From positions 58,488 to 122,487 of the IMG/VR virus record IMGVR_UViG_3300028364_000018: a DNA stretch of 64,000 nucleotides. One strand, given 5' to 3'. This DNA is from a virus. The position numbers and the translations under genes are program-made. The notes beneath the pieces are model-generated. The model saw only the letters and a program-made list of their open reading frames with translations. It was not told the DNA's origin and made no database searches. Shown here piece by piece: positions 1 through 64,000 of the stretch (the stretch's first letter is position 1; each line of letters opens with the position of its first letter).

Positions 1-321
1 CCCCTTTCAATCGCTCTTGAGCGCATTCATGATGCGGTGCGTACCCATAAAGGCAGGCTTCACTTTGTACACGCTGAAGACCTGACAAACGATCCACAAG
101 AAACGATGAACAAGGTCTGGTCGTATCTGGGGATGGATCCATTTGTACACAACACCAATAACGTGGAACAATACACCACCGAACATGAGCTTGGATTCCC
201 CTATGGGGACCATAAAATAAGACCCAAGATCGAACCGCTTAAAAAAGAGTGGAACGAGGTATTGGGCAGAGATTTATCAAGCGCAATCGCAACAAAATTC
301 CAATGGATAAACGAATTATGA
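1..321 (+). CDS. Sulfotransferase-like protein, C-terminal fragment
   Basis: The reading frame is open from base 1, so the N-terminus lies outside the window; 106 residues are visible. A segment reading HAEDLTNDPQETM followed by SYLGMDPF matches the 'EDL..DP......FLG' motif near the C-terminal half of the P-loop sulfotransferase superfamily, which transfers sulfate from PAPS. The PAPS-binding 5'-PSB loop would be upstream and cannot be checked. It ends in an ATGA overlap with the next gene, so the two are probably translationally coupled. In phages such enzymes may modify a surface or host molecule, but the substrate cannot be inferred here. Confidence 0.7.
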   Translation, partial: PLSIALERIHDAVRTHKGRLHFVHAEDLTNDPQETMNKVWSYLGMDPFVHNTNNVEQYTTEHELGFPYGDHKIRPKIEPLKKEWNEVLGRDLSSAIATKFQWINEL

Positions 322-875
322 AATACGCAATAACAGGACCAAGAGGACGGATATTTAATATCCTAGACGAAGAACCGCAACGGGAGCATTCTTCTCTTAC
401 GGACGAACAAGCGGTGCAAGCCTCCGAGGGTATCTGGTTCATCGTCGAAGGTGAGTTAAAAACACAGGCGGAGTTCCGTGTAGTGGCACAGGCACAGAGA
501 CAGGCTGAACGCATGACTGAGCTGTATGCTCAAGACCCGGCCCAAGCCAAGGCACACAAACGCCAAGCGCTATCGGATGCACGCTACCAAGCGGAGATAG
601 GAGGCACGACCTTCAACGGCATCCCCCTCCGCACGGACAGGCAGACGCAGGCAACGCTCACAAGCGCGATGCTCTTTGCGCAAGCCGATGCAAACTTCAC
701 GACTGACTGGAAGCTGGGCGATGGGCAATTTATCACGCTGGATGCCGCGACTGTCATCGGCCTTGCGGGTGCGGTTCTCTCCCATGTGCAGACGCAATTC
801 ACGCGGGAGAAAGACCTAAATGCCCTTGTCGATTCCGCGACTACCGCCGAAGAACTTAACACCATCACTTGGTAA
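318..875 (+). CDS. DUF4376-like tail-fibre-associated protein
   Basis: 185 aa. The start at 318 is chosen because ATG overlaps the upstream stop as ATGA; an upstream in-frame ATG at 249 would run deep into the sulfotransferase gene. The C-terminal ~110 residues (RYQAEIGGTTFNGIPLRTDR onward, then a Leu/Ala-rich helical segment ending in EELNTI) follow the DUF4376 pattern common at the ends of phage tail-fibre or fibre-assembly proteins. The N-terminal part is a short beta-rich segment followed by a charged helix. It probably belongs to a host-recognition module with its neighbours. Biochemical role unknown. Confidence 0.7.
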   Translation: MKYAITGPRGRIFNILDEEPQREHSSLTDEQAVQASEGIWFIVEGELKTQAEFRVVAQAQRQAERMTELYAQDPAQAKAHKRQALSDARYQAEIGGTTFNGIPLRTDRQTQATLTSAMLFAQADANFTTDWKLGDGQFITLDAATVIGLAGAVLSHVQTQFTREKDLNALVDSATTAEELNTITW

Positions 876-885
876 CAAATAAATT

Positions 886-1275
886 ATGACAAAATTACTA
901 CTAACGATTTGCATCCTGACTTTTACAGGGTGCTCAACTCCTACCCCGTCTGACTCCAAACCTGTACCGGAAAACTACATGGGGCATCCTACGCTCACGC
1001 GTGGGCTTTTCCGAGAGCTACATGGCTCCTACTTTAACGAGACCGCTGAAAGTCGTATGGTGGTGCGGGTTGAGATGGGCACTGAGTATCAATACGAGTA
1101 CTCCTCACGCCTCTACGAAAATAAGCTTACCTATGAGTTCCGCGTTTGGATCGGTAATACGCAAACGGATTTTGATCGAGCGGTAAGCGACATCATGGCG
1201 ACGATTAAAACCCTGCCAGAAGAGGATTGGGGTAAGCTTGATGTCGGTCTAAATTATGATCGGGGTCAGCTATGA
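886..1275 (+). CDS. Small lipoprotein paired with subtilase (copy 1)
   Basis: 129 aa. A hydrophobic signal ends in the lipobox TFTGC (Cys16), predicting a lipid-anchored envelope protein. The C-terminal half contains a beta-helix-rich stretch ending in LPEEDWGKLDVGLNYDR. The lipoprotein at 8228 ends with the clearly related TPEEDWGELDPALFYDR, and both sit immediately 5' of a subtilisin-like protease gene, so the two gene pairs are paralogous. It overlaps the protease start by ATGA. A plausible role is membrane anchor, chaperone or inhibitor of the protease, which has no pro-domain of its own; this is inference from conserved linkage. Confidence 0.75.
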   Translation: MTKLLLTICILTFTGCSTPTPSDSKPVPENYMGHPTLTRGLFRELHGSYFNETAESRMVVRVEMGTEYQYEYSSRLYENKLTYEFRVWIGNTQTDFDRAVSDIMATIKTLPEEDWGKLDVGLNYDRGQL

Positions 1276-2249
1276 CGTTTCGGGTCGATGATCATGGGGC
1301 ATCTACCCCGCCTGATGTAATTCGGGTTTTGGTTAATGATACCTGGGGCGGAGAATTGCACCCCGCGCAAGCCAAGCTGTTTCCTTGGGCAGATGTCCGT
1401 CGATTGGACTACAAAGCTCTACGCAATCCGCACGGTCACATGGTTCTTGTAGAGTTTCTGCTTGCTTTAAAACGTGCACACATCGAAAAATACGGGATAC
1501 TTCCAAACCGCGTAGAGGTTGATATGTTTCCGTTTTTAGAGATGCAACGCAAGTATCCAGATAGCTGGTTTACAAATATTGCAAAGAAAAAGTATCATGC
1601 CGTAATCAATTCTTGGGGGGATGCCTCTCGCTCCATTTTAGACATGGCCTTTGCCAAATCTAAATTTGCTCAATCCGATAAGCGTAAACGCATTGAGGAT
1701 GCTGTAGGTGACACGCTCCTTTTTTGGGCTTCGGGAAATTCGGATGTTTCGGAGCGTGGAAAGCCTGATGTCCAGTTAAATCTAAATTATACGCAATACC
1801 TTTTACGGAGATTTATCGAGTCCTCAATCATTGTGGGCAGCTGCGATCAGGTTGGATTGCCGTCAACTTTTTCGTCCGATGGCTGGGTGGATGTCGCGTA
1901 CCGCGGCGAAAATATCTTGTTGTACAATCCGATCAACCGCAAATACCAAAAGGGTCAGGGCACAAGCTTTTCAAATCCTGCGGCCTCCGGTGACTGTGTA
2001 GGCCGTGGCCTGTTTACTGCTGAGGGCGTAAGAGCCTATTTCAAGGCTCGAGCAACCTCTCATCCATCTTGGGATGGGGACAAGTTGCATCCTAAATTTG
2101 GTGAGGGTGTGATCGTTTTTGATGGTGAGAAGCAAGTCACGAGTGATGTGCTGGCGATGCCGCTATCGTGGCACGATAATAAAAAACTGACCGTGTTTAA
2201 CCACCGCCGATTTATTAGCGGTTTGAAACTTCGTCGGGTGAGTCGATGA
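1272..2249 (+). CDS. Subtilisin-like serine protease (S8), copy 1
   Basis: 325 aa. The catalytic triad of the S8 family is visible in order: Asp23 in LVNDTW, His56 in HGHMV, and Ser in QGTSFSNPAA at about residue 235. The oxyanion Asn is in FWASGNSD at about residue 160. INSWGD and GSCDQVGLPSTFSSDG also match the family core. There is no signal peptide or N-terminal pro-domain, so it probably acts in the cytoplasm or virion unless exported by lysis. It is related along its length to the protease at 8605. The DNA is more AT-rich than copy 2. Overlaps by ATGA on both sides suggest one translation unit with the flanking lipoproteins. Confidence 0.88.
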   Translation: MTFRVDDHGASTPPDVIRVLVNDTWGGELHPAQAKLFPWADVRRLDYKALRNPHGHMVLVEFLLALKRAHIEKYGILPNRVEVDMFPFLEMQRKYPDSWFTNIAKKKYHAVINSWGDASRSILDMAFAKSKFAQSDKRKRIEDAVGDTLLFWASGNSDVSERGKPDVQLNLNYTQYLLRRFIESSIIVGSCDQVGLPSTFSSDGWVDVAYRGENILLYNPINRKYQKGQGTSFSNPAASGDCVGRGLFTAEGVRAYFKARATSHPSWDGDKLHPKFGEGVIVFDGEKQVTSDVLAMPLSWHDNKKLTVFNHRRFISGLKLRRVSR

Positions 2250-2458
2250 AGCTTAAGCTCCTTTGTATGGCTGCTTTAATCCTGCTTACTAGCGGATGCG
2301 TCTATGTTACGATATCAATCGTTGGTGTCCAGAATAGAAGCAACACCCTTTTACCGTCGGGCGAAGCGTTGACCACCTCGGATACTGATAGTACCGGCGG
2401 TGGTTCGGTAGACGCAAAACTTTCGCCTTTAGATGAACCCTTGGAGATTGAATTATGA
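2246..2458 (+). CDS. Small lipoprotein
   Basis: 70 aa. N-terminal signal with lipobox LTSGC (Cys18) followed by a short hydrophobic strand and an acidic, Ser/Thr/Gly-rich tail. No recognisable domain. It overlaps the protease stop by ATGA and the next lipoprotein by ATGA, so it is part of a lipoprotein-rich operon. Envelope localisation is predicted from the lipobox; function unknown. Confidence 0.65.
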   Translation: MKLKLLCMAALILLTSGCVYVTISIVGVQNRSNTLLPSGEALTTSDTDSTGGGSVDAKLSPLDEPLEIEL

Positions 2459-2625
2459 AAAAGAAAATAAATAATTGGTACACCTTTGTAATTTGCTTTG
2501 TCTTACTGTTGCTCTGTCTGCTACCCCTTAGCGGATGCCGAACCTATTACAAATACTCTGATTGGGCCGAGGAGACTTTCGACCCTGATTTTACTCACCC
2601 TCAAATTGAAAACCCAGCGGAATAA
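2455..2625 (+). CDS. Very small lipoprotein (56 aa)
   Basis: A 56-residue ORF starting at an ATG that overlaps the previous stop (ATGA). It has a basic N-terminus (MKKK), a long hydrophobic segment and a lipobox LSGC (Cys28), followed by only 28 residues rich in Tyr and acidic residues. The size and layout resemble Rz1-type outer-membrane spanin subunits, but no inner-membrane partner overlaps it, so this is only a possibility. It is followed after two bases by the next lipoprotein gene. Confidence 0.55.
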   Translation: MKKKINNWYTFVICFVLLLLCLLPLSGCRTYYKYSDWAEETFDPDFTHPQIENPAE

Positions 2626-2627
2626 TT

Positions 2628-3275
2628 ATGAAAAATAAAAATGGATCTACAACTTTTGAATGGATCGCCCTAATCCTAATCGCGGTCTTTGGCTTCTTTG
2701 TGCTTACAGCTTGCGCCCTAACACCAGACCAGCGGGACTCGTTGAATCGGTTATTCGCATTTGGCGAAGACGTATTCGAGGTCTATGACCAATTTAAAGA
2801 CAACGGTGAAGAAGTACCTCCTACTCCCAACCCCGATCAGCCAGACAATGACCTTGGGGAATTTGTGGATTGTACTAAACATGGCAATTTCCTGTATAAG
2901 GTGGAGGGCGGTAAACGATACCAAAAAAGCGCATCTAAAGAGAAATGGTATCTAGTTGACTGCGAGGGGGTACACTTGCCTTATAGCAACTGGTGGCTAT
3001 TAAAACTGGATTCGGAAACGGGCGGTCAAATGGCCTTACTGGTCCCATATAAATATAGAGGTTTAATTGCTTCTGTATCTGTAAATGGGGTAGGTGCAAA
3101 TGTCCGTAACAATATTGCCAATGGTGGTCGGAGCCACTACTACTTCCCAGTCACAAAGGGCCCTTATGCGGTAGTAGTAACCCTCAAAGATGGTACTGTA
3201 TTAACACATACTGTACCTGATGGCGCAATGCGTAGTGACAGACCCGGGCAAGCGGGTGAGGTTTGGGCAGACTAA
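2628..3275 (+). CDS. Lipoprotein of unknown function
   Basis: 215 aa. Membrane-spanning signal with lipobox VLTAC (Cys29). It is followed by a short helix (DQRDSLNRLFAFGEDVFEVY), a Pro/Asp-rich linker (PPTPNPDQPDNDLG) and a C-terminal beta-rich domain with paired cysteines (VDCTKHGNF and LVDCEGVHLP). The C-terminal domain is reminiscent of expansin or carbohydrate-binding beta-sandwiches (NWWLLKLD, VSVNGVGANVRNN), but this is not secure. The last of four consecutive small genes with signal peptides. The same frame continues open after the TAA stop (see 3291). Confidence 0.6.
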   Translation: MKNKNGSTTFEWIALILIAVFGFFVLTACALTPDQRDSLNRLFAFGEDVFEVYDQFKDNGEEVPPTPNPDQPDNDLGEFVDCTKHGNFLYKVEGGKRYQKSASKEKWYLVDCEGVHLPYSNWWLLKLDSETGGQMALLVPYKYRGLIASVSVNGVGANVRNNIANGGRSHYYFPVTKGPYAVVVTLKDGTVLTHTVPDGAMRSDRPGQAGEVWAD

Positions 3276-3290
3276 TGGCCACACGATTAT

Positions 3291-3491
3291 TTGTGTGACG
3301 TGCTTCCTAAACTTTGCACATCCAAGCAAGCGGCTGAGGTCTTCAAAGAGTTTATGATTTTGGATGGGGTACCAAAACGCATCTGGTACCCAAAATACAA
3401 AGGTGTGCAGCATTTCGGGCCTCAGTTTGGCCGGGCTAAAGATCTGGAGGCGTTGGGCAGCCAGCCGGAGCCTGTTGTGATGTTGGGGTAA
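3291..3491 (+). CDS. Hypothetical protein, possible continuation of upstream frame
   Basis: 66 aa from a TTG; there is no ATG at the 5' end and no clear ribosome-binding site. The frame is identical to that of the lipoprotein ending at 3275 and is open directly after its TAA, so it may be a separate short gene or the detached end of a once longer protein. It is basic, with KRIWYPKYKG and QHFGPQFGRA. The downstream 250 bases contain gene remnants, which supports decay or recombination here. Confidence 0.35.
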   Translation: MCDVLPKLCTSKQAAEVFKEFMILDGVPKRIWYPKYKGVQHFGPQFGRAKDLEALGSQPEPVVMLG

Positions 3492-3504
3492 ATTTTTTTG
3501 ACCG

Positions 3505-3636
3505 CTAAATTTCGCTAATGAGATCGGTAAGAAATTGAGTCTTGTTCATCCCGCTTTTTTTAATGGCGATCATTAGCTTTTGATTTAAATCTTCGGGGAG
3601 CGTGAAAGAATGCCGATTGTGGTTGGGACCATCTGG
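3505..3636 (-). pseudogene. Ribbon-helix-helix protein remnant
   Basis: On the minus strand an open frame without a start codon encodes about 44 residues, including HSFTLPEDLNQKLMIAIKK followed by SGMNKTQFLTDLISEI and a stop. The pattern of a beta strand (SFTLP) followed by two amphipathic helices with a turn at SGMN is that of CopG/Arc-type ribbon-helix-helix DNA-binding proteins. A TAG lies immediately upstream in frame and there is no plausible start, so this looks like the end of a truncated regulator gene. Family assignment is by eye only. Confidence 0.4.
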
Positions 3637-3699
3637 CTAGATGGGGCGGTTGTTGGAGAGGACCAGAACATACAGGTGGAGTTGGTGGTCATCCCATAA
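3610..3699 (+). CDS. Possible 29-aa ORF or fibre-gene remnant
   Basis: ATG-initiated 29-codon frame reading MPIVVGTIWLDGAVVGEDQN and ending VELVVIP. The composition is protein-like and beta-rich. It overlaps the ribbon-helix-helix remnant on the other strand, so at most one of them is likely to be functional. It could be a leftover of a fibre-type protein, since neighbours are fibre-like. Weakly supported. Confidence 0.2.
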   Translation: MPIVVGTIWLDGAVVGEDQNIQVELVVIP

Positions 3700-3704
3700 A
3701 GGCC

Positions 3705-3733
3705 TTGACAAACTGCTGACTCTAAGGCAATCT
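3705..3733 (+). promoter_or_regulatory. Promoter, leaderless type, for gene at 3740
   Basis: TTGACA at 3705-3710, a 17-bp spacer, CAATCT at 3728-3733, then only 6 nt to the ATG at 3740. The -35 is a perfect sigma-70 match and the -10 is weak. The geometry recurs at several other genes in the window. Confidence 0.5.
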
Positions 3734-3739
3734 GCGTAG

Positions 3740-3979
3740 ATGCCTATCCAACTCCGAACAACCGATAATAAGGTCCAGATTCTCACCCCGCAAACGCGGT
3801 TTGTGGAGGTTGTGGATGACCAACAGCATTTGGTATCCCTGGTCTGGCAGGACCAGGAGGGTCTAACTTGCGTGGCTAGTACCCCGGATAAGATGATCGA
3901 CCGTTATTGCCGGATGTTCGGACTGACGCCCTGCGAATCGCGAACACTACCCAACCACATGTTTCAGGACTCCCAATGA
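3740..3979 (+). CDS. Hypothetical protein, tail-fibre region
   Basis: 79 aa, unrecognised. It is beta-rich at the N-terminus (QLRTTDNKVQILTPQTRFVE) with a helical C-terminus containing DRYCRMFGL. It starts 6 nt after a -10 box with no ribosome-binding site, so translation is probably leaderless. It overlaps the next gene by ATGA. Confidence 0.55.
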   Translation: MPIQLRTTDNKVQILTPQTRFVEVVDDQQHLVSLVWQDQEGLTCVASTPDKMIDRYCRMFGLTPCESRTLPNHMFQDSQ

Positions 3980-4653
3980 GCTTAATTCAGGGATTACAGG
4001 ATATAGCAGATGCGCAGGATGAGCAGGTGGTGGTGTTCGACACCCCATTGACGGCACCCCCGGAAGTGATACTGGCTGTGGTGGAGAACACATCAGCAGA
4101 CTCCCTTAAACTCGCTATATCAGCGGAGATCACCAGTAAATCCACCACGGGCTTCACCGCCTCCCTCAGTCAGACGACCAACAGTGCGAACTACAAGCTG
4201 AGTTGGTACGTATCAGACGCCGGGGCGCTCGCGGCGCTGGTCAATACAGCGTTGGGTGGCCGGCGTATATCAGAGTTACCGACCGCCCCCACCCTGGAGG
4301 AGGGTGATACGCTGACGCTTATACGTCCCTACCCCTACCCGCATGCCATGCAGGTTCAATGGGGATCTACTGCCAATGGCTTGCTCAGGCGTACTGACGT
4401 ACCGGTCTCAGAGGTAAGCCCGGGTACAGTAGGAGATTGGGCGGCGACTTCCAGTGGCTTCTGGTTCTACGGAGACAGTGGTTGGGTCCTGTATGAGGGT
4501 CAACCCGCTGTTCCACGCCTTAATTGGGTGGAGAGCGTACCGGCTGATAGCGATGCGCCTGGGACGGAGCGGGATGTGGTTTATGACGGCAACTACCTGA
4601 ATCTTTGCGTTGGGCCCAACACCTGGGTACGCTTCCAGGGCCTCACTTTCTAA
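3976..4653 (+). CDS. Tail-fibre-like or adhesin-like protein
   Basis: 225 aa from the ATG overlapping the preceding stop. Early residues contain a repeated-strand region with Ser/Thr-rich beta segments (EITSKSTTGFTASLSQTTNS, LSWYVSDAG). The second half is rich in Trp/Tyr/Gly with a terminal SVPADSDAPGTERDVVYDGN segment typical of phage fibre tips that present aromatic residues. No catalytic motif is visible. Its position before two other fibre-type genes suggests a virion receptor-binding or accessory fibre component. Confidence 0.5.
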   Translation: MSLIQGLQDIADAQDEQVVVFDTPLTAPPEVILAVVENTSADSLKLAISAEITSKSTTGFTASLSQTTNSANYKLSWYVSDAGALAALVNTALGGRRISELPTAPTLEEGDTLTLIRPYPYPHAMQVQWGSTANGLLRRTDVPVSEVSPGTVGDWAATSSGFWFYGDSGWVLYEGQPAVPRLNWVESVPADSDAPGTERDVVYDGNYLNLCVGPNTWVRFQGLTF

Positions 4654-4681
4654 TTGACAACCACCAGTAACTACCTATACT
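4654..4681 (+). promoter_or_regulatory. Strong promoter, leaderless type, for gene at 4688
   Basis: TTGACA (4654-4659), 16-bp spacer, TATACT (4676-4681), then 6 nt to ATG at 4688. Both boxes are near consensus, and the expected transcription start falls on or next to the start codon. Confidence 0.75.
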
Positions 4682-4687
4682 CCGATT

Positions 4688-5005
4688 ATGAGCTACATTA
4701 CTACAATCCCATTTGGTCCCGCTGTTTTCACCCTTGTGAATGGGGTGGGAAGCGGTAGTGGCATACCCCTTCCTGCGCTGGGATCCTCCGCAGAACCCCT
4801 GACAGAGGTCGAGCCCGACTTTAGTGGGTTGTACGAGGCCGCGGGAGAGGTACGCAAGATGTACCACCAAGCAGCTTCCTTCGTTCCTCCCAGCACTTGG
4901 GTGTTGATCGGCTCTGGCGCATACGAAGCCGGGGTGTTGAACATCATCTACTTTGAGAAGGTAGGTGCTCGGGTGGAGTACTGGGTAGCACAAGAGGAAG
5001 AGTAA
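4688..5005 (+). CDS. Fibre C-terminal module protein, related to end of the YadA-like tail fibre
   Basis: 105 aa. The C-terminal half (KMYHQAASFVPPSTWVLIGS, then VLNIIYFEKV and VEYWVAQ) is clearly related to the last 50 residues of the tail fibre at 53929 (KLYHDD, VLNIIYFEWV, VEYWIAQD). This is therefore a stand-alone version of a fibre tip module, or a fragment of an exchanged fibre. The N-terminus is Gly/Ser/Pro-rich. No ribosome-binding site precedes it; the promoter's -10 box lies 6 nt upstream. TAATG junction with the next gene. Confidence 0.65.
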   Translation: MSYITTIPFGPAVFTLVNGVGSGSGIPLPALGSSAEPLTEVEPDFSGLYEAAGEVRKMYHQAASFVPPSTWVLIGSGAYEAGVLNIIYFEKVGARVEYWVAQEEE

Positions 5006-6483
5006 TGAGTTATCGACAGGCATTACTACAGAATGGTTACTCGCTTGACCCTTTGTTCTTCCGTGATTTTTTCCCAAACGGATCGGCAATTCTTTCGACG
5101 CGGGTTTTGAGTTCGGACTTTGTAGGCTCCGACCTATTAACTTCCCGCCGCTCCAGTGACAATGCGGAACTAGGTTTTACCGCACCGGCAATCGCAGATG
5201 GGACGCTTACAACTTGGGCAGGCGCGAATGATGGACTGGTTCCTACTTGGTACGACCAGAGAGTGCCTACTAATAAGGACTATATGTATTTTGGAGGTGC
5301 AAGTTCAGGGGACAAGGTTGTTTTTGGTAGTCGTATAGAATTAACTGTAAACAATTTTATAATTAAATATAAAAACCTTATCGTAGACACTCCTAGTGAT
5401 ATTGATATTCTAAACTTTGACACAGTGAGCAATGCACAAGCTGTTTGTTATCACAACACGACAAACGTCAGGGTCAGGGCATACAACTCTCCCTTTAATT
5501 TGTATAATATAAGTTTATCAACAGCTTTACCAGTAGGAACAGAATTTGATTTTGAATTGCAAAGAGTTAGCAATACTGTAACTGTGTTTTTGAACGGACT
5601 ATCAGTAGGAACTCAAACTGTTGACTCGGGAGATAACTTCGGCTTTGATAGAGTAAATGGAGATTTGACTAATAGCAGTATGTGGAAAGGATATCTTCGT
5701 AAACTAGAAGTTTATGAGGGTGCTTCTGATGTTTTAACTCATAGTTATCCCGCAGATGGAAATAAAAACTCAAACTGGACAGACCAAATCGGTTCAAACA
5801 ACGGAACAGTTTATGGTTCTCCTGCTAGAGTTTTAAAAACAGATTTTACAAAAACCTCAAGAGACTTTTCTCAATCAACAGCAGGTTCACAACCTTTAAT
5901 TGTAGAAAATGGTACTTTGATAGTTGAAAACACAAAGCCAATGATTGATTATAATGGGACAACAGACCATTTGAGATGTCCTGCTTCTAGTTTTATAACT
6001 CCAACAACAGCTTTGCAGGTGTCAGTTGTGTGTAAAAATGATAGTGCTACTTTAAGTGCTTTTGAAATTTTAATAGGTCAATACGACCACGGTTCAAATC
6101 AAAGAAATTGGTTTATGGGTGTTAATGCTGATGAAAAACTAGAACTAGCTTTTGGAGACCCTAGTAACGGAACTCTTGAAGGTAATTGGACATCAGATGC
6201 AGTCATATCTCCAGCAAATTTACAAACTGTTGGATTTACATATAACGCAGGAATAGTTCAATTAAAAGTAAATGGTTCTAACGTCGCAGGAAGTATTAGT
6301 GGCGCTATCCCAGCCACGTTATACAATTCAAATGTAGATGCAACGATTGGCTGTGTACTTTCTTCAAACTCCCCAGTTTCTCATTGGAACGGACAAATCC
6401 TAGAAGTATATGTCGCAGACAACCTAACCGACAACTTGGACGATATTCAGGCGGCGCAGATGGAAGCATTTAACATTACATAA
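5005..6483 (+). CDS. Lectin-like (LamG/concanavalin-type) fibre protein
   Basis: 492 aa. Two beta-sandwich segments of laminin-G/concanavalin A-like type can be inferred at about residues 95-260 and 310-480. They include the recurring FDFELQRVSNTVTVFLNG and VGFTYNAGIVQLKVNGS strand patterns ('..NG....G..') and MIDYNGTTDHLRCP, typical of glycan-binding phage tail proteins. The N-terminus has a WAGANDGLVPTWYDQR motif. DNA from about 5280 to 6480 is strikingly AT-rich compared with both ends of the same gene and with its neighbours, which suggests a recombined receptor-binding region. Likely virion surface, host recognition. Confidence 0.65.
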   Translation: MSYRQALLQNGYSLDPLFFRDFFPNGSAILSTRVLSSDFVGSDLLTSRRSSDNAELGFTAPAIADGTLTTWAGANDGLVPTWYDQRVPTNKDYMYFGGASSGDKVVFGSRIELTVNNFIIKYKNLIVDTPSDIDILNFDTVSNAQAVCYHNTTNVRVRAYNSPFNLYNISLSTALPVGTEFDFELQRVSNTVTVFLNGLSVGTQTVDSGDNFGFDRVNGDLTNSSMWKGYLRKLEVYEGASDVLTHSYPADGNKNSNWTDQIGSNNGTVYGSPARVLKTDFTKTSRDFSQSTAGSQPLIVENGTLIVENTKPMIDYNGTTDHLRCPASSFITPTTALQVSVVCKNDSATLSAFEILIGQYDHGSNQRNWFMGVNADEKLELAFGDPSNGTLEGNWTSDAVISPANLQTVGFTYNAGIVQLKVNGSNVAGSISGAIPATLYNSNVDATIGCVLSSNSPVSHWNGQILEVYVADNLTDNLDDIQAAQMEAFNIT

Positions 6484-6488
6484 TAATT

Positions 6489-6971
6489 ATGATATACCTC
6501 CCATTAACCGCGCTCCCTCCGCAAACACTCTCTGCTAGTCTTTGGGCCTTGTCTCGACCAGATGCACAAGATAACGATACTCAATTCTATTGCGGGTGGA
6601 TCACACACCCCACGACTGATCAAAAAGCTATCGCGCTTGACCGGCTGGACACCCAGCCAATCCACGCAGACGCGGAACCAGCTATCGACGCACTCACACA
6701 GGGACTGGCTCCGTTTCTACCTGCAAACGAACTGACCGCATTGCAATCTGCTTTGATGGATGCACGAGGCGGGCGAATCAACATCGTGGACATTTTGCCC
6801 ACCACTTTTACCGACAGTCTTTTAACGCGCGATCAAGCTGAATTTGCTGGTTGGTTTCCAAAGGATGACTTGTTCACCATGCTCTCGGCTGCTGGATCAA
6901 CCTATCAGGGCCGGATGCTTTCTATCCCGCAATTTCATCGGGAATATCCGATAAAACAGGAAGAGATTTGA
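6489..6971 (+). CDS. Hypothetical protein, fibre region
   Basis: 160 aa, unrecognised; acidic with several Trp/Tyr. It lies directly behind the lectin-like gene and may be a fibre assembly or capping protein, as genes in that position often are, but nothing in the sequence proves it. TGATG junction with the next gene. Confidence 0.45.
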   Translation: MIYLPLTALPPQTLSASLWALSRPDAQDNDTQFYCGWITHPTTDQKAIALDRLDTQPIHADAEPAIDALTQGLAPFLPANELTALQSALMDARGGRINIVDILPTTFTDSLLTRDQAEFAGWFPKDDLFTMLSAAGSTYQGRMLSIPQFHREYPIKQEEI

Positions 6972-7141
6972 TGCCCGATCCCACAACACCCAAACCCCAA
7001 GCCATCGATCCCAAGACGGCGTTGACCGTCCTGAAGTTCATATGGAAGTACGCGAAGACCCCTTACGCTAAGTACGCGGCGCGTCGGGCCTGGAAAGAGC
7101 AGAAGGCTATCGATACACAAGACACCCAAGGCGGAGCATGA
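6971..7141 (+). CDS. Small basic hypothetical protein (56 aa)
   Basis: ATG at 6971 overlaps the preceding TGA, and the stop overlaps the next ATG (ATGA). 56 residues with a Pro-rich N-terminus and a basic aromatic helix (FIWKYAKTPYAKYAARRAWK). The tight overlaps on both sides are the main evidence that it is a gene. Possibly membrane-associated; function unknown. Confidence 0.5.
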   Translation: MPDPTTPKPQAIDPKTALTVLKFIWKYAKTPYAKYAARRAWKEQKAIDTQDTQGGA

Positions 7142-7323
7142 AGACCCTCATACTACTCGCATTACTCAGTACCGGCTGCACCAGTACCCAACGCCTATTC
7201 ATTTGGAGTAAGTCGGGCGAGGCTGTTGACAAAGAAGCGTACGACCGGGAATGGCAGAGGTTGGAGGATCAGGAGCAGGAGCAGAATTTACTGGACAAAC
7301 CGGTTGTACCTGAGTTAGAGTAG
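7138..7323 (+). CDS. Small lipoprotein, candidate outer-membrane spanin
   Basis: 61 aa. Short signal with lipobox STGC (Cys14) and a mature part rich in Glu/Gln (LEDQEQEQN). The size matches Rz1-type o-spanins, and the next gene encodes a single-pass membrane protein with a coiled coil, as an i-spanin would. The gene order is reversed from lambda Rz/Rz1, and typical Rz1 Pro-rich content is lacking, so the assignment is tentative. Confidence 0.5.
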   Translation: MKTLILLALLSTGCTSTQRLFIWSKSGEAVDKEAYDREWQRLEDQEQEQNLLDKPVVPELE

Positions 7324-7361
7324 GTTGATGTCAAACCACACTCAAACATTAGGAACTTAAA

Positions 7362-7751
7362 ATGGATTTACAAGCATTAACACAGATGAGCGCCGCCGGA
7401 CTACTGGTTATCCTTGTTGTCTATGTCCTAAAGTACATGGTGAAGCAGCAGGATGCCAAAAACACCTATATGTCTGCGCAAATCGAGTCCAAGGATAAGC
7501 TATTGGAGGCCCAACGTCTGTACATCGATGACCTCCATCGTGAGGCACGTGTGGATGCGGTCAACACCGTGGGAGTCCTTGATAACGTGATGAAGGTTGT
7601 GAGGGAAACATCAGCCAATCAAACCAATCTCAGCGGTGACATACACAACCACTTCAGTTCTATAGGTGGGGCACTAACCAAACTCATGGAGAGTCTGGAT
7701 CAGCGCTTTACCCACCTTCAAGAAATGTTAGGAACCCCAAAGAAGGATTAA
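7362..7751 (+). CDS. Membrane-anchored coiled-coil protein (i-spanin or holin-like)
   Basis: 129 aa. One N-terminal transmembrane segment (residues about 10-26, AGLLVILVVYVLKYM) is followed by a long charged helical region (about 30-125) with heptad-like spacing. This layout fits an inner-membrane spanin subunit or a UviB/BhlA-type holin-like protein. It is preceded by AGGAAC as ribosome-binding site. The neighbouring small lipoprotein makes a lysis role attractive but unproven. Confidence 0.5.
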   Translation: MDLQALTQMSAAGLLVILVVYVLKYMVKQQDAKNTYMSAQIESKDKLLEAQRLYIDDLHREARVDAVNTVGVLDNVMKVVRETSANQTNLSGDIHNHFSSIGGALTKLMESLDQRFTHLQEMLGTPKKD

Positions 7752-7755
7752 TCAG

Positions 7756-8244
7756 ATGAACGCAGTATGCGAGAAATATCACGACCCTGAACTCCAAGCA
7801 TTAAGAACGGAGGTGCGAGCGAAGTCCGATTCTATCAAAGCCCTAGTTAGAGGGGTGTACGTCCCTCTTTCTGAGGGGTGTGTGACAGTCACAGCCATTC
7901 AGTGGGCGCTCACACCCTCTGCCAACGTCAGGATGCGCCTCTGCGCCCTAGACCTCGAAGACCCGGAGCACACAGTCGTAAACGTGGTGTTTGATGCGGA
8001 GGGCACCTTAGGTCTTCATCACCAACCAGAGCAGCTGACCCTATTCTGCCTATCCGGATCGGTGCTGGAAATGATTAGTGGTAAGATTGTGAACGAGGGA
8101 GAGGTGTTATCAATCGGACCACACCAGAAGATCGAGTTGGCGTCCACCCGAGCATACCTGACCCTCACATGGAGGCCCCCATTGGAAACTGCTGAAGTAG
8201 TCAACCCATATAACCCCCGGAATTGCAATGCTAAGACTTCTTAG
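7756..8244 (+). CDS. Cupin-like protein
   Basis: 162 aa. Residues from about 75 to 140 read like one cupin barrel: an HHQPEQ..LFCLSGS strand pair, then NEGEVLSIGPHQ. His-His at the start and His at the end stand where metal ligands sit in cupins. The N-terminal 70 residues are helical then beta-rich. It overlaps the next lipoprotein gene start by 17 bases. Ligand and role unknown. Confidence 0.4.
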   Translation: MNAVCEKYHDPELQALRTEVRAKSDSIKALVRGVYVPLSEGCVTVTAIQWALTPSANVRMRLCALDLEDPEHTVVNVVFDAEGTLGLHHQPEQLTLFCLSGSVLEMISGKIVNEGEVLSIGPHQKIELASTRAYLTLTWRPPLETAEVVNPYNPRNCNAKTS

Positions 8245-8608
8245 AACCCAAACTAGATATCTGATACTGGCCCTCGCCCTGGGCCTTCCGGCGTTCACCA
8301 ATACCGGTTGTACGCACGTCGAGATCCCCGCCGCAATAGAGGGGGAGGCCGATCTCTCCAGAGAGGTCTATACAAGACTCAGAGGCACGTACTTCAATTT
8401 GGCGGTGCATACACTGCACATCGAGCACGGAGCACCTCCAGAAGTACGGATGATCGGTCAACGCCTAGAGGTGCAGATAGATGGGTCGGAACCGCAACTT
8501 GATTGGGCGGTGGATGAGGTGGTGCGCCTCATCCAACTAAACACCCCAGAAGAAGATTGGGGAGAACTCGACCCTGCGCTGTTCTACGACCGGAGTTGGG
8601 AACGATGA
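8228..8608 (+). CDS. Small lipoprotein paired with subtilase (copy 2)
   Basis: 126 aa. Signal with lipobox TNTGC (Cys28). The mature domain ends in TPEEDWGELDPALFYDR, matching the end of the lipoprotein at 886. The stop overlaps the protease ATG as ATGA, the same junction as in copy 1. Conserved pairing of lipoprotein and pro-domain-less subtilase argues that the two products work together at the envelope. Confidence 0.75.
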   Translation: MLRLLRTQTRYLILALALGLPAFTNTGCTHVEIPAAIEGEADLSREVYTRLRGTYFNLAVHTLHIEHGAPPEVRMIGQRLEVQIDGSEPQLDWAVDEVVRLIQLNTPEEDWGELDPALFYDRSWER

Positions 8609-9405
8609 GGCCTCGGGTACTGGTGGCAGACACCTGGAGTAAGGATGTGGATAACCGCCTTAAACGGGCTTTCCCCAATGCCCGCTTCATCCCCTTGGGA
8701 ACACCCTCTGGAAACCATCCGCACGGTCATATGGTGACGGAGGCTCTCCTTACCCGATTCGGGCAGGGTGAGATCGATATCTACCTCTATGCACACCTAG
8801 AAGAGCAACAGCAACATACTCAAGGCTGGCTTGAACAAGCACGGAAGCATCAAATCCCATGGATCAACAATAGCTGGGGGGCGACCGCCCGTGGATCCTA
8901 TGTTGTACCGCAACACCGGGATATGGAGGGGCTCCTCGCATTGTTTGCGGCTGGCAACAGCGATAGGTCGCGCAGAGGTAAGCCCGACACTACTTGGGAT
9001 GTGAATGAGCCGCAGAGGAGTCTGGCTCACCTGCAGGGCACCGTAATAATTGGTAGTTGTGATGCACGGGGTCTCCCCAGCACCTGGTCTTCTGATGGAC
9101 TGGTGGATGTGGCCTACCGTGGTGAACGTCATTGGTTATTCAACCCACTCACAGGGTTCTACGAGTGGGTGGATGGTACGTCCTTCGCCTGCCCGTTGGC
9201 ATCGGCAGACGCCGTAAGAATGAACCTGCGTACCGAAGAGCAACTTAAAGAGTGGTGGAGTCAACCCGGGGTTGCAACCCGCGCACCTGGTTGGCCACAG
9301 AACATCCTACACCCGAAAACAGGAAGAGGCTTTATATCTGATGCCCTACCCAAGGCCCCGCACGTGGCCTCACTTTCTTATAGTGAGTATACTCGGGTCT
9401 CCTGA
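8605..9405 (+). CDS. Subtilisin-like serine protease (S8), copy 2
   Basis: 266 aa, starting at the ATG inside the lipoprotein stop (ATGA), which places the first catalytic motif right after the start. Triad: Asp9 (LVADTW), His42 (HPHGHMV) and Ser in DGTSFACPLAS; oxyanion Asn in AAGNSD. The GSCDARGLPSTWSSDGLVDV stretch is nearly the same as in copy 1. No signal peptide or pro-domain. Higher GC than copy 1, so the pair has either diverged for long or was acquired separately. Confidence 0.88.
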   Translation: MRPRVLVADTWSKDVDNRLKRAFPNARFIPLGTPSGNHPHGHMVTEALLTRFGQGEIDIYLYAHLEEQQQHTQGWLEQARKHQIPWINNSWGATARGSYVVPQHRDMEGLLALFAAGNSDRSRRGKPDTTWDVNEPQRSLAHLQGTVIIGSCDARGLPSTWSSDGLVDVAYRGERHWLFNPLTGFYEWVDGTSFACPLASADAVRMNLRTEEQLKEWWSQPGVATRAPGWPQNILHPKTGRGFISDALPKAPHVASLSYSEYTRVS

Positions 9406-9863
9406 TGTACTACAATAGCCTGTCTAACACGTACTTCGGTAACGATGGTAAGCTAGAGTGGCACGGTTGGCGGGATGTCCCATGGGTTTCCGTGGGAGAT
9501 GGACCTCTGTCCTCCAGACCCTTCACATTGGTACGCCCTGCCCACTTTTATAGTCGCACGGTCGACCGTTGGATAGATCTACCAGACGGCTTCTCCACCG
9601 ACTTCTTTAGTATACCAAGGCCCTGGCGCTGGTACTTCCAAACGATGGGTCCCGGGAGGACAGCCGCGCTTCTACACGACTTCCTAGTGGAAGACCGCCC
9701 TGATTGGTGTGATACCCACCTAGCCTCCGCCATTTTCATGGAGGCCTTGACCCTAGCCAAGATTGGTGGTTGGCGCGTCCAAGCTTTTGGTTGGGCTACT
9801 GAGCATTATGGCCCCCAATTTTCTAAGAAATATCCGTATAATACACAACCCAAGGGACGGTGA
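9405..9863 (+). CDS. DUF1353 family protein
   Basis: 152 aa. The core LPDGFSTDFFSIPRPW then GRTAALLHDFLVE matches the DUF1353 signature (Asp-Phe..Ser-Ile-Pro-Arg, then Ala-Leu-Leu-His-Asp). Downstream His and Tyr residues (TEHYGPQF) complete the domain. Function of the family is not established; it is common in phages. TGATG junctions on both sides. Confidence 0.75.
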   Translation: MYYNSLSNTYFGNDGKLEWHGWRDVPWVSVGDGPLSSRPFTLVRPAHFYSRTVDRWIDLPDGFSTDFFSIPRPWRWYFQTMGPGRTAALLHDFLVEDRPDWCDTHLASAIFMEALTLAKIGGWRVQAFGWATEHYGPQFSKKYPYNTQPKGR

Positions 9864-11035
9864 TGAAAACAGAAAAGATAGTTAGGCACCAAGGTGGGGT
9901 ACTCACCGAACGACAACAGGAGGTGCTAGACACCTACCTGACCTGCATGTGTAAACAGGAGACAGCCAATAAACTAGGTCTTAGTAGGAGCTCCGTACGC
10001 TCTCACCTACAAGTGATAGAGCGCAAGGGGCAAGCCCCATGGTTATCAGGAGCTCCCCAACCTGAGCACCTTAAGATGGTGAAGACCACAGTCCAGTACG
10101 ACGCAGGCGGTAATGTGGTTCAGGAATGGCGACGGAATATCCCGGACGTGCAATTTATGGAGGATGTGATAGAGGCCTGCGCTGCCCGACTTAAAGGTCT
10201 GGGTAAGGCCAAGGCCCGACGCGGGCGTAACCGTAAAGATAAAGGACGGCTGGTCGAGATCGATATCTACGATCCACACATTGGGATGTACGCAGATGCG
10301 AGGGAGACCAACGACGAGGACTATGATACGGATAAGGCCAGTATCCGGATGGTACAGGCCGTAGAGAACCTACTAGAACGAACACCCCAAGCGGAAGAGC
10401 GAGTTCTGGTGTTCGGAGGAGATATCCAACACAGTGACAACCGTTCTAACACCACGGAGATGAGTAAAAACGTGCTGGATGTGGATACGCGGTATTTCCG
10501 GGTGGTGAATCACGTGGCGAGGACCTGTGTGGATTGTGTGCATATGGCGGCCGCCAGTTGTAAGAAGCTTACAGTGGTGGTCATCCCCGGTAACCACGAT
10601 TACCACGCTGGTATATGGCTCCAGACCCTGCTACGAACCATATACGAGGGACAATCGAATGTAACGATCCTCGATCAGTACAGTTCCCGCAAGGTCATGG
10701 TCTGGGGAGAGAACATGCTTTGTTGGGCACACGGTGACGGCGTGCGCGGTAATAAATGGGCACCTGTGATTGCCGCGGAGTTTGCTAAGGAGTGGGGAAA
10801 CACCACCTTCCGACACCTGAAGCTAGGTCACATCCATCATGCCAAGACCGTCGCACCGGTAGTGGTGGACGAACAAGCGGGGTTACTGGTTGAACACCTA
10901 GAGGCCCTTTGCCCTTCCGACGCCTGGCACAGCCACTCAGGCTTTGTCGGCACCCAGCGTGGGGCCTCCGCCTTTGAGTACGACAAGAAGTACGGACTCT
11001 ACACCAGGCATTATCACAGCGCCACCCGCGTTTAA
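9863..11035 (+). CDS. HTH-metallophosphoesterase fusion
   Basis: 390 aa; ATG at 9863 in a TGATG overlap is preferred over the GTG one codon earlier. N-terminal ~45 residues form a LuxR-like helix-turn-helix (LTERQQEVLDTYL, KLGLSRSSVRSHLQVIE). From about residue 130 a calcineurin-type phosphoesterase is visible in order: DIYDPHIG, VFGGDIQH, VIPGNHDYH, WAHGDG and KLGHIHHA, supplying all usual dimetal ligands. Such phage enzymes are typically DNA or nucleotide phosphoesterases. The HTH suggests DNA-targeted activity. Separated from the next gene by a promoter-like inverted repeat. Confidence 0.85.
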   Translation: MKTEKIVRHQGGVLTERQQEVLDTYLTCMCKQETANKLGLSRSSVRSHLQVIERKGQAPWLSGAPQPEHLKMVKTTVQYDAGGNVVQEWRRNIPDVQFMEDVIEACAARLKGLGKAKARRGRNRKDKGRLVEIDIYDPHIGMYADARETNDEDYDTDKASIRMVQAVENLLERTPQAEERVLVFGGDIQHSDNRSNTTEMSKNVLDVDTRYFRVVNHVARTCVDCVHMAAASCKKLTVVVIPGNHDYHAGIWLQTLLRTIYEGQSNVTILDQYSSRKVMVWGENMLCWAHGDGVRGNKWAPVIAAEFAKEWGNTTFRHLKLGHIHHAKTVAPVVVDEQAGLLVEHLEALCPSDAWHSHSGFVGTQRGASAFEYDKKYGLYTRHYHSATRV

Positions 11036-11047
11036 CACATATTTGTC

Positions 11048-11080
11048 TCGACAGAGTGGGGGATGATCCCCTATTCTGTC
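11048..11080 (+). promoter_or_regulatory. Promoter overlapped by an inverted repeat
   Basis: TCGACA (11048-11053), 18-bp spacer, TATTCT (11072-11077). An inverted repeat, GACAGA (11050-11055) with TCTGTC (11075-11080) plus inner GGGG/CCCC, covers both boxes. The downstream gene starts at 11102 behind an AAAGGA site. The hairpin could be an operator or the end of the upstream transcript. Confidence 0.5.
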
Positions 11081-11101
11081 TAGAACACCAAAGGATATTT
11101 T

Positions 11102-11410
11102 ATGAGCCAAAACGGAAACATCGCATTACTATTCAAAGATAACACCAGCACCTCTGAGCTGGAGAGCCCCGCTCTTAACCGGGTGAGCTACGGATCCAAC
11201 ACCTTCTATGTGAAGAATCCGAATGGAGTGTCAATCACCTTGGAAGTCAGCCCCGACGGTAACTTCTGGGTACCCCTGCAAGATGCATCCACTGAGGAGG
11301 CGTTTATCGTCCACTCCCTGTTGAACAGCAAGTTCATACGGGCCACACGCTCGGCTGATGCCGGGACAGTCACTGTCTGGGTCATTAGCGGCGGACTCGC
11401 ACACCTGTAA
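11102..11410 (+). CDS. Hypothetical protein
   Basis: 102 aa, beta-rich (FYVKNPNGVSITLEVSPDGN, RATRSADAGTVTVWVISGG). The pattern of short strands and 'SPDGNFWVPL' is like small virion beta-sandwich proteins found near fibre and decoration genes. First gene after the promoter at 11048 and directly before the RNA polymerase beta' gene, with 3 bases between. Confidence 0.5.
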   Translation: MSQNGNIALLFKDNTSTSELESPALNRVSYGSNTFYVKNPNGVSITLEVSPDGNFWVPLQDASTEEAFIVHSLLNSKFIRATRSADAGTVTVWVISGGLAHL

Positions 11411-11413
11411 GCT

Positions 11414-13657
11414 GTGAAAGCCGTACAACTACTCATTGAATCCCGGCTTCCTCCAGAACTGCGCGATTATAACCGGGAGTACACAGCTAAGTCCATAGGG
11501 AATCTCCTATCGGACTTGGCAGTTTCGTACCCAGATAAGTACGACGAGGTGAGCAGGCTTATCGGTGACACTGGGCGTAACAGTAGTTACTGGCAGGGTG
11601 ACACCATCAAACTGTCTGACCTGAAGCCCGTATTCGACAAAGAACCGTTGTTGGAGCAGATGAAGGCGGAGATCGCGGGCTTACCACGGGATGACCCGAA
11701 GTTCGAGGACCAGCGCCAGGCTGTATGGATCCGGTACAACGAGGAGATGCAGAGGCTCACCAACGAGGCAGGAGCCACGTCCGATAACAGCATCGCACGA
11801 GCTGTATTGAGCGGTGCGCGTGGTAAACCCGACCAGATGAAGATGATGCTGACCGCCCCCGGACTCTACTCCAACAGTAAGGGTGTAGTTCCGTTATTCA
11901 TCAGTCATAGCTTTGGAGAGGGCCTGCGCCCCGCTGAATACCTGGCTAGTACCTACGGAGCACGTGATAGTATTGTGAAGATCAAGACCGCTACGGCGAA
12001 AGGTGGCGATTTTGGGAAGCAAATTGCGCAAACTGCTGCTACTACGATAGTTACGACGAAAGACTGCGGTACAGACAACGGGTTGGACTTGGATTTGGCA
12101 GACCCCTCGCTGAGAGGCCGGGTGCTGGCTAAGGCCGTGGGTGGGCTGGGAGTCGGAACTGTTTTAGATCGAAGTGCCTTACAACAGTTGGAGAAGGAGA
12201 AGGTCACGACCGTTATAGCGAGGTCGGCCATGACCTGTAATGCCGGTACTGGTGTGTGCCAGCAGTGCATCGGTAAGTTTCACGATCAACGCTTTCCTAA
12301 GATAGGGGAGGCAGTGGGGGTAACAGCGGCTAACGCATTAAGCGAGCCCGTCACTCAAGGCAGCCTTGGATGTCTAACGGACGATACACTGGTTCGTATG
12401 ACAGACTTCACTACCAAAAGAATCGACCAGATCAAGGTCGGGGACATGGTGTTAGGCTCGGATGTAAAGGCCAGGACCTTCCCGGTCAAGGTCCTACATG
12501 TGTGGGATAAAGGACTCCAACCGGTCAAGCGTCGGGTTTTCACCCAGCCGGAGCTATCAGTGGACTGTACTGACGACCATATCATGCTCTTGTCGGATGC
12601 ACAGGGTGTTCTCAGCAAACAACCAGCTGGAACCCCGGGAGAGGTGTTGGCCCCCATAGTCGGGCTTCCACACCCTCTACCCAGAACAGCTGTGGAAGAC
12701 CTAGGCCTTCTTCACTGCATGGACATCAGCGTCGATCACCCGGATGAGCTGTTTGTCCTAGCCAACGGTTTGATAGTTAAGAACAGCAAACATTCGGGAG
12801 GCCAGACAACAGGTAAAAAAGAGTATTCGGGCTTCAACGTCATCAACCAACTTGTGCAATCCCCAGAGGAGTTCCCAGACAGAGCCCTAGTCTCGGAAGA
12901 GAGCGGTACAGTCAGCTCCGTAGAAGAAGCACCCCAAGGTGGGTTCATCGTGACTGTTGGAGAATCCCAGCATTACGTACCCCAGGGGTATCCGGTGATG
13001 GTTAAGTCCGGCGACCGGGTTGAGGCGGGTGATCAGCTCAGCGAGGGCCTGATAGACGCGGGTGACATCGTACGCCTTCGTGGTCTAGGTAGCGGACGGC
13101 GTTACTTTGCGGATCGCCTACACCGTGTACTGGAAGACAGTGGATTCGGAGGGGATAAACGTAATGTGGAGATCGTAAGTCGGTCTGTCATTGATCATGC
13201 TCGTGTCGAGGATGACCAGAACCTACCCGGGACACTCCCTGACGATCAGATCAGCTACAACCGCCTTAGCCAGACCTACACCCCACCAGCGTCCTCCAAA
13301 CGTCTTCCAACAGCAGATACAGTCGGCCAATACCTACAGAGCCCGGCTCTGCACTACTCGATTGGAACCCGGCTAAGCCCCTCCCAAGTAAAACGCCTCC
13401 AAACATCGGGCTATACCCATCTTGAGGTATCTCCGGAAGAGCCGGGGTTCCGTACGGAGATGCAGAGACTTCGGACATCCACACAGACCAACCCCGACTG
13501 GTTGGCCCGGCAAGGCGCTTCGTACCTCAAGAGTAATTTACTGGAAGGGGCGGTCCGAGGACAGGACACCAATATACAATCTAACATTCATTTTGGACCG
13601 AGGCTTGCATTTGGTAAGGATTTCGGTAAGAATACGGCAACTACAGGAGAATTTTAA
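11414..13657 (+). CDS. RNA polymerase beta' subunit, C-terminal half, with intein
   Basis: 747 aa starting at GTG. Before and after a 138-residue intein the sequence follows bacterial RpoC: SGARGKPDQM (cf. SGARGS..Q), SFGEGLRPAEYLASTYGAR (F-loop/bridge helix), KDCGT plus TCNAGTGVCQQC (all four zinc-site-2 cysteines: 218, 275, 282, 285), IGEAVGVTAANALSEPVTQ (trigger helix). After the intein come SKHSGG, then MVKSGDRVEAGDQLSEG and DIVRLRGL, and a DWLARQGASYLKSNLLEGAV end. The catalytic NADFDGD half of beta' and beta itself are not in this window, so the subunit is split as in jumbo phages with multisubunit polymerases. It may be virion-packaged or made in infection. Confidence 0.88.
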   Translation: MKAVQLLIESRLPPELRDYNREYTAKSIGNLLSDLAVSYPDKYDEVSRLIGDTGRNSSYWQGDTIKLSDLKPVFDKEPLLEQMKAEIAGLPRDDPKFEDQRQAVWIRYNEEMQRLTNEAGATSDNSIARAVLSGARGKPDQMKMMLTAPGLYSNSKGVVPLFISHSFGEGLRPAEYLASTYGARDSIVKIKTATAKGGDFGKQIAQTAATTIVTTKDCGTDNGLDLDLADPSLRGRVLAKAVGGLGVGTVLDRSALQQLEKEKVTTVIARSAMTCNAGTGVCQQCIGKFHDQRFPKIGEAVGVTAANALSEPVTQGSLGCLTDDTLVRMTDFTTKRIDQIKVGDMVLGSDVKARTFPVKVLHVWDKGLQPVKRRVFTQPELSVDCTDDHIMLLSDAQGVLSKQPAGTPGEVLAPIVGLPHPLPRTAVEDLGLLHCMDISVDHPDELFVLANGLIVKNSKHSGGQTTGKKEYSGFNVINQLVQSPEEFPDRALVSEESGTVSSVEEAPQGGFIVTVGESQHYVPQGYPVMVKSGDRVEAGDQLSEGLIDAGDIVRLRGLGSGRRYFADRLHRVLEDSGFGGDKRNVEIVSRSVIDHARVEDDQNLPGTLPDDQISYNRLSQTYTPPASSKRLPTADTVGQYLQSPALHYSIGTRLSPSQVKRLQTSGYTHLEVSPEEPGFRTEMQRLRTSTQTNPDWLARQGASYLKSNLLEGAVRGQDTNIQSNIHFGPRLAFGKDFGKNTATTGEF
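12371..12784 (+). other. Mini-intein in the beta' trigger loop
   Basis: Residues 320-457 of the beta' protein. It begins with Cys (CLTDDTLVRM, block A), has a block B with Thr-x-x-His (VDCTDDHIMLL), a block F (CMDISVDHPDELFVLANG) and ends ..LIVKN before Ser+1. At 138 residues it has no room for a homing endonuclease. Removing it restores a 16-residue trigger-loop segment of exactly the length of E. coli GEP...HIGG, with the loop His retained. The penultimate residue is Lys rather than the usual His, so splicing chemistry may be atypical. Confidence 0.88.
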
Positions 13658-14538
13658 TGAACCACACACAGAAACTACAAGCAGCGCAATTAATGATGGA
13701 GAAAGAGGCCGGGATGAAGGCCTTGTTGGGTGGAGCTAAGAAAGTCCTCCCTTTTATGGGACAGGCGTTTAAGGGCGTGCCCGAACAGGTAGGAATTGCT
13801 CGGGCTGCGGGAGGTGCTAAAGGTGTATTGGGAGCTGGTTGGAAATCTATCACGGGAGGCGGGGCAGGTATTCGCAACACCATTGGCGGTTGGAATAACC
13901 GTAGACGGGCCATGGGCTTAACACGCAAGATGAAAGACCTGCGAGGTCAGTATGCGCTTACTGATAACCCCGCACTCCGTACGACCTTGACCGGTAAAAT
14001 GGATGATCTAGGGGTCCAAGCTCGCAAATACCTCAAAATGGATGATGCGCCCAGTTTGGGTAATATGGATGACATTAGCCGGCTTGGAGCTGTTGGCAGG
14101 CTGCAGAAGAACATGGGGGTGAAGACTATGAAGGCCAACCCATTCGGAACCGCAGCCTTAACCGCTGGTGGTATGTACGGCGGTGCCCAAGGCATTGGCT
14201 ACGGCGCGGGGCTCGCCACAGGTGATCGCAGTGGCGAACGCCAGTTTCAGGACATGAGCCAGATGGATACCCTCAGTCGCATTCAGTACCTACTCAACCC
14301 CGAGCAGTTCATTCAGAACCAAGGACAACGCTGGGATGAGAGTGGTAAACAACCTTCGGTCCTGAACTGGGCAATGTCTGGTATCGGTGGATTCCGTAGT
14401 GGTCAACGCCAGATACAGGACGTGATGGATAATCGAGCTTTACAGACCATGGGACAAGCACCCTGGTACCAACGTCTGGGCTACACCGTAGCACCACAAA
14501 CAGCTATAGACCGTGTAAGACAGGGTATGGGACGCTAA
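13657..14538 (+). CDS. Tagged head-region protein, Gly-rich
   Basis: 293 aa. It opens with MNHTQKLQAAQLMMEKEAG, the clearest example of an N-terminal peptide shared by about eight genes of this head/neck region. The body is basic and glycine-rich with stretches such as GGAGIRNTIGG and GGMYGGAQGIGYGAGLATG. No enzyme motif. The order in the head cluster and common tag suggest a protein packaged in the capsid. TAATG junctions at both ends. Confidence 0.6.
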   Translation: MNHTQKLQAAQLMMEKEAGMKALLGGAKKVLPFMGQAFKGVPEQVGIARAAGGAKGVLGAGWKSITGGGAGIRNTIGGWNNRRRAMGLTRKMKDLRGQYALTDNPALRTTLTGKMDDLGVQARKYLKMDDAPSLGNMDDISRLGAVGRLQKNMGVKTMKANPFGTAALTAGGMYGGAQGIGYGAGLATGDRSGERQFQDMSQMDTLSRIQYLLNPEQFIQNQGQRWDESGKQPSVLNWAMSGIGGFRSGQRQIQDVMDNRALQTMGQAPWYQRLGYTVAPQTAIDRVRQGMGR

Positions 14539-15137
14539 TGACCAACCTTGAGAAACTCCAGGCCGCTCAGGCCCTCCGCGTCAAGGAATCCAGCTGGATT
14601 CCCCGGACCGTAGGCTGGTTGGGCGCCAAAGGCTGGGGGGCCGCCAAGTATTTGGCTCCCAAGGCCCTGAAAGGACCGAAGATCAGTCAAGGACCACGGC
14701 GAGCCCTGGGTTGGTTGGGTCAGAGCTATGGCGGGGCAGCCTCCGGAGTTGGGAACTTTGGTTTGCGCAATTCCAAGCATGGTGGCAAGTTCTTTAAGGC
14801 ACTCCGCGACCTAGGCTACCAAGGACAGAACTTTGGGACGCTCCAACGCGATATCATAGGCAATCAAGCGTGGTCCAAGGCATTCGCAGGTGGAAACTAC
14901 AACCCGGCTAACTGGGGGCGCCACGCTCTCCGTAACTGGTCCGGTTTTGCCCTAGGTAGTGGTATGATCCCTCACACAGCTATCCCCTACTTTGGGTTAT
15001 CTCCTATGAACCTTGTGCTGGGCGCCCAAGACGTAGCCAGTAGAGCTAAAGCACAACCCCGGATTCCGAGGGCTCCTCGCCCGCCAGTGCCGTCCCATAA
15101 CAACTATACCTACGCAACTAACTACCCTAGGCGATAA
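14538..15137 (+). CDS. Tagged head-region protein, basic
   Basis: 199 aa, opening MTNLEKLQAAQALRVKESS. The rest is strongly basic and rich in Gly, Trp and Ala (LGWLGQSYGGAASGVGNFG), ending in a Pro/Arg-rich tail (PRIPRAPRPPVPSHNN). The high positive charge would suit contact with packaged DNA. No known domain. Confidence 0.55.
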   Translation: MTNLEKLQAAQALRVKESSWIPRTVGWLGAKGWGAAKYLAPKALKGPKISQGPRRALGWLGQSYGGAASGVGNFGLRNSKHGGKFFKALRDLGYQGQNFGTLQRDIIGNQAWSKAFAGGNYNPANWGRHALRNWSGFALGSGMIPHTAIPYFGLSPMNLVLGAQDVASRAKAQPRIPRAPRPPVPSHNNYTYATNYPRR

Positions 15138-15138
15138 A

Positions 15139-15837
15139 ATGAATGATGTCATGAAACCAGAACTGCTAGAAACCAACCTTATCAAGATCTGCACATTAGG
15201 CAGCCGTGCCGCGGTACAGAACAGAACTCCGGGATACTACCAACACGTAATCAGCGGTTGCGACTGGGCTGGGTCTGACTACAAGCTACCTAACACCCCG
15301 CCAGATAGCTTCAACGCCCACGTTATGTTGGGTATCACCCCTGCGGGTGAGTTTGATATCCTACATATGGATCAGACCGCGGGCTCAGAACGCCAATGGG
15401 TCGTGAATTGTGTCCTGGACGACCATAAACGCTTGGGAGGCACCGCCCTTGCCAGCGACTTCGGAGCCGGAGTGGTTTCTAATGAGCTACTAGGGAAAGT
15501 TCTGGACCCCGCACAACATACGATCTTTAACTACTGTGGAGCAGACAACCCGGAAGTGCAGGACTCTGAGTTCGGACCCCGTCATGTTAGTATCAACCGC
15601 AATGCATCCCTTACTGGGTTCTTCGATGCCATAAGAGCAGGGCGTATCCGCTGCTATGATTGGGACGAGGCTGAGGCACTGCTGAGTGACTGCCTGTGTA
15701 TGTCCCACAAAGAGACTCCGGCCTTCCGTTATGTCAGAACAGGGTCGGAACCAGTTAACACCATCCACGCCCTGAATTTCGCTTTCACTTTGGGCAAGAT
15801 CATGCTAGGGGAATACCCTAATTACAAAAGGTACTAA
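15139..15837 (+). CDS. Stand-alone terminase nuclease domain paralogue
   Basis: 232 aa, co-linear with residues about 365-590 of the large terminase encoded at 60745-62610 on the other strand. Shared landmarks: IKICTLG, SGCDWAGSDY, VMLGITPAG, HKRLGG.ALASDFGAG, INRN, RIRCY.WDEAE.LLS, FRY.R and NFAF.LGKIMLGE. Two metal-binding acids of the RNase H-like nuclease are kept (Asp42, Asp107). The third position, Asp-Asp in TerL before LHA, is Val206-Asn207 here, so the copy may be catalytically impaired. There is no ATPase domain. A role as a nuclease decoy, regulator or structural component is open. Confidence 0.85.
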   Translation: MNDVMKPELLETNLIKICTLGSRAAVQNRTPGYYQHVISGCDWAGSDYKLPNTPPDSFNAHVMLGITPAGEFDILHMDQTAGSERQWVVNCVLDDHKRLGGTALASDFGAGVVSNELLGKVLDPAQHTIFNYCGADNPEVQDSEFGPRHVSINRNASLTGFFDAIRAGRIRCYDWDEAEALLSDCLCMSHKETPAFRYVRTGSEPVNTIHALNFAFTLGKIMLGEYPNYKRY

Positions 15838-15838
15838 T

Positions 15839-16207
15839 ATGAATAACTCAGAAAAACTACAAGCCTCACTATTGGTGAAAGAGGCGATAAACTGGGGAGC
15901 TGTACGAAACTACGGCGAACGTATGGGGCGCGGAGTGCGTAGATCTGGAGACTGGCGCGAGTTTGGGAAGGGCCTGGTTTCGGCGCCTGCAAACTTAGCA
16001 AGCGCCCTCAATATAGGTAAAGGTATAGACCCTGTCGGAGCTGCGGGGGGTCTAGGCTCTTACATATCGGGAGCAGGTCTAACAGGTTTGGCGACGGCAC
16101 CCTTTATACTGCTAAATAATAAAATACTTGATAAGAAGCTAGCAGAATCAGAAACTAAACCCGGTGCACGAAGCTTCGCTGACATAGTGTGGAGAAATAA
16201 AATTTAA
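15839..16207 (+). CDS. Tagged head-region protein, small
   Basis: 122 aa, opening MNNSEKLQASLLVKEAINWG. The middle has a glycine-spaced hydrophobic stretch (GAAGGLGSYISGAGLTGLAT) that could insert in a membrane. Follows the nuclease-domain paralogue after one base. Function unknown. Confidence 0.55.
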   Translation: MNNSEKLQASLLVKEAINWGAVRNYGERMGRGVRRSGDWREFGKGLVSAPANLASALNIGKGIDPVGAAGGLGSYISGAGLTGLATAPFILLNNKILDKKLAESETKPGARSFADIVWRNKI

Positions 16208-16224
16208 TAACGGAGAAAGCAAAT

Positions 16225-18348
16225 ATGAAAGACTTATTCAACAAACTATGGAAGAAACAGGCTTCGGCCCAATTCAGCGACAACGACATCGAACGAGCAT
16301 TTATGGACCAAGCCTACGGCTTCATCCAGAATAAGGCGGGTAAGCTCCTGAGCGACCCCCATCGCCTGGGCTTCGAAATCGTCTACAAGAATGACAACAG
16401 CACCCGCATGGTCGGTATCTTCGCCTTCCGGGCAGAGAAGCGTTTGTTGTACGCCCCTAGCTTCTTCATCAACGGTGAAATCAAAGGTACGGACCTCCTG
16501 TACCAGCATGACCGCAAACTCTTTACACCCCTGACGGAGGAATGGGCCAACTACCTCCTGAAGGCACAGAACATGAATCAAGGAAGTGGTTACCAAGGCG
16601 ACGCCCCCCGGACGCGCTCTGCCGACCTCTATAAGCTGGTCAGTCCCAGCCAAAGTAATAACTTTAGTAAGTACGCCTCCTACGAGTCAGCACCTGCCAC
16701 CATCGAGCCCCCTATTTCCGAGGTGCTGGACGAGATGTTTAAGCGGGCGGAGCTTCAACCAATTCTCCAACGCTTTATACTGGAGGATGGAGGTAGGCAT
16801 GCGGTGGAGTCCATCGAACGCGCGGTTCACACCAATATGAAGTTCGCACGAGCTTTATCAGAGGTAGATCCCTCTCAATACCTTCCGGAACTCCCGGTTG
16901 AGAAGAAGGCGAGTACCGCACCCGTCCTAACGCTAGTCCGGGGACTGCAACAGGGGGTTAAGTCCGCTTTTGACCAAGCCCGAGTTCTTAAGTACGGCTT
17001 TACCCTGCTGGACGACCGCCATGACCTGAACACAGTTGAGGTCGATGACCTTCAGCTGGAGAGTGTCGCGGAATCCGGGGTGTATAAGGTGTTGATGGCA
17101 GACGGCTCCAGGCAGGAAATGGTGTGCGTGGTGGACGACAAAGGAGGTTGTGGTTCCGACGAAATGCGGACGACAGCCAACACCAAATGTGTGGACTCCA
17201 AAGGTCGGATGTCTGTAAGACGGGGCGACCCTGTTTACGGCGAGCAACTGATGGACCAAAACCTAGAGAAATACAAGAAGGCACCTACCGCTGGTAAAAC
17301 CTACCTGTTCTTTGATGCGCAGAACCCCAGCCGGGGACAACTCTTCAAGGTCAAGAGCATTTCAAAACGCGGAGACATCCAGACTCTGGAACTCGAAACC
17401 GAGTACGGGTCTGAAAGGACCATGACGGTCAACCCCGACCTCAAGGGAGACCTTAAGGACAGTGGTGATGAGCTTCTGGCGGGCGCCGGATATATGTGGA
17501 TCCCGGTCAAGACCAAGTCCACCGACTACGGCTTTGATGTGGAGGATGGAGAGGCGTTGGGTACTGACCAGTCGCTAAATCGTATGGTGGAGAAATCCGG
17601 GTCGATCCGGCTCAAGCTCTCAAACCATCCAGACAACGGCTGGAGCTTGAAGATGCTTGACAAAGTCGTGGGCAAGGACCTGGATGTAACGAGCATGGCG
17701 GTTAAGCTGGCTCGGGATCTACACATAGGCGCAGATCATGTATTTGGCTTGCTGGAGACGGCTCAGCCTTCGGTGGACTTCTGGATGAACGTCGACGGGC
17801 TGCGTAAAAGCGGGTCGATGCAGGTCATGGAAGAACCAGACTTTGAAGACGACTACGACAGCCAGTTCGGTGTGCCGGTTAACTACGGGCATGCACAATC
17901 TCTGGAGGTCAGCACCCCATTCGAGGAGCTTCCACAACAGCGCGTTGGCGATACGGAGGATCCAAACGATGGAGGAGGTGCGCCGCACGAGATGCTGATG
18001 AACGCATCTCCAGAGGAATTAGCGCAGTACGCCGAGATGAATCAGCTCCCCAACCTCTTCGAGCATGGGATAGTCGGTTCGATGGTCAAGTCCTTCGACT
18101 CCCCAGCCATGCTCGACCGGTATATGCCTGATCTGGAGAAGGCGCTGGATAGTATGGGACGCTCTCTCTTCCTCCTGTTCTGGAAGCCCGGCGAGTTCGA
18201 CGACGCTTGGGGTCCTGAAGAGCGTCAGAGCACCGAAGACGAGATGCTGGCCAACTTCAAGAGCTTCGGGGACATGGTTCTCCATCTCCTACATAAATCT
18301 AAATCTAATCGAGGTGTGGTTGGTATCTCCAGTAACGCCACCGCATAA
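16225..18348 (+). CDS. Large head-region structural protein (unidentified)
   Basis: 707 aa, acidic, no recognisable catalytic motif. The N-terminus (MKDLFNKLWKKQASAQFSD) has a basic amphipathic start followed by KQAS, similar in spirit to the tag of neighbours. Residues about 225-330 contain a strand-rich segment with DDRHDLNTVEVDDLQLESVA. The Asp/Glu-rich C-terminus (about 545-600) is followed by helices. Size and place upstream of the prohead protease would fit a portal or large internal protein, but I see no portal signature. Preceded by an AACGGAGAAAG ribosome-binding site. Confidence 0.5.
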   Translation: MKDLFNKLWKKQASAQFSDNDIERAFMDQAYGFIQNKAGKLLSDPHRLGFEIVYKNDNSTRMVGIFAFRAEKRLLYAPSFFINGEIKGTDLLYQHDRKLFTPLTEEWANYLLKAQNMNQGSGYQGDAPRTRSADLYKLVSPSQSNNFSKYASYESAPATIEPPISEVLDEMFKRAELQPILQRFILEDGGRHAVESIERAVHTNMKFARALSEVDPSQYLPELPVEKKASTAPVLTLVRGLQQGVKSAFDQARVLKYGFTLLDDRHDLNTVEVDDLQLESVAESGVYKVLMADGSRQEMVCVVDDKGGCGSDEMRTTANTKCVDSKGRMSVRRGDPVYGEQLMDQNLEKYKKAPTAGKTYLFFDAQNPSRGQLFKVKSISKRGDIQTLELETEYGSERTMTVNPDLKGDLKDSGDELLAGAGYMWIPVKTKSTDYGFDVEDGEALGTDQSLNRMVEKSGSIRLKLSNHPDNGWSLKMLDKVVGKDLDVTSMAVKLARDLHIGADHVFGLLETAQPSVDFWMNVDGLRKSGSMQVMEEPDFEDDYDSQFGVPVNYGHAQSLEVSTPFEELPQQRVGDTEDPNDGGGAPHEMLMNASPEELAQYAEMNQLPNLFEHGIVGSMVKSFDSPAMLDRYMPDLEKALDSMGRSLFLLFWKPGEFDDAWGPEERQSTEDEMLANFKSFGDMVLHLLHKSKSNRGVVGISSNATA

Positions 18349-18362
18349 ACAAAGGAAATACA

Positions 18363-19160
18363 ATGAATAACCTCGACAAATTAACAGCGGAGCAAGCCCT
18401 AGCTTTATTAGAAGATAATCCACGTTTCAAAACTCTTTTCTACCGTAAAGCAGACTCTGACAAAAAAACAAATAAGAAAAAACCTAAAGACAAGACGATG
18501 AACAACACAGAAAAATTAGCATCCGCACAGATCCTAGCAGCCTTTTCACATAAACAAGCGGACGCACGTGCTGAGATGCTCGCAGCGCTCCCCTCGAATA
18601 TACTGGCATCACTCATACCCGGACTCACTGGAGGTATGGCTGTAGCATCTGGGGGTATGGCGGGGGGCACCCCCACCTTATCGGATGAAGATTTAGAAAA
18701 AATAAACGGTAATCCAGCCAAGGCGATGATACCGGGTGTGGCGGGATTTCGGCAGTATAAAAGGCTGGGTAAGACCATGCACGGCGACCAAGCCGGTCCC
18801 AATGCCCCCGGAAACGCGTGGGGTGAAGTTCTAGGAGCCGGAGGCTTAAACGCTCTACTTATGGGTGGTGCGGGCGCGGGTCTTGGTGCTTTACTCGCGT
18901 CGAGAGACGGTGGTACTTCTACTCAAGACGGGGCAGTTATGGGCGGGTCCTTAGGTTTGGGGGCTGGTGCGACACTGCAAGCTGCTGGTCTTCTAAGAGG
19001 GTTGATTGAGAATCGTAACAGGGAGTTGGGCGGCCAATCCGAGTACGACCAAGACAATTCATCTCTACGATCAATGCTACTCCCAGGCTCAGCCGGATTA
19101 AACTACATGCGTAGAGTTAGATCCACTGACACTCCTAAGAAGAAGTCTGAAGACATCTAA
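18363..19160 (+). CDS. Double-tagged, glycine-zipper head-region protein
   Basis: 265 aa. The tag occurs twice: MNNLDKLTAEQALALLED at residue 1 and MNNTEKLASAQILAAFSHKQ at residue 46 (ATG 18498), separated by a Lys-rich linker (KADSDKKTNKKKPKDK). The rest contains long Gly/Ala/Leu stretches (GGAGAGLGALLASRDGG, GGSLGLGAGATLQAAGLLRG) typical of glycine-zipper membrane proteins. The second tag may mark a second translation start giving a shorter product. Confidence 0.55.
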   Translation: MNNLDKLTAEQALALLEDNPRFKTLFYRKADSDKKTNKKKPKDKTMNNTEKLASAQILAAFSHKQADARAEMLAALPSNILASLIPGLTGGMAVASGGMAGGTPTLSDEDLEKINGNPAKAMIPGVAGFRQYKRLGKTMHGDQAGPNAPGNAWGEVLGAGGLNALLMGGAGAGLGALLASRDGGTSTQDGAVMGGSLGLGAGATLQAAGLLRGLIENRNRELGGQSEYDQDNSSLRSMLLPGSAGLNYMRRVRSTDTPKKKSEDI

Positions 19161-19182
19161 CCGTGAACTTCCAAAAGATACA

Positions 19183-20310
19183 GTGAACAACATAGGTAGA
19201 CTTAAAGCTGCGCAGTTACTAAAAGAGGCCAAATCGCCCAAGATTGATGGTATGACAGGTGCTGCCAAGCCTAACCTCTCCGCTATTCGCCCAAATGCTG
19301 AAGACTTGCCTGGCACAGATAAACAGTGGGTGAGCCCTGCTCCAGGTGGGGAGTTCTCAAAAAAGAAAGAAGTGAGCCCCCAAAAGTTCTTGGGGTCTTA
19401 CTACGGAGATAATCTTAAAATTGAACAAGAGAAGGCGAGAACCTACGCAGTTAAGAACAACCTTCCTTGGAAAGACAACCAGTGGACCACTCCCGGTTCA
19501 TCCGCGTCTGTACCTATGAACTTCAGCGACAAGCCGTTTGCAGGCGCCTCACCCCCGTATGCTCTAATACGCGGCCCAGGCAGTCCAAGAATCGTAATGC
19601 CTACAACCAATCAGAATATAAACCCTCTGTTCAGTTACGAAAACGGCCTTCCCGAGGAACGACCTATGAGTCTTACATCTAAAGGTGTCTTGGGGCATGA
19701 GTTGTCGCATGTTATGTACCCGTTTGAGAGAGGGGACGTGGAAAGAACGCCCAACCGCGTCTCACGCCCGTGGCGGGCGGCTATGATGAATTTGGCGGAT
19801 AGACGGGCGGTACTATCTGAGCGGAGGATGTACCCAGAGGTAAGTTCCTTTGAGTTCACCCCACCCGCCGCTGCCATCCAACGACACCTCTACAAAACCA
19901 CTGGGAAAAGGTTGGAGAGCCCAGAAGACTATGATAAGTGGATACAAAGTATGGAGGGCGTTGGTGAGTCTAAGAGCTGGCAGGATCCGCTACCAACGGA
20001 GCTCAGGAGATGGCTACGCTATAGAGAGAATATAAAATCGCAACCTATGCTGGACTGGCGCAGGGATATGCGGTTAAATAATATGGACAATACTATGAGA
20101 CACATCATCCCAGGTATTGTGCAGAACCAGCGTCCTAGTATGCGACCTAAACACGCGTTTATTAATAAAACAAGAATGAACAAAATGAACAACACAGAAA
20201 AATCAGCAGCCACGCCTTGGGAAGTCTATAAACGTAAAGAGCTAGAGAAGGAGCTAAGTCAGTACCAGAAGCTAGCAGCTGGTAATATGTTACGTCACTT
20301 AGTATTTTAA
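19183..20310 (+). CDS. Tagged head-region protein with HExxH metallopeptidase motif
   Basis: 375 aa from a GTG, opening MNNIGRLKAAQLLKEAKS. Residues 169-180 read VLGHELSHVMYP, a textbook HExxH zinc-protease helix (His172, Glu173, His176). No certain third ligand was identified; Glu or Asp in FERGDVERT is a candidate. The C-terminus carries an internal tag-like segment (MNNTEKSAATPWEVYKRKE at residue 335). If real, this is a protease delivered with the capsid. The motif is short, so the enzyme call is moderate. Confidence 0.5.
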   Translation: MNNIGRLKAAQLLKEAKSPKIDGMTGAAKPNLSAIRPNAEDLPGTDKQWVSPAPGGEFSKKKEVSPQKFLGSYYGDNLKIEQEKARTYAVKNNLPWKDNQWTTPGSSASVPMNFSDKPFAGASPPYALIRGPGSPRIVMPTTNQNINPLFSYENGLPEERPMSLTSKGVLGHELSHVMYPFERGDVERTPNRVSRPWRAAMMNLADRRAVLSERRMYPEVSSFEFTPPAAAIQRHLYKTTGKRLESPEDYDKWIQSMEGVGESKSWQDPLPTELRRWLRYRENIKSQPMLDWRRDMRLNNMDNTMRHIIPGIVQNQRPSMRPKHAFINKTRMNKMNNTEKSAATPWEVYKRKELEKELSQYQKLAAGNMLRHLVF

Positions 20311-20321
20311 CAACAAGACAA

Positions 20322-21212
20322 ATGAACTTCCAGAAGATACAGCAGCTAAGTTGGTACATGGACTGGGGTGGAGAGCCCGACATGGGGGTTAACTCCCGTA
20401 TGTCGGGTATCCCCCACAAAGCCCGGTTAAGCCGCTACCTCCACAACTACTGTAACCTGGAGTTCGGCTGGGATTGGGCAAAGGCCATGGTCGAGTCCGA
20501 TACACCCCTGCCGGCCATCCTTGACCACCATGATCTACCGATCTACCGAGCTTATTGGTGGATGAAGGGCGAGCCCGACTCGCTGATAGACACGGTTGCC
20601 CAGATCGGGACTTATAAGTGTATGGAGTTCACCAAGGCCATACACGGCGCTTGGCACATGGCCCAGGAGAAGACAGGTAGAACCCGGGAGGACCACCTAC
20701 AGGATCTAGCCTACCAACAGAGTGTGAGCATCGAGGTTATAAACGCCTTCGAGAAGCTGTTCTTCAACATCGAGGACAGACGCCGGGACTCAAAGCTTCT
20801 GCGTCACATTGTGTACCCAGAGACCCGCATGGTCGAGACCATGGAGGGTTATGCGGAGCAAGTGGGTATTGACATGATGTTGATGCGAGCCGCCTACAAC
20901 AACGGGGTGGAGAACCTGTTGCAGATGGCGGGCGACCGCGACATGTACAATAATCCGGCATCCGCCGCAGATCTTGCGTCGCAGATGGAGGGGGTGTTGA
21001 TGGCCCAAGGCCTGTTCCTAGCCAACAACGGCTTCCTGCATCAACGAGATTCTCAAGGCATCCGGCGTGCAACTCAGATGCTGGCCGCCACCAAGGCGGG
21101 CGGTCAGGAGACCGGACGAGATCAGACTCTGAACTTCCTGGGTGACATGATCCAGGACGAGATGAGGCAGCTTCAGCAGATGGACATGCAGGTTAAGGCC
21201 TATACAGACTAA
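20322..21212 (+). CDS. Hypothetical head-region protein
   Basis: 296 aa, mostly helical with many Trp/Tyr/His in the first third (WYMDWGGEPDMG, YRAYWWMKGEP). The C-terminal third is rich in Met/Gln (MIQDEMRQLQQMDMQV). Not recognised. Ends just before a T-rich stretch and the promoter of the next gene. Confidence 0.5.
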   Translation: MNFQKIQQLSWYMDWGGEPDMGVNSRMSGIPHKARLSRYLHNYCNLEFGWDWAKAMVESDTPLPAILDHHDLPIYRAYWWMKGEPDSLIDTVAQIGTYKCMEFTKAIHGAWHMAQEKTGRTREDHLQDLAYQQSVSIEVINAFEKLFFNIEDRRRDSKLLRHIVYPETRMVETMEGYAEQVGIDMMLMRAAYNNGVENLLQMAGDRDMYNNPASAADLASQMEGVLMAQGLFLANNGFLHQRDSQGIRRATQMLAATKAGGQETGRDQTLNFLGDMIQDEMRQLQQMDMQVKAYTD

Positions 21213-21219
21213 TTTTTTT

Positions 21220-21247
21220 CTTGCAAACCACAAACATTGTCTATAAT
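21220..21247 (+). promoter_or_regulatory. Promoter, leaderless type, for gene at 21256
   Basis: CTTGCA or TTGCAA around 21220-21226, 15-16 bp spacer, perfect TATAAT at 21242-21247, then 8 nt to ATG 21256. The T-run at 21213-21219 just upstream has no obvious stem. Confidence 0.65.
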
Positions 21248-21255
21248 ACGGATCT

Positions 21256-22611
21256 ATGAACCACTATACTGCCATCGAAGTACTGGAAACGTTGTTACCT
21301 ACCATAAAGGAGGCGGGAGCACCTGAGAACGTACTACTGCAGTACGCGTCGGAGCACAACCTAGCCCCAGCACAGCTGGAGAAGATGGCGCAGGTGTTTA
21401 ACACTGCTAAGACCCTAACCTACTTGGATAAGGCGGCGAACCGTGGAGGTAGCTTTTCGGTGGTGGATACCCAAGACCTTCTTAAACAGTACCAAGCGTA
21501 TGAGGCGCCTACCGAGCGTGTGATGGATAAAGCCGCTTCAGCCCCGATCACACACAACCCCCTCCGATTTCCCGGACCTGGGGTGTACGCGCCCACTGTG
21601 AAAGCCGCTGACATTGATGACGACCTCCAACGCCACCTACGGCAGGCTGAGCGTTGGGCGCAGACCGAACAGCGTAATACCCTCAAGAAAGTTGCGGAGT
21701 TCCAGGATGAGCAACAGGAGATCGTCCTGGAGTGCGTAGAGAAGCTCGCCCGTATAAGCCGGGTTGTAGACAAATCTTTTAGTAACCAACAGATGCAGAT
21801 GGATATGGCTTTCGTCATGGGTAAATCCGCCGCAGAGAGCCTTATTAAGGACGTATGGGGTACGGTTATGGACTTCGATATGGAGGATGTCCACGATAAA
21901 CGGGCGTTTGATCAGGGCATGCGCCAGAACTCCGGTCGTCTGGAAGTACTGGAGATCGTATCGGAGCTTTTGGAAGCCCAGGGGATGCGCAAGGACGCAG
22001 GGGCCTACGCCTCGGAATTGATTAAGAGTGCTGGAGGAGTGGAAGGCCCTTTGACATATGAGCAACGCCTAACTACGGACGTCAACACCCACAATATGCA
22101 GGAGCTGCTATCTAAGTTGAAGCCTGGTAAGGGCAAGCCACCAAAGCCTGTCGAATCACACATCCCAGACCCACTGGACATCGGACCGGCAGCGTCCGAT
22201 ATTGAGAGTAAGATGGTTCGTCCGATGTCTGACAAACTGAACAAGATCGACCCCTCCCAGATTTTGAAATTATTACACGTTGAACCCTCAAAGTACAACA
22301 AGGCGCAGAAAGAGGTGGACGAGACACGGACCGACACAGAGCGTAGTGTGGTACTCGCCCGTCTGATGCAGAGTGATCCGATCATCAGCGAGGCTGATCC
22401 AGATACTGTACAGGATATCTATAACTCACTACAGGACGCTAGCCCTGAGTTCGTACGCGACCCCTCTAGGTTGCGTATGGCCCTGCGCGAGGCAGTGGAG
22501 TACGGAGCTGTCCCTATCCACACCCTTAACGAACTCACAACCTACCGCAAGAACCTAGCGGGTGCCCGTAAAGACGAGCACACCGTAGATACAGACACCT
22601 ACGGAATTTAA
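21256..22611 (+). CDS. Helical head-region structural protein
   Basis: 451 aa, almost entirely helical and charged. It has recurrent 'Lys-Ala-Ala' sites such as YLDKAANRGG and VMDKAASAP and an N-terminus ending TIKEAGAP, similar to the end of the shared tag. No ribosome-binding site; the -10 box lies 8 nt upstream of ATG. Its position before the prohead protease suggests a core, portal-adjacent or internal protein. Not recognised. Confidence 0.5.
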   Translation: MNHYTAIEVLETLLPTIKEAGAPENVLLQYASEHNLAPAQLEKMAQVFNTAKTLTYLDKAANRGGSFSVVDTQDLLKQYQAYEAPTERVMDKAASAPITHNPLRFPGPGVYAPTVKAADIDDDLQRHLRQAERWAQTEQRNTLKKVAEFQDEQQEIVLECVEKLARISRVVDKSFSNQQMQMDMAFVMGKSAAESLIKDVWGTVMDFDMEDVHDKRAFDQGMRQNSGRLEVLEIVSELLEAQGMRKDAGAYASELIKSAGGVEGPLTYEQRLTTDVNTHNMQELLSKLKPGKGKPPKPVESHIPDPLDIGPAASDIESKMVRPMSDKLNKIDPSQILKLLHVEPSKYNKAQKEVDETRTDTERSVVLARLMQSDPIISEADPDTVQDIYNSLQDASPEFVRDPSRLRMALREAVEYGAVPIHTLNELTTYRKNLAGARKDEHTVDTDTYGI

Positions 22612-22973
22612 TGGATATCCGGCGCACTATCACTCTTATTGACAACGCTTACCACGCTCAGGTGGGCGTAGAGAGCCTGTCTGTGGTGGATCAGGATGCT
22701 GTAGCTCGGTTCGGGCAATGGCCCATTGACCTGGGCGGTGCCTTTGATGACGGGGAGGGTCTAGAGTTTGAGCTACCTCTGCAGGTTAGGTACTTCCCAA
22801 CGCAACGCGTAGCCAAATCTATTTTTTACATATCAGATGCCCTAGCCGCCGATCGCACACTGTTGTGGGTTGACACCATAGTGCAACGTTTGGTAGAGGC
22901 ACAGGCCGCTGCCCTCGGGAAGGACCCGAGAAACATATTGGATACCATAACAACTTACCCAGAGATCGTATAA
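22611..22973 (+). CDS. Hypothetical protein
   Basis: 120 aa, mixed alpha/beta and acidic (FDDGEGLEFELPLQVRY). Unrecognised. TAATG junctions with both neighbours place it in the head operon. Confidence 0.5.
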   Translation: MDIRRTITLIDNAYHAQVGVESLSVVDQDAVARFGQWPIDLGGAFDDGEGLEFELPLQVRYFPTQRVAKSIFYISDALAADRTLLWVDTIVQRLVEAQAAALGKDPRNILDTITTYPEIV

Positions 22974-23875
22974 TGCCAGCTCGCGAAGATTTTATGTCAC
23001 AACTCCAGCAGATCCTTCAGAATAAGGACATCACAACCCCGTTACTCGCCGCAGCAGGTACGGGACTAGTAGGCGGTACACTGGCCGCCAGGAGTCCCAA
23101 ACGCCGCGGAGAAAGTCAGGAAGAACGCCGGAAACGCATTCTCCGCGATGCGATGCTAAGTGCAGGCGCCGGTGGACTTGGTACAGCCGCCTTACGTTAC
23201 GGTTACGGCAGTCTTCAAAACGCGCTACCCGCAGGTTCGGAGAATCCGGCAGCCAAGGGCTTAGGGATTCTCGGACGCGTGGCTGGTGGGGGAGCGGCAG
23301 CGGGTGGTACGCATTGGATAGCTAAAAACCGGTGGAATGCGAGGGCGATGGACACCATAGAAGGGGCCTCTGAGGCTATACGGGCTGGAGCCCCTAAGAA
23401 CACCTCCGAAGCACGTCTCCGACTCAAGAGTATGGTAGAACGTCTTTCTATGAATGAGAACCCCGCCAAGGCACTAAGCGAGGCTTTCCCGGACAAAGAA
23501 CTACCAAAACTCCTAGAGCGCTCGAACATTCGTATGCCCGGATCGGGACCCACAGGTTGGGAAGCTTTTAAAGGTAGTCTGACGGGAGCCTATGGTAAAT
23601 CCAAGGATGTGATTAAAACCGTTAGGCATCAACCAATCAAACAGACTTTGACATCTGTGCGTGGGCGTGTAGCACCCGATGGTGCACGAGCGGCTGCGCG
23701 GAGCCTACCAGGTAAGGCGGAGAAGCAGGTGTTAGAACGCTTAGTACCTTTCGCCCGACGTCACCCCGGATTATCTGCCGGACTCGCAACGGCAGTAGCC
23801 GCTCCCACTGCTTTACATTTGGGTGGTGAACTGCTAGGCTTGGGTACGCCCAACTTCTTAAACTATCAGGATTAA
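22973..23875 (+). CDS. Gly/Ala-rich basic head-region protein
   Basis: 300 aa. An N-terminal helix (MSQLQQILQN) is followed by an Ala/Gly segment (LLAAAGTGLVGGTLAA), a basic region and a second Gly-rich segment (GRVAGGGAAAGGTHW). The C-terminal hydrophobic stretch (GLSAGLATAVAAPTALHLGG) could cross a membrane. It resembles the tagged glycine-rich proteins in composition but lacks a clear tag. Function unknown. Confidence 0.5.
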   Translation: MPAREDFMSQLQQILQNKDITTPLLAAAGTGLVGGTLAARSPKRRGESQEERRKRILRDAMLSAGAGGLGTAALRYGYGSLQNALPAGSENPAAKGLGILGRVAGGGAAAGGTHWIAKNRWNARAMDTIEGASEAIRAGAPKNTSEARLRLKSMVERLSMNENPAKALSEAFPDKELPKLLERSNIRMPGSGPTGWEAFKGSLTGAYGKSKDVIKTVRHQPIKQTLTSVRGRVAPDGARAAARSLPGKAEKQVLERLVPFARRHPGLSAGLATAVAAPTALHLGGELLGLGTPNFLNYQD

Positions 23876-23877
23876 TC

Positions 23878-25377
23878 ATGTTAAAAGTACACTACGACAC
23901 AGACCAGCAAGAGCTCTTCAAAGCCTGTGGTGGACACATGGCCACATTGATTGACACCGAACGCGGTGTGAAGTCCGCTGCCTCCGACCTCATTTCTCGC
24001 GAGATCATAGAGAAGTTCCGCCCAGACGATGACCATTTCCTTGTTCACAACATCGCTATGGGGGACACCGAGACATACGGCCCTAATAAAAATTTTGATG
24101 GGTGGTCGAAGGAAGCGTTGGAGACCAGGCATCAGACTTTCGTAACCAACGGGCACCTATTCCGCGAGCACCGTAATCGTGACCCCAAACAGAAGATTGG
24201 AGATATCAAGTATGCAGCTTTCGATGGAGGTAAGCAGGGTATGCACCGTGTGGAGCTCCTGTGTTGGGGTAACAAGAAGAAGGCCGCTGAGGAGTATGAA
24301 CTGGCTAAGGCTGGCGAACCCCTTAGTTTTTCAATGAGCGCCAGAATTCTATTCGACAAATGCTCGGCTTGTGGCAACGAGGCTAAGACCCGGGAGGCTT
24401 ATTGCGACTGCATGAAAAACCACCCAGGCCAATGGATGGCTGAGTTCCAGAAGTATGCGTTCGTAGACAATCCGGACCCGACCTTTTTCGATAACAGTCG
24501 CGTTAAGCGCCCTGCTGATCGTATTGCGCACTATCTGGAATACAGATTTCCTGATGCGGATATGCGTAAAGCCGCGTCGGAAGACCTTGTTATTCTAGGA
24601 ACGGACTGGGCAGAGTACGAAGGCTTGTCCATCCCGGAACAACGTTGCGAACTACCTCTACCCACCCGAGACCTGGTCGAGAAGCTGGCGTCCTTAGGTA
24701 AGGAGATCCAAGCTGTTCTTGAACAGGGTGTACCCACTACTTCCGAACGCCAGGACTTCATGAAGAACGCCTCGGGGCGCATCCTTGGCGAGGAATTGAC
24801 AGACGCTCAGTTGGATATCGCCCGGTCGGTGCGTCCCGGGACTCTTGCGAGGTTCTTAGCCAAGACCGCATCCATCCTCCCCTTTAAATCCTTTGCGGCC
24901 TATGCACTGCAACGCCCTATAGACTCCTTGGACAATGACCCAGTATGGGCGAAGGCCGCTTGCGGTATGCCCAACATCATGGATACACTACTGGGTGGGG
25001 TTGATACAGAGATGCTCAATATGCTACAGGCGGACGACGAGTTCACCTGCGAGCGCGACCCTCACCAGAAAGACCTGATTCAGGGTCTGATGGATAAAGC
25101 CGACCAGGAATTCAGTATCAATCCAGAAAAGAGCAAACCACGGATTATGATGCTGGTCATTAAAGGGGGTAAACATAACTTGTCTAAGATCGCCTCAGAG
25201 CTTCCGGCGAAGGACGACCAACTATCCCAGGGCCTGGCCCTAGCCTACGCGTCATACCAAGTACAGGCCTTGCAGGACATGCAGAAGCTGGCGGGTGTGG
25301 CGCTCGATGAACCCCTCTTACTCCAGGTAATGCTGGAAAATCGTAAGTACCATTTAAATACCAGCGATAAAAACTAA
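23878..25377 (+). CDS. Prohead protease (capsid maturation protease), zinc-containing
   Basis: 499 aa. The N-terminal ~190 residues match phage head-maturation proteases: GPNKNFDGW, LETRHQTFV, NGHLFREH (His98 candidate nucleophile base), then EPLSFSMSARI (Ser152 or Ser154 candidate). Inserted after this is a Cys cluster, KCSACGNEAKTREAYCDCMK (Cys162, 165, 176, 178), of a type seen in some myovirus prohead proteases. The C-terminal 300 residues are helical and could be a fused scaffold or core portion. Immediately upstream of scaffold-like genes and the capsid gene, the canonical place. It would cleave scaffold and tagged proteins in the prohead. Confidence 0.75.
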   Translation: MLKVHYDTDQQELFKACGGHMATLIDTERGVKSAASDLISREIIEKFRPDDDHFLVHNIAMGDTETYGPNKNFDGWSKEALETRHQTFVTNGHLFREHRNRDPKQKIGDIKYAAFDGGKQGMHRVELLCWGNKKKAAEEYELAKAGEPLSFSMSARILFDKCSACGNEAKTREAYCDCMKNHPGQWMAEFQKYAFVDNPDPTFFDNSRVKRPADRIAHYLEYRFPDADMRKAASEDLVILGTDWAEYEGLSIPEQRCELPLPTRDLVEKLASLGKEIQAVLEQGVPTTSERQDFMKNASGRILGEELTDAQLDIARSVRPGTLARFLAKTASILPFKSFAAYALQRPIDSLDNDPVWAKAACGMPNIMDTLLGGVDTEMLNMLQADDEFTCERDPHQKDLIQGLMDKADQEFSINPEKSKPRIMMLVIKGGKHNLSKIASELPAKDDQLSQGLALAYASYQVQALQDMQKLAGVALDEPLLLQVMLENRKYHLNTSDKN

Positions 25378-25392
25378 AAAAAGTCGTCATTA

Positions 25393-25425
25393 AGGGTTGA
25401 CCTTCAACCCTGTTTATAGCAGAAT
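25393..25425 (+). promoter_or_regulatory. Promoter with hairpin at -35, before scaffold gene
   Basis: Inverted repeat AGGGTTGA (25393-25400), 3-nt loop, TCAACCCT (25404-25411) encloses a -35 TTGACC (25397-25402). After 17 bp lies CAGAAT (25420-25425). The gene at 25455 follows behind AAGGAA. The repeat could be an operator, or a terminator for the protease transcript; there is no T-run. Confidence 0.5.
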
Positions 25426-25454
25426 ACCAACATAACCTAATCAAGGAACTATAT

Positions 25455-26507
25455 ATGAGCCCATCTAAAGATTTTGAAAAAATTGCATCCAGCATCCGTA
25501 AGTGGAAGAGTGATAACGATAAAGCAGCCGCTGACTCCGAAGCACTCAGTATGAAAGACCCGGCAGACAAGGGCGAGAAAGAGATTCCCAGTCACCCCGA
25601 CGGTGATAGCAAGAAAAAAACCATGGTTCCCGACCAACAGGCTGAGAACAAAAGCCGCGAAGGGCAGGACGTGACTGATAAAGACACCAAACCCAGTTCA
25701 ACCGGTGAGAACGTGCCTGGTCCCGTGGAAGACGGTAATGCCAAGGACGACGCTGCTACATCCCCAGACACCCCGCTGTCTAAAATTGCCAACAAAGTAC
25801 CGGGCCTGATGGATCGCATTAAAAATCTTAGCACCGCAACACCTGAGGGCACACCTGAGGGCAAAGCCGCCGGAGAGCAAGATCAGACCCTGCAGAACAT
25901 GCAGTTCACTGATGCCTTCCACTTGAAGCTGGCATCCATCATCCTCTCCTCAGAAGAAGGTATCAACTTTGCTGAGAAACTGGTAGAGAAAGAAGCTGGA
26001 TTAGAGGCCGCACACGACCTCATGAAATCCGCTGGCGAGCAACAGTACCTGATGTCTAAGGAAGCGGCTGAGTACGCACAGTGGGCTGAGTACGTAGAGC
26101 AGTACGCCGCACAGTGCGAGGACCAGTTCAACGACCTTACCAAATCTGCGTCTGAAGAAGACATGCAGGAAATCATCAAATTAGCGCAATCTCACGAAGC
26201 CATATCTAACAAATTTGAGCACGACTTCGAAAAACAAGCCTATGACGTTGGTGCTGCCGACGCCGCTGGCATGGAAGACGTAATGGCCGGTGGTGAGGAA
26301 GTTCCGGGCGAAGCCCAACTCAACCCCGAGGACATCCTGGCCCTTCTGGATCAGGCTGTCCAAAGCGGAGAGCTCGACGAAGAAACCGCCATGATGCTGG
26401 CTGAGCAGTTGCTTGGCGGAGAAATGGGCGGGATGGACGGTGGCGAAGAGATACCACCTGAAGCCATGGCCGCAGAAAAAATGGCCAGTGAAGTACTCTC
26501 TGTCTAA
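25455..26507 (+). CDS. Acidic scaffold/core-like protein
   Basis: 350 aa. First 150 residues are low-complexity and highly charged (KDPADKGEKEIPSHPDGD), followed by a helical acidic region and a Glu/Met/Gly-rich tail (GGEMGGMDGGEEIPPEAM). Composition and location between prohead protease and capsid gene fit a scaffolding or prohead-core protein that is removed by proteolysis. Own promoter and a good AAGGAA site suggest high expression. TPEGTPEG is a small internal duplication. Confidence 0.65.
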   Translation: MSPSKDFEKIASSIRKWKSDNDKAAADSEALSMKDPADKGEKEIPSHPDGDSKKKTMVPDQQAENKSREGQDVTDKDTKPSSTGENVPGPVEDGNAKDDAATSPDTPLSKIANKVPGLMDRIKNLSTATPEGTPEGKAAGEQDQTLQNMQFTDAFHLKLASIILSSEEGINFAEKLVEKEAGLEAAHDLMKSAGEQQYLMSKEAAEYAQWAEYVEQYAAQCEDQFNDLTKSASEEDMQEIIKLAQSHEAISNKFEHDFEKQAYDVGAADAAGMEDVMAGGEEVPGEAQLNPEDILALLDQAVQSGELDEETAMMLAEQLLGGEMGGMDGGEEIPPEAMAAEKMASEVLSV

Positions 26508-26516
26508 GGTAACACG

Positions 26517-27011
26517 ATGGAAACCACCTACAAACAAGCTGAAGTAGACGCTATTCTTAAAGAGACAACTCCTGTAATTCAGGAGTTGATGGAAGAGTGT
26601 ATAAAACTGGCTGACGAAAACAAGGACCTTCAAGCCCGTTTGGAAGCGCAAGCAACTAAAATGGCTGAGAAGCAAGCTGAGTCGGAGAAGGTGGTGCTGG
26701 AGAAGGTGGCGCAGGCTCGTAACGGTATCTTTGATGTCCGGGAAATCCGGGACCTCGTAGATGGTATGAAGCTCGCCGGATACATCGTAAAAGAGGAAGA
26801 CGCTAAGGACGTGATGAACGCGATTAGCAACGACCCAGGGCAGTTGCTTAAGGTGGCTGCCACTATTTTAAAACTTTCTACTCCCGCGCCGATTTCCGGT
26901 CAGGGAGTGAATAAAACCGCAGGACACGCTAACCATGGTTCTAATCAGGGTCTTTCATCCGAATGGGTGGAAGATGGCTGGTTGGATATCATAAGTAGCG
27001 GAGAATGCTAA
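26517..27011 (+). CDS. Coiled-coil prohead core/scaffold-like protein
   Basis: 164 aa. Residues about 20-70 form a long charged helix with heptad character (LEAQATKMAEKQAESEKVV). A compact helical domain and a Gly/Asn/His-rich tail follow. Lies between the acidic scaffold-like gene and the decoration-like gene. Likely head assembly; specific role inferred from position. Confidence 0.55.
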   Translation: METTYKQAEVDAILKETTPVIQELMEECIKLADENKDLQARLEAQATKMAEKQAESEKVVLEKVAQARNGIFDVREIRDLVDGMKLAGYIVKEEDAKDVMNAISNDPGQLLKVAATILKLSTPAPISGQGVNKTAGHANHGSNQGLSSEWVEDGWLDIISSGEC

Positions 27012-27036
27012 ACCACAACCGATAGGAGCACGCAAC

Positions 27037-27654
27037 ATGAACGACAATTATGGTCTAGTAAATGAACGTATCGCACCTCGTATTGAGGTTCTCCGTGGCT
27101 ACCGCCCGGAAACCCCGTATGAAATGCGGACGGCGTACCCTGTCGCCTTCGGAGTCACCATCAAAAGTGGACAGGTCATCGCCCCCAAGTGGAACGCGAC
27201 AGCCCTCACTTATGAATGGGTTCTCCCCGGTGCTGGAACTGGCCATGTGGCTGATTTCTACTGGGCTGCAGATGACTCAACGGACGAGGACGTCCAAGAA
27301 GCCGGCAAATTGCCCGCACTCTCATGTGCTGGTCAGTTCGAATTTGAAACCCCGTACTTTGACGCTGACGGCACGTACACCGTTGGGGCACAGCTTACAC
27401 CTGACCTGGATAATCCAGGGGATGTGAAAGTAGTGACACCCAATGATGGCACACTGCCTGTTATTGGTCAGATCTCTCGGGTGAGCCCCGTGGCTTTACA
27501 GTCCACCGTAAATGGTGTACGCAAAAGTCGCAATTCGAACGTCAAACCCCGAGTCGCAGACCCGGACAACGTCGGTGAGTTGATGGTTAATCCACGTCTC
27601 AACGTCATAACCATCCGTACCATTAGCATTCCCGCTACTGTTGCCATCGCCTAA
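27037..27654 (+). CDS. Capsid decoration-like or head accessory protein
   Basis: 205 aa, beta-rich, with AFGVTIKSGQVIAPKWN near residue 40, a pattern seen in small head-stabilising proteins. Directly upstream of the major capsid gene and behind a strong GGAGCA ribosome-binding site. No other motif. Call rests on position and fold impression. Confidence 0.5.
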   Translation: MNDNYGLVNERIAPRIEVLRGYRPETPYEMRTAYPVAFGVTIKSGQVIAPKWNATALTYEWVLPGAGTGHVADFYWAADDSTDEDVQEAGKLPALSCAGQFEFETPYFDADGTYTVGAQLTPDLDNPGDVKVVTPNDGTLPVIGQISRVSPVALQSTVNGVRKSRNSNVKPRVADPDNVGELMVNPRLNVITIRTISIPATVAIA

Positions 27655-27666
27655 GGAGCCAAGCAA

Positions 27667-28647
27667 ATGAACGAAAACGAAGATATCGAAATCGTTGATG
27701 CCGCTAAGGAAGCCGAGTACTCTCGACAACTCCTGGACGTAATCAACAACGCCGAAAATGGGCAATTGAACAAAGTGGCCAGCGCCGGTACCAGTATGAT
27801 TCGTCGTCGTCTCCGTGAAAACGGTTTCACGCGTCGGATTCTGCCACACACTGACGTTGACGACAGTGCCCTCGCCGAACTGCCGAACTCCGACAGACCT
27901 GCGATCATTGAATACATGGAACCTGACAGTCCTGGTGCCGTCTCCTTGTCGTTTAACGACTCGGCTGACACGCACTTCTACCGGGCTGACAAGTTCATCG
28001 TGTACTTCTCTAAGATCAGTACGCCGGAGTTCACCAAAAATGTAGATGAGTTACGCACCATGCGTATTCCTTTGCGCGAGGTGGTGACCGACAATGCACT
28101 GAAAGACATCCAGACTCATGAAGATGAGCGCTTCCTCCAGTACGTGGACCGGATCCTCGGTACATCTGGAATTGTGGGCGCGGCTGGTGCCATTGGTGCT
28201 TCTGGTGAACAACAGTGGTTCGAAGACCCTGCGTCTATCACCCGTGAATCCTACATCGACAGTATCTCCCACTTGGAAGATGCGGGCCTTAACAACGGTA
28301 CGTTCTTGCTTAACCGCAAAACCGCCTTGGAATGGGTCAAGTTCGCTCGGGAAGAATCTGGTGGAGACCTCGCGGAACGTACGCTAATCGAAGGGCGTAA
28401 TGCTCTGGTTGGTGGTAAGTTCGTGGGGATTCCTCATCTGTTCACGATCAAGAAAGATCTGGTGCCCGACGACGCTGTTTATCAGTTCGCCGAACCTGAC
28501 TATCTCGGTAAAGCCTACGTCCTGCAGAAAGTGCGTATGTTCGTTGAGAAGAAGGAGGACATCCTCCGCTTCAAAGCCGTAGAAAAACTGGGTATCACCA
28601 TTGCTAACGTAGCAGGTGTCGCACGTCATGACTTCAATGTTAGCTAA
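27667..28647 (+). CDS. Major capsid protein (HK97-type fold)
   Basis: 326 aa. It shows the usual layout of phage capsid subunits: a helical N-arm (about 1-60), YRADKFIVYFSKISTPEF entering an E-loop/spine region, a P-domain segment, and a C-terminal domain with LIEGRNALVGGKFVGIPH and VRMFVEKKEDILRF. The N-arm contains AAKEAEYS, like the end of the shared tag, and NKVASAG; either may be a maturation cleavage site. Follows scaffold and decoration genes and is closed by the strongest terminator in the window. Confidence 0.78.
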   Translation: MNENEDIEIVDAAKEAEYSRQLLDVINNAENGQLNKVASAGTSMIRRRLRENGFTRRILPHTDVDDSALAELPNSDRPAIIEYMEPDSPGAVSLSFNDSADTHFYRADKFIVYFSKISTPEFTKNVDELRTMRIPLREVVTDNALKDIQTHEDERFLQYVDRILGTSGIVGAAGAIGASGEQQWFEDPASITRESYIDSISHLEDAGLNNGTFLLNRKTALEWVKFAREESGGDLAERTLIEGRNALVGGKFVGIPHLFTIKKDLVPDDAVYQFAEPDYLGKAYVLQKVRMFVEKKEDILRFKAVEKLGITIANVAGVARHDFNVS

Positions 28648-28673
28648 ACAGTAACAACGAGTCATGTACTAAG

Positions 28674-28707
28674 AAAGGCGGGTAGTGTAAACTACCCGCC
28701 TTTTTTT
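28674..28707 (+). terminator. Strong intrinsic terminator after capsid gene
   Basis: Perfect 13-bp stem, AAAGGCGGGTAGT (28674-28686) with ACTACCCGCCTTT (28691-28703), loop GTAA, running into seven T's (28701-28707). Confidence 0.95.
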
Positions 28708-28708
28708 A

Positions 28709-28736
28709 TGGACAAAATTAAAAAGATTGGCATACT
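28709..28736 (+). promoter_or_regulatory. Promoter, leaderless type, for gene at 28743
   Basis: TGGACA (28709-28714), 16-bp spacer, CATACT (28731-28736), 6 nt to ATG 28743. It restarts transcription right after the capsid terminator. Confidence 0.6.
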
Positions 28737-28742
28737 GCGACT

Positions 28743-29792
28743 ATGAAACTAACATCTGACTCTCCCACTTTTATACTGGCGTTTTGCCAAGAATGCGAAG
28801 ACCATGGTTTGAACGAGAAACAAGCTGGTGAACTCTACCACCTATCACGCCTGGATGAGGCTGGAGACAGCCCTGAGTTTGCTGAGGGGTTTAGAGAGGG
28901 ATTGGAGAAGCAGGCGGTTAAGCCCTTCATCATGTTTCCTAAGTCTACGGTCGCAAAAACGGTCGCAAAAAGGGTCACTAATGAAGCAGCCCGGGCAGCG
29001 CCCGCCGCTGGAGCAGTAGCGCGCAAGGCCAGGAAACCTACCTTGAAGAAGACCCTGCAGTGGGGCGGAGGCCTCGCAGGCCTCGCAGGAGGTGGTTTGG
29101 GACTCTCCGCACTAGGTGGAGGCCTAGCGTCAGGTGGTAATCCGTTTAAGGCGTTCACAGGGCATTCCAGTAACGTGATGGATGCGTACATGATGCCTAA
29201 CATCCCAACCTGGGCTCTCCCCGGACAAGGTCAGACCTCTAACTCCAGAAGCTCCGGCAGGAATGCCTTCAGTCATATAGACGGGTTTGCATCAAACTCT
29301 ACGGGCGCCCCGGCATCCAACACCCCCAGTGCATTACTCATAGCCCAACAGGCCAAACAACGTCTAGGAGAGCTTGATAAGCAGATAGCGGGGTTACAAG
29401 GCCGTACAACCGAAACAGGATTGGCCGGAACCCTTCAATCCCGACAAATACAGAGCCAGATCCGGGAGTTGAACAAACAACGAGCCGAAGCCAGCCGTCA
29501 GATGGTTGGATCCTATACTGGAGGGTTCTTGGGCGACCAACGCCGTGGCCTGCGTCAAATCAGCGACCGACTTGGGACCCTTACCTCTCGTCAGGGGCAG
29601 TTGGAGGATAAAGCAACGGGCATGAACGACTACCTGCAAAACAGCGGACGTAAATGGTACGGACGGTCTTGGAATTGGCTGACAGGCGTAGAGAACCGTG
29701 CGGAGAGCATTCTCAGCAGCCAAGCCCAACTTGAGCGTGAGATGGAGTATCTCAGACAGGCTCGCTACAACCTTCATAACCCGGCGATGTAA
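28743..29792 (+). CDS. Gly-rich/coiled-coil virion protein
   Basis: 349 aa. The N-terminus is helical with two 'Glu-Lys-Gln-Ala' sites (LNEKQAGEL, LEKQAVKPF). A basic region and a glycine-zipper-like segment (GGGLAGLAGGGLGLSALGGG) follow, then a long helical coiled-coil part (about 200-340). The layout resembles the tagged glycine-rich head proteins. Likely a head or neck internal protein; not recognised. No ribosome-binding site. Confidence 0.5.
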   Translation: MKLTSDSPTFILAFCQECEDHGLNEKQAGELYHLSRLDEAGDSPEFAEGFREGLEKQAVKPFIMFPKSTVAKTVAKRVTNEAARAAPAAGAVARKARKPTLKKTLQWGGGLAGLAGGGLGLSALGGGLASGGNPFKAFTGHSSNVMDAYMMPNIPTWALPGQGQTSNSRSSGRNAFSHIDGFASNSTGAPASNTPSALLIAQQAKQRLGELDKQIAGLQGRTTETGLAGTLQSRQIQSQIRELNKQRAEASRQMVGSYTGGFLGDQRRGLRQISDRLGTLTSRQGQLEDKATGMNDYLQNSGRKWYGRSWNWLTGVENRAESILSSQAQLEREMEYLRQARYNLHNPAM

Positions 29793-29995
29793 TGAGCTTG
29801 AAGTACGAGCAATACCGAGCCCTTCATGCTACTCAAAAGTTATTGAGAGCACTTAATCTCGGCGAGCACGGGGCAAGTCCGGAGTTACAGGAGATGGCAC
29901 GGCGTTGTCTCCGACATTACCCTTTTCTATCCAGGAAAGGTGAGCCACTATTTAGTCAGGACGACTTTGAGTGTCTGGACTTGGAGGACGGATGA
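29792..29995 (+). CDS. BPSL0761-like small protein
   Basis: 67 aa. YRALHATQKLLRALNL followed by ARRCLRHYPFLS matches the small BPSL0761-type family (Arg-Ala-Leu..Thr..Leu...; Leu-Arg-His-Tyr-Pro). These proteins occur in proteobacteria and their mobile elements; function unknown. TAATG and ATGA overlaps with neighbours. Confidence 0.6.
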   Translation: MSLKYEQYRALHATQKLLRALNLGEHGASPELQEMARRCLRHYPFLSRKGEPLFSQDDFECLDLEDG

Positions 29996-30399
29996 ATAAT
30001 AATGATATACTTATAGCGTCTAGGCTCTTAAAGAGCGCCCTTACCGCCTCAGAGCCATTGGATGACCCGGCCTACTTTGAGCTCGGGCGAAGGTCCTTCG
30101 AAGGCGACAATCGCCGGTTGCAGATACTGAACGGGCAGGTCGTTCCGGATCCTCCGTCTAGGTGGGAAACGGCTCTACGAGCGTTGGCGGGAGCCGGTAT
30201 AGGAGGGGTTACTGGCAATATGTTTGGTAGGATGTCAGACGACCCGGACTTACAACTGTTATCCACGCTGGTGGGGGCCGGAGTAGGCGGGGCTTTGGGG
30301 CAACGTGGATCTCATCTACCGAAGGCTCGACAACAACAGGCTGCGGCGGATTACCTGCGACATCTTCACTCCTTAAAATATCAGCAGGAAGAACAATGA
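29992..30399 (+). CDS. Tagged glycine-zipper protein
   Basis: 135 aa starting at the ATG overlapping the previous TGA. N-terminal tag variant MNNNDILIASRLLKSALTAS. Two glycine-zipper segments, AGAGIGGVTGNMFG and LVGAGVGGALGQRG, could pack as a membrane hairpin. Ends in a Gln/Ala-rich helix and ATGA overlap with the next gene. Confidence 0.55.
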   Translation: MNNNDILIASRLLKSALTASEPLDDPAYFELGRRSFEGDNRRLQILNGQVVPDPPSRWETALRALAGAGIGGVTGNMFGRMSDDPDLQLLSTLVGAGVGGALGQRGSHLPKARQQQAAADYLRHLHSLKYQQEEQ

Positions 30400-30818
30400 G
30401 CTATCTAACCGTTGAAGACGTACAGGACTTTATGATGGACCGAGGAGTGGAGGACAACGACCTGGAGTTGGATCTGGCGTTCGCCCCAGAAGAGATCCAA
30501 AAGGCAATGAACCGGGCTGCCCGGGAGTACAACAGCATCCCGCCTCTGGGTATAAGCAGCGCACACGGCAATCGCCTACCGGACGACACCAACATATTTT
30601 TGTATGCGACTTCAGAGCAACTATGCAGATCGCTGTTGCACAAGCTTCGTCGCAATGATGTGGACTACACCGCGGGCGGGGTGGGAGTGAATTTGGTGGC
30701 GAAGCGCATACAGCATCTCCGAGAGCAGGTACAGGAAGAACGTGCGCTATGGGAGCCTCGGGCTCGTGAATTTAAGATCCGGATGAATCTGGATCAGGCT
30801 TTTAGAACATTTGATTAA
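30396..30818 (+). CDS. Head-tail connector-like protein
   Basis: 140 aa, helical; MSYLTVEDVQDFMMDRG at the N-terminus resembles the first helix of phage head-completion/adaptor proteins. Its place between capsid and sheath genes fits a neck component. No diagnostic motif, so the role is inferred from context. Confidence 0.45.
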   Translation: MSYLTVEDVQDFMMDRGVEDNDLELDLAFAPEEIQKAMNRAAREYNSIPPLGISSAHGNRLPDDTNIFLYATSEQLCRSLLHKLRRNDVDYTAGGVGVNLVAKRIQHLREQVQEERALWEPRAREFKIRMNLDQAFRTFD

Positions 30819-30836
30819 TAACAAAAGGACAAGAAT

Positions 30837-31235
30837 ATGAATAATTCAGATAAATTAATGGCGGCGAAAATATTGAATGGTTTTCAAGAGAAGCAAGCTA
30901 TGGCAACAATCCTTGGAACTCTCATTGGGAGTGCCCCTGGAAACAAGAAAAACCGCGACGCCCGTTCTAACTCAGCTCAGGGCGGGGCCCTGAGGGGTGT
31001 GGGACGAGGAGCTCTAACCGGTTTAGGCGCTGACATCGGCGGTGGAGCGTTGATGATGAGCAGATTAAACCAAGCATTTGGGGCAAAATCTATATTGGAT
31101 AGAATAAAGAATCCCAAAGCACGTGCACTTGCATCAGTGCTCCAAAGCGTGGGTGCAGTGAGTGGTGGTGCATTCCTTGGTGACCGCATCGGTAAAGGTT
31201 TGACTGGTGAATACGGGTACAACCCCGAAGGTTAA
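30837..31235 (+). CDS. Tagged glycine-rich protein
   Basis: 132 aa, opening MNNSDKLMAAKILNGFQEKQ. The body has repeated Gly/Ala motifs (GGALRGVGRGALTGLGADIG, GAVSGGAFLGDRIGKG). Good AAGGAC ribosome-binding site. The farthest downstream of the clear tag carriers, placed among neck genes. TAATG junction with the next gene. Confidence 0.55.
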   Translation: MNNSDKLMAAKILNGFQEKQAMATILGTLIGSAPGNKKNRDARSNSAQGGALRGVGRGALTGLGADIGGGALMMSRLNQAFGAKSILDRIKNPKARALASVLQSVGAVSGGAFLGDRIGKGLTGEYGYNPEG

Positions 31236-32044
31236 TGCAAATCCTAGACATCAATCTCCAACCGGCCTATGGCCAGCGTCAGGCGCTGGTCCGTTGGAGC
31301 TCTGATGTCGCGCTGGAAGCGCAGAACCCAGTCTACCACATCTACCGCTCTCCGGATGGTGCGGGTGACTGGGAGAGGGCTAATACCGATCCCGTAGACG
31401 CCCTAGAATACCTTGACACCAACTTCCATTTCAACAGCCGGCTGACGGTCCCGCACTACAGGGTTCTGGCAGTCCTACCTAATGGGGATATGATCGACAG
31501 CCCAACCAAGGGCCTATATCAGGACATGAGCCGTCAGGAGTACGCAGCGTGCTCCTACATGATACGACAGGAGTACAAGCAGATACGCCACGATGGATGG
31601 AAGATCCTACACTACATACCGCTTACCCGAGGGGAGATCCAACCAGGCTGGGACGGCACTACCGGACAACTTCTAAAGGACTGCCCTGGAGAAGACGACG
31701 GGTATGGTCAGAAGTACGTAGGCGGATACCGCGACCCATTCTACACCGTACTTCACCCGGGAGACATGGGGCCTATCATCAAGCAACGCAAGGATGATGG
31801 TATTGGTGTGTTTGACCAGAACAAGATTACAGTCCGAATGCTGGCGTTCCCCCAACCCCAACCTGGGCACCTCATTGTACACCCCTCCACTGATAACCGG
31901 TGGATGGTGACAGAGGCGGTCAAGCCATTCCTCTTTAAAGGGAACTACCCTATAGCGCACGCCTGTCAGTTGGAGCTACTCCGTAGAGAGAGCCCTGCCT
32001 ACCGCTTGCCCATCCCCGATCTTTCTACTTTGAAATTACCATGA
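31235..32044 (+). CDS. Neck-region protein with fibronectin-III-like N-terminus
   Basis: 269 aa. The first ~90 residues follow the fibronectin type III pattern (ALVRWSSD, VYHIYRSPDGAGDWE, YLDTNF, PHYRVLAVLPNGD). The remainder is a mixed domain with conserved-looking GPIIKQRKDDGIGVFDQ and HPSTDNRWMV. Located between connector-like and tail-terminator-like genes; likely neck or tail-completion protein. Confidence 0.5.
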   Translation: MQILDINLQPAYGQRQALVRWSSDVALEAQNPVYHIYRSPDGAGDWERANTDPVDALEYLDTNFHFNSRLTVPHYRVLAVLPNGDMIDSPTKGLYQDMSRQEYAACSYMIRQEYKQIRHDGWKILHYIPLTRGEIQPGWDGTTGQLLKDCPGEDDGYGQKYVGGYRDPFYTVLHPGDMGPIIKQRKDDGIGVFDQNKITVRMLAFPQPQPGHLIVHPSTDNRWMVTEAVKPFLFKGNYPIAHACQLELLRRESPAYRLPIPDLSTLKLP

Positions 32045-32694
32045 CCATCCCAGCCTCAGCCCGATCCTACTTTGACTGCGTCTACCACAAGCCGTGGACG
32101 CTGGTGAATATCCGCCAGTTGTTCACCATGGCCTTGCAGACCCATTGGATGCACCCAGAGCATCATCAATCGACCATAGGTACAACCGATCTAGCCTGCC
32201 TACGGTACGCGCCAGACTCTGATAAGGAGATCATCCTGAGCGAACGCCTGACAATCGCTCCCACCCACACCATAGACGAGACACGCCCTACTCAAGGGGT
32301 GTACATCGGAGTACCGGGTGGTATACAGTTCAAGAAGCTGGTGACGGATAACCTGGCGGGCACCTCTATCGATACCTCAGAAGAGATCTTCGCACACCAA
32401 GCTACTGTAGGACTGTTGTTCAGCCATCTACATAGTAATGCCGACACGGCGTTGCTCATGATGCAGTCAACCTCAGTGTTTCTCTACGCCCTTCGCAAAC
32501 ACCTAAAACAACACCCCAACTTCCTGGGTATGGACCCCGGGCAGGCTTCTGACGCCCGGCTCATCGAAAAAGCGAGCGAGCCGATGTATAGGGTTGACTT
32601 ATCCTACTCTTTCAGCTTTAATTACCAGGCAAGCGTAAGCCTGGAGAGTCACCGCCTCAAAACATATGGTGCACAACTTTCAGAAAGTGCTTGA
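32041..32694 (+). CDS. Tail completion/terminator-like protein
   Basis: 217 aa, mixed alpha/beta. It lies immediately before the sheath gene, where myoviruses commonly encode the tail terminator. Residues HSNADTALLMMQSTSVFLY form a helix, and a terminal SYSFSFNYQASVSLE strand is consistent with such a fold. Assigned by synteny only. Confidence 0.4.
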   Translation: MTIPASARSYFDCVYHKPWTLVNIRQLFTMALQTHWMHPEHHQSTIGTTDLACLRYAPDSDKEIILSERLTIAPTHTIDETRPTQGVYIGVPGGIQFKKLVTDNLAGTSIDTSEEIFAHQATVGLLFSHLHSNADTALLMMQSTSVFLYALRKHLKQHPNFLGMDPGQASDARLIEKASEPMYRVDLSYSFSFNYQASVSLESHRLKTYGAQLSESA

Positions 32695-32719
32695 CCTGCT
32701 TCATCAAATATAGGAAACT
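32691..32719 (+). promoter_or_regulatory. Possible sheath-gene promoter
   Basis: TTGACC (32691-32696), 17 bp, GAAACT (32714-32719), 6 nt to ATG 32726. The geometry equals that of the leaderless promoters but the -10 is poor, and an AGGAA site is also present, so this is weak. Confidence 0.3.
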
Positions 32720-32725
32720 ACCATC

Positions 32726-34681
32726 ATGACAATTCCAAACTACATCCGCCCACAGCAACGCATCTTCCAATTACTGGACATCACACCCACAGCTACGGCT
32801 GGCCGGATTAATGCCCTCGTCGTGGGTCCCGCCTACTTCGTACAGCGCTACGGACAGGAAGAGCGACAGGCCTCGACCTTCGCCTCCGCCGGACAAGACC
32901 TGCTCTACACCTTTGTGGATGAGATGGGAGGAGTATCGGAGTTAGAGGACACGGACTACACTCTAGACACCGCCTCCGTACGAGTGTTCGCTGAGGATGT
33001 AGAGGCGCTGTTAAGCACGTTTGATGACACGGACCTGACCCTCGATGCCGGGCGCACCAAACTTATCAGCTCCGTAGATGACTTCCTGGGAGCCTCTCTC
33101 CGCTCCGAGCTCGACAACCGCCCTGTACAGGTGGGAGACGTGGTTGATGTGGAAGTAACTGGCGGATCGGTATTCCGCCGGACCGTCGCGTCTTTTGAGG
33201 GTGATAACACCATTATACTGAATATGGCTGTACCCGGAGCGGGTCTTGTGGGTTTTAAAACGATTTATATTCACTCTGGCGAACTTGAGGCGTCTCTACT
33301 CACAGTAGCGGGTGCCAAGGTCTCGACCGACGCGTTCATCGGGCTCACCATCGTTGGCAAGGACAGCGCAGCCGCCTTGCAGGATGGTGTAGGTAACTTG
33401 TTCGTGCAGTTCCGGGCCTTAATGAAGCCTCCGGCTGACGAGAGCTACATCAGCATCCGCTCTGCGCAGGACATCATCGACAATCTGGGCACCATTGCCC
33501 TCGATAACGATCTGGCATATGCCGCTAGTCGCGCCCTCAGTGGTTCGGGTGGTAAGCGTATCTATGCCCTGCGTGTCGCTACAGACGACGTCTCGGGCTT
33601 CTCCGCCGCCCTGAATAAGATCAGCTCTACTGATTATACCTACGCCTTGGCTCCCATCACAACCGATACGGGTGTAATGGACATTGTTGCCACCCACGTA
33701 GGAAGTATGTCCCAACCGGATGTCAAGAATTTCCGGCGCGCCTACCTTGGCTACGATAGCCCCGGCGAATACCCGGTGCTTGAGACTGTGGCCTTCACAG
33801 CCGCGACCTTTAATAGTAACGCCAACCGCTACGTAACCGTCACGAACGGTGGGTTGATTTCAGCTGGTGTTAAATCCGGTTATATCTTCCGAGCTGGTGG
33901 AGCCGATTACGAAGTACAAGAACGCATTTCCGACACAGAGTTAATTCTGACTGGTGTGGGTGCTGCGGCCGGCAACGCAGATTTACTGAGTCCCGATACC
34001 GCAAGAGGTCAGGCAGACGCCGTTATCTCTCGTGCTGGAGCGTTCGATAGCCGTCGGGTAGCACACGTATGGTCTCACAAAGGTACGTCCTTCGTCGAGG
34101 GCTCCTACCAGGTGATTCCCAATCGTTTCGCAGCATCCGAGGCCGCTGGTATACGTAGCGCGCTTCAACCTCAACAAGGTTTGACCCGTACGGAGATCAC
34201 GACCTTTACGGACGTAGCGTCCATGCACACGCTTTTCACCAACGATCTGTTGGACGAGATTGCGGCCGCCGGTACTTTCATCATCACCCAAGACGTGGAG
34301 TCTGGATCGGTCTATATTCGTCACCAGCTTACGACCGACACCTCTAATGAGAGCCTCTACTACGAAGATAGTGTGGGTACTAACCTGGACGACCTCTCCT
34401 TCAAGATTAAAGACGCGTTAGAGGGCTTCATCGGTAAGTACAACCTGACACCGCAGACCATAGCACAAGCTCGGGGGGCTGTACGGGATATCCTTCAGGA
34501 AGCTACCGAGTCTGACGCTGGAGCACAGGTGGGTGCACAGATTATCAGCTACGCCGACCTCGTAGTCCAGGCTGACCCGGTTCTTAAAGACCGCTTGCAG
34601 ATCAGTGTCACGGTCGAGATACCGCTCCCTCTCAATAACATCGACACCTACATCAGAGCCTCTATTGGCCTGACTATCTAA
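32726..34681 (+). CDS. Contractile tail sheath protein
   Basis: 651 aa. The C-terminal ~130 residues carry the conserved sheath handshake domain (DDLSFKIKDALEGFIGKYN, then RGAVRDILQE, and DRLQISVTVEIPLPLNNIDT). The N-terminus opens with a strand exchanged between subunits in known sheaths. The central part is a long insertion, usual for large myoviruses. This defines the virus as a myovirus-type phage. Followed by the tube gene after 9 bases. Confidence 0.88.
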   Translation: MTIPNYIRPQQRIFQLLDITPTATAGRINALVVGPAYFVQRYGQEERQASTFASAGQDLLYTFVDEMGGVSELEDTDYTLDTASVRVFAEDVEALLSTFDDTDLTLDAGRTKLISSVDDFLGASLRSELDNRPVQVGDVVDVEVTGGSVFRRTVASFEGDNTIILNMAVPGAGLVGFKTIYIHSGELEASLLTVAGAKVSTDAFIGLTIVGKDSAAALQDGVGNLFVQFRALMKPPADESYISIRSAQDIIDNLGTIALDNDLAYAASRALSGSGGKRIYALRVATDDVSGFSAALNKISSTDYTYALAPITTDTGVMDIVATHVGSMSQPDVKNFRRAYLGYDSPGEYPVLETVAFTAATFNSNANRYVTVTNGGLISAGVKSGYIFRAGGADYEVQERISDTELILTGVGAAAGNADLLSPDTARGQADAVISRAGAFDSRRVAHVWSHKGTSFVEGSYQVIPNRFAASEAAGIRSALQPQQGLTRTEITTFTDVASMHTLFTNDLLDEIAAAGTFIITQDVESGSVYIRHQLTTDTSNESLYYEDSVGTNLDDLSFKIKDALEGFIGKYNLTPQTIAQARGAVRDILQEATESDAGAQVGAQIISYADLVVQADPVLKDRLQISVTVEIPLPLNNIDTYIRASIGLTI

Positions 34682-34690
34682 GGAACAATT

Positions 34691-35152
34691 ATGGCACAAA
34701 CAGATATACTCGGATACAAACGCGACGTCCACCCCAACGGGCAGATCTTCTCCTCGGAGTTCGCCACCATCAGCTTGGGCTCTAAAATGGCCCTGGTGCA
34801 GAACGTGACGGCCAGCTACGGGCAAACCGTACAACCTAAGTTTGAAGTGGGCTCTCCCACCCTCTACTGGCTTACAGGTCAGCCTATGGGGCAGGTGCAG
34901 ATTGCACGACTCGTTGGACGAGGCGGCTTCTTTGATTCCTTTGGCTCATTAGAGAACTCCTGTGCTAAACTCCTTGGCCTTAAGATTGGTTTGGATGGAA
35001 CGGGCGGCTGTACAGCAGCACAATCCTCTGGGGGTTCCGGCCTTAACTTCGACGGAGGGGTTGTGTCCAACCTAACAGCATCTTTCAGCGCCGGCGACCT
35101 ACAAGTGCAGGAGGGTGCGACCATCCAGGTAGCATCCATGCGCCGCGGTTAA
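34691..35152 (+). CDS. Tail tube protein
   Basis: 153 aa, beta-rich; the size and place after the sheath gene are those of myovirus tube subunits. SEFATISLGSKMALVQNVTA and the terminal QEGATIQVASMRRG are strand-rich as expected. AAGGAACA ribosome-binding site. Followed by a hairpin-bearing promoter region. Confidence 0.75.
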   Translation: MAQTDILGYKRDVHPNGQIFSSEFATISLGSKMALVQNVTASYGQTVQPKFEVGSPTLYWLTGQPMGQVQIARLVGRGGFFDSFGSLENSCAKLLGLKIGLDGTGGCTAAQSSGGSGLNFDGGVVSNLTASFSAGDLQVQEGATIQVASMRRG

Positions 35153-35164
35153 TCTCGTTTGTAC

Positions 35165-35210
35165 TTGCCTTTAAGGCGTTAGGTGTCATATAATAGACAC
35201 CTAACGCCTT
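35165..35210 (+). promoter_or_regulatory. Promoter whose -10 box sits in the loop of a perfect 15-bp hairpin
   Basis: AAGGCGTTAGGTGTC (35173-35187) and GACACCTAACGCCTT (35196-35210) are perfect inverted repeats around the loop ATATAATA. TTGCCT (35165-35170), 18-bp spacer and TATAAT (35189-35194) form a promoter running through it. The structure may end the tube transcript and/or regulate the downstream gene at 35224. Confidence 0.7.
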
Positions 35211-35223
35211 TAATGTGTAATTT

Positions 35224-37641
35224 ATGAGTCACCACGCTAAATCTATCTCAAACGAAGCCACGCAACTTGGCCAAGAACAAGCCGTGTCCCTAGTTTGGGG
35301 TTCTATCTACTCAGGGGTAATCGGGGACTACGACCGGGATAGCGAGACTTATATGGTGGATGTCGACGGGCAACCGTTGTCCTGCACCTACGCAGCCCCC
35401 ACGTTCTGCAGGCTGATCGGTATCCAGTACAAGCAGATACTTCCGGCAGGTACACAGGTGCGGGTAGTCTACGACACACGCCCGTTTATTATAGGAGCAC
35501 TCCCCTCGAACCCAGCAGACCCCGGCAAGCAATCAGCCAACAGTAGTGGTTCAGAAGCCGAACCCAGTTTTACACACCATAGCGGGCACCGGGGTCTGCA
35601 TGGTGAGCAACCTGACCAGGACCAGCTCGAAGGCGAGTTGGACATGACCAACATCATGCAGAGTGGTATCAAGCTACTGACCTTTATGGCCCGGTTACAA
35701 TCGGGGGAGCGGGCGGTCGTCGAAACCTGTGTGCTGAATGATATGGTGCGTATAGTCAGCGACTGCTTCCGCCACCACAGCGCGTTTGGAGATCAACTGA
35801 TATACAACGATGGACGTCTTAACAACGTGGAACACGGGACATCCTACGACCACGAGGCTTGGGGAGTCCTACCGGAAGAGGGCGAGGCCCTTAAGAAGCT
35901 GGATATGGTGGATGGTAAAGTTGACTTAGAGAGTGTGGCAGAGACCGGGCGGTGGCGCTACAGCCGCTTTATAGGCTTCCTGGGTGACATGGTCCACATG
36001 ATGGTCAGTGACCCGACGGAAACCCTCGGGCAATTAGCTGAGTCTGCGCTGCGTGCAGGTAAGGCGCGTGTACAGATCATGAACGATGGTACACTCCTAG
36101 CCCAATCGGTATCTGAAATATGCTTGGAGCGGGTAAGTCGGGTTATCGTCCCGGTTCAGCTCAAGACAGACGATGACCCAGACGGGGTGTTGTCCTCCGA
36201 ATTCGAGCAACTGGAGCAGAAGTTTCTGAAGATCTGGGAGGGGCTTACTGAGGATGCAGAAGGTCCGGATCTGGCTAACATGGCATATCAACTACGGAGC
36301 TACGCTAGGTGGATGAATAGCTATCACAGCCTGGCGCGATTCCTGCAGATGGGTAAAGATTGGAAAGTACCATCGGAGTCTGCGAGTCCAGACCCGAGCT
36401 GGACCAACGCCGAGAAAGATGTTGAACGCCAAAACGAAGGACGCCAAACGTCGTACGACACCTATGCTTGCTTCCGTATCATGCGGGATGGGTCGATCGT
36501 GATATGGGCGGGGGATGGGAGTAGCATGGTGATGGCCGACCGCGATATCCAACTGCACGCCGCGAGACATCTTGACCTGTTTGGGGCCGGGGATGTCCGT
36601 ATTCGGGCCGGTCGCGATCTACACCTGGAGGCCCGGCGCCACACGAACCTGATGTCGGTTGTGGGAGGTCTGCGCCTCAAAAGTCGAACATATTGGGACG
36701 CCCTCTGTGAGCAGGGAAGTCTTTGGATCAAATCCGATGCCGACCCAGATGTGGACCCCCCTGAAGTGCCGGAGGGTGACCCCGAGCCTGTTGTACGCAA
36801 GCACGCGATCATTCTGGACTCCACTAAAGGCAGGGTGTTGGTTAACGGGCAGAAGCAGCTGATGCTCAACACCGAGAGCGCACCCGGCGAGGAGGAGGAA
36901 ACAGACTTCGGTATCACGATTCAATCTGGGCGCGCAGGGCTACGCCTTCGGTCTGGGGACAAGCTGTCATTGATTGGGCGTACGGTGGAGACCCTGGCGT
37001 CTAGTATATACAGCAAGTGCACTACATGGCTTGCTGAGGCTGCCAGCGAGTTTACAGTATTGAATCGTTTTTCACACCAAGGGGGTACGCTTAAGGTGGA
37101 TCTGTTACGTGCACAGTACCTAGACGCCGCGGACGGGTTGATGGGACCCGAGGCTTCCGAGGGTATGAAGCGTCGCGGTATTATGGTTAGAACGACACCC
37201 ACGACCCAGGACGATACTGATGTGGACGCCTACCCCTTCAAAGATCGAGAAGAGTTGGATGATCTGGAATTATCCGAATCGCTAAAAGTAGAAGAGGCTT
37301 TTGAGAAAGATGAGAAGTGGGATTACCTACCCGAGGACTATGCAGAGCGGGTTAACAACCGGGAGACCATCACAGAGCAGTATCTACAACAAGATTTACC
37401 AGACTCATTAGGAGACGACTACGCCAGCGGCAACTGGGGCCCGAACGACACCAAACTCAAGTCCTCAACTCGGACAGGAGCTGGAACTCCGTATAATAAC
37501 TCGACATCGGAGTCTAAGCAGTATAGAGGTGGAGAAGACCTGCGAAAACCCGGTACCACCAACCCCGCGGATCAGGCGGTAAAGGCATCGACCTACGACC
37601 CCAAACCCAGTTTATGGAAGTATCTGAAAAACATAACATAA
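35224..37641 (+). CDS. Baseplate central spike/hub protein (gp5/VgrG-like)
   Basis: 805 aa. Residues about 25-100 resemble the OB-fold of gp5/gpV-type spikes (GSIYSGVIGDYDRDSETYMV, GTQVRVVYDTRPFIIGAL). A helical insertion follows (about 130-400). Residues about 405-600 show short repeated strands of the spike beta-helix (MRDGSIVIWAGDGS, RDIQLHAARHLDL, GDVRIRAGRDLHLEA). The end is low complexity and Asp/Thr-rich. It would form the membrane-piercing needle. No ribosome-binding site is obvious; the start lies about 30 nt after the -10 box. Confidence 0.75.
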   Translation: MSHHAKSISNEATQLGQEQAVSLVWGSIYSGVIGDYDRDSETYMVDVDGQPLSCTYAAPTFCRLIGIQYKQILPAGTQVRVVYDTRPFIIGALPSNPADPGKQSANSSGSEAEPSFTHHSGHRGLHGEQPDQDQLEGELDMTNIMQSGIKLLTFMARLQSGERAVVETCVLNDMVRIVSDCFRHHSAFGDQLIYNDGRLNNVEHGTSYDHEAWGVLPEEGEALKKLDMVDGKVDLESVAETGRWRYSRFIGFLGDMVHMMVSDPTETLGQLAESALRAGKARVQIMNDGTLLAQSVSEICLERVSRVIVPVQLKTDDDPDGVLSSEFEQLEQKFLKIWEGLTEDAEGPDLANMAYQLRSYARWMNSYHSLARFLQMGKDWKVPSESASPDPSWTNAEKDVERQNEGRQTSYDTYACFRIMRDGSIVIWAGDGSSMVMADRDIQLHAARHLDLFGAGDVRIRAGRDLHLEARRHTNLMSVVGGLRLKSRTYWDALCEQGSLWIKSDADPDVDPPEVPEGDPEPVVRKHAIILDSTKGRVLVNGQKQLMLNTESAPGEEEETDFGITIQSGRAGLRLRSGDKLSLIGRTVETLASSIYSKCTTWLAEAASEFTVLNRFSHQGGTLKVDLLRAQYLDAADGLMGPEASEGMKRRGIMVRTTPTTQDDTDVDAYPFKDREELDDLELSESLKVEEAFEKDEKWDYLPEDYAERVNNRETITEQYLQQDLPDSLGDDYASGNWGPNDTKLKSSTRTGAGTPYNNSTSESKQYRGGEDLRKPGTTNPADQAVKASTYDPKPSLWKYLKNIT

Positions 37642-37651
37642 GGATGAGAAT

Positions 37652-38344
37652 ATGAATGAAGACCCAAACAATGTGAGTGCAGAGGAAGTCCAGGATTTCC
37701 TGCGGAGTGCAGAGAAAACTACCCCGGTGGAGTTGGACATAGACCCAGAGCAAATCGGTGTGATTTCCCAACCCGAGGAAGTACCGCCCTTTGACTCCCC
37801 TCTACGCCCAGAATTAGATCCGGATGTACAGAGTGAGGCCACCGAAACCCTGTGGACATTACAGGCTAGTCCCGACCTACGGGTGGAGGTTGAGGAGTTG
37901 GAGAAAAACCTATTCTGGAAAGCCGCTCTTAACGACACTCCGGTTATTCTGCCAACCTACGTTAGGAACGTACAGGTTACGTGTAGAACCCTATCTCAGT
38001 TCGAGATGGATGTGATGTTCTCAGCCTTGGACAACGACTCCACTAAACGTGTGGTGCTAACCGAGGGACAGTTCGCTTCTCAGATGCAGGATTACAGCCT
38101 GTTCTGTCAGGTTCAGCAGGTGGGAGACCAACCCTTTAAGTACGCTTTTGAAGCAACTAAGTACGATTCACTGGCAGATGCGGCGCAGGCCTTGCGTCTC
38201 CACCACACCCAAGCTAGTCGCACATTCAACCAAGCTCTTAGAAGTTGTTTGATACACGCCCTACGTGTGTTCAGTATCAAGATCAAACTCTGCACCGACA
38301 ACCTGCATAATGAAAATTTTTGGACACCCCCGGAAGAAGACTGA
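37652..38344 (+). CDS. Tail assembly chaperone, upstream (gpG-like) frame
   Basis: 230 aa, acidic N-terminus and helical remainder (CRTLSQFEMDVMFSALDND). It lies just before the tape measure gene, and its end carries a -1 frameshift signal into the next frame (see 38314). This arrangement is the hallmark of phage tail assembly chaperone pairs. A frameshift would give a fusion of about 342 aa. Confidence 0.65.
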   Translation: MNEDPNNVSAEEVQDFLRSAEKTTPVELDIDPEQIGVISQPEEVPPFDSPLRPELDPDVQSEATETLWTLQASPDLRVEVEELEKNLFWKAALNDTPVILPTYVRNVQVTCRTLSQFEMDVMFSALDNDSTKRVVLTEGQFASQMQDYSLFCQVQQVGDQPFKYAFEATKYDSLADAAQALRLHHTQASRTFNQALRSCLIHALRVFSIKIKLCTDNLHNENFWTPPEED

Positions 38345-38367
38345 TGCTCCTGGCTCACCTCCGGGGG
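38314..38367 (+). other. Programmed -1 frameshift signal
   Basis: Slippery heptamer A AAT TTT (38314-38320) in the frame of the upstream ORF, a 6-nt spacer, then an 8-bp stem CCCCCGGA (38327-38334) / TCCGGGGG (38360-38367) with a 25-nt loop. A -1 shift leads into the frame that is open from 38314 to the stop at 38679. Confidence 0.75.
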
Positions 38368-38679
38368 CTACTAAAACCAGATTATAAGCATGGACTTGTC
38401 AGCCGAGGCGCTGAGAAGATGATCCTACGCGCCCTCGCAGCTGAGTTGCAGGCAGAGGCTCTAAATGCAGGGGCTCAAGCAGATGCGAGCATACTGCCCA
38501 TTATATCAAAGGATGCTAGGGTGGAGTCTTACGAGAATATGAGCGGAAGGTTGCGCAAGAGCGATAGGTTGCGACGCTTGTTGTTCCGTGAGAACATGGT
38601 CGATAAACAGAAGAGCGCGATTGACTCTATGGTCGATTTGTTCTACGCTCTGGAGAAGGCCCAACTCATAAGATCCTGA
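38344..38679 (+). CDS. Tail assembly chaperone, downstream (gpT-like) frame
   Basis: 111 aa if started at ATG 38344 (TGATG with the upstream stop), or expressed as the C-terminal extension of the upstream protein through the frameshift. Basic and helical (SGRLRKSDRLRRLLFRENMV). Its frame is open upstream only to 38314, i.e. exactly to the slippery site, which supports translation by frameshifting. Confidence 0.6.
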   Translation: MLLAHLRGLLKPDYKHGLVSRGAEKMILRALAAELQAEALNAGAQADASILPIISKDARVESYENMSGRLRKSDRLRRLLFRENMVDKQKSAIDSMVDLFYALEKAQLIRS

Positions 38680-41099
38680 TGTCATACAACTATAACCAAA
38701 ACTTCCAGACAGACTACGCGCAACCATTTGGCGGGTTCAACCCCAGCCAGATGGAGTATATCCTGCGTCAATCCCGGATGCAGGACCAAGCGGCGTTCCA
38801 ACAGCAGTTACTACGGTCTGACCCCCGGGCACAGTTCGCGGCCGCCATGTGGGAAAACAACATGGGGGCGTTGGGTAATCAGGGACGTAACACCGCAAGG
38901 TTGATAGCCGGCTCCGCCATTAACTCCAGACAGTTGAGTCCGTTATTCGGGGGAAGTCGGGTTGACATGTACTCAGGCATCGCAACCGGGTTGGGTAACG
39001 CCGGTCTGATGGGCATGCGTATGGTGGGGGATGGTCCGACTCGAACGGAGTCGTTCCATGGACCCGGATCTCTCACATCCTTAACCGCCCGTTCGATGTT
39101 GGGCGTTATGGAGAGTAACATGTACAACCCTCTGGGCGGAGCACGGACGCACCGTACTGGTGGTCTTGATCGTTCGGAACTCGGGGCGGTTGCCGGACAC
39201 ATGCTGTCCAACGGGATGTACGGGGAGGTTGGGAACGTCGGTACGATCCATAAATACAAGACGCGCGCAGAGGCTAAAGCAGCCCGAACAAAATTCAAAG
39301 GTTCGGGTGATACCGACTCGGTGCGTCAGATCGATGCGATGTTGCAGGAGCATACAGGTAAAGACGGGGAGGCTCTTGATTTTGAAATGCCCCAACGCCT
39401 GATGACCATCGACGATGGTATGAAGGAGAAATTTAGGGCTGCGACAGAGCAGGGTGCGAAGGTCGTCGGGCAGATTAAGGATATCCTGGGCGACATCGGC
39501 TCCTCAGCCTTAATCGCTCAGCTAGAGAGTCTAACGGGTGGTGCGGGTGGAGCACAGAGTCTGCGTATGGCCGAACAACGTCTGCAGAAGGTGGGGGCCA
39601 TGGCGGCTGCCGGAGGGGGTAGTCAACAAGCGTACTTGGCGGAGCACGGTCGGGTAGCTGGCTTGTACCAGTCAATGGGTATGTCCTCCTTCTCTGCCGC
39701 GGCTGCCAGTATGGATACGATGGGTGCTATGAGCTCCAAACGGCTTCTTAACCAGAAGTATGTGCAGACCATGGCGGATCAAGGTGTTTACGTGGAGGAC
39801 CGCTCGGAAGATGCGATTACCGAGAGCGTGATGAACGTCGCGGCCATGCATGATGAGAATCCGGAATTGGCGACAATGCTATATGCGGCTCAAACCTCTT
39901 CCAAATTGACTGGAGAACAACGCGCGGCGCTGGAGAAGAAGATTCAGGGCGCGACTAATGCCGGAGCAGGTCTGACGGGCGCAGAACGCCGTCAGGCGGT
40001 CGGAAAAGCTATGGCAGGGGCCGCCTCCGAGGTAGAGCGCCAGACAGGACGCTCCTTGCGCGATTGGAACGATCGGGCTGGTGGAGATGCTCTAGGTCAG
40101 CTCCAACCAGGCGGGGCGTCCATCATGTTCAATATGAGCCAGAAGGAGATGGGTAATCGCTCCTGGGATCTACTCAGTAAGGACCTATACAATGAAATGG
40201 GTGCCAATGTTTCAAAGACCGGTGTAGCTGTAGCGAAGAAGTACAGTAAAGCCACTATAGCCAAACACGCTGCTACAGGGGAAGATTGGGAGGGTATGAC
40301 TTCCGCGCAACTCACGTATCTGGCTGATACTCTGAATGGTAAGGACTACTCTGAATTGGTCTCTGAAGAGGGGCAGACCGAGGCGTTAAAGAAGGAGATA
40401 GAGGAGCGCCATGGTGCGATGACCCTGGGAGACACTCCACGAGGTCAGAATTCTATAATAGAGGGTATACTTGGTGGGGAGACTATATCAGACGCAATGG
40501 TCGGGGAGTCCCTGCGCAATAAAAATAACCGGGGTAAAACACAAGAGACGATGGGTTGGGATGACAAGAAGCGTAAGGCATTCATTGATAAGCACGAGGC
40601 AGGTGGCGGAGCCGTGCTTATGGACAAGGATGGCAATTATGTGGTGTACAACGCGGAGGAGATGGAAGCCGGGCGCAAGGGGTTGGAGCGTGAGTCTTCC
40701 GCAGCAATACAGAAGAAGTTGCTTGGGTCCGAGCATGTGTTTGATGAGACGCTCAGTCCCGAAGCTCTAGGCACGAAATTTAAGGCGCGGACAACAGAAG
40801 TATTTGCGCTGGAAGGAGAGGCTCGTGTAACAGCATTGAATGAGATGACTGAAGGCATTAAAGCGGGTGACGTAGACCCCGGAGTCTTTTTAGCCCAACT
40901 TGAGACAGAGATAGCAACAGGGCAGGAGGCCGCAGATAAGATAAAGCCCAAAAAGGCTGTTGAGAAGAAAACGCAACAGGACTACGTAGATAAGCTGAAA
41001 GGACTCCGAGATGAACTACAAACCACCCAACCTTTCGATCCGCAAACGTGGGCTGTTAAGATCTTCGCTGTACTCGACTCAATCATGAACAAACTATAA
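38679..41099 (+). CDS. Tape measure protein
   Basis: 806 aa, Ala/Gly/Met-rich and helical, following the chaperone pair. Gln/Asn/Phe-rich N-terminus, long helical middle with Gly-Ala runs (GAMAAAGGGSQQAY, GAGLTGAERR), charged helical C-terminus. At about 1.5 angstrom per residue this predicts a tail of roughly 120 nm. TGATG junction upstream. Confidence 0.7.
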   Translation: MSYNYNQNFQTDYAQPFGGFNPSQMEYILRQSRMQDQAAFQQQLLRSDPRAQFAAAMWENNMGALGNQGRNTARLIAGSAINSRQLSPLFGGSRVDMYSGIATGLGNAGLMGMRMVGDGPTRTESFHGPGSLTSLTARSMLGVMESNMYNPLGGARTHRTGGLDRSELGAVAGHMLSNGMYGEVGNVGTIHKYKTRAEAKAARTKFKGSGDTDSVRQIDAMLQEHTGKDGEALDFEMPQRLMTIDDGMKEKFRAATEQGAKVVGQIKDILGDIGSSALIAQLESLTGGAGGAQSLRMAEQRLQKVGAMAAAGGGSQQAYLAEHGRVAGLYQSMGMSSFSAAAASMDTMGAMSSKRLLNQKYVQTMADQGVYVEDRSEDAITESVMNVAAMHDENPELATMLYAAQTSSKLTGEQRAALEKKIQGATNAGAGLTGAERRQAVGKAMAGAASEVERQTGRSLRDWNDRAGGDALGQLQPGGASIMFNMSQKEMGNRSWDLLSKDLYNEMGANVSKTGVAVAKKYSKATIAKHAATGEDWEGMTSAQLTYLADTLNGKDYSELVSEEGQTEALKKEIEERHGAMTLGDTPRGQNSIIEGILGGETISDAMVGESLRNKNNRGKTQETMGWDDKKRKAFIDKHEAGGGAVLMDKDGNYVVYNAEEMEAGRKGLERESSAAIQKKLLGSEHVFDETLSPEALGTKFKARTTEVFALEGEARVTALNEMTEGIKAGDVDPGVFLAQLETEIATGQEAADKIKPKKAVEKKTQQDYVDKLKGLRDELQTTQPFDPQTWAVKIFAVLDSIMNKL

Positions 41100-41100
41100 A

Positions 41101-41550
41101 ATGAGCTGTAACTTCATATTCCCCCAACGTGGTTTCGTCCATGTAGCCTCATCATACCAAGCAGGTCTCTACCAAGTAGAGGGCATCCAATTACCACGCG
41201 TGCTCATCACAGGCATGCCATTAGAAGACTCTGATATCATCCTCCGTCAGCAAACCATTAACGGTAATCGTATCCTGTACTCCATGGGTCCGGCCTTCGG
41301 CGAAATCGCTATTACCGGGGAACTGCTTCTCGGTCCTGCTGGAGAATCCAAAGGCGAGATCCTTGACGCCCTCATACGTTGGTTTGAGGCTAACCGTGTG
41401 AGTGCTAAAAAAGGTCCGATCAGTATCAGCGCAGGTCAAACCGGTTATAAGTTTTTTATGTACAGACTGGCCTTGGGCCAGGCCGATCCCGAATTCAATA
41501 CACAAACCTTCATACTCCAAGGCGCCTTAGCCAAACCAGCTTCCAAATGA
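41101..41550 (+). CDS. Baseplate/tail-tube-initiator-like protein
   Basis: 149 aa, beta-rich, with a central helix (ILDALIRWFEANRV) between strand pairs, as in tube-fold proteins. Between tape measure and hub genes, suggesting a tube initiator or hub adaptor. ATGA overlap with the next gene. Identity inferred from position and fold impression. Confidence 0.45.
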   Translation: MSCNFIFPQRGFVHVASSYQAGLYQVEGIQLPRVLITGMPLEDSDIILRQQTINGNRILYSMGPAFGEIAITGELLLGPAGESKGEILDALIRWFEANRVSAKKGPISISAGQTGYKFFMYRLALGQADPEFNTQTFILQGALAKPASK

Positions 41551-42221
41551 ACAAGTTTCTTATACGACTATTAAACGCCAGCACCCTAGACGCCCGCCCA
41601 CTACCAGGCGCTATGTACATCCCACCCTCTAAACCAGAGGAACAGCGGGTGCGGCAGGCATTGGGGTTGGACAACCCCTCGCTTATTAATGCTCTGATAC
41701 TTGCTCGCCTTGTGGATGCCTTCCCTTCTTTTAAGGGCTTGGTTGAGGAGCGGAGCAGATCCTACGACTACTGGCTGGAGGACTTACCCATGTGGGAGTC
41801 TGAGGCGTTGGTCGGGCGACTTCTGGGCACACACCGCGGACCATCCCACCCAAACGAACTACACTTCGAGGTACTGGCCGACAACAAAGTTCGGGTGAAG
41901 TCCGGGAAGTTCGTCGCGGAGCTGGACTACACCCATGATGGGACGTACCTAGAGGCGTTGTGGCCCGACTGGTCGGGTCTTGCTGGTGTTGCGGAACTAG
42001 CGGATGTCGATGGCTCCGAACTACTTATCCCATACAACCCGGTGCGGGTCAATTGGGTAGACTTCATCACACCCCTCCAGAAAGAGTCTGGCCTTTCTGA
42101 GGTACTGAACAAGACCGGGATGTACCGCTCTTTTCATCAGGGTCACTCGGATGCGGAGCGGGTGGCGGCAGCTGTCACAGCCCTTGCTTTGTATAACAAT
42201 GATGTAGCTTGGGTAGACTAA
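41547..42221 (+). CDS. Hypothetical baseplate-region protein
   Basis: 224 aa, mixed alpha/beta, unrecognised. It has several Trp and acidic patches (EALWPDWSGLAGVAELADVD). TAATG with the hub-like gene; likely part of the baseplate. Confidence 0.45.
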   Translation: MNKFLIRLLNASTLDARPLPGAMYIPPSKPEEQRVRQALGLDNPSLINALILARLVDAFPSFKGLVEERSRSYDYWLEDLPMWESEALVGRLLGTHRGPSHPNELHFEVLADNKVRVKSGKFVAELDYTHDGTYLEALWPDWSGLAGVAELADVDGSELLIPYNPVRVNWVDFITPLQKESGLSEVLNKTGMYRSFHQGHSDAERVAAAVTALALYNNDVAWVD

Positions 42222-43666
42222 TGGGTGCCCCAACCCTAACATTACGGAGTCCACGTATCATACGCTGTATGATAGCTGGTTTCGATAAAAAGCCTGAGGT
42301 CAGTAGTATTACGATCTCTGCGTCCAGAGGTCAGGTGCCCCGATGTGACATTGAGTTACAGCCTGCAGTGGATATTGCTACGGGGCTGATCAATACCGAG
42401 CAGGCGCTACAGACGTTTCAGCGGGTTGCGTCTAACGGAGGTGCGTACCTGGAGAGCCGTGATCTCTCGGCGGGTCCAGACGTAGACATCGAAATAGGAG
42501 AGCCCGGACACACTATTAAATTCCGAGGTTACGTGTCTGATGTGGGTACCAGCATAGGTTTGGGTGATGCAGGTTATAATATCAGCGCCAGTGGTTCTGA
42601 CCGGATACTAGACCTGCTCGACGTGTCGGTCTATACTGTTAAAGAGTTGCACCGGGTCCTATCCGTATTTGGGGATTTAGAGGTGACGAGTTTGAAGCAG
42701 ATCCTGGCTAGTAGTACCGAGTTTTTTAGATCCAATAACATCACGGTCCCGGGTCTGGAATTGAGCGACTACGATGTGCTCCTTGCGAAGCAGTCGTTGG
42801 CGACCAATGATCTACCCTGGGTCTTCTGGGATACACTACTTGCCAAGACCGATGCACCTTTCTGGGATGAGCTCCTGAGTAAGAACTATACCTTCAGGTA
42901 CCCCTCAGCGCAATGTCTGGCGGAGTACATCCTCCAGCAGATGCTACGTCACGGCAAGTCCTCTGCGTTTGCCCTCCTTCAGAGTCTTGGGCGAGCCTTT
43001 AAGATGGAGTATATCCCTAATCTAGCGGGTCCGGGTCACCTGGTGGAGTCCGGACAACTCATAAGCGGTGATCCTCAAGAGATGGTTATTGATTCGGACC
43101 AACTTACCACATCCTCCGGCTCTAACAACCTGGCTCGCATCAACCGTGTTATCTGCAAGGTTAACATGCAGTTCGAAAGACGCACGAAAGCCTCTGGTGT
43201 GGACGAGACTGTGGTAGAGGCACATGCCGTTGGAGGTTACCCCACAACTGCACCGACCTACGCCGGGACTGTGCAGGAGATAGCTCCCCCACCATGGTTT
43301 GCTATACCCAAGTTGATGCCCGCGACTCTAGAATTCGATAAGGCATTCAACATCGCGTCTGTGGCTAAGAAGGTGGGCGAAGATGACGAACAGCATAAGA
43401 GCGCTACGGAATCCGCACGGGCATTTCTGGATTGGTGGTGTGAACAGACCTACCTGTGGTTAAAGGGTTTTAATAACTCAGCATCTCTCACTGGCTTACC
43501 CCTAGACTCATCCTACGAGGTGGGTAACCGTTTACGTTTGACATCCCCCGACGGAGTCGTATTATGTACGGGTTTGGTAGAGAACATTACACACCATCTG
43601 TCCGTTCGGGACAACAACGCTGTTGCCAACACCTCAGCCCGACTAAGTCACGTTACATATGAATAG
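42221..43666 (+). CDS. Baseplate hub-like protein (gp27/gpD type)
   Basis: 481 aa from the TAATG start. First ~120 residues are strand-rich (VSSITISASRGQVPRCDIEL, FRGYVSDVGTSIG), like the two tube-like domains of phage hub proteins. Helical insertion, then a C-terminal beta domain (GNRLRLTSPDGVVLCTGLVE). Neighbouring tape measure and wedge genes agree with a hub role. Confidence 0.55.
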   Translation: MGAPTLTLRSPRIIRCMIAGFDKKPEVSSITISASRGQVPRCDIELQPAVDIATGLINTEQALQTFQRVASNGGAYLESRDLSAGPDVDIEIGEPGHTIKFRGYVSDVGTSIGLGDAGYNISASGSDRILDLLDVSVYTVKELHRVLSVFGDLEVTSLKQILASSTEFFRSNNITVPGLELSDYDVLLAKQSLATNDLPWVFWDTLLAKTDAPFWDELLSKNYTFRYPSAQCLAEYILQQMLRHGKSSAFALLQSLGRAFKMEYIPNLAGPGHLVESGQLISGDPQEMVIDSDQLTTSSGSNNLARINRVICKVNMQFERRTKASGVDETVVEAHAVGGYPTTAPTYAGTVQEIAPPPWFAIPKLMPATLEFDKAFNIASVAKKVGEDDEQHKSATESARAFLDWWCEQTYLWLKGFNNSASLTGLPLDSSYEVGNRLRLTSPDGVVLCTGLVENITHHLSVRDNNAVANTSARLSHVTYE

Positions 43667-46600
43667 AACAGATAAATGCGAACCGAAGGTACTCACACCG
43701 CGGGCTTTGATATTCAAGGCCAGGCCTGATCGTGCGAACTACCGCGGTAATCATTGTGACGGCTACGCTCTTGCTATAGATGAGCTACGGTTCACCCCCT
43801 CCGAACTACTGATAGCTCCCGAAGGTGCAACCGACGTACCCCCGCTGTTGGTCCTGACCAACACCATCTTCAACCTGACTTGTGCGGAAGTCGGGGAAGG
43901 TCCAGAGGGAAGTTCTGTCACCATCGAGGCTGGCGCGCTCCAAACGCTGTTTGATTGGCGGACTATACCCGGGATAAAGGCCGACCGCCTGGCCTACCTC
44001 TCCCGACAATCTGCCGATCACGACCTGGAGAGTACGGTTCTAGGTTGGATGGAAGATACGGAGCTAGACGAGGCGGAGACCGTGGAGTTGATCCGCGGGT
44101 ATAAGCTCCTGCAGGCTCAAGCTCAATATGTTTACGATTTCCTTAGACAGGCGTTGGATGCTCTTCAAAGCGCTGCGGAGGCTGCTGCCCGAGCCCTTAT
44201 CTACTGTTTCTGGTACAATGTGGAGCAAATAGCTAGATGTAGCGATCTGTACACCGACTCCCCCCTTCCTGTCCCTCAAGCGTTCACGGTCGTTGCCGGC
44301 GATTTTCAATCCACAGACGGGCAAGAGGAGGCTAACGCCCTAGCCGTGGCCTACGCACAGTCTCAGCTAGAGTGTGTGTGGGAAAACGTCGAACAGACTG
44401 CTACGTGTGTAGAAGACCTGGATTTCCCGGATGCGGTACCTGGTACGGCTACTACAACGGACACCGGGACTACGTTGGATCCGGTAGACACAGCGCAGGC
44501 GGGCACGTCCGTAGTGGCTGCGGGAGTCGTTACCTCTTCCGCGGGAGCCGCGGCTGCCGACGCAGAGGCACGGGCCCTGGCTATATCCCTGCTAGACTGC
44601 TTTTATGTCAATGCCGCGGTTTCTAAAGATTGTAATACGCTGTATAACAGTGGTGAGGGCCATACAGCAGCCACTGCTCTCGTTAATCTGGGAGCGGCTA
44701 ACCCTGCTATAGGCAAGAAAGGATCCTCAGTAACACTCGGTGCTGGGGACATAATCTCCAGGACAAGTCAGGTTGATGCAGATGAGATGGCAGAGGTAAC
44801 GGCCTTAGCCCTTTTAGATTGCTACTGGGAGAATGACGAGGAGGTTGCTACTTGCGATCCAGAGGTGTTCAGTATCGGTGGAGTCGATTATACAGTGGGC
44901 GCCGATCAGGCAGCGTCTGAGGCTGCGGGGGGTCTGGGGGCCTACCAAGCTACGGTGGTTGCAGGTACCTTTATCAGCATCGCACCAGGTGGAAGTAAGG
45001 AACAAGCGCAGGATCAAGCCGAACTATTTGCCACTAGTCAGCTGTTCTGTATGTACTGCAATCAGGCTGTTGCCGCCACCTGTATAACACCATACCCCGC
45101 CATAGCACCTCCCGACCCTCTGTACTCTTTAGATAAGACCAGGTCCATCTCAGCAGGGGTGTTCTGCAGTACGAGCGCTTCAGCAGCGCAAACACAGGCC
45201 GAAACCCTAGCCGCTATACCTGTCCGGAGTTTAACAGCTTTGGATGACGAGCTCTGCCGATATGGTAACAGACGGGTAGTGGCGCGTTGTATATCCGCCC
45301 CAGAAGAAGGCATCTCTGGTAAATGGGATGTGGGGGACCGGGATGACTTAGACGCCTTGTCTGACCAGAGTTTAAATGCCGAGGTGATTATATCAGAAAA
45401 CACAATGATTCTGGCAGATGGGGATCAGCCAGAGGAGTCAGAAGATGATGTACAGACCTACGTTGACAACCTAGCGCGACAGATAGCGATATCACAACTA
45501 GATTGTTTCTGGGAGAACGAGTATTCACTAGCATCGTGCCCTGATGTCACACCAGAGGAAGTGACGGTATCTTCTTCGATTTCGGCGTCAGCTATTGCGG
45601 TTGCTACATTACCAAGCTACGCCTATAACATATCAGATATAGTACTGGAAGGCGGAGTTTACTCTAGAACTTATTGGACCCCTTATGGTGGTCTGGGGCC
45701 TGGAGCAGTAGGTGTCGCCCAAGTCCCTGCTGGAATGTTTAGTTCTTACTTGAGTTTTGAAGAGGCTCAAGCCCTCGCCTCTACGCTTGCACAGGTTGAA
45801 TTAAACTGCGTATGGTCAAATTGTCCAGTTTGTTATTCAGCGGATCTACGTCCGGCTGTAGAAGCCGACCCCGAAGCAGACCCCCCTATAGCAGCTGAAG
45901 ACGCTGTTACGTGCGAAAGTCTGCACGGGGCCTGTTTTTCGGGGCCAGTAGGGGATACATCATGCGACGATGCTGGTGGTGTATTCCTAAGGATTCCTGT
46001 ACCCGAGGGTATGACTACATCTAATGTGAGTCAAGCTGATGCTAATATGCAGGCAGTAAACTTAGCAGCATCTTTGATGGTTTGTCAGGATGACACGGGG
46101 AGCCTCACCCAGCGCCCTACCCCGGTGCATGATTTCCCGTTTCTGCTCTCCATCACCAGAAAAACTACTATAGGAGGATGCCCTACAATCGTCGAATCCT
46201 TTAATCTGAATCTCTCAAATATAGGAGTAAATGGTACGGGCGCCTCCACCCTAGACACGATCCTGGCCCTGGATGCGGGTACGCACACTGTGCGTGTGGA
46301 TTGGAAATTCGCACCGTTTGCTGGTAGCTGCTTTACGGATGAAGTTTTCGATAGCGCTCTACACGGTTTCGAGGGAGAGGCTCTTGTGGGCCTCAACATA
46401 AGGGTTAACGGAATAGCACCGGCTGGCTACAGTGATAGCGTAGATGTTTATACCGTCACCACTATAGATGATGGGGGAGACAGGGTGGTGGAGTCGTCTG
46501 AAAGGCTGGGGATGTCCCTGGATATGAAACCCCCACCAACACTGATGACTGATTTCCGCATTTACAGAAAATACATGACGTTGATTGAATTTACTTATGA

Positions 46601-46889
46601 TGAGGCGATTGCGGGTTATGACACCGCGGCACACACAAATTGGAGTGTGCAATTTGTGGTGAGTGGTTCATCTATCACCGGACTGGCGGACCCTATGGGC
46701 GTGCCTACGATGGATGTGGGCGGGGAGGAGTTGTTTGATGGCGATGCGAGTGCTGCTGACCCTCAAAATTATTACCGGCTGCCGATAATCCGTGGTGGGA
46801 AAGTGGTTTGCCAAGGCGGGGTCTTTCGGGAGAATATCATGTGTGCTGGGAATCGTGGTTACATCGTCGAACTACTGAGGATTGGGTAA
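43659..46889 (+). CDS. Large tail protein with tandem Cys-containing repeats (DUF5977-like)
   Basis: 1076 aa. From about residue 180 to 830 there are about eight degenerate repeats of ~75 residues. Each has a strand motif such as VVAGDFQST, VVAAGVVTSS or SVTLGAGDIIS, an Ala-rich helix (AEARALAISLLDC) and the signature Cys-x-(Trp/Tyr)-x-Asn-x6-8-Cys, e.g. CVWENVEQTATC, CYWENDEEVATC, CFWENEYSLASC. This resembles tandem DUF5977-type repeats. The C-terminal ~230 residues form a separate beta-rich domain. Paired cysteines per repeat could form disulfides in the released virion. Likely a baseplate-associated fibre or appendage. Confidence 0.6.
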   Translation: MNRTDKCEPKVLTPRALIFKARPDRANYRGNHCDGYALAIDELRFTPSELLIAPEGATDVPPLLVLTNTIFNLTCAEVGEGPEGSSVTIEAGALQTLFDWRTIPGIKADRLAYLSRQSADHDLESTVLGWMEDTELDEAETVELIRGYKLLQAQAQYVYDFLRQALDALQSAAEAAARALIYCFWYNVEQIARCSDLYTDSPLPVPQAFTVVAGDFQSTDGQEEANALAVAYAQSQLECVWENVEQTATCVEDLDFPDAVPGTATTTDTGTTLDPVDTAQAGTSVVAAGVVTSSAGAAAADAEARALAISLLDCFYVNAAVSKDCNTLYNSGEGHTAATALVNLGAANPAIGKKGSSVTLGAGDIISRTSQVDADEMAEVTALALLDCYWENDEEVATCDPEVFSIGGVDYTVGADQAASEAAGGLGAYQATVVAGTFISIAPGGSKEQAQDQAELFATSQLFCMYCNQAVAATCITPYPAIAPPDPLYSLDKTRSISAGVFCSTSASAAQTQAETLAAIPVRSLTALDDELCRYGNRRVVARCISAPEEGISGKWDVGDRDDLDALSDQSLNAEVIISENTMILADGDQPEESEDDVQTYVDNLARQIAISQLDCFWENEYSLASCPDVTPEEVTVSSSISASAIAVATLPSYAYNISDIVLEGGVYSRTYWTPYGGLGPGAVGVAQVPAGMFSSYLSFEEAQALASTLAQVELNCVWSNCPVCYSADLRPAVEADPEADPPIAAEDAVTCESLHGACFSGPVGDTSCDDAGGVFLRIPVPEGMTTSNVSQADANMQAVNLAASLMVCQDDTGSLTQRPTPVHDFPFLLSITRKTTIGGCPTIVESFNLNLSNIGVNGTGASTLDTILALDAGTHTVRVDWKFAPFAGSCFTDEVFDSALHGFEGEALVGLNIRVNGIAPAGYSDSVDVYTVTTIDDGGDRVVESSERLGMSLDMKPPPTLMTDFRIYRKYMTLIEFTYDEAIAGYDTAAHTNWSVQFVVSGSSITGLADPMGVPTMDVGGEELFDGDASAADPQNYYRLPIIRGGKVVCQGGVFRENIMCAGNRGYIVELLRIG

Positions 46890-47851
46890 TGGCAGACGCG
46901 GACTTATACACAAACAACCTTCACCCCGGCGGGTGCGACATGATTATTTTTAAGGAGCCTCTGGGAACAGATGTGGTTATTCCGCATTTCTCCCATAATA
47001 CAACATACGATGACCTTTATTCTATCACCTTGACGGGGGCCAGGGCCAAGGAGGTTCTCCGCTCTGTCTACATGAAAAAGGAATATGCTGTTACATTCAG
47101 CGCATCTATATCAGCCTCCCTACGTGAGGCTGTGACAGGCACGCTGTCGGCCGCAATAACAGGCAAGTTCTTACATTATGGTGGTGATTACAACAGATAC
47201 CGAGGTATATACATGAGCCTTGAGGGGTCGGGTGATATTCCACGGAAACGAGTCTGTGGTGGTGTATATAGACGTACCTTCTTAACTGATCAATTAGAAG
47301 AATCTGACACCACTGACTATACGCAAAGACCGCACATTCTGCCTTCGGTTGGTGTGTTTGCCAGAGGAGCAATTTTTTCCTATGACCCTGTAGACCAAAA
47401 CCAAACACTGACCGTGCTAGACCCAGATGATGTTGAGGTGGGAAACGTGACGGAAGATATATATGGCGAAGATGCGATAGGAAGTGATGCGGGTATATCT
47501 TTCCATAAAATATGGGTGGTTGGGGATGGGAGTATCAAGGTATGGTTTCGAGCTGATGCGCGGATAGCCCCCGGCGACTATGGTGGGGAGTTCAGCGGCG
47601 ACTTCTACGCTTGCAATTTGTCTAAAGTAGATGCTTCGTTAGGTATTACGCCTGTAAGCGGAGATGAGACCACATTGGTGCAGGGGTATCCGGTTACCTT
47701 CACGGTCTTAGGTCAGACTGTGAATGCATTCATTAACGTTTTACCAGATAAGGGTATCGTCAGTGATACAGACCTCCCATCATACTATAGATGGGTTGAG
47801 TTTCTTTCCTTTTCCATGTCTTATGACTTAGCAGTGACTGAATTTTGGTGA
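46889..47851 (+). CDS. Tail appendage protein (beta-rich, unidentified)
   Basis: 320 aa from TAATG at 46889. Beta-rich with GSGDIPRKRVCGGVYRRTF and terminal YRWVEFLSFSMSYDLA. More AT-rich than flanking baseplate genes. Last gene of the transcription unit before the promoter at 47904. Role inferred from position: baseplate or fibre attachment. Confidence 0.45.
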   Translation: MADADLYTNNLHPGGCDMIIFKEPLGTDVVIPHFSHNTTYDDLYSITLTGARAKEVLRSVYMKKEYAVTFSASISASLREAVTGTLSAAITGKFLHYGGDYNRYRGIYMSLEGSGDIPRKRVCGGVYRRTFLTDQLEESDTTDYTQRPHILPSVGVFARGAIFSYDPVDQNQTLTVLDPDDVEVGNVTEDIYGEDAIGSDAGISFHKIWVVGDGSIKVWFRADARIAPGDYGGEFSGDFYACNLSKVDASLGITPVSGDETTLVQGYPVTFTVLGQTVNAFINVLPDKGIVSDTDLPSYYRWVEFLSFSMSYDLAVTEFW

Positions 47852-47903
47852 GTCCCTACACTATAACCCCGACCACCCTTTACACGTACCCACCTTAAAC
47901 CCC

Positions 47904-47932
47904 TTGACACAAACCTGCAACCCAGCTATAAC
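47904..47932 (+). promoter_or_regulatory. Strong promoter, leaderless type, for gene at 47939
   Basis: TTGACA (47904-47909), 17-bp spacer, TATAAC (47927-47932), 6 nt to ATG 47939. Confidence 0.75.
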
Positions 47933-47938
47933 CCATTT

Positions 47939-48319
47939 ATGACAGCCTTATACTTATTCCGAATTGAAGATGGCCAACGCATACGCTACAAGTTTGACGT
48001 TGATGAACACCTGACGATCTTCCAAGAAACCCGCATGCCTGATGCAGCAGAGCCCCCGCCACTACCGGGTATGACTGTTGAGGTTAAAGACGGACGCCGG
48101 ACCATAACCAGCGTAACACCCGAGCTACAGGAATGTATGCAGGTGTTTGCATTGGAGAGTCCTTGCCCTGCTGGTATGGAAGATCTACGTCAGCGTTTTG
48201 TGGACGAGCTACAAACCCTTGGTGGTTCTGATTGTCCGGACTGCACCCGTGGGGGTCTGATACGGAAGTACACACCCCTTATTCAAGCGAGAATGCATGA
48301 CAATCCCAAACATCCATAA
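47939..48319 (+). CDS. Small protein with CxxC module
   Basis: 126 aa. The C-terminal 40 residues (DELQTLGGSDCPDC..GLIRKYTPLIQAR) are repeated in the next gene (YELNKLGRDCRGC..SLIQRYTKLVNER). The Cys-x-x-Cys pair could bind zinc together with another pair in a dimer. The N-terminus is beta-rich. Leaderless start from the promoter at 47904. Function unknown. Confidence 0.55.
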   Translation: MTALYLFRIEDGQRIRYKFDVDEHLTIFQETRMPDAAEPPPLPGMTVEVKDGRRTITSVTPELQECMQVFALESPCPAGMEDLRQRFVDELQTLGGSDCPDCTRGGLIRKYTPLIQARMHDNPKHP

Positions 48320-48494
48320 ATACCCAGACCTCCGGCGACGCCTCGACTATGAGCTTAATAAGTTAGGCCGAGACTGTCGGGGGTGTGGGCAAGCTAGTCT
48401 CATACAACGTTATACCAAGCTAGTGAATGAACGAGAAAAGCAAGCCCCACAGGTTGCAACAGGCCATAGCAACCTCCGCAGGTTGACAACATGA
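48297..48494 (+). CDS. Small CxxC protein, paralogous to previous gene's C-terminus
   Basis: 65 aa. Carries the same Leu-Gly-x-x-Cys-x-x-Cys...Leu-Ile-x-x-Tyr-Thr-x-Leu module as the upstream protein. Overlaps it by 23 bases and the next gene by ATGA. Basic C-terminal tail. Function unknown. Confidence 0.5.
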   Translation: MTIPNIHKYPDLRRRLDYELNKLGRDCRGCGQASLIQRYTKLVNEREKQAPQVATGHSNLRRLTT

Positions 48495-48844
48495 TATGGA
48501 CCCTGCTGACTATTTTAGCACTGCACCAAACATGGTTCCACACAAACGCACCGGCCCACCTGTTTGGCGGCCTTCACTGTCTAACCCTGTGGCGTTCCAA
48601 ACCAGGGTTCTGGAGCGCCGAGCTACTTGAAACCCAATTTAAGAGTGATTGGTTTGTGTGGATCAACAGCCATCCGCATATCCACCCCAAGGTGGCGGAG
48701 CTCCTGACCTGCCCAATATGCTTCAGTTGGCACATTAGTTTTTGGGTCGTACTGTTTGCCTATTGTGCGGGGTTACCCTCCTCAGAGGCTTGGGGCGCGC
48801 TTGTCGCCGGGGTAGTAGCCTGCCGTGCTATGGAAAAGCTGTAA
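48491..48844 (+). CDS. Membrane protein, DUF1360-like
   Basis: 117 aa. LLTCPICFSWHISFWVVLFA matches the 'Leu-x-Cys-x-x-Cys..Phe-Trp' membrane motif of DUF1360-type proteins. Hydrophobic N-terminus and a second hydrophobic segment near the C-terminus suggest two or three membrane passes. Function unknown. Confidence 0.5.
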   Translation: MIWTLLTILALHQTWFHTNAPAHLFGGLHCLTLWRSKPGFWSAELLETQFKSDWFVWINSHPHIHPKVAELLTCPICFSWHISFWVVLFAYCAGLPSSEAWGALVAGVVACRAMEKL

Positions 48845-48850
48845 TAGATA

Positions 48851-48883
48851 GGTCTTGCACGAAGACCCTCGTGTATGTAAGGT
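48851..48883 (+). promoter_or_regulatory. Promoter with hairpin at -35, for sigma-like gene
   Basis: Inverted repeat GGTCTT (48851-48856), loop GCACG, AAGACC (48862-48867) overlaps the -35 TTGCAC (48855-48860). After 17 bp comes TAAGGT (48878-48883), then 6 nt to GTG 48890. The -10 is weak. Confidence 0.4.
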
Positions 48884-48889
48884 AAGGGC

Positions 48890-49663
48890 GTGCAAAACCT
48901 TGAAGAAATCCCAACTACTGAGCAAGACCTTACTTTGGAAGTCCCGGGTGTGGATATCACACCCTACGACTCGTGGAAGTCCGACCCCAGCCCACAGAAT
49001 CTGCATCGGGCTGTGAAGAAGATGGACCCGACGATAAAGAACGTGATGCAGAGTATCGGAGCCGGTTCCGACCCCTACATATACTCTCAAGCACGAGTAT
49101 TGACTGCCAAGGCCCTAGAGACCTATGACCCACAGTACGGGGCATCACTCCCTACCTGGGTGAGCCGTCAACTGATGCCTTTACGTCGTATGCGTCGCGA
49201 GAGCCAGGCATCCATCAAAATGCCCGAGAGCATTCAACTAGATGCATACCGCATAATGTCGGCCTCTCGTGAACTGGAGGATATCCATGGGCGAGAACCC
49301 ACATTGGAGGAGATCTCCGAGGAAGCGGGTGTCAGCCTGCCTCGTATCAAGAAAGTACGAAGACTGAACAAGCAGATGCCCGCAGATGGCGTGTTTGCCG
49401 GTGGTGGAGACGACCAGGGAGTGGCGGCTCCCGATCACTCTGAGCCAGACTTTCAGACGGAAGCCGCGGATTACGTGTACCACGAGAGTGATTATGTAGA
49501 TAAAAAGATTTTGGAACACAAACTGGGGTACGCCGGAGCCGATCTGTGGGATGGTCAGACACTAGCCCATAGTCTAAAGGTCAGCCCCGCCCAGATAAGC
49601 CGTAGAAGCGCTAAACTGGCGTTGAAAATGAATGAGTACACTCGAATTCTGGAGGGTCGCTGA
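48890..49663 (+). CDS. Divergent sigma-70-family factor
   Basis: 257 aa from GTG. SQARVLTAKALETYDPQYGA then LPTWVSRQLMPLRRMRRESQ matches region 2 (core binding/-10 recognition: 'A..A...YDP..G..F.TY...QL'). ASRELEDIHGREPTLEEISE followed by SLPRIKKVRR matches the region 3 signature (L...GREPT..E.A...G). Residues about 210-250 (GQTLAHSLKVSPAQISRRSA) look like a region 4 HTH. It would direct an RNA polymerase, host or phage-encoded, to phage promoters. Sits among late baseplate genes. Confidence 0.72.
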   Translation: MQNLEEIPTTEQDLTLEVPGVDITPYDSWKSDPSPQNLHRAVKKMDPTIKNVMQSIGAGSDPYIYSQARVLTAKALETYDPQYGASLPTWVSRQLMPLRRMRRESQASIKMPESIQLDAYRIMSASRELEDIHGREPTLEEISEEAGVSLPRIKKVRRLNKQMPADGVFAGGGDDQGVAAPDHSEPDFQTEAADYVYHESDYVDKKILEHKLGYAGADLWDGQTLAHSLKVSPAQISRRSAKLALKMNEYTRILEGR

Positions 49664-50010
49664 TGCAACCTCAAACCGTAGTAAACGCCTTTGATAAAGA
49701 CCAGGCTCAACAAGCCTACGCCATTTTACAGGCCTACACAGATGGGACGCAAGCCCGATCCATCATCTTGGACTACCCGGGCATGGTGGATATGGTTTCT
49801 TCTAACTTGAGCACCGCAGATCAGCAAGTGAGCGCGGCCAAGTCCGATGCGGTTAAACGCGCTAAGTCTACTGTCATGCACGCCCTATCGCGAGATATGG
49901 GACGTGCTCGTTCGTCGCGGGGGCGTATTAAAGCCCTGGGAATCAGCAACGAGGTACAGACCTTACACCGCCTGGCGCTCGTTGACATCCAGACCGAGGG
50001 GACCGCATGA
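49663..50010 (+). CDS. Hypothetical protein
   Basis: 115 aa, entirely helical (AYAILQAYTDGTQARSII, SAAKSDAVKRAKSTVMHALS). Coupled to the sigma gene by TGATG and to the gp25-like gene by ATGA. Not recognised. Confidence 0.5.
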   Translation: MQPQTVVNAFDKDQAQQAYAILQAYTDGTQARSIILDYPGMVDMVSSNLSTADQQVSAAKSDAVKRAKSTVMHALSRDMGRARSSRGRIKALGISNEVQTLHRLALVDIQTEGTA

Positions 50011-50408
50011 AGGGGTTGAAGCTCATTTTCGGACCATCGGGGGTTGAGATAGATCCCCTAGCATCGGTCTCTGGTGTGGAAGCCAAAATCCAAGGGGCGT
50101 TGGTCAATATCGGCACATCCAGGGGTTCTGACAGCGTCTGGCCTGATAGAGGTACGGAGTTGTTAAAAAACGCGGTGCTGAATGGTGTACCAGGTGTGGT
50201 ACAGGCACAACACCTCGCTAATTTTGCGGCGGTCGACACCCTGTTCTTCCAACGCCAACAGGAGGAGCGGACTGACCTGGACTCCCCGGAAGTCCTCAAA
50301 CTAACACCTGCTTCCCTTGATGCAGGACGTATGGATCTTGACCTATATTTTAAAAGCTTGGGGGGAGCCGAATACGGGCTGTCCTCTACTACACTGGTGA
50401 ACACATGA
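50007..50408 (+). CDS. Baseplate wedge protein, gp25-like
   Basis: 133 aa. NIGTSRGSDSVWPDRGTELL followed by AQHLANFAAVDTLFF matches the gp25/lysozyme-like wedge family (Gly-Thr..Gly-Ser...Pro..Gly; helical Asn-Phe). Next gene is the gpJ/gp6-like wedge, the usual order. ATGA overlaps. Confidence 0.7.
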   Translation: MKGLKLIFGPSGVEIDPLASVSGVEAKIQGALVNIGTSRGSDSVWPDRGTELLKNAVLNGVPGVVQAQHLANFAAVDTLFFQRQQEERTDLDSPEVLKLTPASLDAGRMDLDLYFKSLGGAEYGLSSTTLVNT

Positions 50409-52090
50409 GCGATTTGGTACAAACATACTACCCTGAACTAACGGAGTTGACCACAGAACAACAGCAAGCTGCTCGGGCAGCCCTGGTCGGGCGCCTGCGG
50501 TTGGTTTACCCCGAACTAGACATGAGCCCTAACTCTGTGTTTGGGGACCTGTGGGTTACCCCTGCGTCCCAACACCTTGCATCCCTGGACTTAGCGCAAC
50601 AACGCTTCAAAAGCGACCTGAACTTGGAGAATGTGGCAGGTGGTGTAATTTGGGATTGCGACTTCGTGGAGGCCTACCTACAAAACTTTGGATCAAACGA
50701 GGCGATGACCGTACCGAGTTATGGAACCGTACGATTGGTTTTCAATAGTCCGAACGCCCTAGAACTTGACCGAAAATTGGTATTCGCCGACGACCAGGAA
50801 TCTGTGTATAACCTACGCCTCGCAGAGTCCGGAGGACTCTCAATCCTGGCGCCCGGCACTGCCCGTACCGCCGGACGGAATGAGGTGCGTCTGACGCCCA
50901 CCAACGGCACGTCCTGGATCGTGGATATCCCGGTCTACGGGGAGTTTGGTAATGTGCTTCCGGTGGCAGGTACTGCGATGGAGCTCAGTTTCACTCTTGG
51001 TGGTCTGGTAAGCGCCACGGCGTTATCTGATTTCAGCCCGGGTCTCCCGGATAATCGCCTGGCTGAGGCAGCCAAACGTACCAGAGACGTGGTGTACACC
51101 GCCACCCCCTCATCCAAGGGTGGGGTTCGAAGCATGTTCGTCCGACAGTTTCCGGATGCTGCGGGGGTAGTAGTCCAAACCAACGACGACCCAGATCAAT
51201 GGCGGGTACCAACGGTGGATCGCGCGGTTGACGTCTATACCAGAGGTCGTCAGACGTTCCAGGACCAGATCACAATAAAGGCCGTATTGGACGAGGATGA
51301 GGGGGATGGCGTTCTATGGGCCTCGCTCGATACTCCATCAACACCCATTCTAATTGATTTGGTGGAGGTCGCGGGTCAGGACATCACATTGGATCCGGCT
51401 TCCATCAAGTTCTATGCACAGACTCTGGACGCCGCGACAGCGCCTGATCTTAGTGCTGGTCGCTCCCTCAAACAGAAGCTCTGGTTCTCGGTTGACATGC
51501 CTATGGATGGTGTAGACCCCTTGATAGAGACCACTACGGGCGATGATGACAAGGAGTACGCGGATTTTGTAATTCACTACCGGCAGGATCCGGATTGGCT
51601 CGCGCAAGCCCAGTTCCTTAGCTCCGACGACAATTCCCCATTGGGAGTGGACCTACTGGTCCGACAACCTGTTGTGGCCCTGCTCAATAGCCTGACCGTA
51701 CGGTACAGACGTAGGCCGGGAACCACGGTTAAGACCACACAGGCCCAGACCGAGATTCATGCATACGTGAATAGTGTTGTTTGGCCTAACATAATAAGCG
51801 AGGCCCGTATTGTGGACGCCCTATTCTACGCAGGTGCATCCGATGTGCAGGATGTGGTTCCTGATGGAGAGATTCAGTATGGGGTTGCTACGCACAATGC
51901 CGTGGGAAAAGACCCAGATAGTGATTTCTCCGCGTTCTACGCCAGTCCCGCGATCGTTAGACCTCCTCTATCCTTGTTCTCCGACCTAAAGGCATCCTAT
52001 ACTGCACAGTCCGCCCAGTTGGTGAGTGCCAGCCCTCAGAACATCCGGTATTTAGTAGACTTGGAAAACATTCAACTACTGGAAGTCTGA
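50405..52090 (+). CDS. Baseplate wedge protein, gp6/gpJ-like
   Basis: 561 aa. Helical N-terminus, VPSYGTVRLVFNSP, then NRLAEAAKRTRDVVYTATPS followed by GGVRSMFVRQFPDAAGVVVQ is the core of the Baseplate_J/gp6 family. The C-terminal region has YIN-like QTEIHAYVNSVVWPNI. Follows gp25-like gene. Forms the inner ring of the baseplate with sheath contact in known phages. Confidence 0.75.
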   Translation: MSDLVQTYYPELTELTTEQQQAARAALVGRLRLVYPELDMSPNSVFGDLWVTPASQHLASLDLAQQRFKSDLNLENVAGGVIWDCDFVEAYLQNFGSNEAMTVPSYGTVRLVFNSPNALELDRKLVFADDQESVYNLRLAESGGLSILAPGTARTAGRNEVRLTPTNGTSWIVDIPVYGEFGNVLPVAGTAMELSFTLGGLVSATALSDFSPGLPDNRLAEAAKRTRDVVYTATPSSKGGVRSMFVRQFPDAAGVVVQTNDDPDQWRVPTVDRAVDVYTRGRQTFQDQITIKAVLDEDEGDGVLWASLDTPSTPILIDLVEVAGQDITLDPASIKFYAQTLDAATAPDLSAGRSLKQKLWFSVDMPMDGVDPLIETTTGDDDKEYADFVIHYRQDPDWLAQAQFLSSDDNSPLGVDLLVRQPVVALLNSLTVRYRRRPGTTVKTTQAQTEIHAYVNSVVWPNIISEARIVDALFYAGASDVQDVVPDGEIQYGVATHNAVGKDPDSDFSAFYASPAIVRPPLSLFSDLKASYTAQSAQLVSASPQNIRYLVDLENIQLLEV

Positions 52091-53160
52091 TGCGCACCCT
52101 AGAATCCGTTGTTCTTAAAAACAACCTACACTCGGTGTTCGGGAGGGTTGGTAGCGTCTGGGCATCCAACACGACGGAGGAGTATCGCAAGATCAGCAAG
52201 ATGATGGCGGACTCCACGCAAATCTGCGATGCCCTCGTGGACGCGGCGGGCACCCCTCAGCTTCTGTCTGGAACAACACAGGAGCGCGAATGGTTGAACC
52301 TACCGCTGTCGGATGACAACGTCTGGGCTGTTCATGGCGACCTCGCGGATCAACTGGAGGACTTGGGCGGGAATGTAGAAGGTTGGGTGGGAATCTGGTC
52401 TTACCCGGGATACCCCTCACACCCGGCTTGGACAACCCTATTTGGGGGCTCGGAGAATCTGGTCCTCACCACAGAATACGGGCAACTTATGCTGTATCCG
52501 GATGGTACCCAAACATCTGAAGTTGGTCTACCTGGTTTGGATTCGTTGTCAGCCTGGGTATGGGCGACTCCCCCGATGCTGACAGTGAACCGGATTCAAA
52601 CCGCGGATGGTCGTCAACTAGTGCGGGGGGTGGAGTTCAGCTCCGCGCCTGGAGTGGTGTTGATGTGGGAGGACCCTCAATTACTGTGTCCCTCTGGCTG
52701 GACCTCGGTCAGCGCCATCGAACGCCTTTTATGCCCATTGGCCTACACCCTACAGTTAGACGGTGTACTAGGCCCCGCTCCGTGGGTAATGGCCTACTAC
52801 CGAAACAGTGGTGGTCTGGGTTCACTATATAAAGCTGTGGCGGAGGCCTCGGGCCTGCAGGTGGTGAACCAAGCTGGCGCGGTGCTGGCAGTCAGAGAAC
52901 GCTTGGTAGGACGTACTTATGTACTACCAGAGGGGGAGGTCCTCGCCTGGTACCCGCACACGGCGTTGGAGGTCGGAGACACGGTCGAGGTCGGGCAGGT
53001 GATTGGTGGGGAGAGCTTGACTATGAGTGTCGCGGGCTCTATACTGTCTGTTGTACTAGAACCAACCTTATTTTACCCCGGATCAGCCTACGACCTTCGC
53101 GCTCGGGAATTCCTGACCCGGGAGAAACCTCTGGGTCTAAACCTTGAAATCAGCACATAA
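52090..53160 (+). CDS. Baseplate wedge-associated protein
   Basis: 356 aa, beta-rich, Trp-rich (WVGIWSYPGYPSHPAW). C-terminal half contains a 'barrel' pattern with LEVGDTVEVGQVIGGESL. Directly after the gpJ-like gene, where gpI/gp53-type wedge proteins occur; no specific family recognised. TGATG and TAATG junctions. Confidence 0.5.
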   Translation: MRTLESVVLKNNLHSVFGRVGSVWASNTTEEYRKISKMMADSTQICDALVDAAGTPQLLSGTTQEREWLNLPLSDDNVWAVHGDLADQLEDLGGNVEGWVGIWSYPGYPSHPAWTTLFGGSENLVLTTEYGQLMLYPDGTQTSEVGLPGLDSLSAWVWATPPMLTVNRIQTADGRQLVRGVEFSSAPGVVLMWEDPQLLCPSGWTSVSAIERLLCPLAYTLQLDGVLGPAPWVMAYYRNSGGLGSLYKAVAEASGLQVVNQAGAVLAVRERLVGRTYVLPEGEVLAWYPHTALEVGDTVEVGQVIGGESLTMSVAGSILSVVLEPTLFYPGSAYDLRAREFLTREKPLGLNLEIST

Positions 53161-53537
53161 TGAGCATAACCTTAAACAGAAACGAAGTTGATTACGAACT
53201 GCAGGCAGCCCTTGCGGTATGGCCTTTGATTGTCCAAGCTACGTCTGACGAGGCTGGGCTTCCCTCTGAGATATTTGTATACCATGTGTTACCGGTCAAC
53301 AACGATCTCGATGAGGTGTTCGAGTGCGTGGCTAGTTTGCCTCAGATGTCGGAGATCGGACTAACCATAGCCGATGGCGTACCATACTACCGAAAAGATA
53401 ACCTACGTATAGATTGCCGGACCGTCTCTGAGGCCGATCGCATATGGGAGTTGATTCAGACGGACACCCGGAGTTTGCTTTGGGGGTTCCGCTATGCAGA
53501 GGGGTTGGAGCTTTCTGAGGAGGTTGTAATCGCATGA
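53160..53537 (+). CDS. Hypothetical baseplate-region protein
   Basis: 125 aa, mixed alpha/beta, with a terminal helix-strand (EADRIWELIQTDTRSLLWGF). Unrecognised. Start by TAATG overlap, ATGA overlap with the next gene. Confidence 0.5.
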   Translation: MSITLNRNEVDYELQAALAVWPLIVQATSDEAGLPSEIFVYHVLPVNNDLDEVFECVASLPQMSEIGLTIADGVPYYRKDNLRIDCRTVSEADRIWELIQTDTRSLLWGFRYAEGLELSEEVVIA

Positions 53538-53920
53538 CAGCCTACGCACTACCCGGTTTGATGCCTCCCACCTCTCCACGTCTTGACAGCCAAGTTGTAT
53601 GGAATTGGTATGAACCACTGGAGTTGGTTGTACGAGAAGAAGACGAGTCTTTACCAGAGAAGTCCAGTGAATGGTGGGTGAGCCCCGCTGGGGCGGGATC
53701 TACGTTGGGACGTCAGCAGGGATCCAAGGCCATAACAACCCGAGTTGTTGGGGGTGTCCGGCAGTATGTGCTGGGACTGCCCGCCAAGTACTTACCTCGT
53801 GGTACCCACCTTTTTCAGGTTGTTATAGACGGAGAGCTCTCCGGGCACCTTGTGGGTGTTCCTGCTACGTTGGAGAACCGACGCGCTGAAAACGAGAAAT
53901 TTCCCGCCCCTATAATATAG
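53534..53920 (+). CDS. Hypothetical tail protein, beta-rich
   Basis: 128 aa. A single beta-sandwich-like pattern with Trp-rich strands (VVWNWYEPLELVVREED, GTHLFQVVIDGELSGHL). Immediately before the tail fibre gene, it may link fibre and baseplate. Unrecognised. Confidence 0.45.
   Translation: MTAYALPGLMPPTSPRLDSQVVWNWYEPLELVVREEDESLPEKSSEWWVSPAGAGSTLGRQQGSKAITTRVVGGVRQYVLGLPAKYLPRGTHLFQVVIDGELSGHLVGVPATLENRRAENEKFPAPII
53911..53916 (+). promoter_or_regulatory. Possible -10 box for tail fibre gene
   Basis: Perfect TATAAT 12 nt before ATG 53929, inside the end of the preceding gene. There is no clear -35 box. No ribosome-binding site is seen. Confidence 0.3.
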
Positions 53921-53928
53921 AACCGCTT

Positions 53929-55239
53929 ATGACCACCAAGACCGTACAAGTAAACGCCCTCAACGAACTGGTAGCCCCCGTGGCTACTGAGTTCCGGGAT
54001 GCTAATGACCTACGTTCTACTGCTCAGATTACGGCTGAAATTGCTCAGGCGGTGTCGGACCTCGTAGGCGGTGCTCCTGGAGCGTTAGACACTTTGAATG
54101 AGTTGGCGGAGGCCTTGTCGGATGACGCGGCGTTTGCTACGACCGTTACCAACGCGTTAGCGACCAAGGCAGTAGATACAGCCGTACTCCACATCGCAGG
54201 GACCGAAACCGCAACGGGACTGAAAAAGTTCTCGGCTGGCATTTGGGCGGGCGTTTTGCGGGCTTTGACGGGTGGGCATGTGGACATTCAGAACGCCAGT
54301 GGGACAAGCCTTTTGCGTGCGGGTGTTGGCGGCGGGACGGGTGTTGCTGAAGGAGGTAACACAACTGCGAGCGGCACCGCCTCTCACGCTGAAGGGGAAA
54401 TCACACTTGCGAGCGGACGAGCCTCTCACGCTGAAGGAGGTAACACAACTGCGTCCGGCACCGCCTCTCACGCTGAGGGGGATAGCACAATTGCGAGTGG
54501 ATACGCCTCTCACGCTGAAGGAGCTAGCACAACTGCGAGCGGACTACTTTCACGAGCTTCAGGTCGCCGCGCAAAAGCGATCGACGACGGCTCAAACGTA
54601 GAAGCAGATAATCAGGATGCTGACATATCTTCCACCGCGACGAACCAACGCACAGCCCGCTATCAAAATGGATACAGATGGTTTGGTGGCAGTCACTCTG
54701 TCGAAGGCTCGGTCAATCCCGAAACGAACAACACACCGTCACTCGGAACCAATCTCTTACGCTGGCTCTCAGCATACGTCACGACGCTCTACACGTCCAC
54801 CATCCAAGCCCTGACCGCTGGCGGACTCGCTCTCAAAGACTCCACAGGCACGACGCAAGCGACGGTCTCAAGTACGGGCTTGGCACTGACAACCGCTCTG
54901 GCAATCACGGAGGGAGGGACGGGTGCGCGTACGGCTAGTGGCGCGCGGACTAATTTGGGTTTAACTGCGGTACAACGCACAGGTACAAACGTGGCGTATG
55001 ACCGTAGCGTTTACAACGCACGCAGTACTCCAGGCCAAGGTAACATAACCGAGAGTTCGAGCGCAGGCTCTCTAGGGGTTGTTAATAAGTTGTACCACGA
55101 CGATACTACTGAACCATCGTACCCTGCAAGTTGGATTCACGTCGGAGATTCTGTGTATGTGACAGACGTACTAAACATCATATATTTTGAGTGGGTATCA
55201 TCCTCTGAGGTGGAGTACTGGATCGCACAAGACAGTTGA
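53929..55239 (+). CDS. Tail fibre with YadA-like head repeats
   Basis: 436 aa. N-terminal part (GALDTLNELAEALSDDAAFA) is a common phage tail-fibre shaft motif. Residues about 140-210 contain 14-residue repeats of the trimeric-autotransporter head type, consensus (Thr/Ile)-x-Ala-Ser-Gly-x-Ala-Ser-His-Ala-Glu-Gly. Then comes a shaft with GTGARTASGARTNLGL. The last 50 residues are a module shared with the protein at 4688. Most likely the trimeric receptor-binding fibre. No ribosome-binding site; see -10 box at 53911. Confidence 0.8.
   Translation: MTTKTVQVNALNELVAPVATEFRDANDLRSTAQITAEIAQAVSDLVGGAPGALDTLNELAEALSDDAAFATTVTNALATKAVDTAVLHIAGTETATGLKKFSAGIWAGVLRALTGGHVDIQNASGTSLLRAGVGGGTGVAEGGNTTASGTASHAEGEITLASGRASHAEGGNTTASGTASHAEGDSTIASGYASHAEGASTTASGLLSRASGRRAKAIDDGSNVEADNQDADISSTATNQRTARYQNGYRWFGGSHSVEGSVNPETNNTPSLGTNLLRWLSAYVTTLYTSTIQALTAGGLALKDSTGTTQATVSSTGLALTTALAITEGGTGARTASGARTNLGLTAVQRTGTNVAYDRSVYNARSTPGQGNITESSSAGSLGVVNKLYHDDTTEPSYPASWIHVGDSVYVTDVLNIIYFEWVSSSEVEYWIAQDS
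54346..54545 (+). repeat. 42-nt tandem repeats in tail fibre gene
   Basis: Four to five copies of a 42-nt unit starting GCTGAAGGAGGTAACACAAC. Copies 1 and 3 differ in only a few bases, so the array could expand, contract or recombine. Confidence 0.85.
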
Positions 55240-55259
55240 GGACAGCCGCTCCTTTAAAC

Positions 55260-55281
55260 AACGCGGGATCAGCGCGTTTTT
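55260..55281 (+). terminator. Intrinsic terminator between convergent genes
   Basis: AACGCG (55260-55265) pairs with CGCGTT (55273-55278), followed by T's to 55281. It overlaps the last codons of the reverse-strand gene, so it may serve the fibre gene on the plus strand and weakly the reverse gene. Confidence 0.6.
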
Positions 55282-57728
55282 GACTTCAGAGCAGGCTCCT
55301 CAGGCTCCTCCCAAATACCGGGCTTAACGCCGGCCCCGTAGTAATTACAGATAAAGCGTTGGCCCTCCACTCCAGTTGTGATCATCTGCCCCTCCAGCAG
55401 AACGTCCCCGGCCAAATCCGTCAGTTCCATCACAAGGTCCTGAGTCCGGATCCCCACCTTCTTAGGTAGCTTCCGAAGATCGATAACCATCCGACCCCTG
55501 CGTATGTCCCAGAGAAAGAACCTTTCCACATCCTCAGCCTTCACCTGAGACAACACGCTTTCCAGCACCTCGTAAGGGCGTTGGCTCGCAGGCCAGTTAC
55601 TGAGGTCCGAGCACTTACGGACGATCTGTTGTCCCTCTTCGATCAGAGACGACTCGTAGCAGGCCCGCCGCGCAGGCTCCTGCACCCAACTCTCGCCCCG
55701 GGTCAAGGCCGGTACTGCCATACGCAGGAGGGCGTTAAGAGTCTGGGCCGCACGATCCAGCGTCTCGTATTTACCCCTGGCAAAACTCAGACCCTTATCA
55801 GTCAAAGCTACGATGGGGTTAGCCAAGTCCTTGAGCTGAGCATCCTTCATGCCCTTGGTATAGACCGGATAACCACGCACACCGCTGGTTTGTGTGTTCC
55901 TGGCGTTCTGTCCCCAACTTATGGGTTGAACCTGCCCTAACCCTCTAAACACCCGTTCGATAACACGAGTGTTCCAGCTGGTATGGAGCACACGGATAGG
56001 CTCCACAGCCCAGCTCTGATGCCAGCGCCCGACCAAGCCCAGGATCATCGCCACCAAGTCCGCCAAGTCCGGCGTTAGGTCCTGGTGAAGGTGCGGCTCC
56101 ACCAACCCAGACTGAAAGCACTGCAACTCCCGGGTATCCGGATGCCACGGTACTACCCCGTTATCCAACACACCCTCACCTACATAGAAGTCTGGGTGCC
56201 AGAAGTGATTGCGCAATCCGCTGAATCCCATGAAAGCCAGTCCGTACTGCTGTTCCAGATCCGCCAGGTTCTTCCTTGTCCAGTGTAGGAGTGGTCCGGC
56301 CTTGTCAGGCGCGAGCACCCTTGCTGGGCGAACGTCTGGTTTGTTCTCTGTGTTTAGTAGATGATCCGCCAGCTTCTTACCGGTCTCCAGCATATGCTCG
56401 GGAATGAGCAGCTGGCGCTCGCCCGCGCCCACATCGATCTTGAGGCGGATGTAGCTACCGACAGATTCCGGAAAGGACACACGAGATTCGGGTGTCCAGG
56501 TGAAGTTGGTCAGCGCCATGTTCTCCCCTGTGTCGCGGGCTCGACTGACGTAGCCGGAGGATGTCACGAGCACCTCAGACTTAGTGGTGCTAAAAAGACT
56601 ACCCTGCCCAAAACGCTGGTTAAGAACCTGTAGGGATTTGTATCTACCGAGGTTCTGCAGCATACTCTCCACCCGCCCTTTGAACTGTGGGTCTGGGCCT
56701 TGAGCCTCCAGGAGTTGTACGGCAGATACCGGAAGTTGATCGTTCACGGTCAGAGCCCGCAGTTCCTCCAGTACCACATCCAGCGTATTCTTATCCACCG
56801 TTAGCTGTGGGGAGAACAACTGATGGATGGTACGCATCTGCGGCCAGCCTCCGTTTTGAGACAGTACTCGCCCTATATTGGTCACGGCCTGCAGATCGTC
56901 TGTAAGTATCAGAGTCTGACGTCCTTCTCTGTAGGGAGTGGAGGAGCTGATGTCGGTCAAGGCCGCTGTACAGAACTGTCGCCCCTGCAGACCTGTGCAG
57001 GTCTTAGCCGCCTCCTCCGCGCCGGCAAACACCAACCAGGGCCTATCCGTATGCGCTCTCCATAGTCCGGTGTAGGATATGCTGTTTGTCGCGATACTTA
57101 TGAGCCGGGGGTTCGATCCGTCCGCCCTACGGACTACCAGCTTATCCCATGCGTGCGGGAGGTAAAAATAGGGAGTGACGATCCCCGCCTGTCCGGCTGG
57201 CCACTGCAGATCATGTCCCAGGACCTTCAGGGCCGACACCAACTCCTGCATACGCCGTGGTCCCAAGGGTATGAGCGTATGTCTATCTATTTTAAGGTCT
57301 ATCTCTTGGTTTTGGACGTAGCGCAGGGCCTTGGTGGTCGCCAGGCAGACTGTATGGGGATCGACGTCGGTCATGATGTCGAATACCTGTCGATAAGCTA
57401 TGTAGGTCTCCGCCAGTTGCTCGATCTCCCGGTACTCCGGTGCTTCTGTTAGGTGTAACACCCTCTGGCGTAGATACTGCAGTACCTCTGTGAAAGTCTG
57501 AATGGTGCTGACACCCCTAGTGCGCTTGTGCCACACGAGTAGCTCGACTGCACTCCCCGCATGAAAAGAGGAATGAGGAGAGTAGCATACGACGGAGGAT
57601 GGGCCGACACGCATCAAACCCGTGCCACCAAGCTCCACCTTATTGTCCACCACCGGGTATGATGGGAGGTCGATTAAGGCAGATGCAGGTGCTAACTCAA
57701 TATAGGGTCTGATACTTTCAAAGGTCAT
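55269..57728 (-). CDS. 819-aa protein of unknown function
   Basis: Large reverse-strand protein, no firm family. Residues about 40-90 (VCYSPHSSFHAGSAVELLVW) and about 230-300 (WLVFAGAEEAAKTC, then TLILTDDLQAVTNIGRV) are faintly like the CHC2-derived and Toprim parts of primase-helicases, but zinc ligands and Toprim acids are not convincingly present. The C-terminal half contains helical and strand-rich regions with many Trp/His. Own leaderless-type promoter. Divergent from a candidate structured RNA. One of only two minus-strand genes; could act in replication, transcription or packaging. Confidence 0.55.
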   Translation of the reverse strand: MTFESIRPYIELAPASALIDLPSYPVVDNKVELGGTGLMRVGPSSVVCYSPHSSFHAGSAVELLVWHKRTRGVSTIQTFTEVLQYLRQRVLHLTEAPEYREIEQLAETYIAYRQVFDIMTDVDPHTVCLATTKALRYVQNQEIDLKIDRHTLIPLGPRRMQELVSALKVLGHDLQWPAGQAGIVTPYFYLPHAWDKLVVRRADGSNPRLISIATNSISYTGLWRAHTDRPWLVFAGAEEAAKTCTGLQGRQFCTAALTDISSSTPYREGRQTLILTDDLQAVTNIGRVLSQNGGWPQMRTIHQLFSPQLTVDKNTLDVVLEELRALTVNDQLPVSAVQLLEAQGPDPQFKGRVESMLQNLGRYKSLQVLNQRFGQGSLFSTTKSEVLVTSSGYVSRARDTGENMALTNFTWTPESRVSFPESVGSYIRLKIDVGAGERQLLIPEHMLETGKKLADHLLNTENKPDVRPARVLAPDKAGPLLHWTRKNLADLEQQYGLAFMGFSGLRNHFWHPDFYVGEGVLDNGVVPWHPDTRELQCFQSGLVEPHLHQDLTPDLADLVAMILGLVGRWHQSWAVEPIRVLHTSWNTRVIERVFRGLGQVQPISWGQNARNTQTSGVRGYPVYTKGMKDAQLKDLANPIVALTDKGLSFARGKYETLDRAAQTLNALLRMAVPALTRGESWVQEPARRACYESSLIEEGQQIVRKCSDLSNWPASQRPYEVLESVLSQVKAEDVERFFLWDIRRGRMVIDLRKLPKKVGIRTQDLVMELTDLAGDVLLEGQMITTGVEGQRFICNYYGAGVKPGIWEEPEEPALKSKTR

Positions 57729-57736
57729 TTGGTAGG

Positions 57737-57765
57737 ATCGTAGCAGAAAGACGTGGTTTACGCAA
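57737..57765 (-). promoter_or_regulatory. Promoter, leaderless type, for 819-aa gene
   Basis: Reading on the minus strand: TTGCGT (57765-57760), 17-bp spacer, TACGAT (57742-57737), 8 nt to ATG at 57728. Confidence 0.6.
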
Positions 57766-57786
57766 GTTCGGCGTTGGTCCTAACTT

Positions 57787-58258
57787 AGGGTGTTTTTTAT
57801 GCAATAACAGAGGGTTCTGCGTTATATATACTTGAACCCCCTCAAAAGGATTCAAACAAGGGCGGACGCAACGCCTCTTAGACCCTTTCCACTAGAATGG
57901 TCTAAGCCTCAGAGGGATAAAGCCCCTGTACGGTATACATTGCGCGGACTCGACAGGTGGATGTCGGGGAGGCCACTCATTGAAGTGGTAGGTTGCTCAA
58001 AAGGCAACAAAGGTTCTGACGTTCACGTCGGGGACTCTTGGTGGGATACGTTGACCACCAGCTTTTGAATCGGCGGGGTTTCCCCGTCATCGCTCTCCAC
58101 CCAGGGAGCGTGCAGCGCACTAGCTACCTTTACTGGTAGCCTTCCCTGGACTTGTACGACCAGGGGTGAAATGGGTAGTACTATTCGGGAACCTCGGAAT
58201 TCCGGGCGTGCGTTCGCTGGTGGGTAGACCAGTGGACCACGCCCGGACACCCTTTTTT
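57787..58258 (+). ncRNA. Candidate large structured non-coding RNA (~470 nt)
   Basis: No convincing gene, but at least 14 consecutive local hairpins. Examples: CTTAGACC/GGTCTAAG (57877/57899), CTCGACA/TGTCGGG (57949/57962), GTTGC/GCAAC (57992/58004), TGGTGG/CCACCA (58039/58055), CGGGG/CCCCG (58074/58082), CGCTCTC/GGGAGCG (58091/58104), GCTACC/GGTAGC (58123/58135), CCCTGG/CCAGGG (58144/58160) and a 10-bp TCCGGGCGTG/CACGCCCGGA (58201/58238). AGGGTGT at 57787 is exactly complementary to ACACCCT at 58247, closing the whole element just before a T6 run (58253-58258), as in an RNA ending at its own terminator. A weak promoter (TTTACG/TAACTT) lies just upstream. I found no tmRNA, RNase P, tRNA or group I intron signature. 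Confidence 0.72.
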
Positions 58259-58298
58259 AACCGTAGAGCAGAGTAACCAACCAAACAAGGAAAGTAAG

Positions 58299-58496
58299 AT
58301 GAGTAAACGAAAAGTAAAGAAAGGCCCACTCCCCCACGAGGTAGACGCGGCTTTAAAGATGCTGGACCTAGTTGGTCCATTCGATGCTACGGATTTCGAG
58401 ATCCGTAAGCAAGCCCTTCTACGGAAGGGCGTACAGCTCCGCAATACGCGGGGGTGGAGTTGGACGGACTTTCAGCAGCAGGCCTCCGCCCGCTGA
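58299..58496 (+). CDS. Small basic protein
   Basis: 65 aa, very basic N-terminus (MSKRKVKKGPLP), then a helical part (EVDAALKMLDLVGPFD) and an Arg/Lys-rich C-terminal helix (RKQALLRKGVQLRNTR). The charge suggests nucleic-acid binding. It starts 40 nt after the structured RNA's T-run, behind AAGGAAAGTAAG, and is followed by a long hairpin. Function unknown. Confidence 0.6.
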   Translation: MSKRKVKKGPLPHEVDAALKMLDLVGPFDATDFEIRKQALLRKGVQLRNTRGWSWTDFQQQASAR

Positions 58497-58502
58497 AAAC
58501 CT

Positions 58503-58540
58503 ATGCAGACAGGCCGGGGATATACCCAGCCTGTCTGCAT
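58503..58540 (+). promoter_or_regulatory. Long perfect hairpin after small basic gene
   Basis: 12-bp stem ATGCAGACAGGC (58503-58514) / GCCTGTCTGCAT (58529-58540) with inner GGG/CCC. No T-run follows, so it may stabilise the 3' end or work with the terminator 10 bases downstream. Confidence 0.6.
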
Positions 58541-58549
58541 GGGGGTACT

Positions 58550-58582
58550 ACAGAAGTCGGGAATTCCCCACGCTTCTGTTTT
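58550..58582 (+). terminator. Intrinsic terminator
   Basis: ACAGAAG (58550-58556) pairs with CTTCTGT (58573-58579), enclosing GGGAATTCCC, followed by TTTT. Confidence 0.65.
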
Positions 58583-58604
58583 AGCTACTAGCCCGATTTG
58601 AAGG

Positions 58605-58633
58605 TTGACAACCACGAACAAAACATGCAAGAT
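58605..58633 (+). promoter_or_regulatory. Promoter, leaderless type, for gene at 58643
   Basis: TTGACA (58605-58610), 17-bp spacer, CAAGAT (58628-58633), 9 nt to ATG 58643. It decides the start over upstream TTG 58598 and ATG 58625. Confidence 0.55.
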
Positions 58634-58642
58634 GCACACACT

Positions 58643-59716
58643 ATGAAGCTTCAAGACCAGATTCACGACCAGAACCCCACTCCCATTTTTTACTTAGAGG
58701 AGCAAGGGATACTCCCAGATTTCGCTAAGGACGCCAGTGCCCCTCCAGACGATCTGTCTGACGCGGGTTGGGCGATGCCCGACAAGCGGTTATTCCCCCT
58801 GCATGATAAGTCAGCGACTTACCGTAGTATCGCTTACTTCCACGGCAAAGGCCTATCCAACACCCACCCGGATGTCGCACAGCGTCTTAAACAGGCGGCA
58901 GAGTCCTATGACCTGGTAGAGCACCATGACGTGCTCCGAGACCTATTCCGGGCTCAAGTTAAACAAGCATCTGAGCCTGAAACGCTTTATGCTCTGGCTG
59001 TAAATATGGGGCAGTCCATGGGCGACCAACAGTTCTACCCTATGAATGATTCATTGGAGTTGGAGCTCAGCATGGACATGGTACGCAAAGATGCCTCTGA
59101 AGGACGCCTACCCCTGGAGCTCCAACGTGAGGCATCTCTTGCCCTGTGCAAGCGAGCTTCCGAACTTGGCTACGATCCGCAGGACATCCCGCTTGCTATC
59201 TCCAGCTTGGGCGTACCCCGTGTCCCCAACTACGATCATGCCGATTCGTGCGTCGGCCTCCGCAAACTAGCGGGTGTACCTACAGAAGCGCTGGACATGT
59301 ACCGGGAACTCGTGAAGGCCGCGCGCGCCGACGCAGAGAACATAGGGTCGATGCAGGAAGAGCAGGAGATGGTGGAGAAATACGCGGAGTTGATGTTAGA
59401 GCTCGACCGCAATTGCGGGATCCAGTCCTACGACAACAACGTGGTAGACCCCTACACGTCCTTCTTCTTTGGCACCCCTGTATCCGAGATCAAGACCGCC
59501 GCAGAACAAATGCTGTTCTTGGGTGATACCATGGTACCGATGTGCGCCCTGCAGGCCATCCCGGATCAGAAGCTGGATGTGCGGTTCAGTAAAGTAGCCT
59601 CTCAAGCCATTAAAAGTATGAAGGGTGGTAGCACCTACGACGCCAACCATGCAATTGGGTTGATGAACGAGGCGGATGTTCAGGAATTACTGGATCTGTC
59701 TATCCAATACGGCTAG
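58643..59716 (+). CDS. Helical virion-like protein
   Basis: 357 aa from ATG 58643, chosen because the promoter's -10 box lies 9 nt upstream; longer forms from TTG 58598 or ATG 58625 are possible. Mostly helical, with 'Lys-Gln-Ala/Lys-Ala-Ala' sites (RAQVKQASEP, LVKAARADA) similar to those in the head proteins at 21256 and 23878. Not recognised; perhaps a structural or internal protein encoded outside the main head cluster. Confidence 0.5.
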   Translation: MKLQDQIHDQNPTPIFYLEEQGILPDFAKDASAPPDDLSDAGWAMPDKRLFPLHDKSATYRSIAYFHGKGLSNTHPDVAQRLKQAAESYDLVEHHDVLRDLFRAQVKQASEPETLYALAVNMGQSMGDQQFYPMNDSLELELSMDMVRKDASEGRLPLELQREASLALCKRASELGYDPQDIPLAISSLGVPRVPNYDHADSCVGLRKLAGVPTEALDMYRELVKAARADAENIGSMQEEQEMVEKYAELMLELDRNCGIQSYDNNVVDPYTSFFFGTPVSEIKTAAEQMLFLGDTMVPMCALQAIPDQKLDVRFSKVASQAIKSMKGGSTYDANHAIGLMNEADVQELLDLSIQYG

Positions 59717-59717
59717 A

Positions 59718-60293
59718 ATGGAATTTAACCGGCAATTCCGATTTGACCTACGTGAGGCCTCTGAGCTTATCCGCGATGAGAGCACCTACGGGTTGGTGCT
59801 GATAACTATCTTACTGGAGGCCTACGGAGAACAACTCTTTGAGGTAGACAGTATAGAACTCTACCTTGAGATCGAAGAAGACTTTAGAGCACTCATGTCG
59901 GAAGCTGGTGAGAACCGGGTTCAGGCGTGTTTGATATCTATGATGAGCGATGATTTCTACACAGACCCGCTGATACTACGGGCAGTGGCTATGGCCTTAT
60001 ACGAGGGCTCTCTGGGGGATTTGGTAAATGGGGTACTCGAACCCGTGGAAGTACCGGAAGTCCTCTGGGCGGTCTATGAGGTAGGCCTACTGCGGGATGA
60101 TGACGCCGAGTTCTCTCAATCTACGAAGAAGTGGCTGGAGGAACTGATGGAGAGTACGGCAGAGGAGTTGGACTTAGAAAGTGAGGATGAGGTTCTACCG
60201 TATTACGTACGAGCGTTGGAGCCGGAAAAAGCGGAGTTAAAACGGCAATTGGATTTGCTTGGGGTGGATAAGACGATTATTGATGAACTTTGA
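59718..60293 (+). CDS. Acidic hypothetical protein
   Basis: 191 aa starting 1 base after the previous stop, strongly acidic and Leu/Glu-rich (EELMESTAEELDLESEDEVL). No domain recognised. Acidic proteins of this size can mimic DNA or bind basic partners, but nothing specific supports that here. Confidence 0.5.
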   Translation: MEFNRQFRFDLREASELIRDESTYGLVLITILLEAYGEQLFEVDSIELYLEIEEDFRALMSEAGENRVQACLISMMSDDFYTDPLILRAVAMALYEGSLGDLVNGVLEPVEVPEVLWAVYEVGLLRDDDAEFSQSTKKWLEELMESTAEELDLESEDEVLPYYVRALEPEKAELKRQLDLLGVDKTIIDEL

Positions 60294-60308
60294 ACAAAAG
60301 GAATTAAG

Positions 60309-60548
60309 ATGAATAGTGATCAGGTATTAACAGACGAGCACTTTAAATGTTTCGGTTACGAGCCTACTACGCACACAGGGGTGTTTGTTAAACAGGCGGC
60401 CTACGGTCAATCCGAGGTACACCGGAATGAGATCAGGGACGGGTCCGGTAACTACGATGGGTACATACTGACACAACCAGAGTCCAGGTTAATAAGAACT
60501 GTGGGTGACTTACTACACAGATCTGAAGGTAAAGGCTCGGGTAGATAA
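60309..60548 (+). CDS. Small hypothetical protein
   Basis: 79 aa, with GVFVKQAAYGQSE, the same KQA motif as tagged virion proteins. AAGGAATT ribosome-binding site. Unrecognised. Confidence 0.5.
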   Translation: MNSDQVLTDEHFKCFGYEPTTHTGVFVKQAAYGQSEVHRNEIRDGSGNYDGYILTQPESRLIRTVGDLLHRSEGKGSGR

Positions 60549-60575
60549 ACTTCTTTTACCTAACGCGTGGAAACC

Positions 60576-60734
60576 ATGAGCGAGTACCTAATAATATTTA
60601 AAGGGAGAGCCCCGTGCACCTGTGGCTCCAAAGCCCTGTTCTGGGGGTTAACAAAAGATCGGCGTCTTATCTACAGGTGTGAGGACCACAAGTGTCAAAT
60701 AGTACACCCACCACCTACAGACATACGCCGGTAA
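60576..60734 (+). CDS. Small Cys-rich protein (52 aa), zinc-ribbon-like
   Basis: MSEYLIIFKGRAPCTCGSK followed by YRCEDHKCQIVH. Four cysteines in Cys-x-Cys...Cys-x4-Cys arrangement, plus His, could form a zinc knuckle. No clear ribosome-binding site; preceded by CGTGGAAACC. Ends 10 bases before the convergent terminase gene. Confidence 0.45.
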   Translation: MSEYLIIFKGRAPCTCGSKALFWGLTKDRRLIYRCEDHKCQIVHPPPTDIRR

Positions 60735-60744
60735 CCGTCAGAGG

Positions 60745-62610
60745 CTAACCCATGTAAGGATCTGGAACGTGTTGGATCGGGCTGTCAAAGTGTGTGAGTT
60801 TATTCTGCAACTCGCGTTGCAGGCCCTGATCCGGTACAAGCTGCTCACCCAACATTATCTTACCCAGCACAAACGCGAAGTTTGTGGCATGCAACGTATC
60901 GTCAGGCTGTTCCCCGGACCTTAAGTATCGGAAGGTGGTTGAACCCGTCGCGCTGTTCTCACTCTGAGTACGCGTCATGTTGAGGAAGTAACTTAAAAGG
61001 GTCTTGGCCTCCTCCCACTCATAACAACGAATACGACTTTCCTTTACAGCCATAAACAACTTGGTAATCGCTTCATTGCGGTTCAAGCTGAGTTGGTTGA
61101 ACATGTGGTCACCATGTGGTTCGGCGACCGCCGCACTGTTGGGTCCCACGTAGTTAAAGATAATATGACGGCTGGCGCTCAGAGCGCTGGACTCCCGTAG
61201 CAGCATGTTGTAGGCGGCTCCCGCTCCAAAGTCACTGGCAAGGGCGTTCCCACCCAGTCGTCGGTGATCCGCAAGGATGTGGCCTACAATCTCCCGGTAG
61301 CCCATACCAGAGTAACGGCGCATGTGAATGATATCGAACTTCCCGTCGTTGGTGATACCCAACATAACATGGACAGTATAACTCTCCTTGGTATGGGTAG
61401 CCCGATTGTAGTCCGACCCACCCCAGTCACAACCGCTGACAATATACTTGTAGTAACCCTGTGTTTTAGCCTTCTTCTGTACTACATCCTGTGTCCCAAG
61501 AGTGCAGATGCTGATGAGTTCCTGCTCAGTTAACTCCCGGGCACCCTGCTCGGTTGGTATACCCATAACTTCCTGTAAGAACTTGGGGGTGTCGTACTCG
61601 TTGTAGGCATCCCATATCTCCTTCCACTTGACTGGGTCGATTGTGAAGTCCGGTATGATTATCTGAGGGACGTGCAGGCTAGTATTGTATTGCTCGAACC
61701 GACCCTGCATCTCGTGGACAAAGAAGCCAGAACGCGGGTCCAACCTGACCCCGGTCCAGGGGCAGCACAGCCCCTTCTGCTGAATGGCCGCCATTATCTG
61801 CTTCTGGTTCCCGCAGTCCAGGTAACGAGGAGCCCCGGTCTTCGTCCGACCCGGACACCGGATGTGCCAGGTGCCTCTTGAGCCGTTCTGATAGTTGGAT
61901 TCCAAGAATGTATCAATCGTGAGTGACGTGCCGGCTACCAGAAATACAGGCCAATTACTGGCCTTCATCACCTGCTGAACCTCCGGCCAGAGTCCCCCAT
62001 CAAAGCTCTGGGCCTCGTCGATGCTTAGCCAGTCTGTGGTCTTACCACGAGTCTGCTCGGCGGAGGTATAGGCATACACCAGATCGAACACAGCGCCCGA
62101 TGGGTACTCCTTATAATACTGGTTTTGCTTAAACTCTACGGAGCTGACCTTGATCCGACAGTAGCGTTCGAGCTCCATGACCTTTCGGGCAAAAGTCTCC
62201 AACTGCTTATTATGAGGTGCCAAGTACATCATCCTCTTACCCAGAACATGAGCCACCACCAGCTTGAGAGCTGCCAAGGTCGTGGACTTCGCGGCCTGGC
62301 GCCCCGCCCTAACCACGGTCTTGGAACCGGGTACGACTGATGTCATGCTGAACCCAAAAGGGCGATTGAGTAGTGAGAGGGGTTGGCGTTTGTTGTCCCT
62401 ATCTATTATATAAGCCGGAAACATATAAGGAAAAAGCATTCCCAGATTATAGTTGCAAGCTTCAAGTAGTTTGTTCATACTACGAGCAAGATTACGACCA
62501 CCCCTGGGATCTCGTTCCAACACAGACACGCAGGCACCAAGCCTTGACAGAAGTTGTTGGAACTCCCGGTCGGTCTTCATCCTTTGATATAAATCCCAAT
62601 TCTGGCGCAT
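60745..62610 (-). CDS. Large terminase subunit
   Basis: 621 aa. ATPase: Walker A GRQAAKST (103-110), Walker B LSIDEAQ (Asp198, Glu199), coupling motif VAGTS. Nuclease: GCDWGGSDY (Asp395), LASDFGAG (Asp460), and Asp570-Asp571 before LHATNFA, all in the RNase H-like order. A Cys-rich insert (CGNQKQ ... GLCCPW, about 266-285) lies between the domains. It cuts and pumps DNA into proheads. It is on the opposite strand from all other head genes and has a nuclease-domain paralogue at 15139. Confidence 0.93.
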   Translation of the reverse strand: MRQNWDLYQRMKTDREFQQLLSRLGACVSVLERDPRGGRNLARSMNKLLEACNYNLGMLFPYMFPAYIIDRDNKRQPLSLLNRPFGFSMTSVVPGSKTVVRAGRQAAKSTTLAALKLVVAHVLGKRMMYLAPHNKQLETFARKVMELERYCRIKVSSVEFKQNQYYKEYPSGAVFDLVYAYTSAEQTRGKTTDWLSIDEAQSFDGGLWPEVQQVMKASNWPVFLVAGTSLTIDTFLESNYQNGSRGTWHIRCPGRTKTGAPRYLDCGNQKQIMAAIQQKGLCCPWTGVRLDPRSGFFVHEMQGRFEQYNTSLHVPQIIIPDFTIDPVKWKEIWDAYNEYDTPKFLQEVMGIPTEQGARELTEQELISICTLGTQDVVQKKAKTQGYYKYIVSGCDWGGSDYNRATHTKESYTVHVMLGITNDGKFDIIHMRRYSGMGYREIVGHILADHRRLGGNALASDFGAGAAYNMLLRESSALSASRHIIFNYVGPNSAAVAEPHGDHMFNQLSLNRNEAITKLFMAVKESRIRCYEWEEAKTLLSYFLNMTRTQSENSATGSTTFRYLRSGEQPDDTLHATNFAFVLGKIMLGEQLVPDQGLQRELQNKLTHFDSPIQHVPDPYMG

Positions 62611-62704
62611 AATTTGAATAACTCCGCGAAAAACTTAGTAGAGGAACCGGCAAGTATCTTTCCGGTAGCTCGGCTGTACCTGAACCCTAACATGGATATT
62701 GTTG

Positions 62705-63271
62705 ATGACACAAGCGAAAACCAAACCGAAGATCAAGAAGAAAGCGAACACCCGGAGCTCGACGAGCGCTACAACTAAGACCCAACCCCTTGCGGTGGAG
62801 GACACCAACCAGGAGCTCATCAAGTCCTTGGAACTGGCCTTGGCCCTAGCCCGTGGTGTGAAGTCAGAGGGTCGGGCGAAGTCCGAATCCGAGCAGAGTG
62901 TGATAGAGACCTTACGCCAGCGTCTGGGCGACACCTCCTGCATTCTGCAGGTGAGTGTCCAGCTGTGGGGGCGTGACAAGGAGTTGTTTCACGTAACAGG
63001 ACTCCACGAGCTCCATTCAATCCTGAAAGAAAGTGCACTATCACAGGCACCCCAACGTTTCAACTATACCATACACGATTCGATAATGGGGCCATTGAGC
63101 TCAGATTTTATGGACCTAGTCAACAGCCTGCACAACAAGGAGCATATTTCGGACAACCTACGGGATGATATGGATGCTGTTCGGGACGACCGGGACCTTC
63201 CGGATGTACGGAGTGTAGACAACAGCACACCCTCGGTTATAACCGGGGGCTTGTCTGGGATCGATGATTAA
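62705..63271 (+). CDS. Hypothetical protein, possible packaging partner
   Basis: 188 aa from ATG 62705 (a TTG two codons earlier is possible). Lys/Thr/Ser-rich N-terminus (QAKTKPKIKKKANTRSSTS), a charged helix with SELEQ-type heptads (about 35-75) and an Asp-rich end (DNLRDDMDAVRDDRDLPDV). Divergent from TerL, so a role next to packaging such as small terminase is conceivable, but no HTH is recognised. Confidence 0.5.
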   Translation: MTQAKTKPKIKKKANTRSSTSATTKTQPLAVEDTNQELIKSLELALALARGVKSEGRAKSESEQSVIETLRQRLGDTSCILQVSVQLWGRDKELFHVTGLHELHSILKESALSQAPQRFNYTIHDSIMGPLSSDFMDLVNSLHNKEHISDNLRDDMDAVRDDRDLPDVRSVDNSTPSVITGGLSGIDD

Positions 63272-63275
63272 TTTT

Positions 63276-63288
63276 ACCCAAGTTGGGT
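63276..63288 (+). promoter_or_regulatory. Palindromic operator-like site
   Basis: ACCCAA-G-TTGGGT with flanking TTTT/AAA symmetry, centred at 63282, about 14 bp upstream of the promoter at 63302. The 1-nt centre is too tight for an RNA loop, so a DNA-binding site is more likely. Confidence 0.35.
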
Positions 63289-63301
63289 GTAAATGCGCTG
63301 G

Positions 63302-63331
63302 TTGTCCTCGTACCACCGTATTACCTATATA
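63302..63331 (+). promoter_or_regulatory. Promoter for small gene at 63353
   Basis: TTGTCC (63302-63307), 18-bp spacer, TATATA (63326-63331). Unlike the leaderless type, it leaves a leader with a strong AAGGAG. Confidence 0.55.
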
Positions 63332-63352
63332 GAGGTCAAGGAGTTAAAACCC

Positions 63353-63532
63353 ATGGAAGAAATGAAGAAAGCACTAGAAGAAGCGGTTGTGGCACACGCC
63401 AACAACTCAAGGGGCGTCAGCGCAAATAGCGTCAACGTGTCGCTGGAAGCCATGCACCACTCGCAAGCCGCGCTTAACTGCGTGCAGGCGTACTGCGTCC
63501 TGGTTGAGATCGGACTAAGACAGCGAGAATAG
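63353..63532 (+). CDS. Small hypothetical protein (59 aa)
   Basis: Start at 63353 is chosen because AAGGAG lies 9-10 nt upstream; the longer form from 63293 would run across the promoter. Helical and Ala/Glu-rich (MEEMKKALEEAVVAHANNSR), then SLEAMHHSQAALNCVQAYC. Small helical proteins with this ordering occur widely in phage early regions. Function unknown. Confidence 0.55.
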   Translation: MEEMKKALEEAVVAHANNSRGVSANSVNVSLEAMHHSQAALNCVQAYCVLVEIGLRQRE

Positions 63533-63554
63533 GATCGCAGAAGCGTAAACAACC

Positions 63555-63585
63555 AAAGGGGTGGGCGTGATGCCCTCCCCTTTTT
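63555..63585 (+). terminator. Intrinsic terminator
   Basis: AAAGGGG-T-GGGC (63555-63566) pairs with GCCC-T-CCCCTTT (63572-63583), with a T-T mismatch, loop GTGAT, and T's to 63585. Confidence 0.85.
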
Positions 63586-63600
63586 ATTTGAGGAAATGAT

Positions 63601-64000
63601 ATGAAACTAGTATTAATGTCAGATACACACGGAAAGAGGCCCCTCACTGTCCCCGACGGGGATGTACTGATTCATGCGGGCGACCTGTCTATGATGGGTA
63701 CCCTAGGTCAACTGCAGTCATCCATCAGATGGCTGGACAGCCTTCCACACAAACACAAGATTGTAATTGCCGGGAACCACGACTGGTTATTCCAGAAGGC
63801 TCCGAGCGTAGCCCGACAGTTGTTTGACCGGACAAGTATAACCTACCTTCAGGACGAGCAGGTGGATATAGATAGGGTGTTGTTCTACGGCAGCCCATGG
63901 CAGCCAGAGTTCTGTAACTGGGCGTTTAACCTACCGAGAGGTGGGGAAGGCCTGAGACGTAAGTGGGATGCCATCCCAAATGACGCGGACGTGGTGATCA
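63601..64000 (+). CDS. Metallophosphoesterase, 3' end outside window
   Basis: The frame is open from ATG 63601 to the window end (133 codons seen), behind GAGGAAATGAT. Calcineurin-type motifs appear in order: MSDTHG, HAGDLS, GNHDW, then YGSPWQPEFCNWAF, the last typical of the MPPED/UPF0046-like branch. The C-terminal GHxH motif would lie beyond the window. Second phosphoesterase in the window, not close to the one at 9863. Probably cleaves phosphodiesters of small nucleotides or DNA; substrate unknown. Confidence 0.8.
   Translation, partial: MKLVLMSDTHGKRPLTVPDGDVLIHAGDLSMMGTLGQLQSSIRWLDSLPHKHKIVIAGNHDWLFQKAPSVARQLFDRTSITYLQDEQVDIDRVLFYGSPWQPEFCNWAFNLPRGGEGLRRKWDAIPNDADVVI

Follow-up and report, generated by a model that had tools for sequence, protein, structure and literature searches.

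The window, a stretch of 64,000 nucleotides, covers bases 58488-122487 of a linear virus record of 122,487 bp (G000). Between a gene for an 819-aa protein and the divergently oriented gene for a 65-aa basic protein lies a non-coding stretch of ~420 nt, which follows a phage promoter and is predicted to form a highly structured RNA (Table 1). The first-pass annotation had placed here an ornate, independently transcribed RNA at 57787-58258, closed by a P1 stem and ended by its own terminator; the two neighbours that it described, the divergent 819-aa gene and the small basic protein downstream, are indeed present.

Table 1. Features of the locus and of a second site with the same promoter class; coordinates are those of the window unless G000 or L134 is named.
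Feature	Position	Strand	Details
819-aa protein, divergent from the RNA	55269..57728	-	homologues in relatives
AGGGTGT, annotated 5′ strand of P1	57787..57793	+	upstream of promoter, ~-48
Phage promoter	57800..57835	+	-35-like TGCAAT 57800-57805, 17-nt spacer, -10-like TATATA 57823-57828
Predicted structured non-coding RNA, ~420 nt	57836..58258	+	folding z, pair probabilities, no coding signal
5′ multibranch domain	57849-58071	+	
Long central arm (CTCGAC..GTGGATGTCGGG / TCTGACGTTCAC..GTCGGG), two-hairpin cap	57945..58036	+	local z = -5.3
3′ hairpin series	58072-58258	+	
Switch-like element	58144..58168	+	CCCTGG/CCAGGG hairpin 58144-58165 overlaps GGGGTG 58163-58168
3′ hairpin, possible intrinsic terminator/attenuator	58201..58258	+	20 bp 58201-58247, spacer CACCC, T6 58253-58258
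65-aa basic protein	58299..58496	+	pI 10.4; AAGGA ribosome-binding site
Two hairpins after the 65-aa gene	58500..58582	+	second 58550-58579; z = -8.79
372-aa conserved protein	58598..59716	+	marks syntenic locus in relatives
Second structured stretch	G000:19565-19895 (L134:166-500)		z = -3.63; ends GGGTCACATTTTT, upstream of tRNA-Met
Phage-encoded tmRNA	G000:20110-20506 (L134:711-1107)		full-length Rfam match, 109.9 bits

The genome encodes polymerase β- and β′-like proteins, together with a sigma-70-like factor and a terminase large subunit. Both β′ pieces (window 11414-13657 and L005:11257-15600) are split by intein-like insertions; additional matches of the first half to families of phage structural proteins could point to a virion polymerase. 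An N-terminal leader resembling MNNSEKLQAAQLLKEA recurs in many proteins (window 13657, 14538, 15839, 18363, 19183, 30837; L004:7142) and may be a capsid-targeting or processing signal. An IS607-like TnpA/TnpB pair is accompanied by a second TnpB-like gene (L005:7792-9406; L004:15077-16459), and a full terminase-large-subunit-like gene by a partial second copy (window 15139-15837 and 60745-62610). Intein-like insertions also occur in the terminase genes of relatives (L026, L108, L125, L126).

That the stretch is without a credible gene is borne out by the codon score, which lies at background in all six frames of 57836-58258; the only notable plus-strand ORF of the interval (78 aa) has no Pfam or PHROG match. 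The 65-aa ORF scores 0.30, like true genes (0.29) and unlike wrong frames (-0.18), and has no match in a Pfam/PHROG family search. The AlphaFold model of the 819-aa protein is poor (pLDDT 52). As a lead only, some of its homologues (L109:10194-12632, L118:12764-13525) contain a CxxC..CxxxxC motif like that of primase zinc ribbons; L109:10194-12632 has no Pfam match.

The promoter motif came to light through a 26-base match at another place in the genome. Inside the reported interval it reads TGCAAT-N17-TATATATACTTGA (57800-57835), and its -10-like TATATA carries a conserved extension, TACTTGA. Five near-identical copies of the motif TG[CA]AAT-N17-TATATATA[CT]TTGA occur in G000, all on the plus strand, the copy at 31254 having a degenerate -35 element; they reach 41-45 bits, and the next best site 17, in a matrix built from these same five sites. 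The same layout with its 17-nt spacer recurs in the relatives G001, G005, L118 and L125/L126. When two mismatches are allowed, reversed-pattern controls match too and individual two-mismatch sites are not secure; as an exact pattern, the full promoter has no match in viral contigs. From sigma-70 geometry, transcription is expected to start near 57835. A promoter of its own, as would be looked for in a large structured phage RNA, is present as a sequence motif, and makes the annotated independent transcription plausible, although not from 57787.

At the copy at 19552 of G000, the promoter is followed by a second structured non-coding stretch, a tRNA-Met and the tmRNA; the stretch (G000:19565-19895) has no Rfam match of its own. 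Two promoter sites of G001 directly precede tRNA genes. Since tRNA and tmRNA genes stand behind it, this promoter class appears able to make stable RNAs. Other sites lead into protein genes by way of short leaders that carry a hairpin and U-tract. The class thus precedes both stable RNAs and messages, and is compatible here with a leader as well as with a free RNA. Strong structure (z -5 to -7) is seen in several of the relatives' leaders behind this promoter. Two related phages have structured leaders of this kind, at L125:9772-9931 and L126:9775-9936 and in L160 and L162; the differences hit unpaired or pair-compatible positions, the two-sequence alignments giving weak structural support.

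Compared with dinucleotide shuffles, a control that the annotation had proposed, 57787-58258 folds well beyond expectation on the plus strand (z = -6.28), and so does 57836-58258, with the first 49 bases removed (z = -6.30, 0/100 shuffles), as would be expected of a new large structured phage RNA; the 3′ part alone gives a z of about -5. The minimum-free-energy fold has 14 hairpin loops, in agreement with the annotated count of at least 14 stem-loops. Helices are predicted at high pair probability, most confidently for the arm at 57945-58036 and the 3′ hairpin at 58201-58247. Folding is strong on the reverse strand too (z = -5.65), so that the direction of the RNA rests on the promoter. In a genome scan of 289 windows of 423 nt, approximate at 14 shuffles per window, the window at 57839 ranked third (z -6.1); a window within a TnpB-like gene (-9.6) and its own downstream neighbour (-6.4) ranked higher; re-tested with 60 shuffles and the same script, 57836-58258 yielded z -4.9. 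The strongest signal of the scan (z about -9.6; G000:35956-36378) lies in the 3′ part of the second TnpB-like gene.

The annotated sequence of ACACCCT followed by T6 holds as regards the six T (58253-58258), but these are six in all, and the first already belongs to ACACCCT. A standard terminator scan identified no terminator at 58258, because the 20-bp hairpin stops 5 nt short of the T-run. For a stem to abut the T-run, an extra closing helix is required, with either 57787 or 58163. In the latter case GGGGTG (58163-58168) is able to pair with CACCCT (58248-58253), placing the stem against the T-run; since GGGGTG overlaps the CCCTGG/CCAGGG hairpin, two mutually exclusive pairings are predicted for 58163-58165. 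Full-fold energies are -182.3 versus -177.5 kcal/mol, the closing stem being 4.8 kcal/mol worse than the competing hairpin. Beyond the 65-aa gene, the second of two hairpins runs into TTTT (58579-58582); on sequence grounds 58550-58582 would be a much better terminator than 58258, and appears to end the unit. Of the terminator attributed to the RNA itself, the U-tract is thus present, but its role is uncertain, as it precedes the coding 65-aa ORF by 40 nt and a better terminator lies beyond. Since this ORF and terminator follow, the whole series from promoter through RNA and ORF to terminator looks like a single unit.

In many relatives, the genes homologous to those of the 819-aa and 372-aa proteins are neighbours, mostly divergent (in tandem in G001), and the gap between them measures 0 to about 100 nt in most. 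In G005 a promoter copy occupies the gap, together with a 91-nt leader that has a hairpin and T6. In L118 the gap is about 1.7 kb long and opens with a promoter-like copy, followed by a hairpin-rich stretch, perhaps 500 nt, without a convincing ORF; the z value of -3.22 was obtained for a 573-nt segment into which the beginning of a small ORF extends. No sequence similarity links the L118 stretch to the RNA of G000, and it has no homologue in the records searched. A candidate 417-nt leader in L161 was rejected, as it has a small ORF inside.

Rfam, whose search the annotation had called for, contains no family that matches the RNA, either at the gathering threshold or with permissive filters to E up to 5; this includes self-splicing introns, tmRNA, RNase P and HEARO. 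BLAST of the RNA against INPHARED returned no homologue. Nor did BLAST and the single-sequence covariance model R1 applied to 41-43 relatives' whole records, or the models R1 and R2 applied to the loci of further relatives; such single-sequence models have a limited reach, and distant homologues could escape them. One R2 match, with E = 0.09, falls at window 29901-30022. A DNA search of 41 relatives gave short matches only (14-22 nt), and the two best were discarded as homologues, that in L078 being a T-run and that in L079 covering 18 isolated nt amid seemingly unrelated sequence. Peptide patterns from the 819-aa protein, the terminase and the 65-aa protein found no relatives, while searches with the polymerase β subunit found 45 viral loci at 30-54% identity, all remote. 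In the genome contigs, the terminase has no relative and polymerase β has one remote match.

Judged by these features, the locus appears to hold an orphan structured phage RNA, either free-standing or an outsized attenuator leader. The reading that we tentatively prefer, and place narrowly ahead of a pure leader, is a structured RNA released partly at 58258, with read-through to the basic protein. It builds on the promoter family, non-coding character, folding, 65-aa coding signal and downstream terminator established above by sequence analysis. A polymerase reading the promoter at 57800-57835 would presumably start near 57835 and produce a ~420-nt, highly structured non-coding RNA that meets the hairpin and U-tract at 58201-58258, and some molecules would extend through the 65-aa gene to the terminator at 58550-58582. 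If GGGGUG (58163-58168) pairs with CACCCU (58248-58253), the stem would abut the U-tract, transcription would stop and the folded RNA would be freed; if the CCCUGG/CCAGGG hairpin holds the shared bases, read-through would allow the basic protein, which may bind this RNA, to be made. The promoter and non-coding leader at this locus in two relatives, G005 and L118, support partial release, as do the second structured stretch and the tRNA and tmRNA genes behind other sites of the promoter class. Against it stand the missing homologue, the failure of the scan at 58258, the 4.8 kcal/mol by which the closing stem is worse, and the other transcripts of this promoter, in which a short hairpin and U-tract lead up to a protein gene.

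Ranked second, and still quite possible, is a 5′ leader of exceptional length that serves the 65-aa gene and perhaps genes further on; it would act in cis as an attenuator or stability element and yield no free RNA. The order of promoter, leader with hairpin and U-tract, ribosome-binding site and start codon is repeated at several sites in the phage and its relatives, and here a good ribosome-binding site and start codon likewise lie 40 nt past the U-tract; the strongly structured leaders of relatives, with paired positions kept between close relatives, point the same way. However, the distance to the U-tract is 417 nt, as opposed to 22-123 nt in most others, and the stretch behind the 19552 promoter precedes a tRNA and tmRNA and is not a protein leader.

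We consider it clearly unlikely that there is no functional RNA at all, the stretch being a chance structure in a non-coding insertion or an element acting at the DNA level, such as a signal for packaging or replication close to the terminase gene. The lack of a homologue, the z value of the reverse strand and the few other windows with similar or stronger signals would fit such an origin, but the stretch lies directly behind a conserved promoter and ranks in the top three of 289 windows. Very unlikely, in turn, is the ornate RNA of the annotation, extending from 57787 to 58258 and closed by P1. AGGGTGT (57787-57793) is indeed complementary to ACACCCT (58247-58253), with a pair probability of 0.95 when the whole interval is folded. 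The promoter lies inside the interval, with its start at ~57835, and AGGGTGT, upstream of this strong motif, is therefore probably outside the transcript, which contradicts the proposed layout; removing this strand also does not lower the folding signal. Flank shuffles match the 3′ end over 7 bp in only 2.6% of cases and over at least 6 bp in 15%, so that P1 is weak evidence. That the RNA is a divergent member of ROOL, GOLLD or another known large class is hardly credible, the likeness to ROOL and GOLLD that the annotation had drawn being one of scale, besides the phage origin and the tRNA and tmRNA genes elsewhere in the phage, while no Rfam match was found up to E = 5 with permissive filters and the tRNA cluster (19.9 kb of G000) is not adjacent to the RNA (116 kb).

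A bolder proposal, which we regard as rather unlikely, extends partial release to a new class of large RNA with a small basic partner, encoded as one cassette of promoter, RNA, ORF and terminator, present at the locus in distant relatives in forms whose divergence defeats alignment, and perhaps one of the earliest transcripts of an RNA polymerase that the phage encodes. With its promoter motif, predicted transcription start, two possible ends and neighbouring basic protein, the RNA is directly testable by expression and probing. The promoter family, conserved in a little-studied lineage with a multisubunit RNA polymerase, also marks further candidate RNAs, among them the second structured stretch next to the phage tmRNA.

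To our knowledge, only a few large structured RNAs of phages have been described, and what they do is not known. ROOL and GOLLD are often encoded near a tRNA island and form a homo-oligomeric cage; both are large ornate RNAs of phages and prophages (PMC12286853). Like them, the RNA described here is large, highly folded and non-coding, and belongs to a phage with tRNA genes. Unlike them, it is shorter, at ~420 nt, has no match to an Rfam covariance model and is followed by a coded basic protein; in contrast to their pseudoknots and covariation model, its fold is a prediction from a single sequence. Nor does it lie in a tRNA island, as the window contains no tRNA and the nearest tRNA/tmRNA cluster is at 19.9-20.5 kb of G000. 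With attenuator leaders and structured 5′ UTRs it shares the promoter, a structured stretch with mutually exclusive helices (here predicted), U-tract, ribosome-binding site and ORF, but it is far longer, has a 5-nt spacer between hairpin and U-tract, and matches no known leader family. The closest promoter systems we take to be the early promoters of the RNA-polymerase-encoding jumbo phages phiKZ and AR9. These promoters are lineage-specific and consist of an AT-rich motif ~10 nt upstream of the start (PMC7598289). The promoter of our phage likewise has an AT-rich motif ~10 nt before the predicted start, in a lineage encoding a multisubunit RNA polymerase; it differs in that a second, -35-like element is conserved at a fixed 17-nt spacing and a sigma-like factor is encoded.
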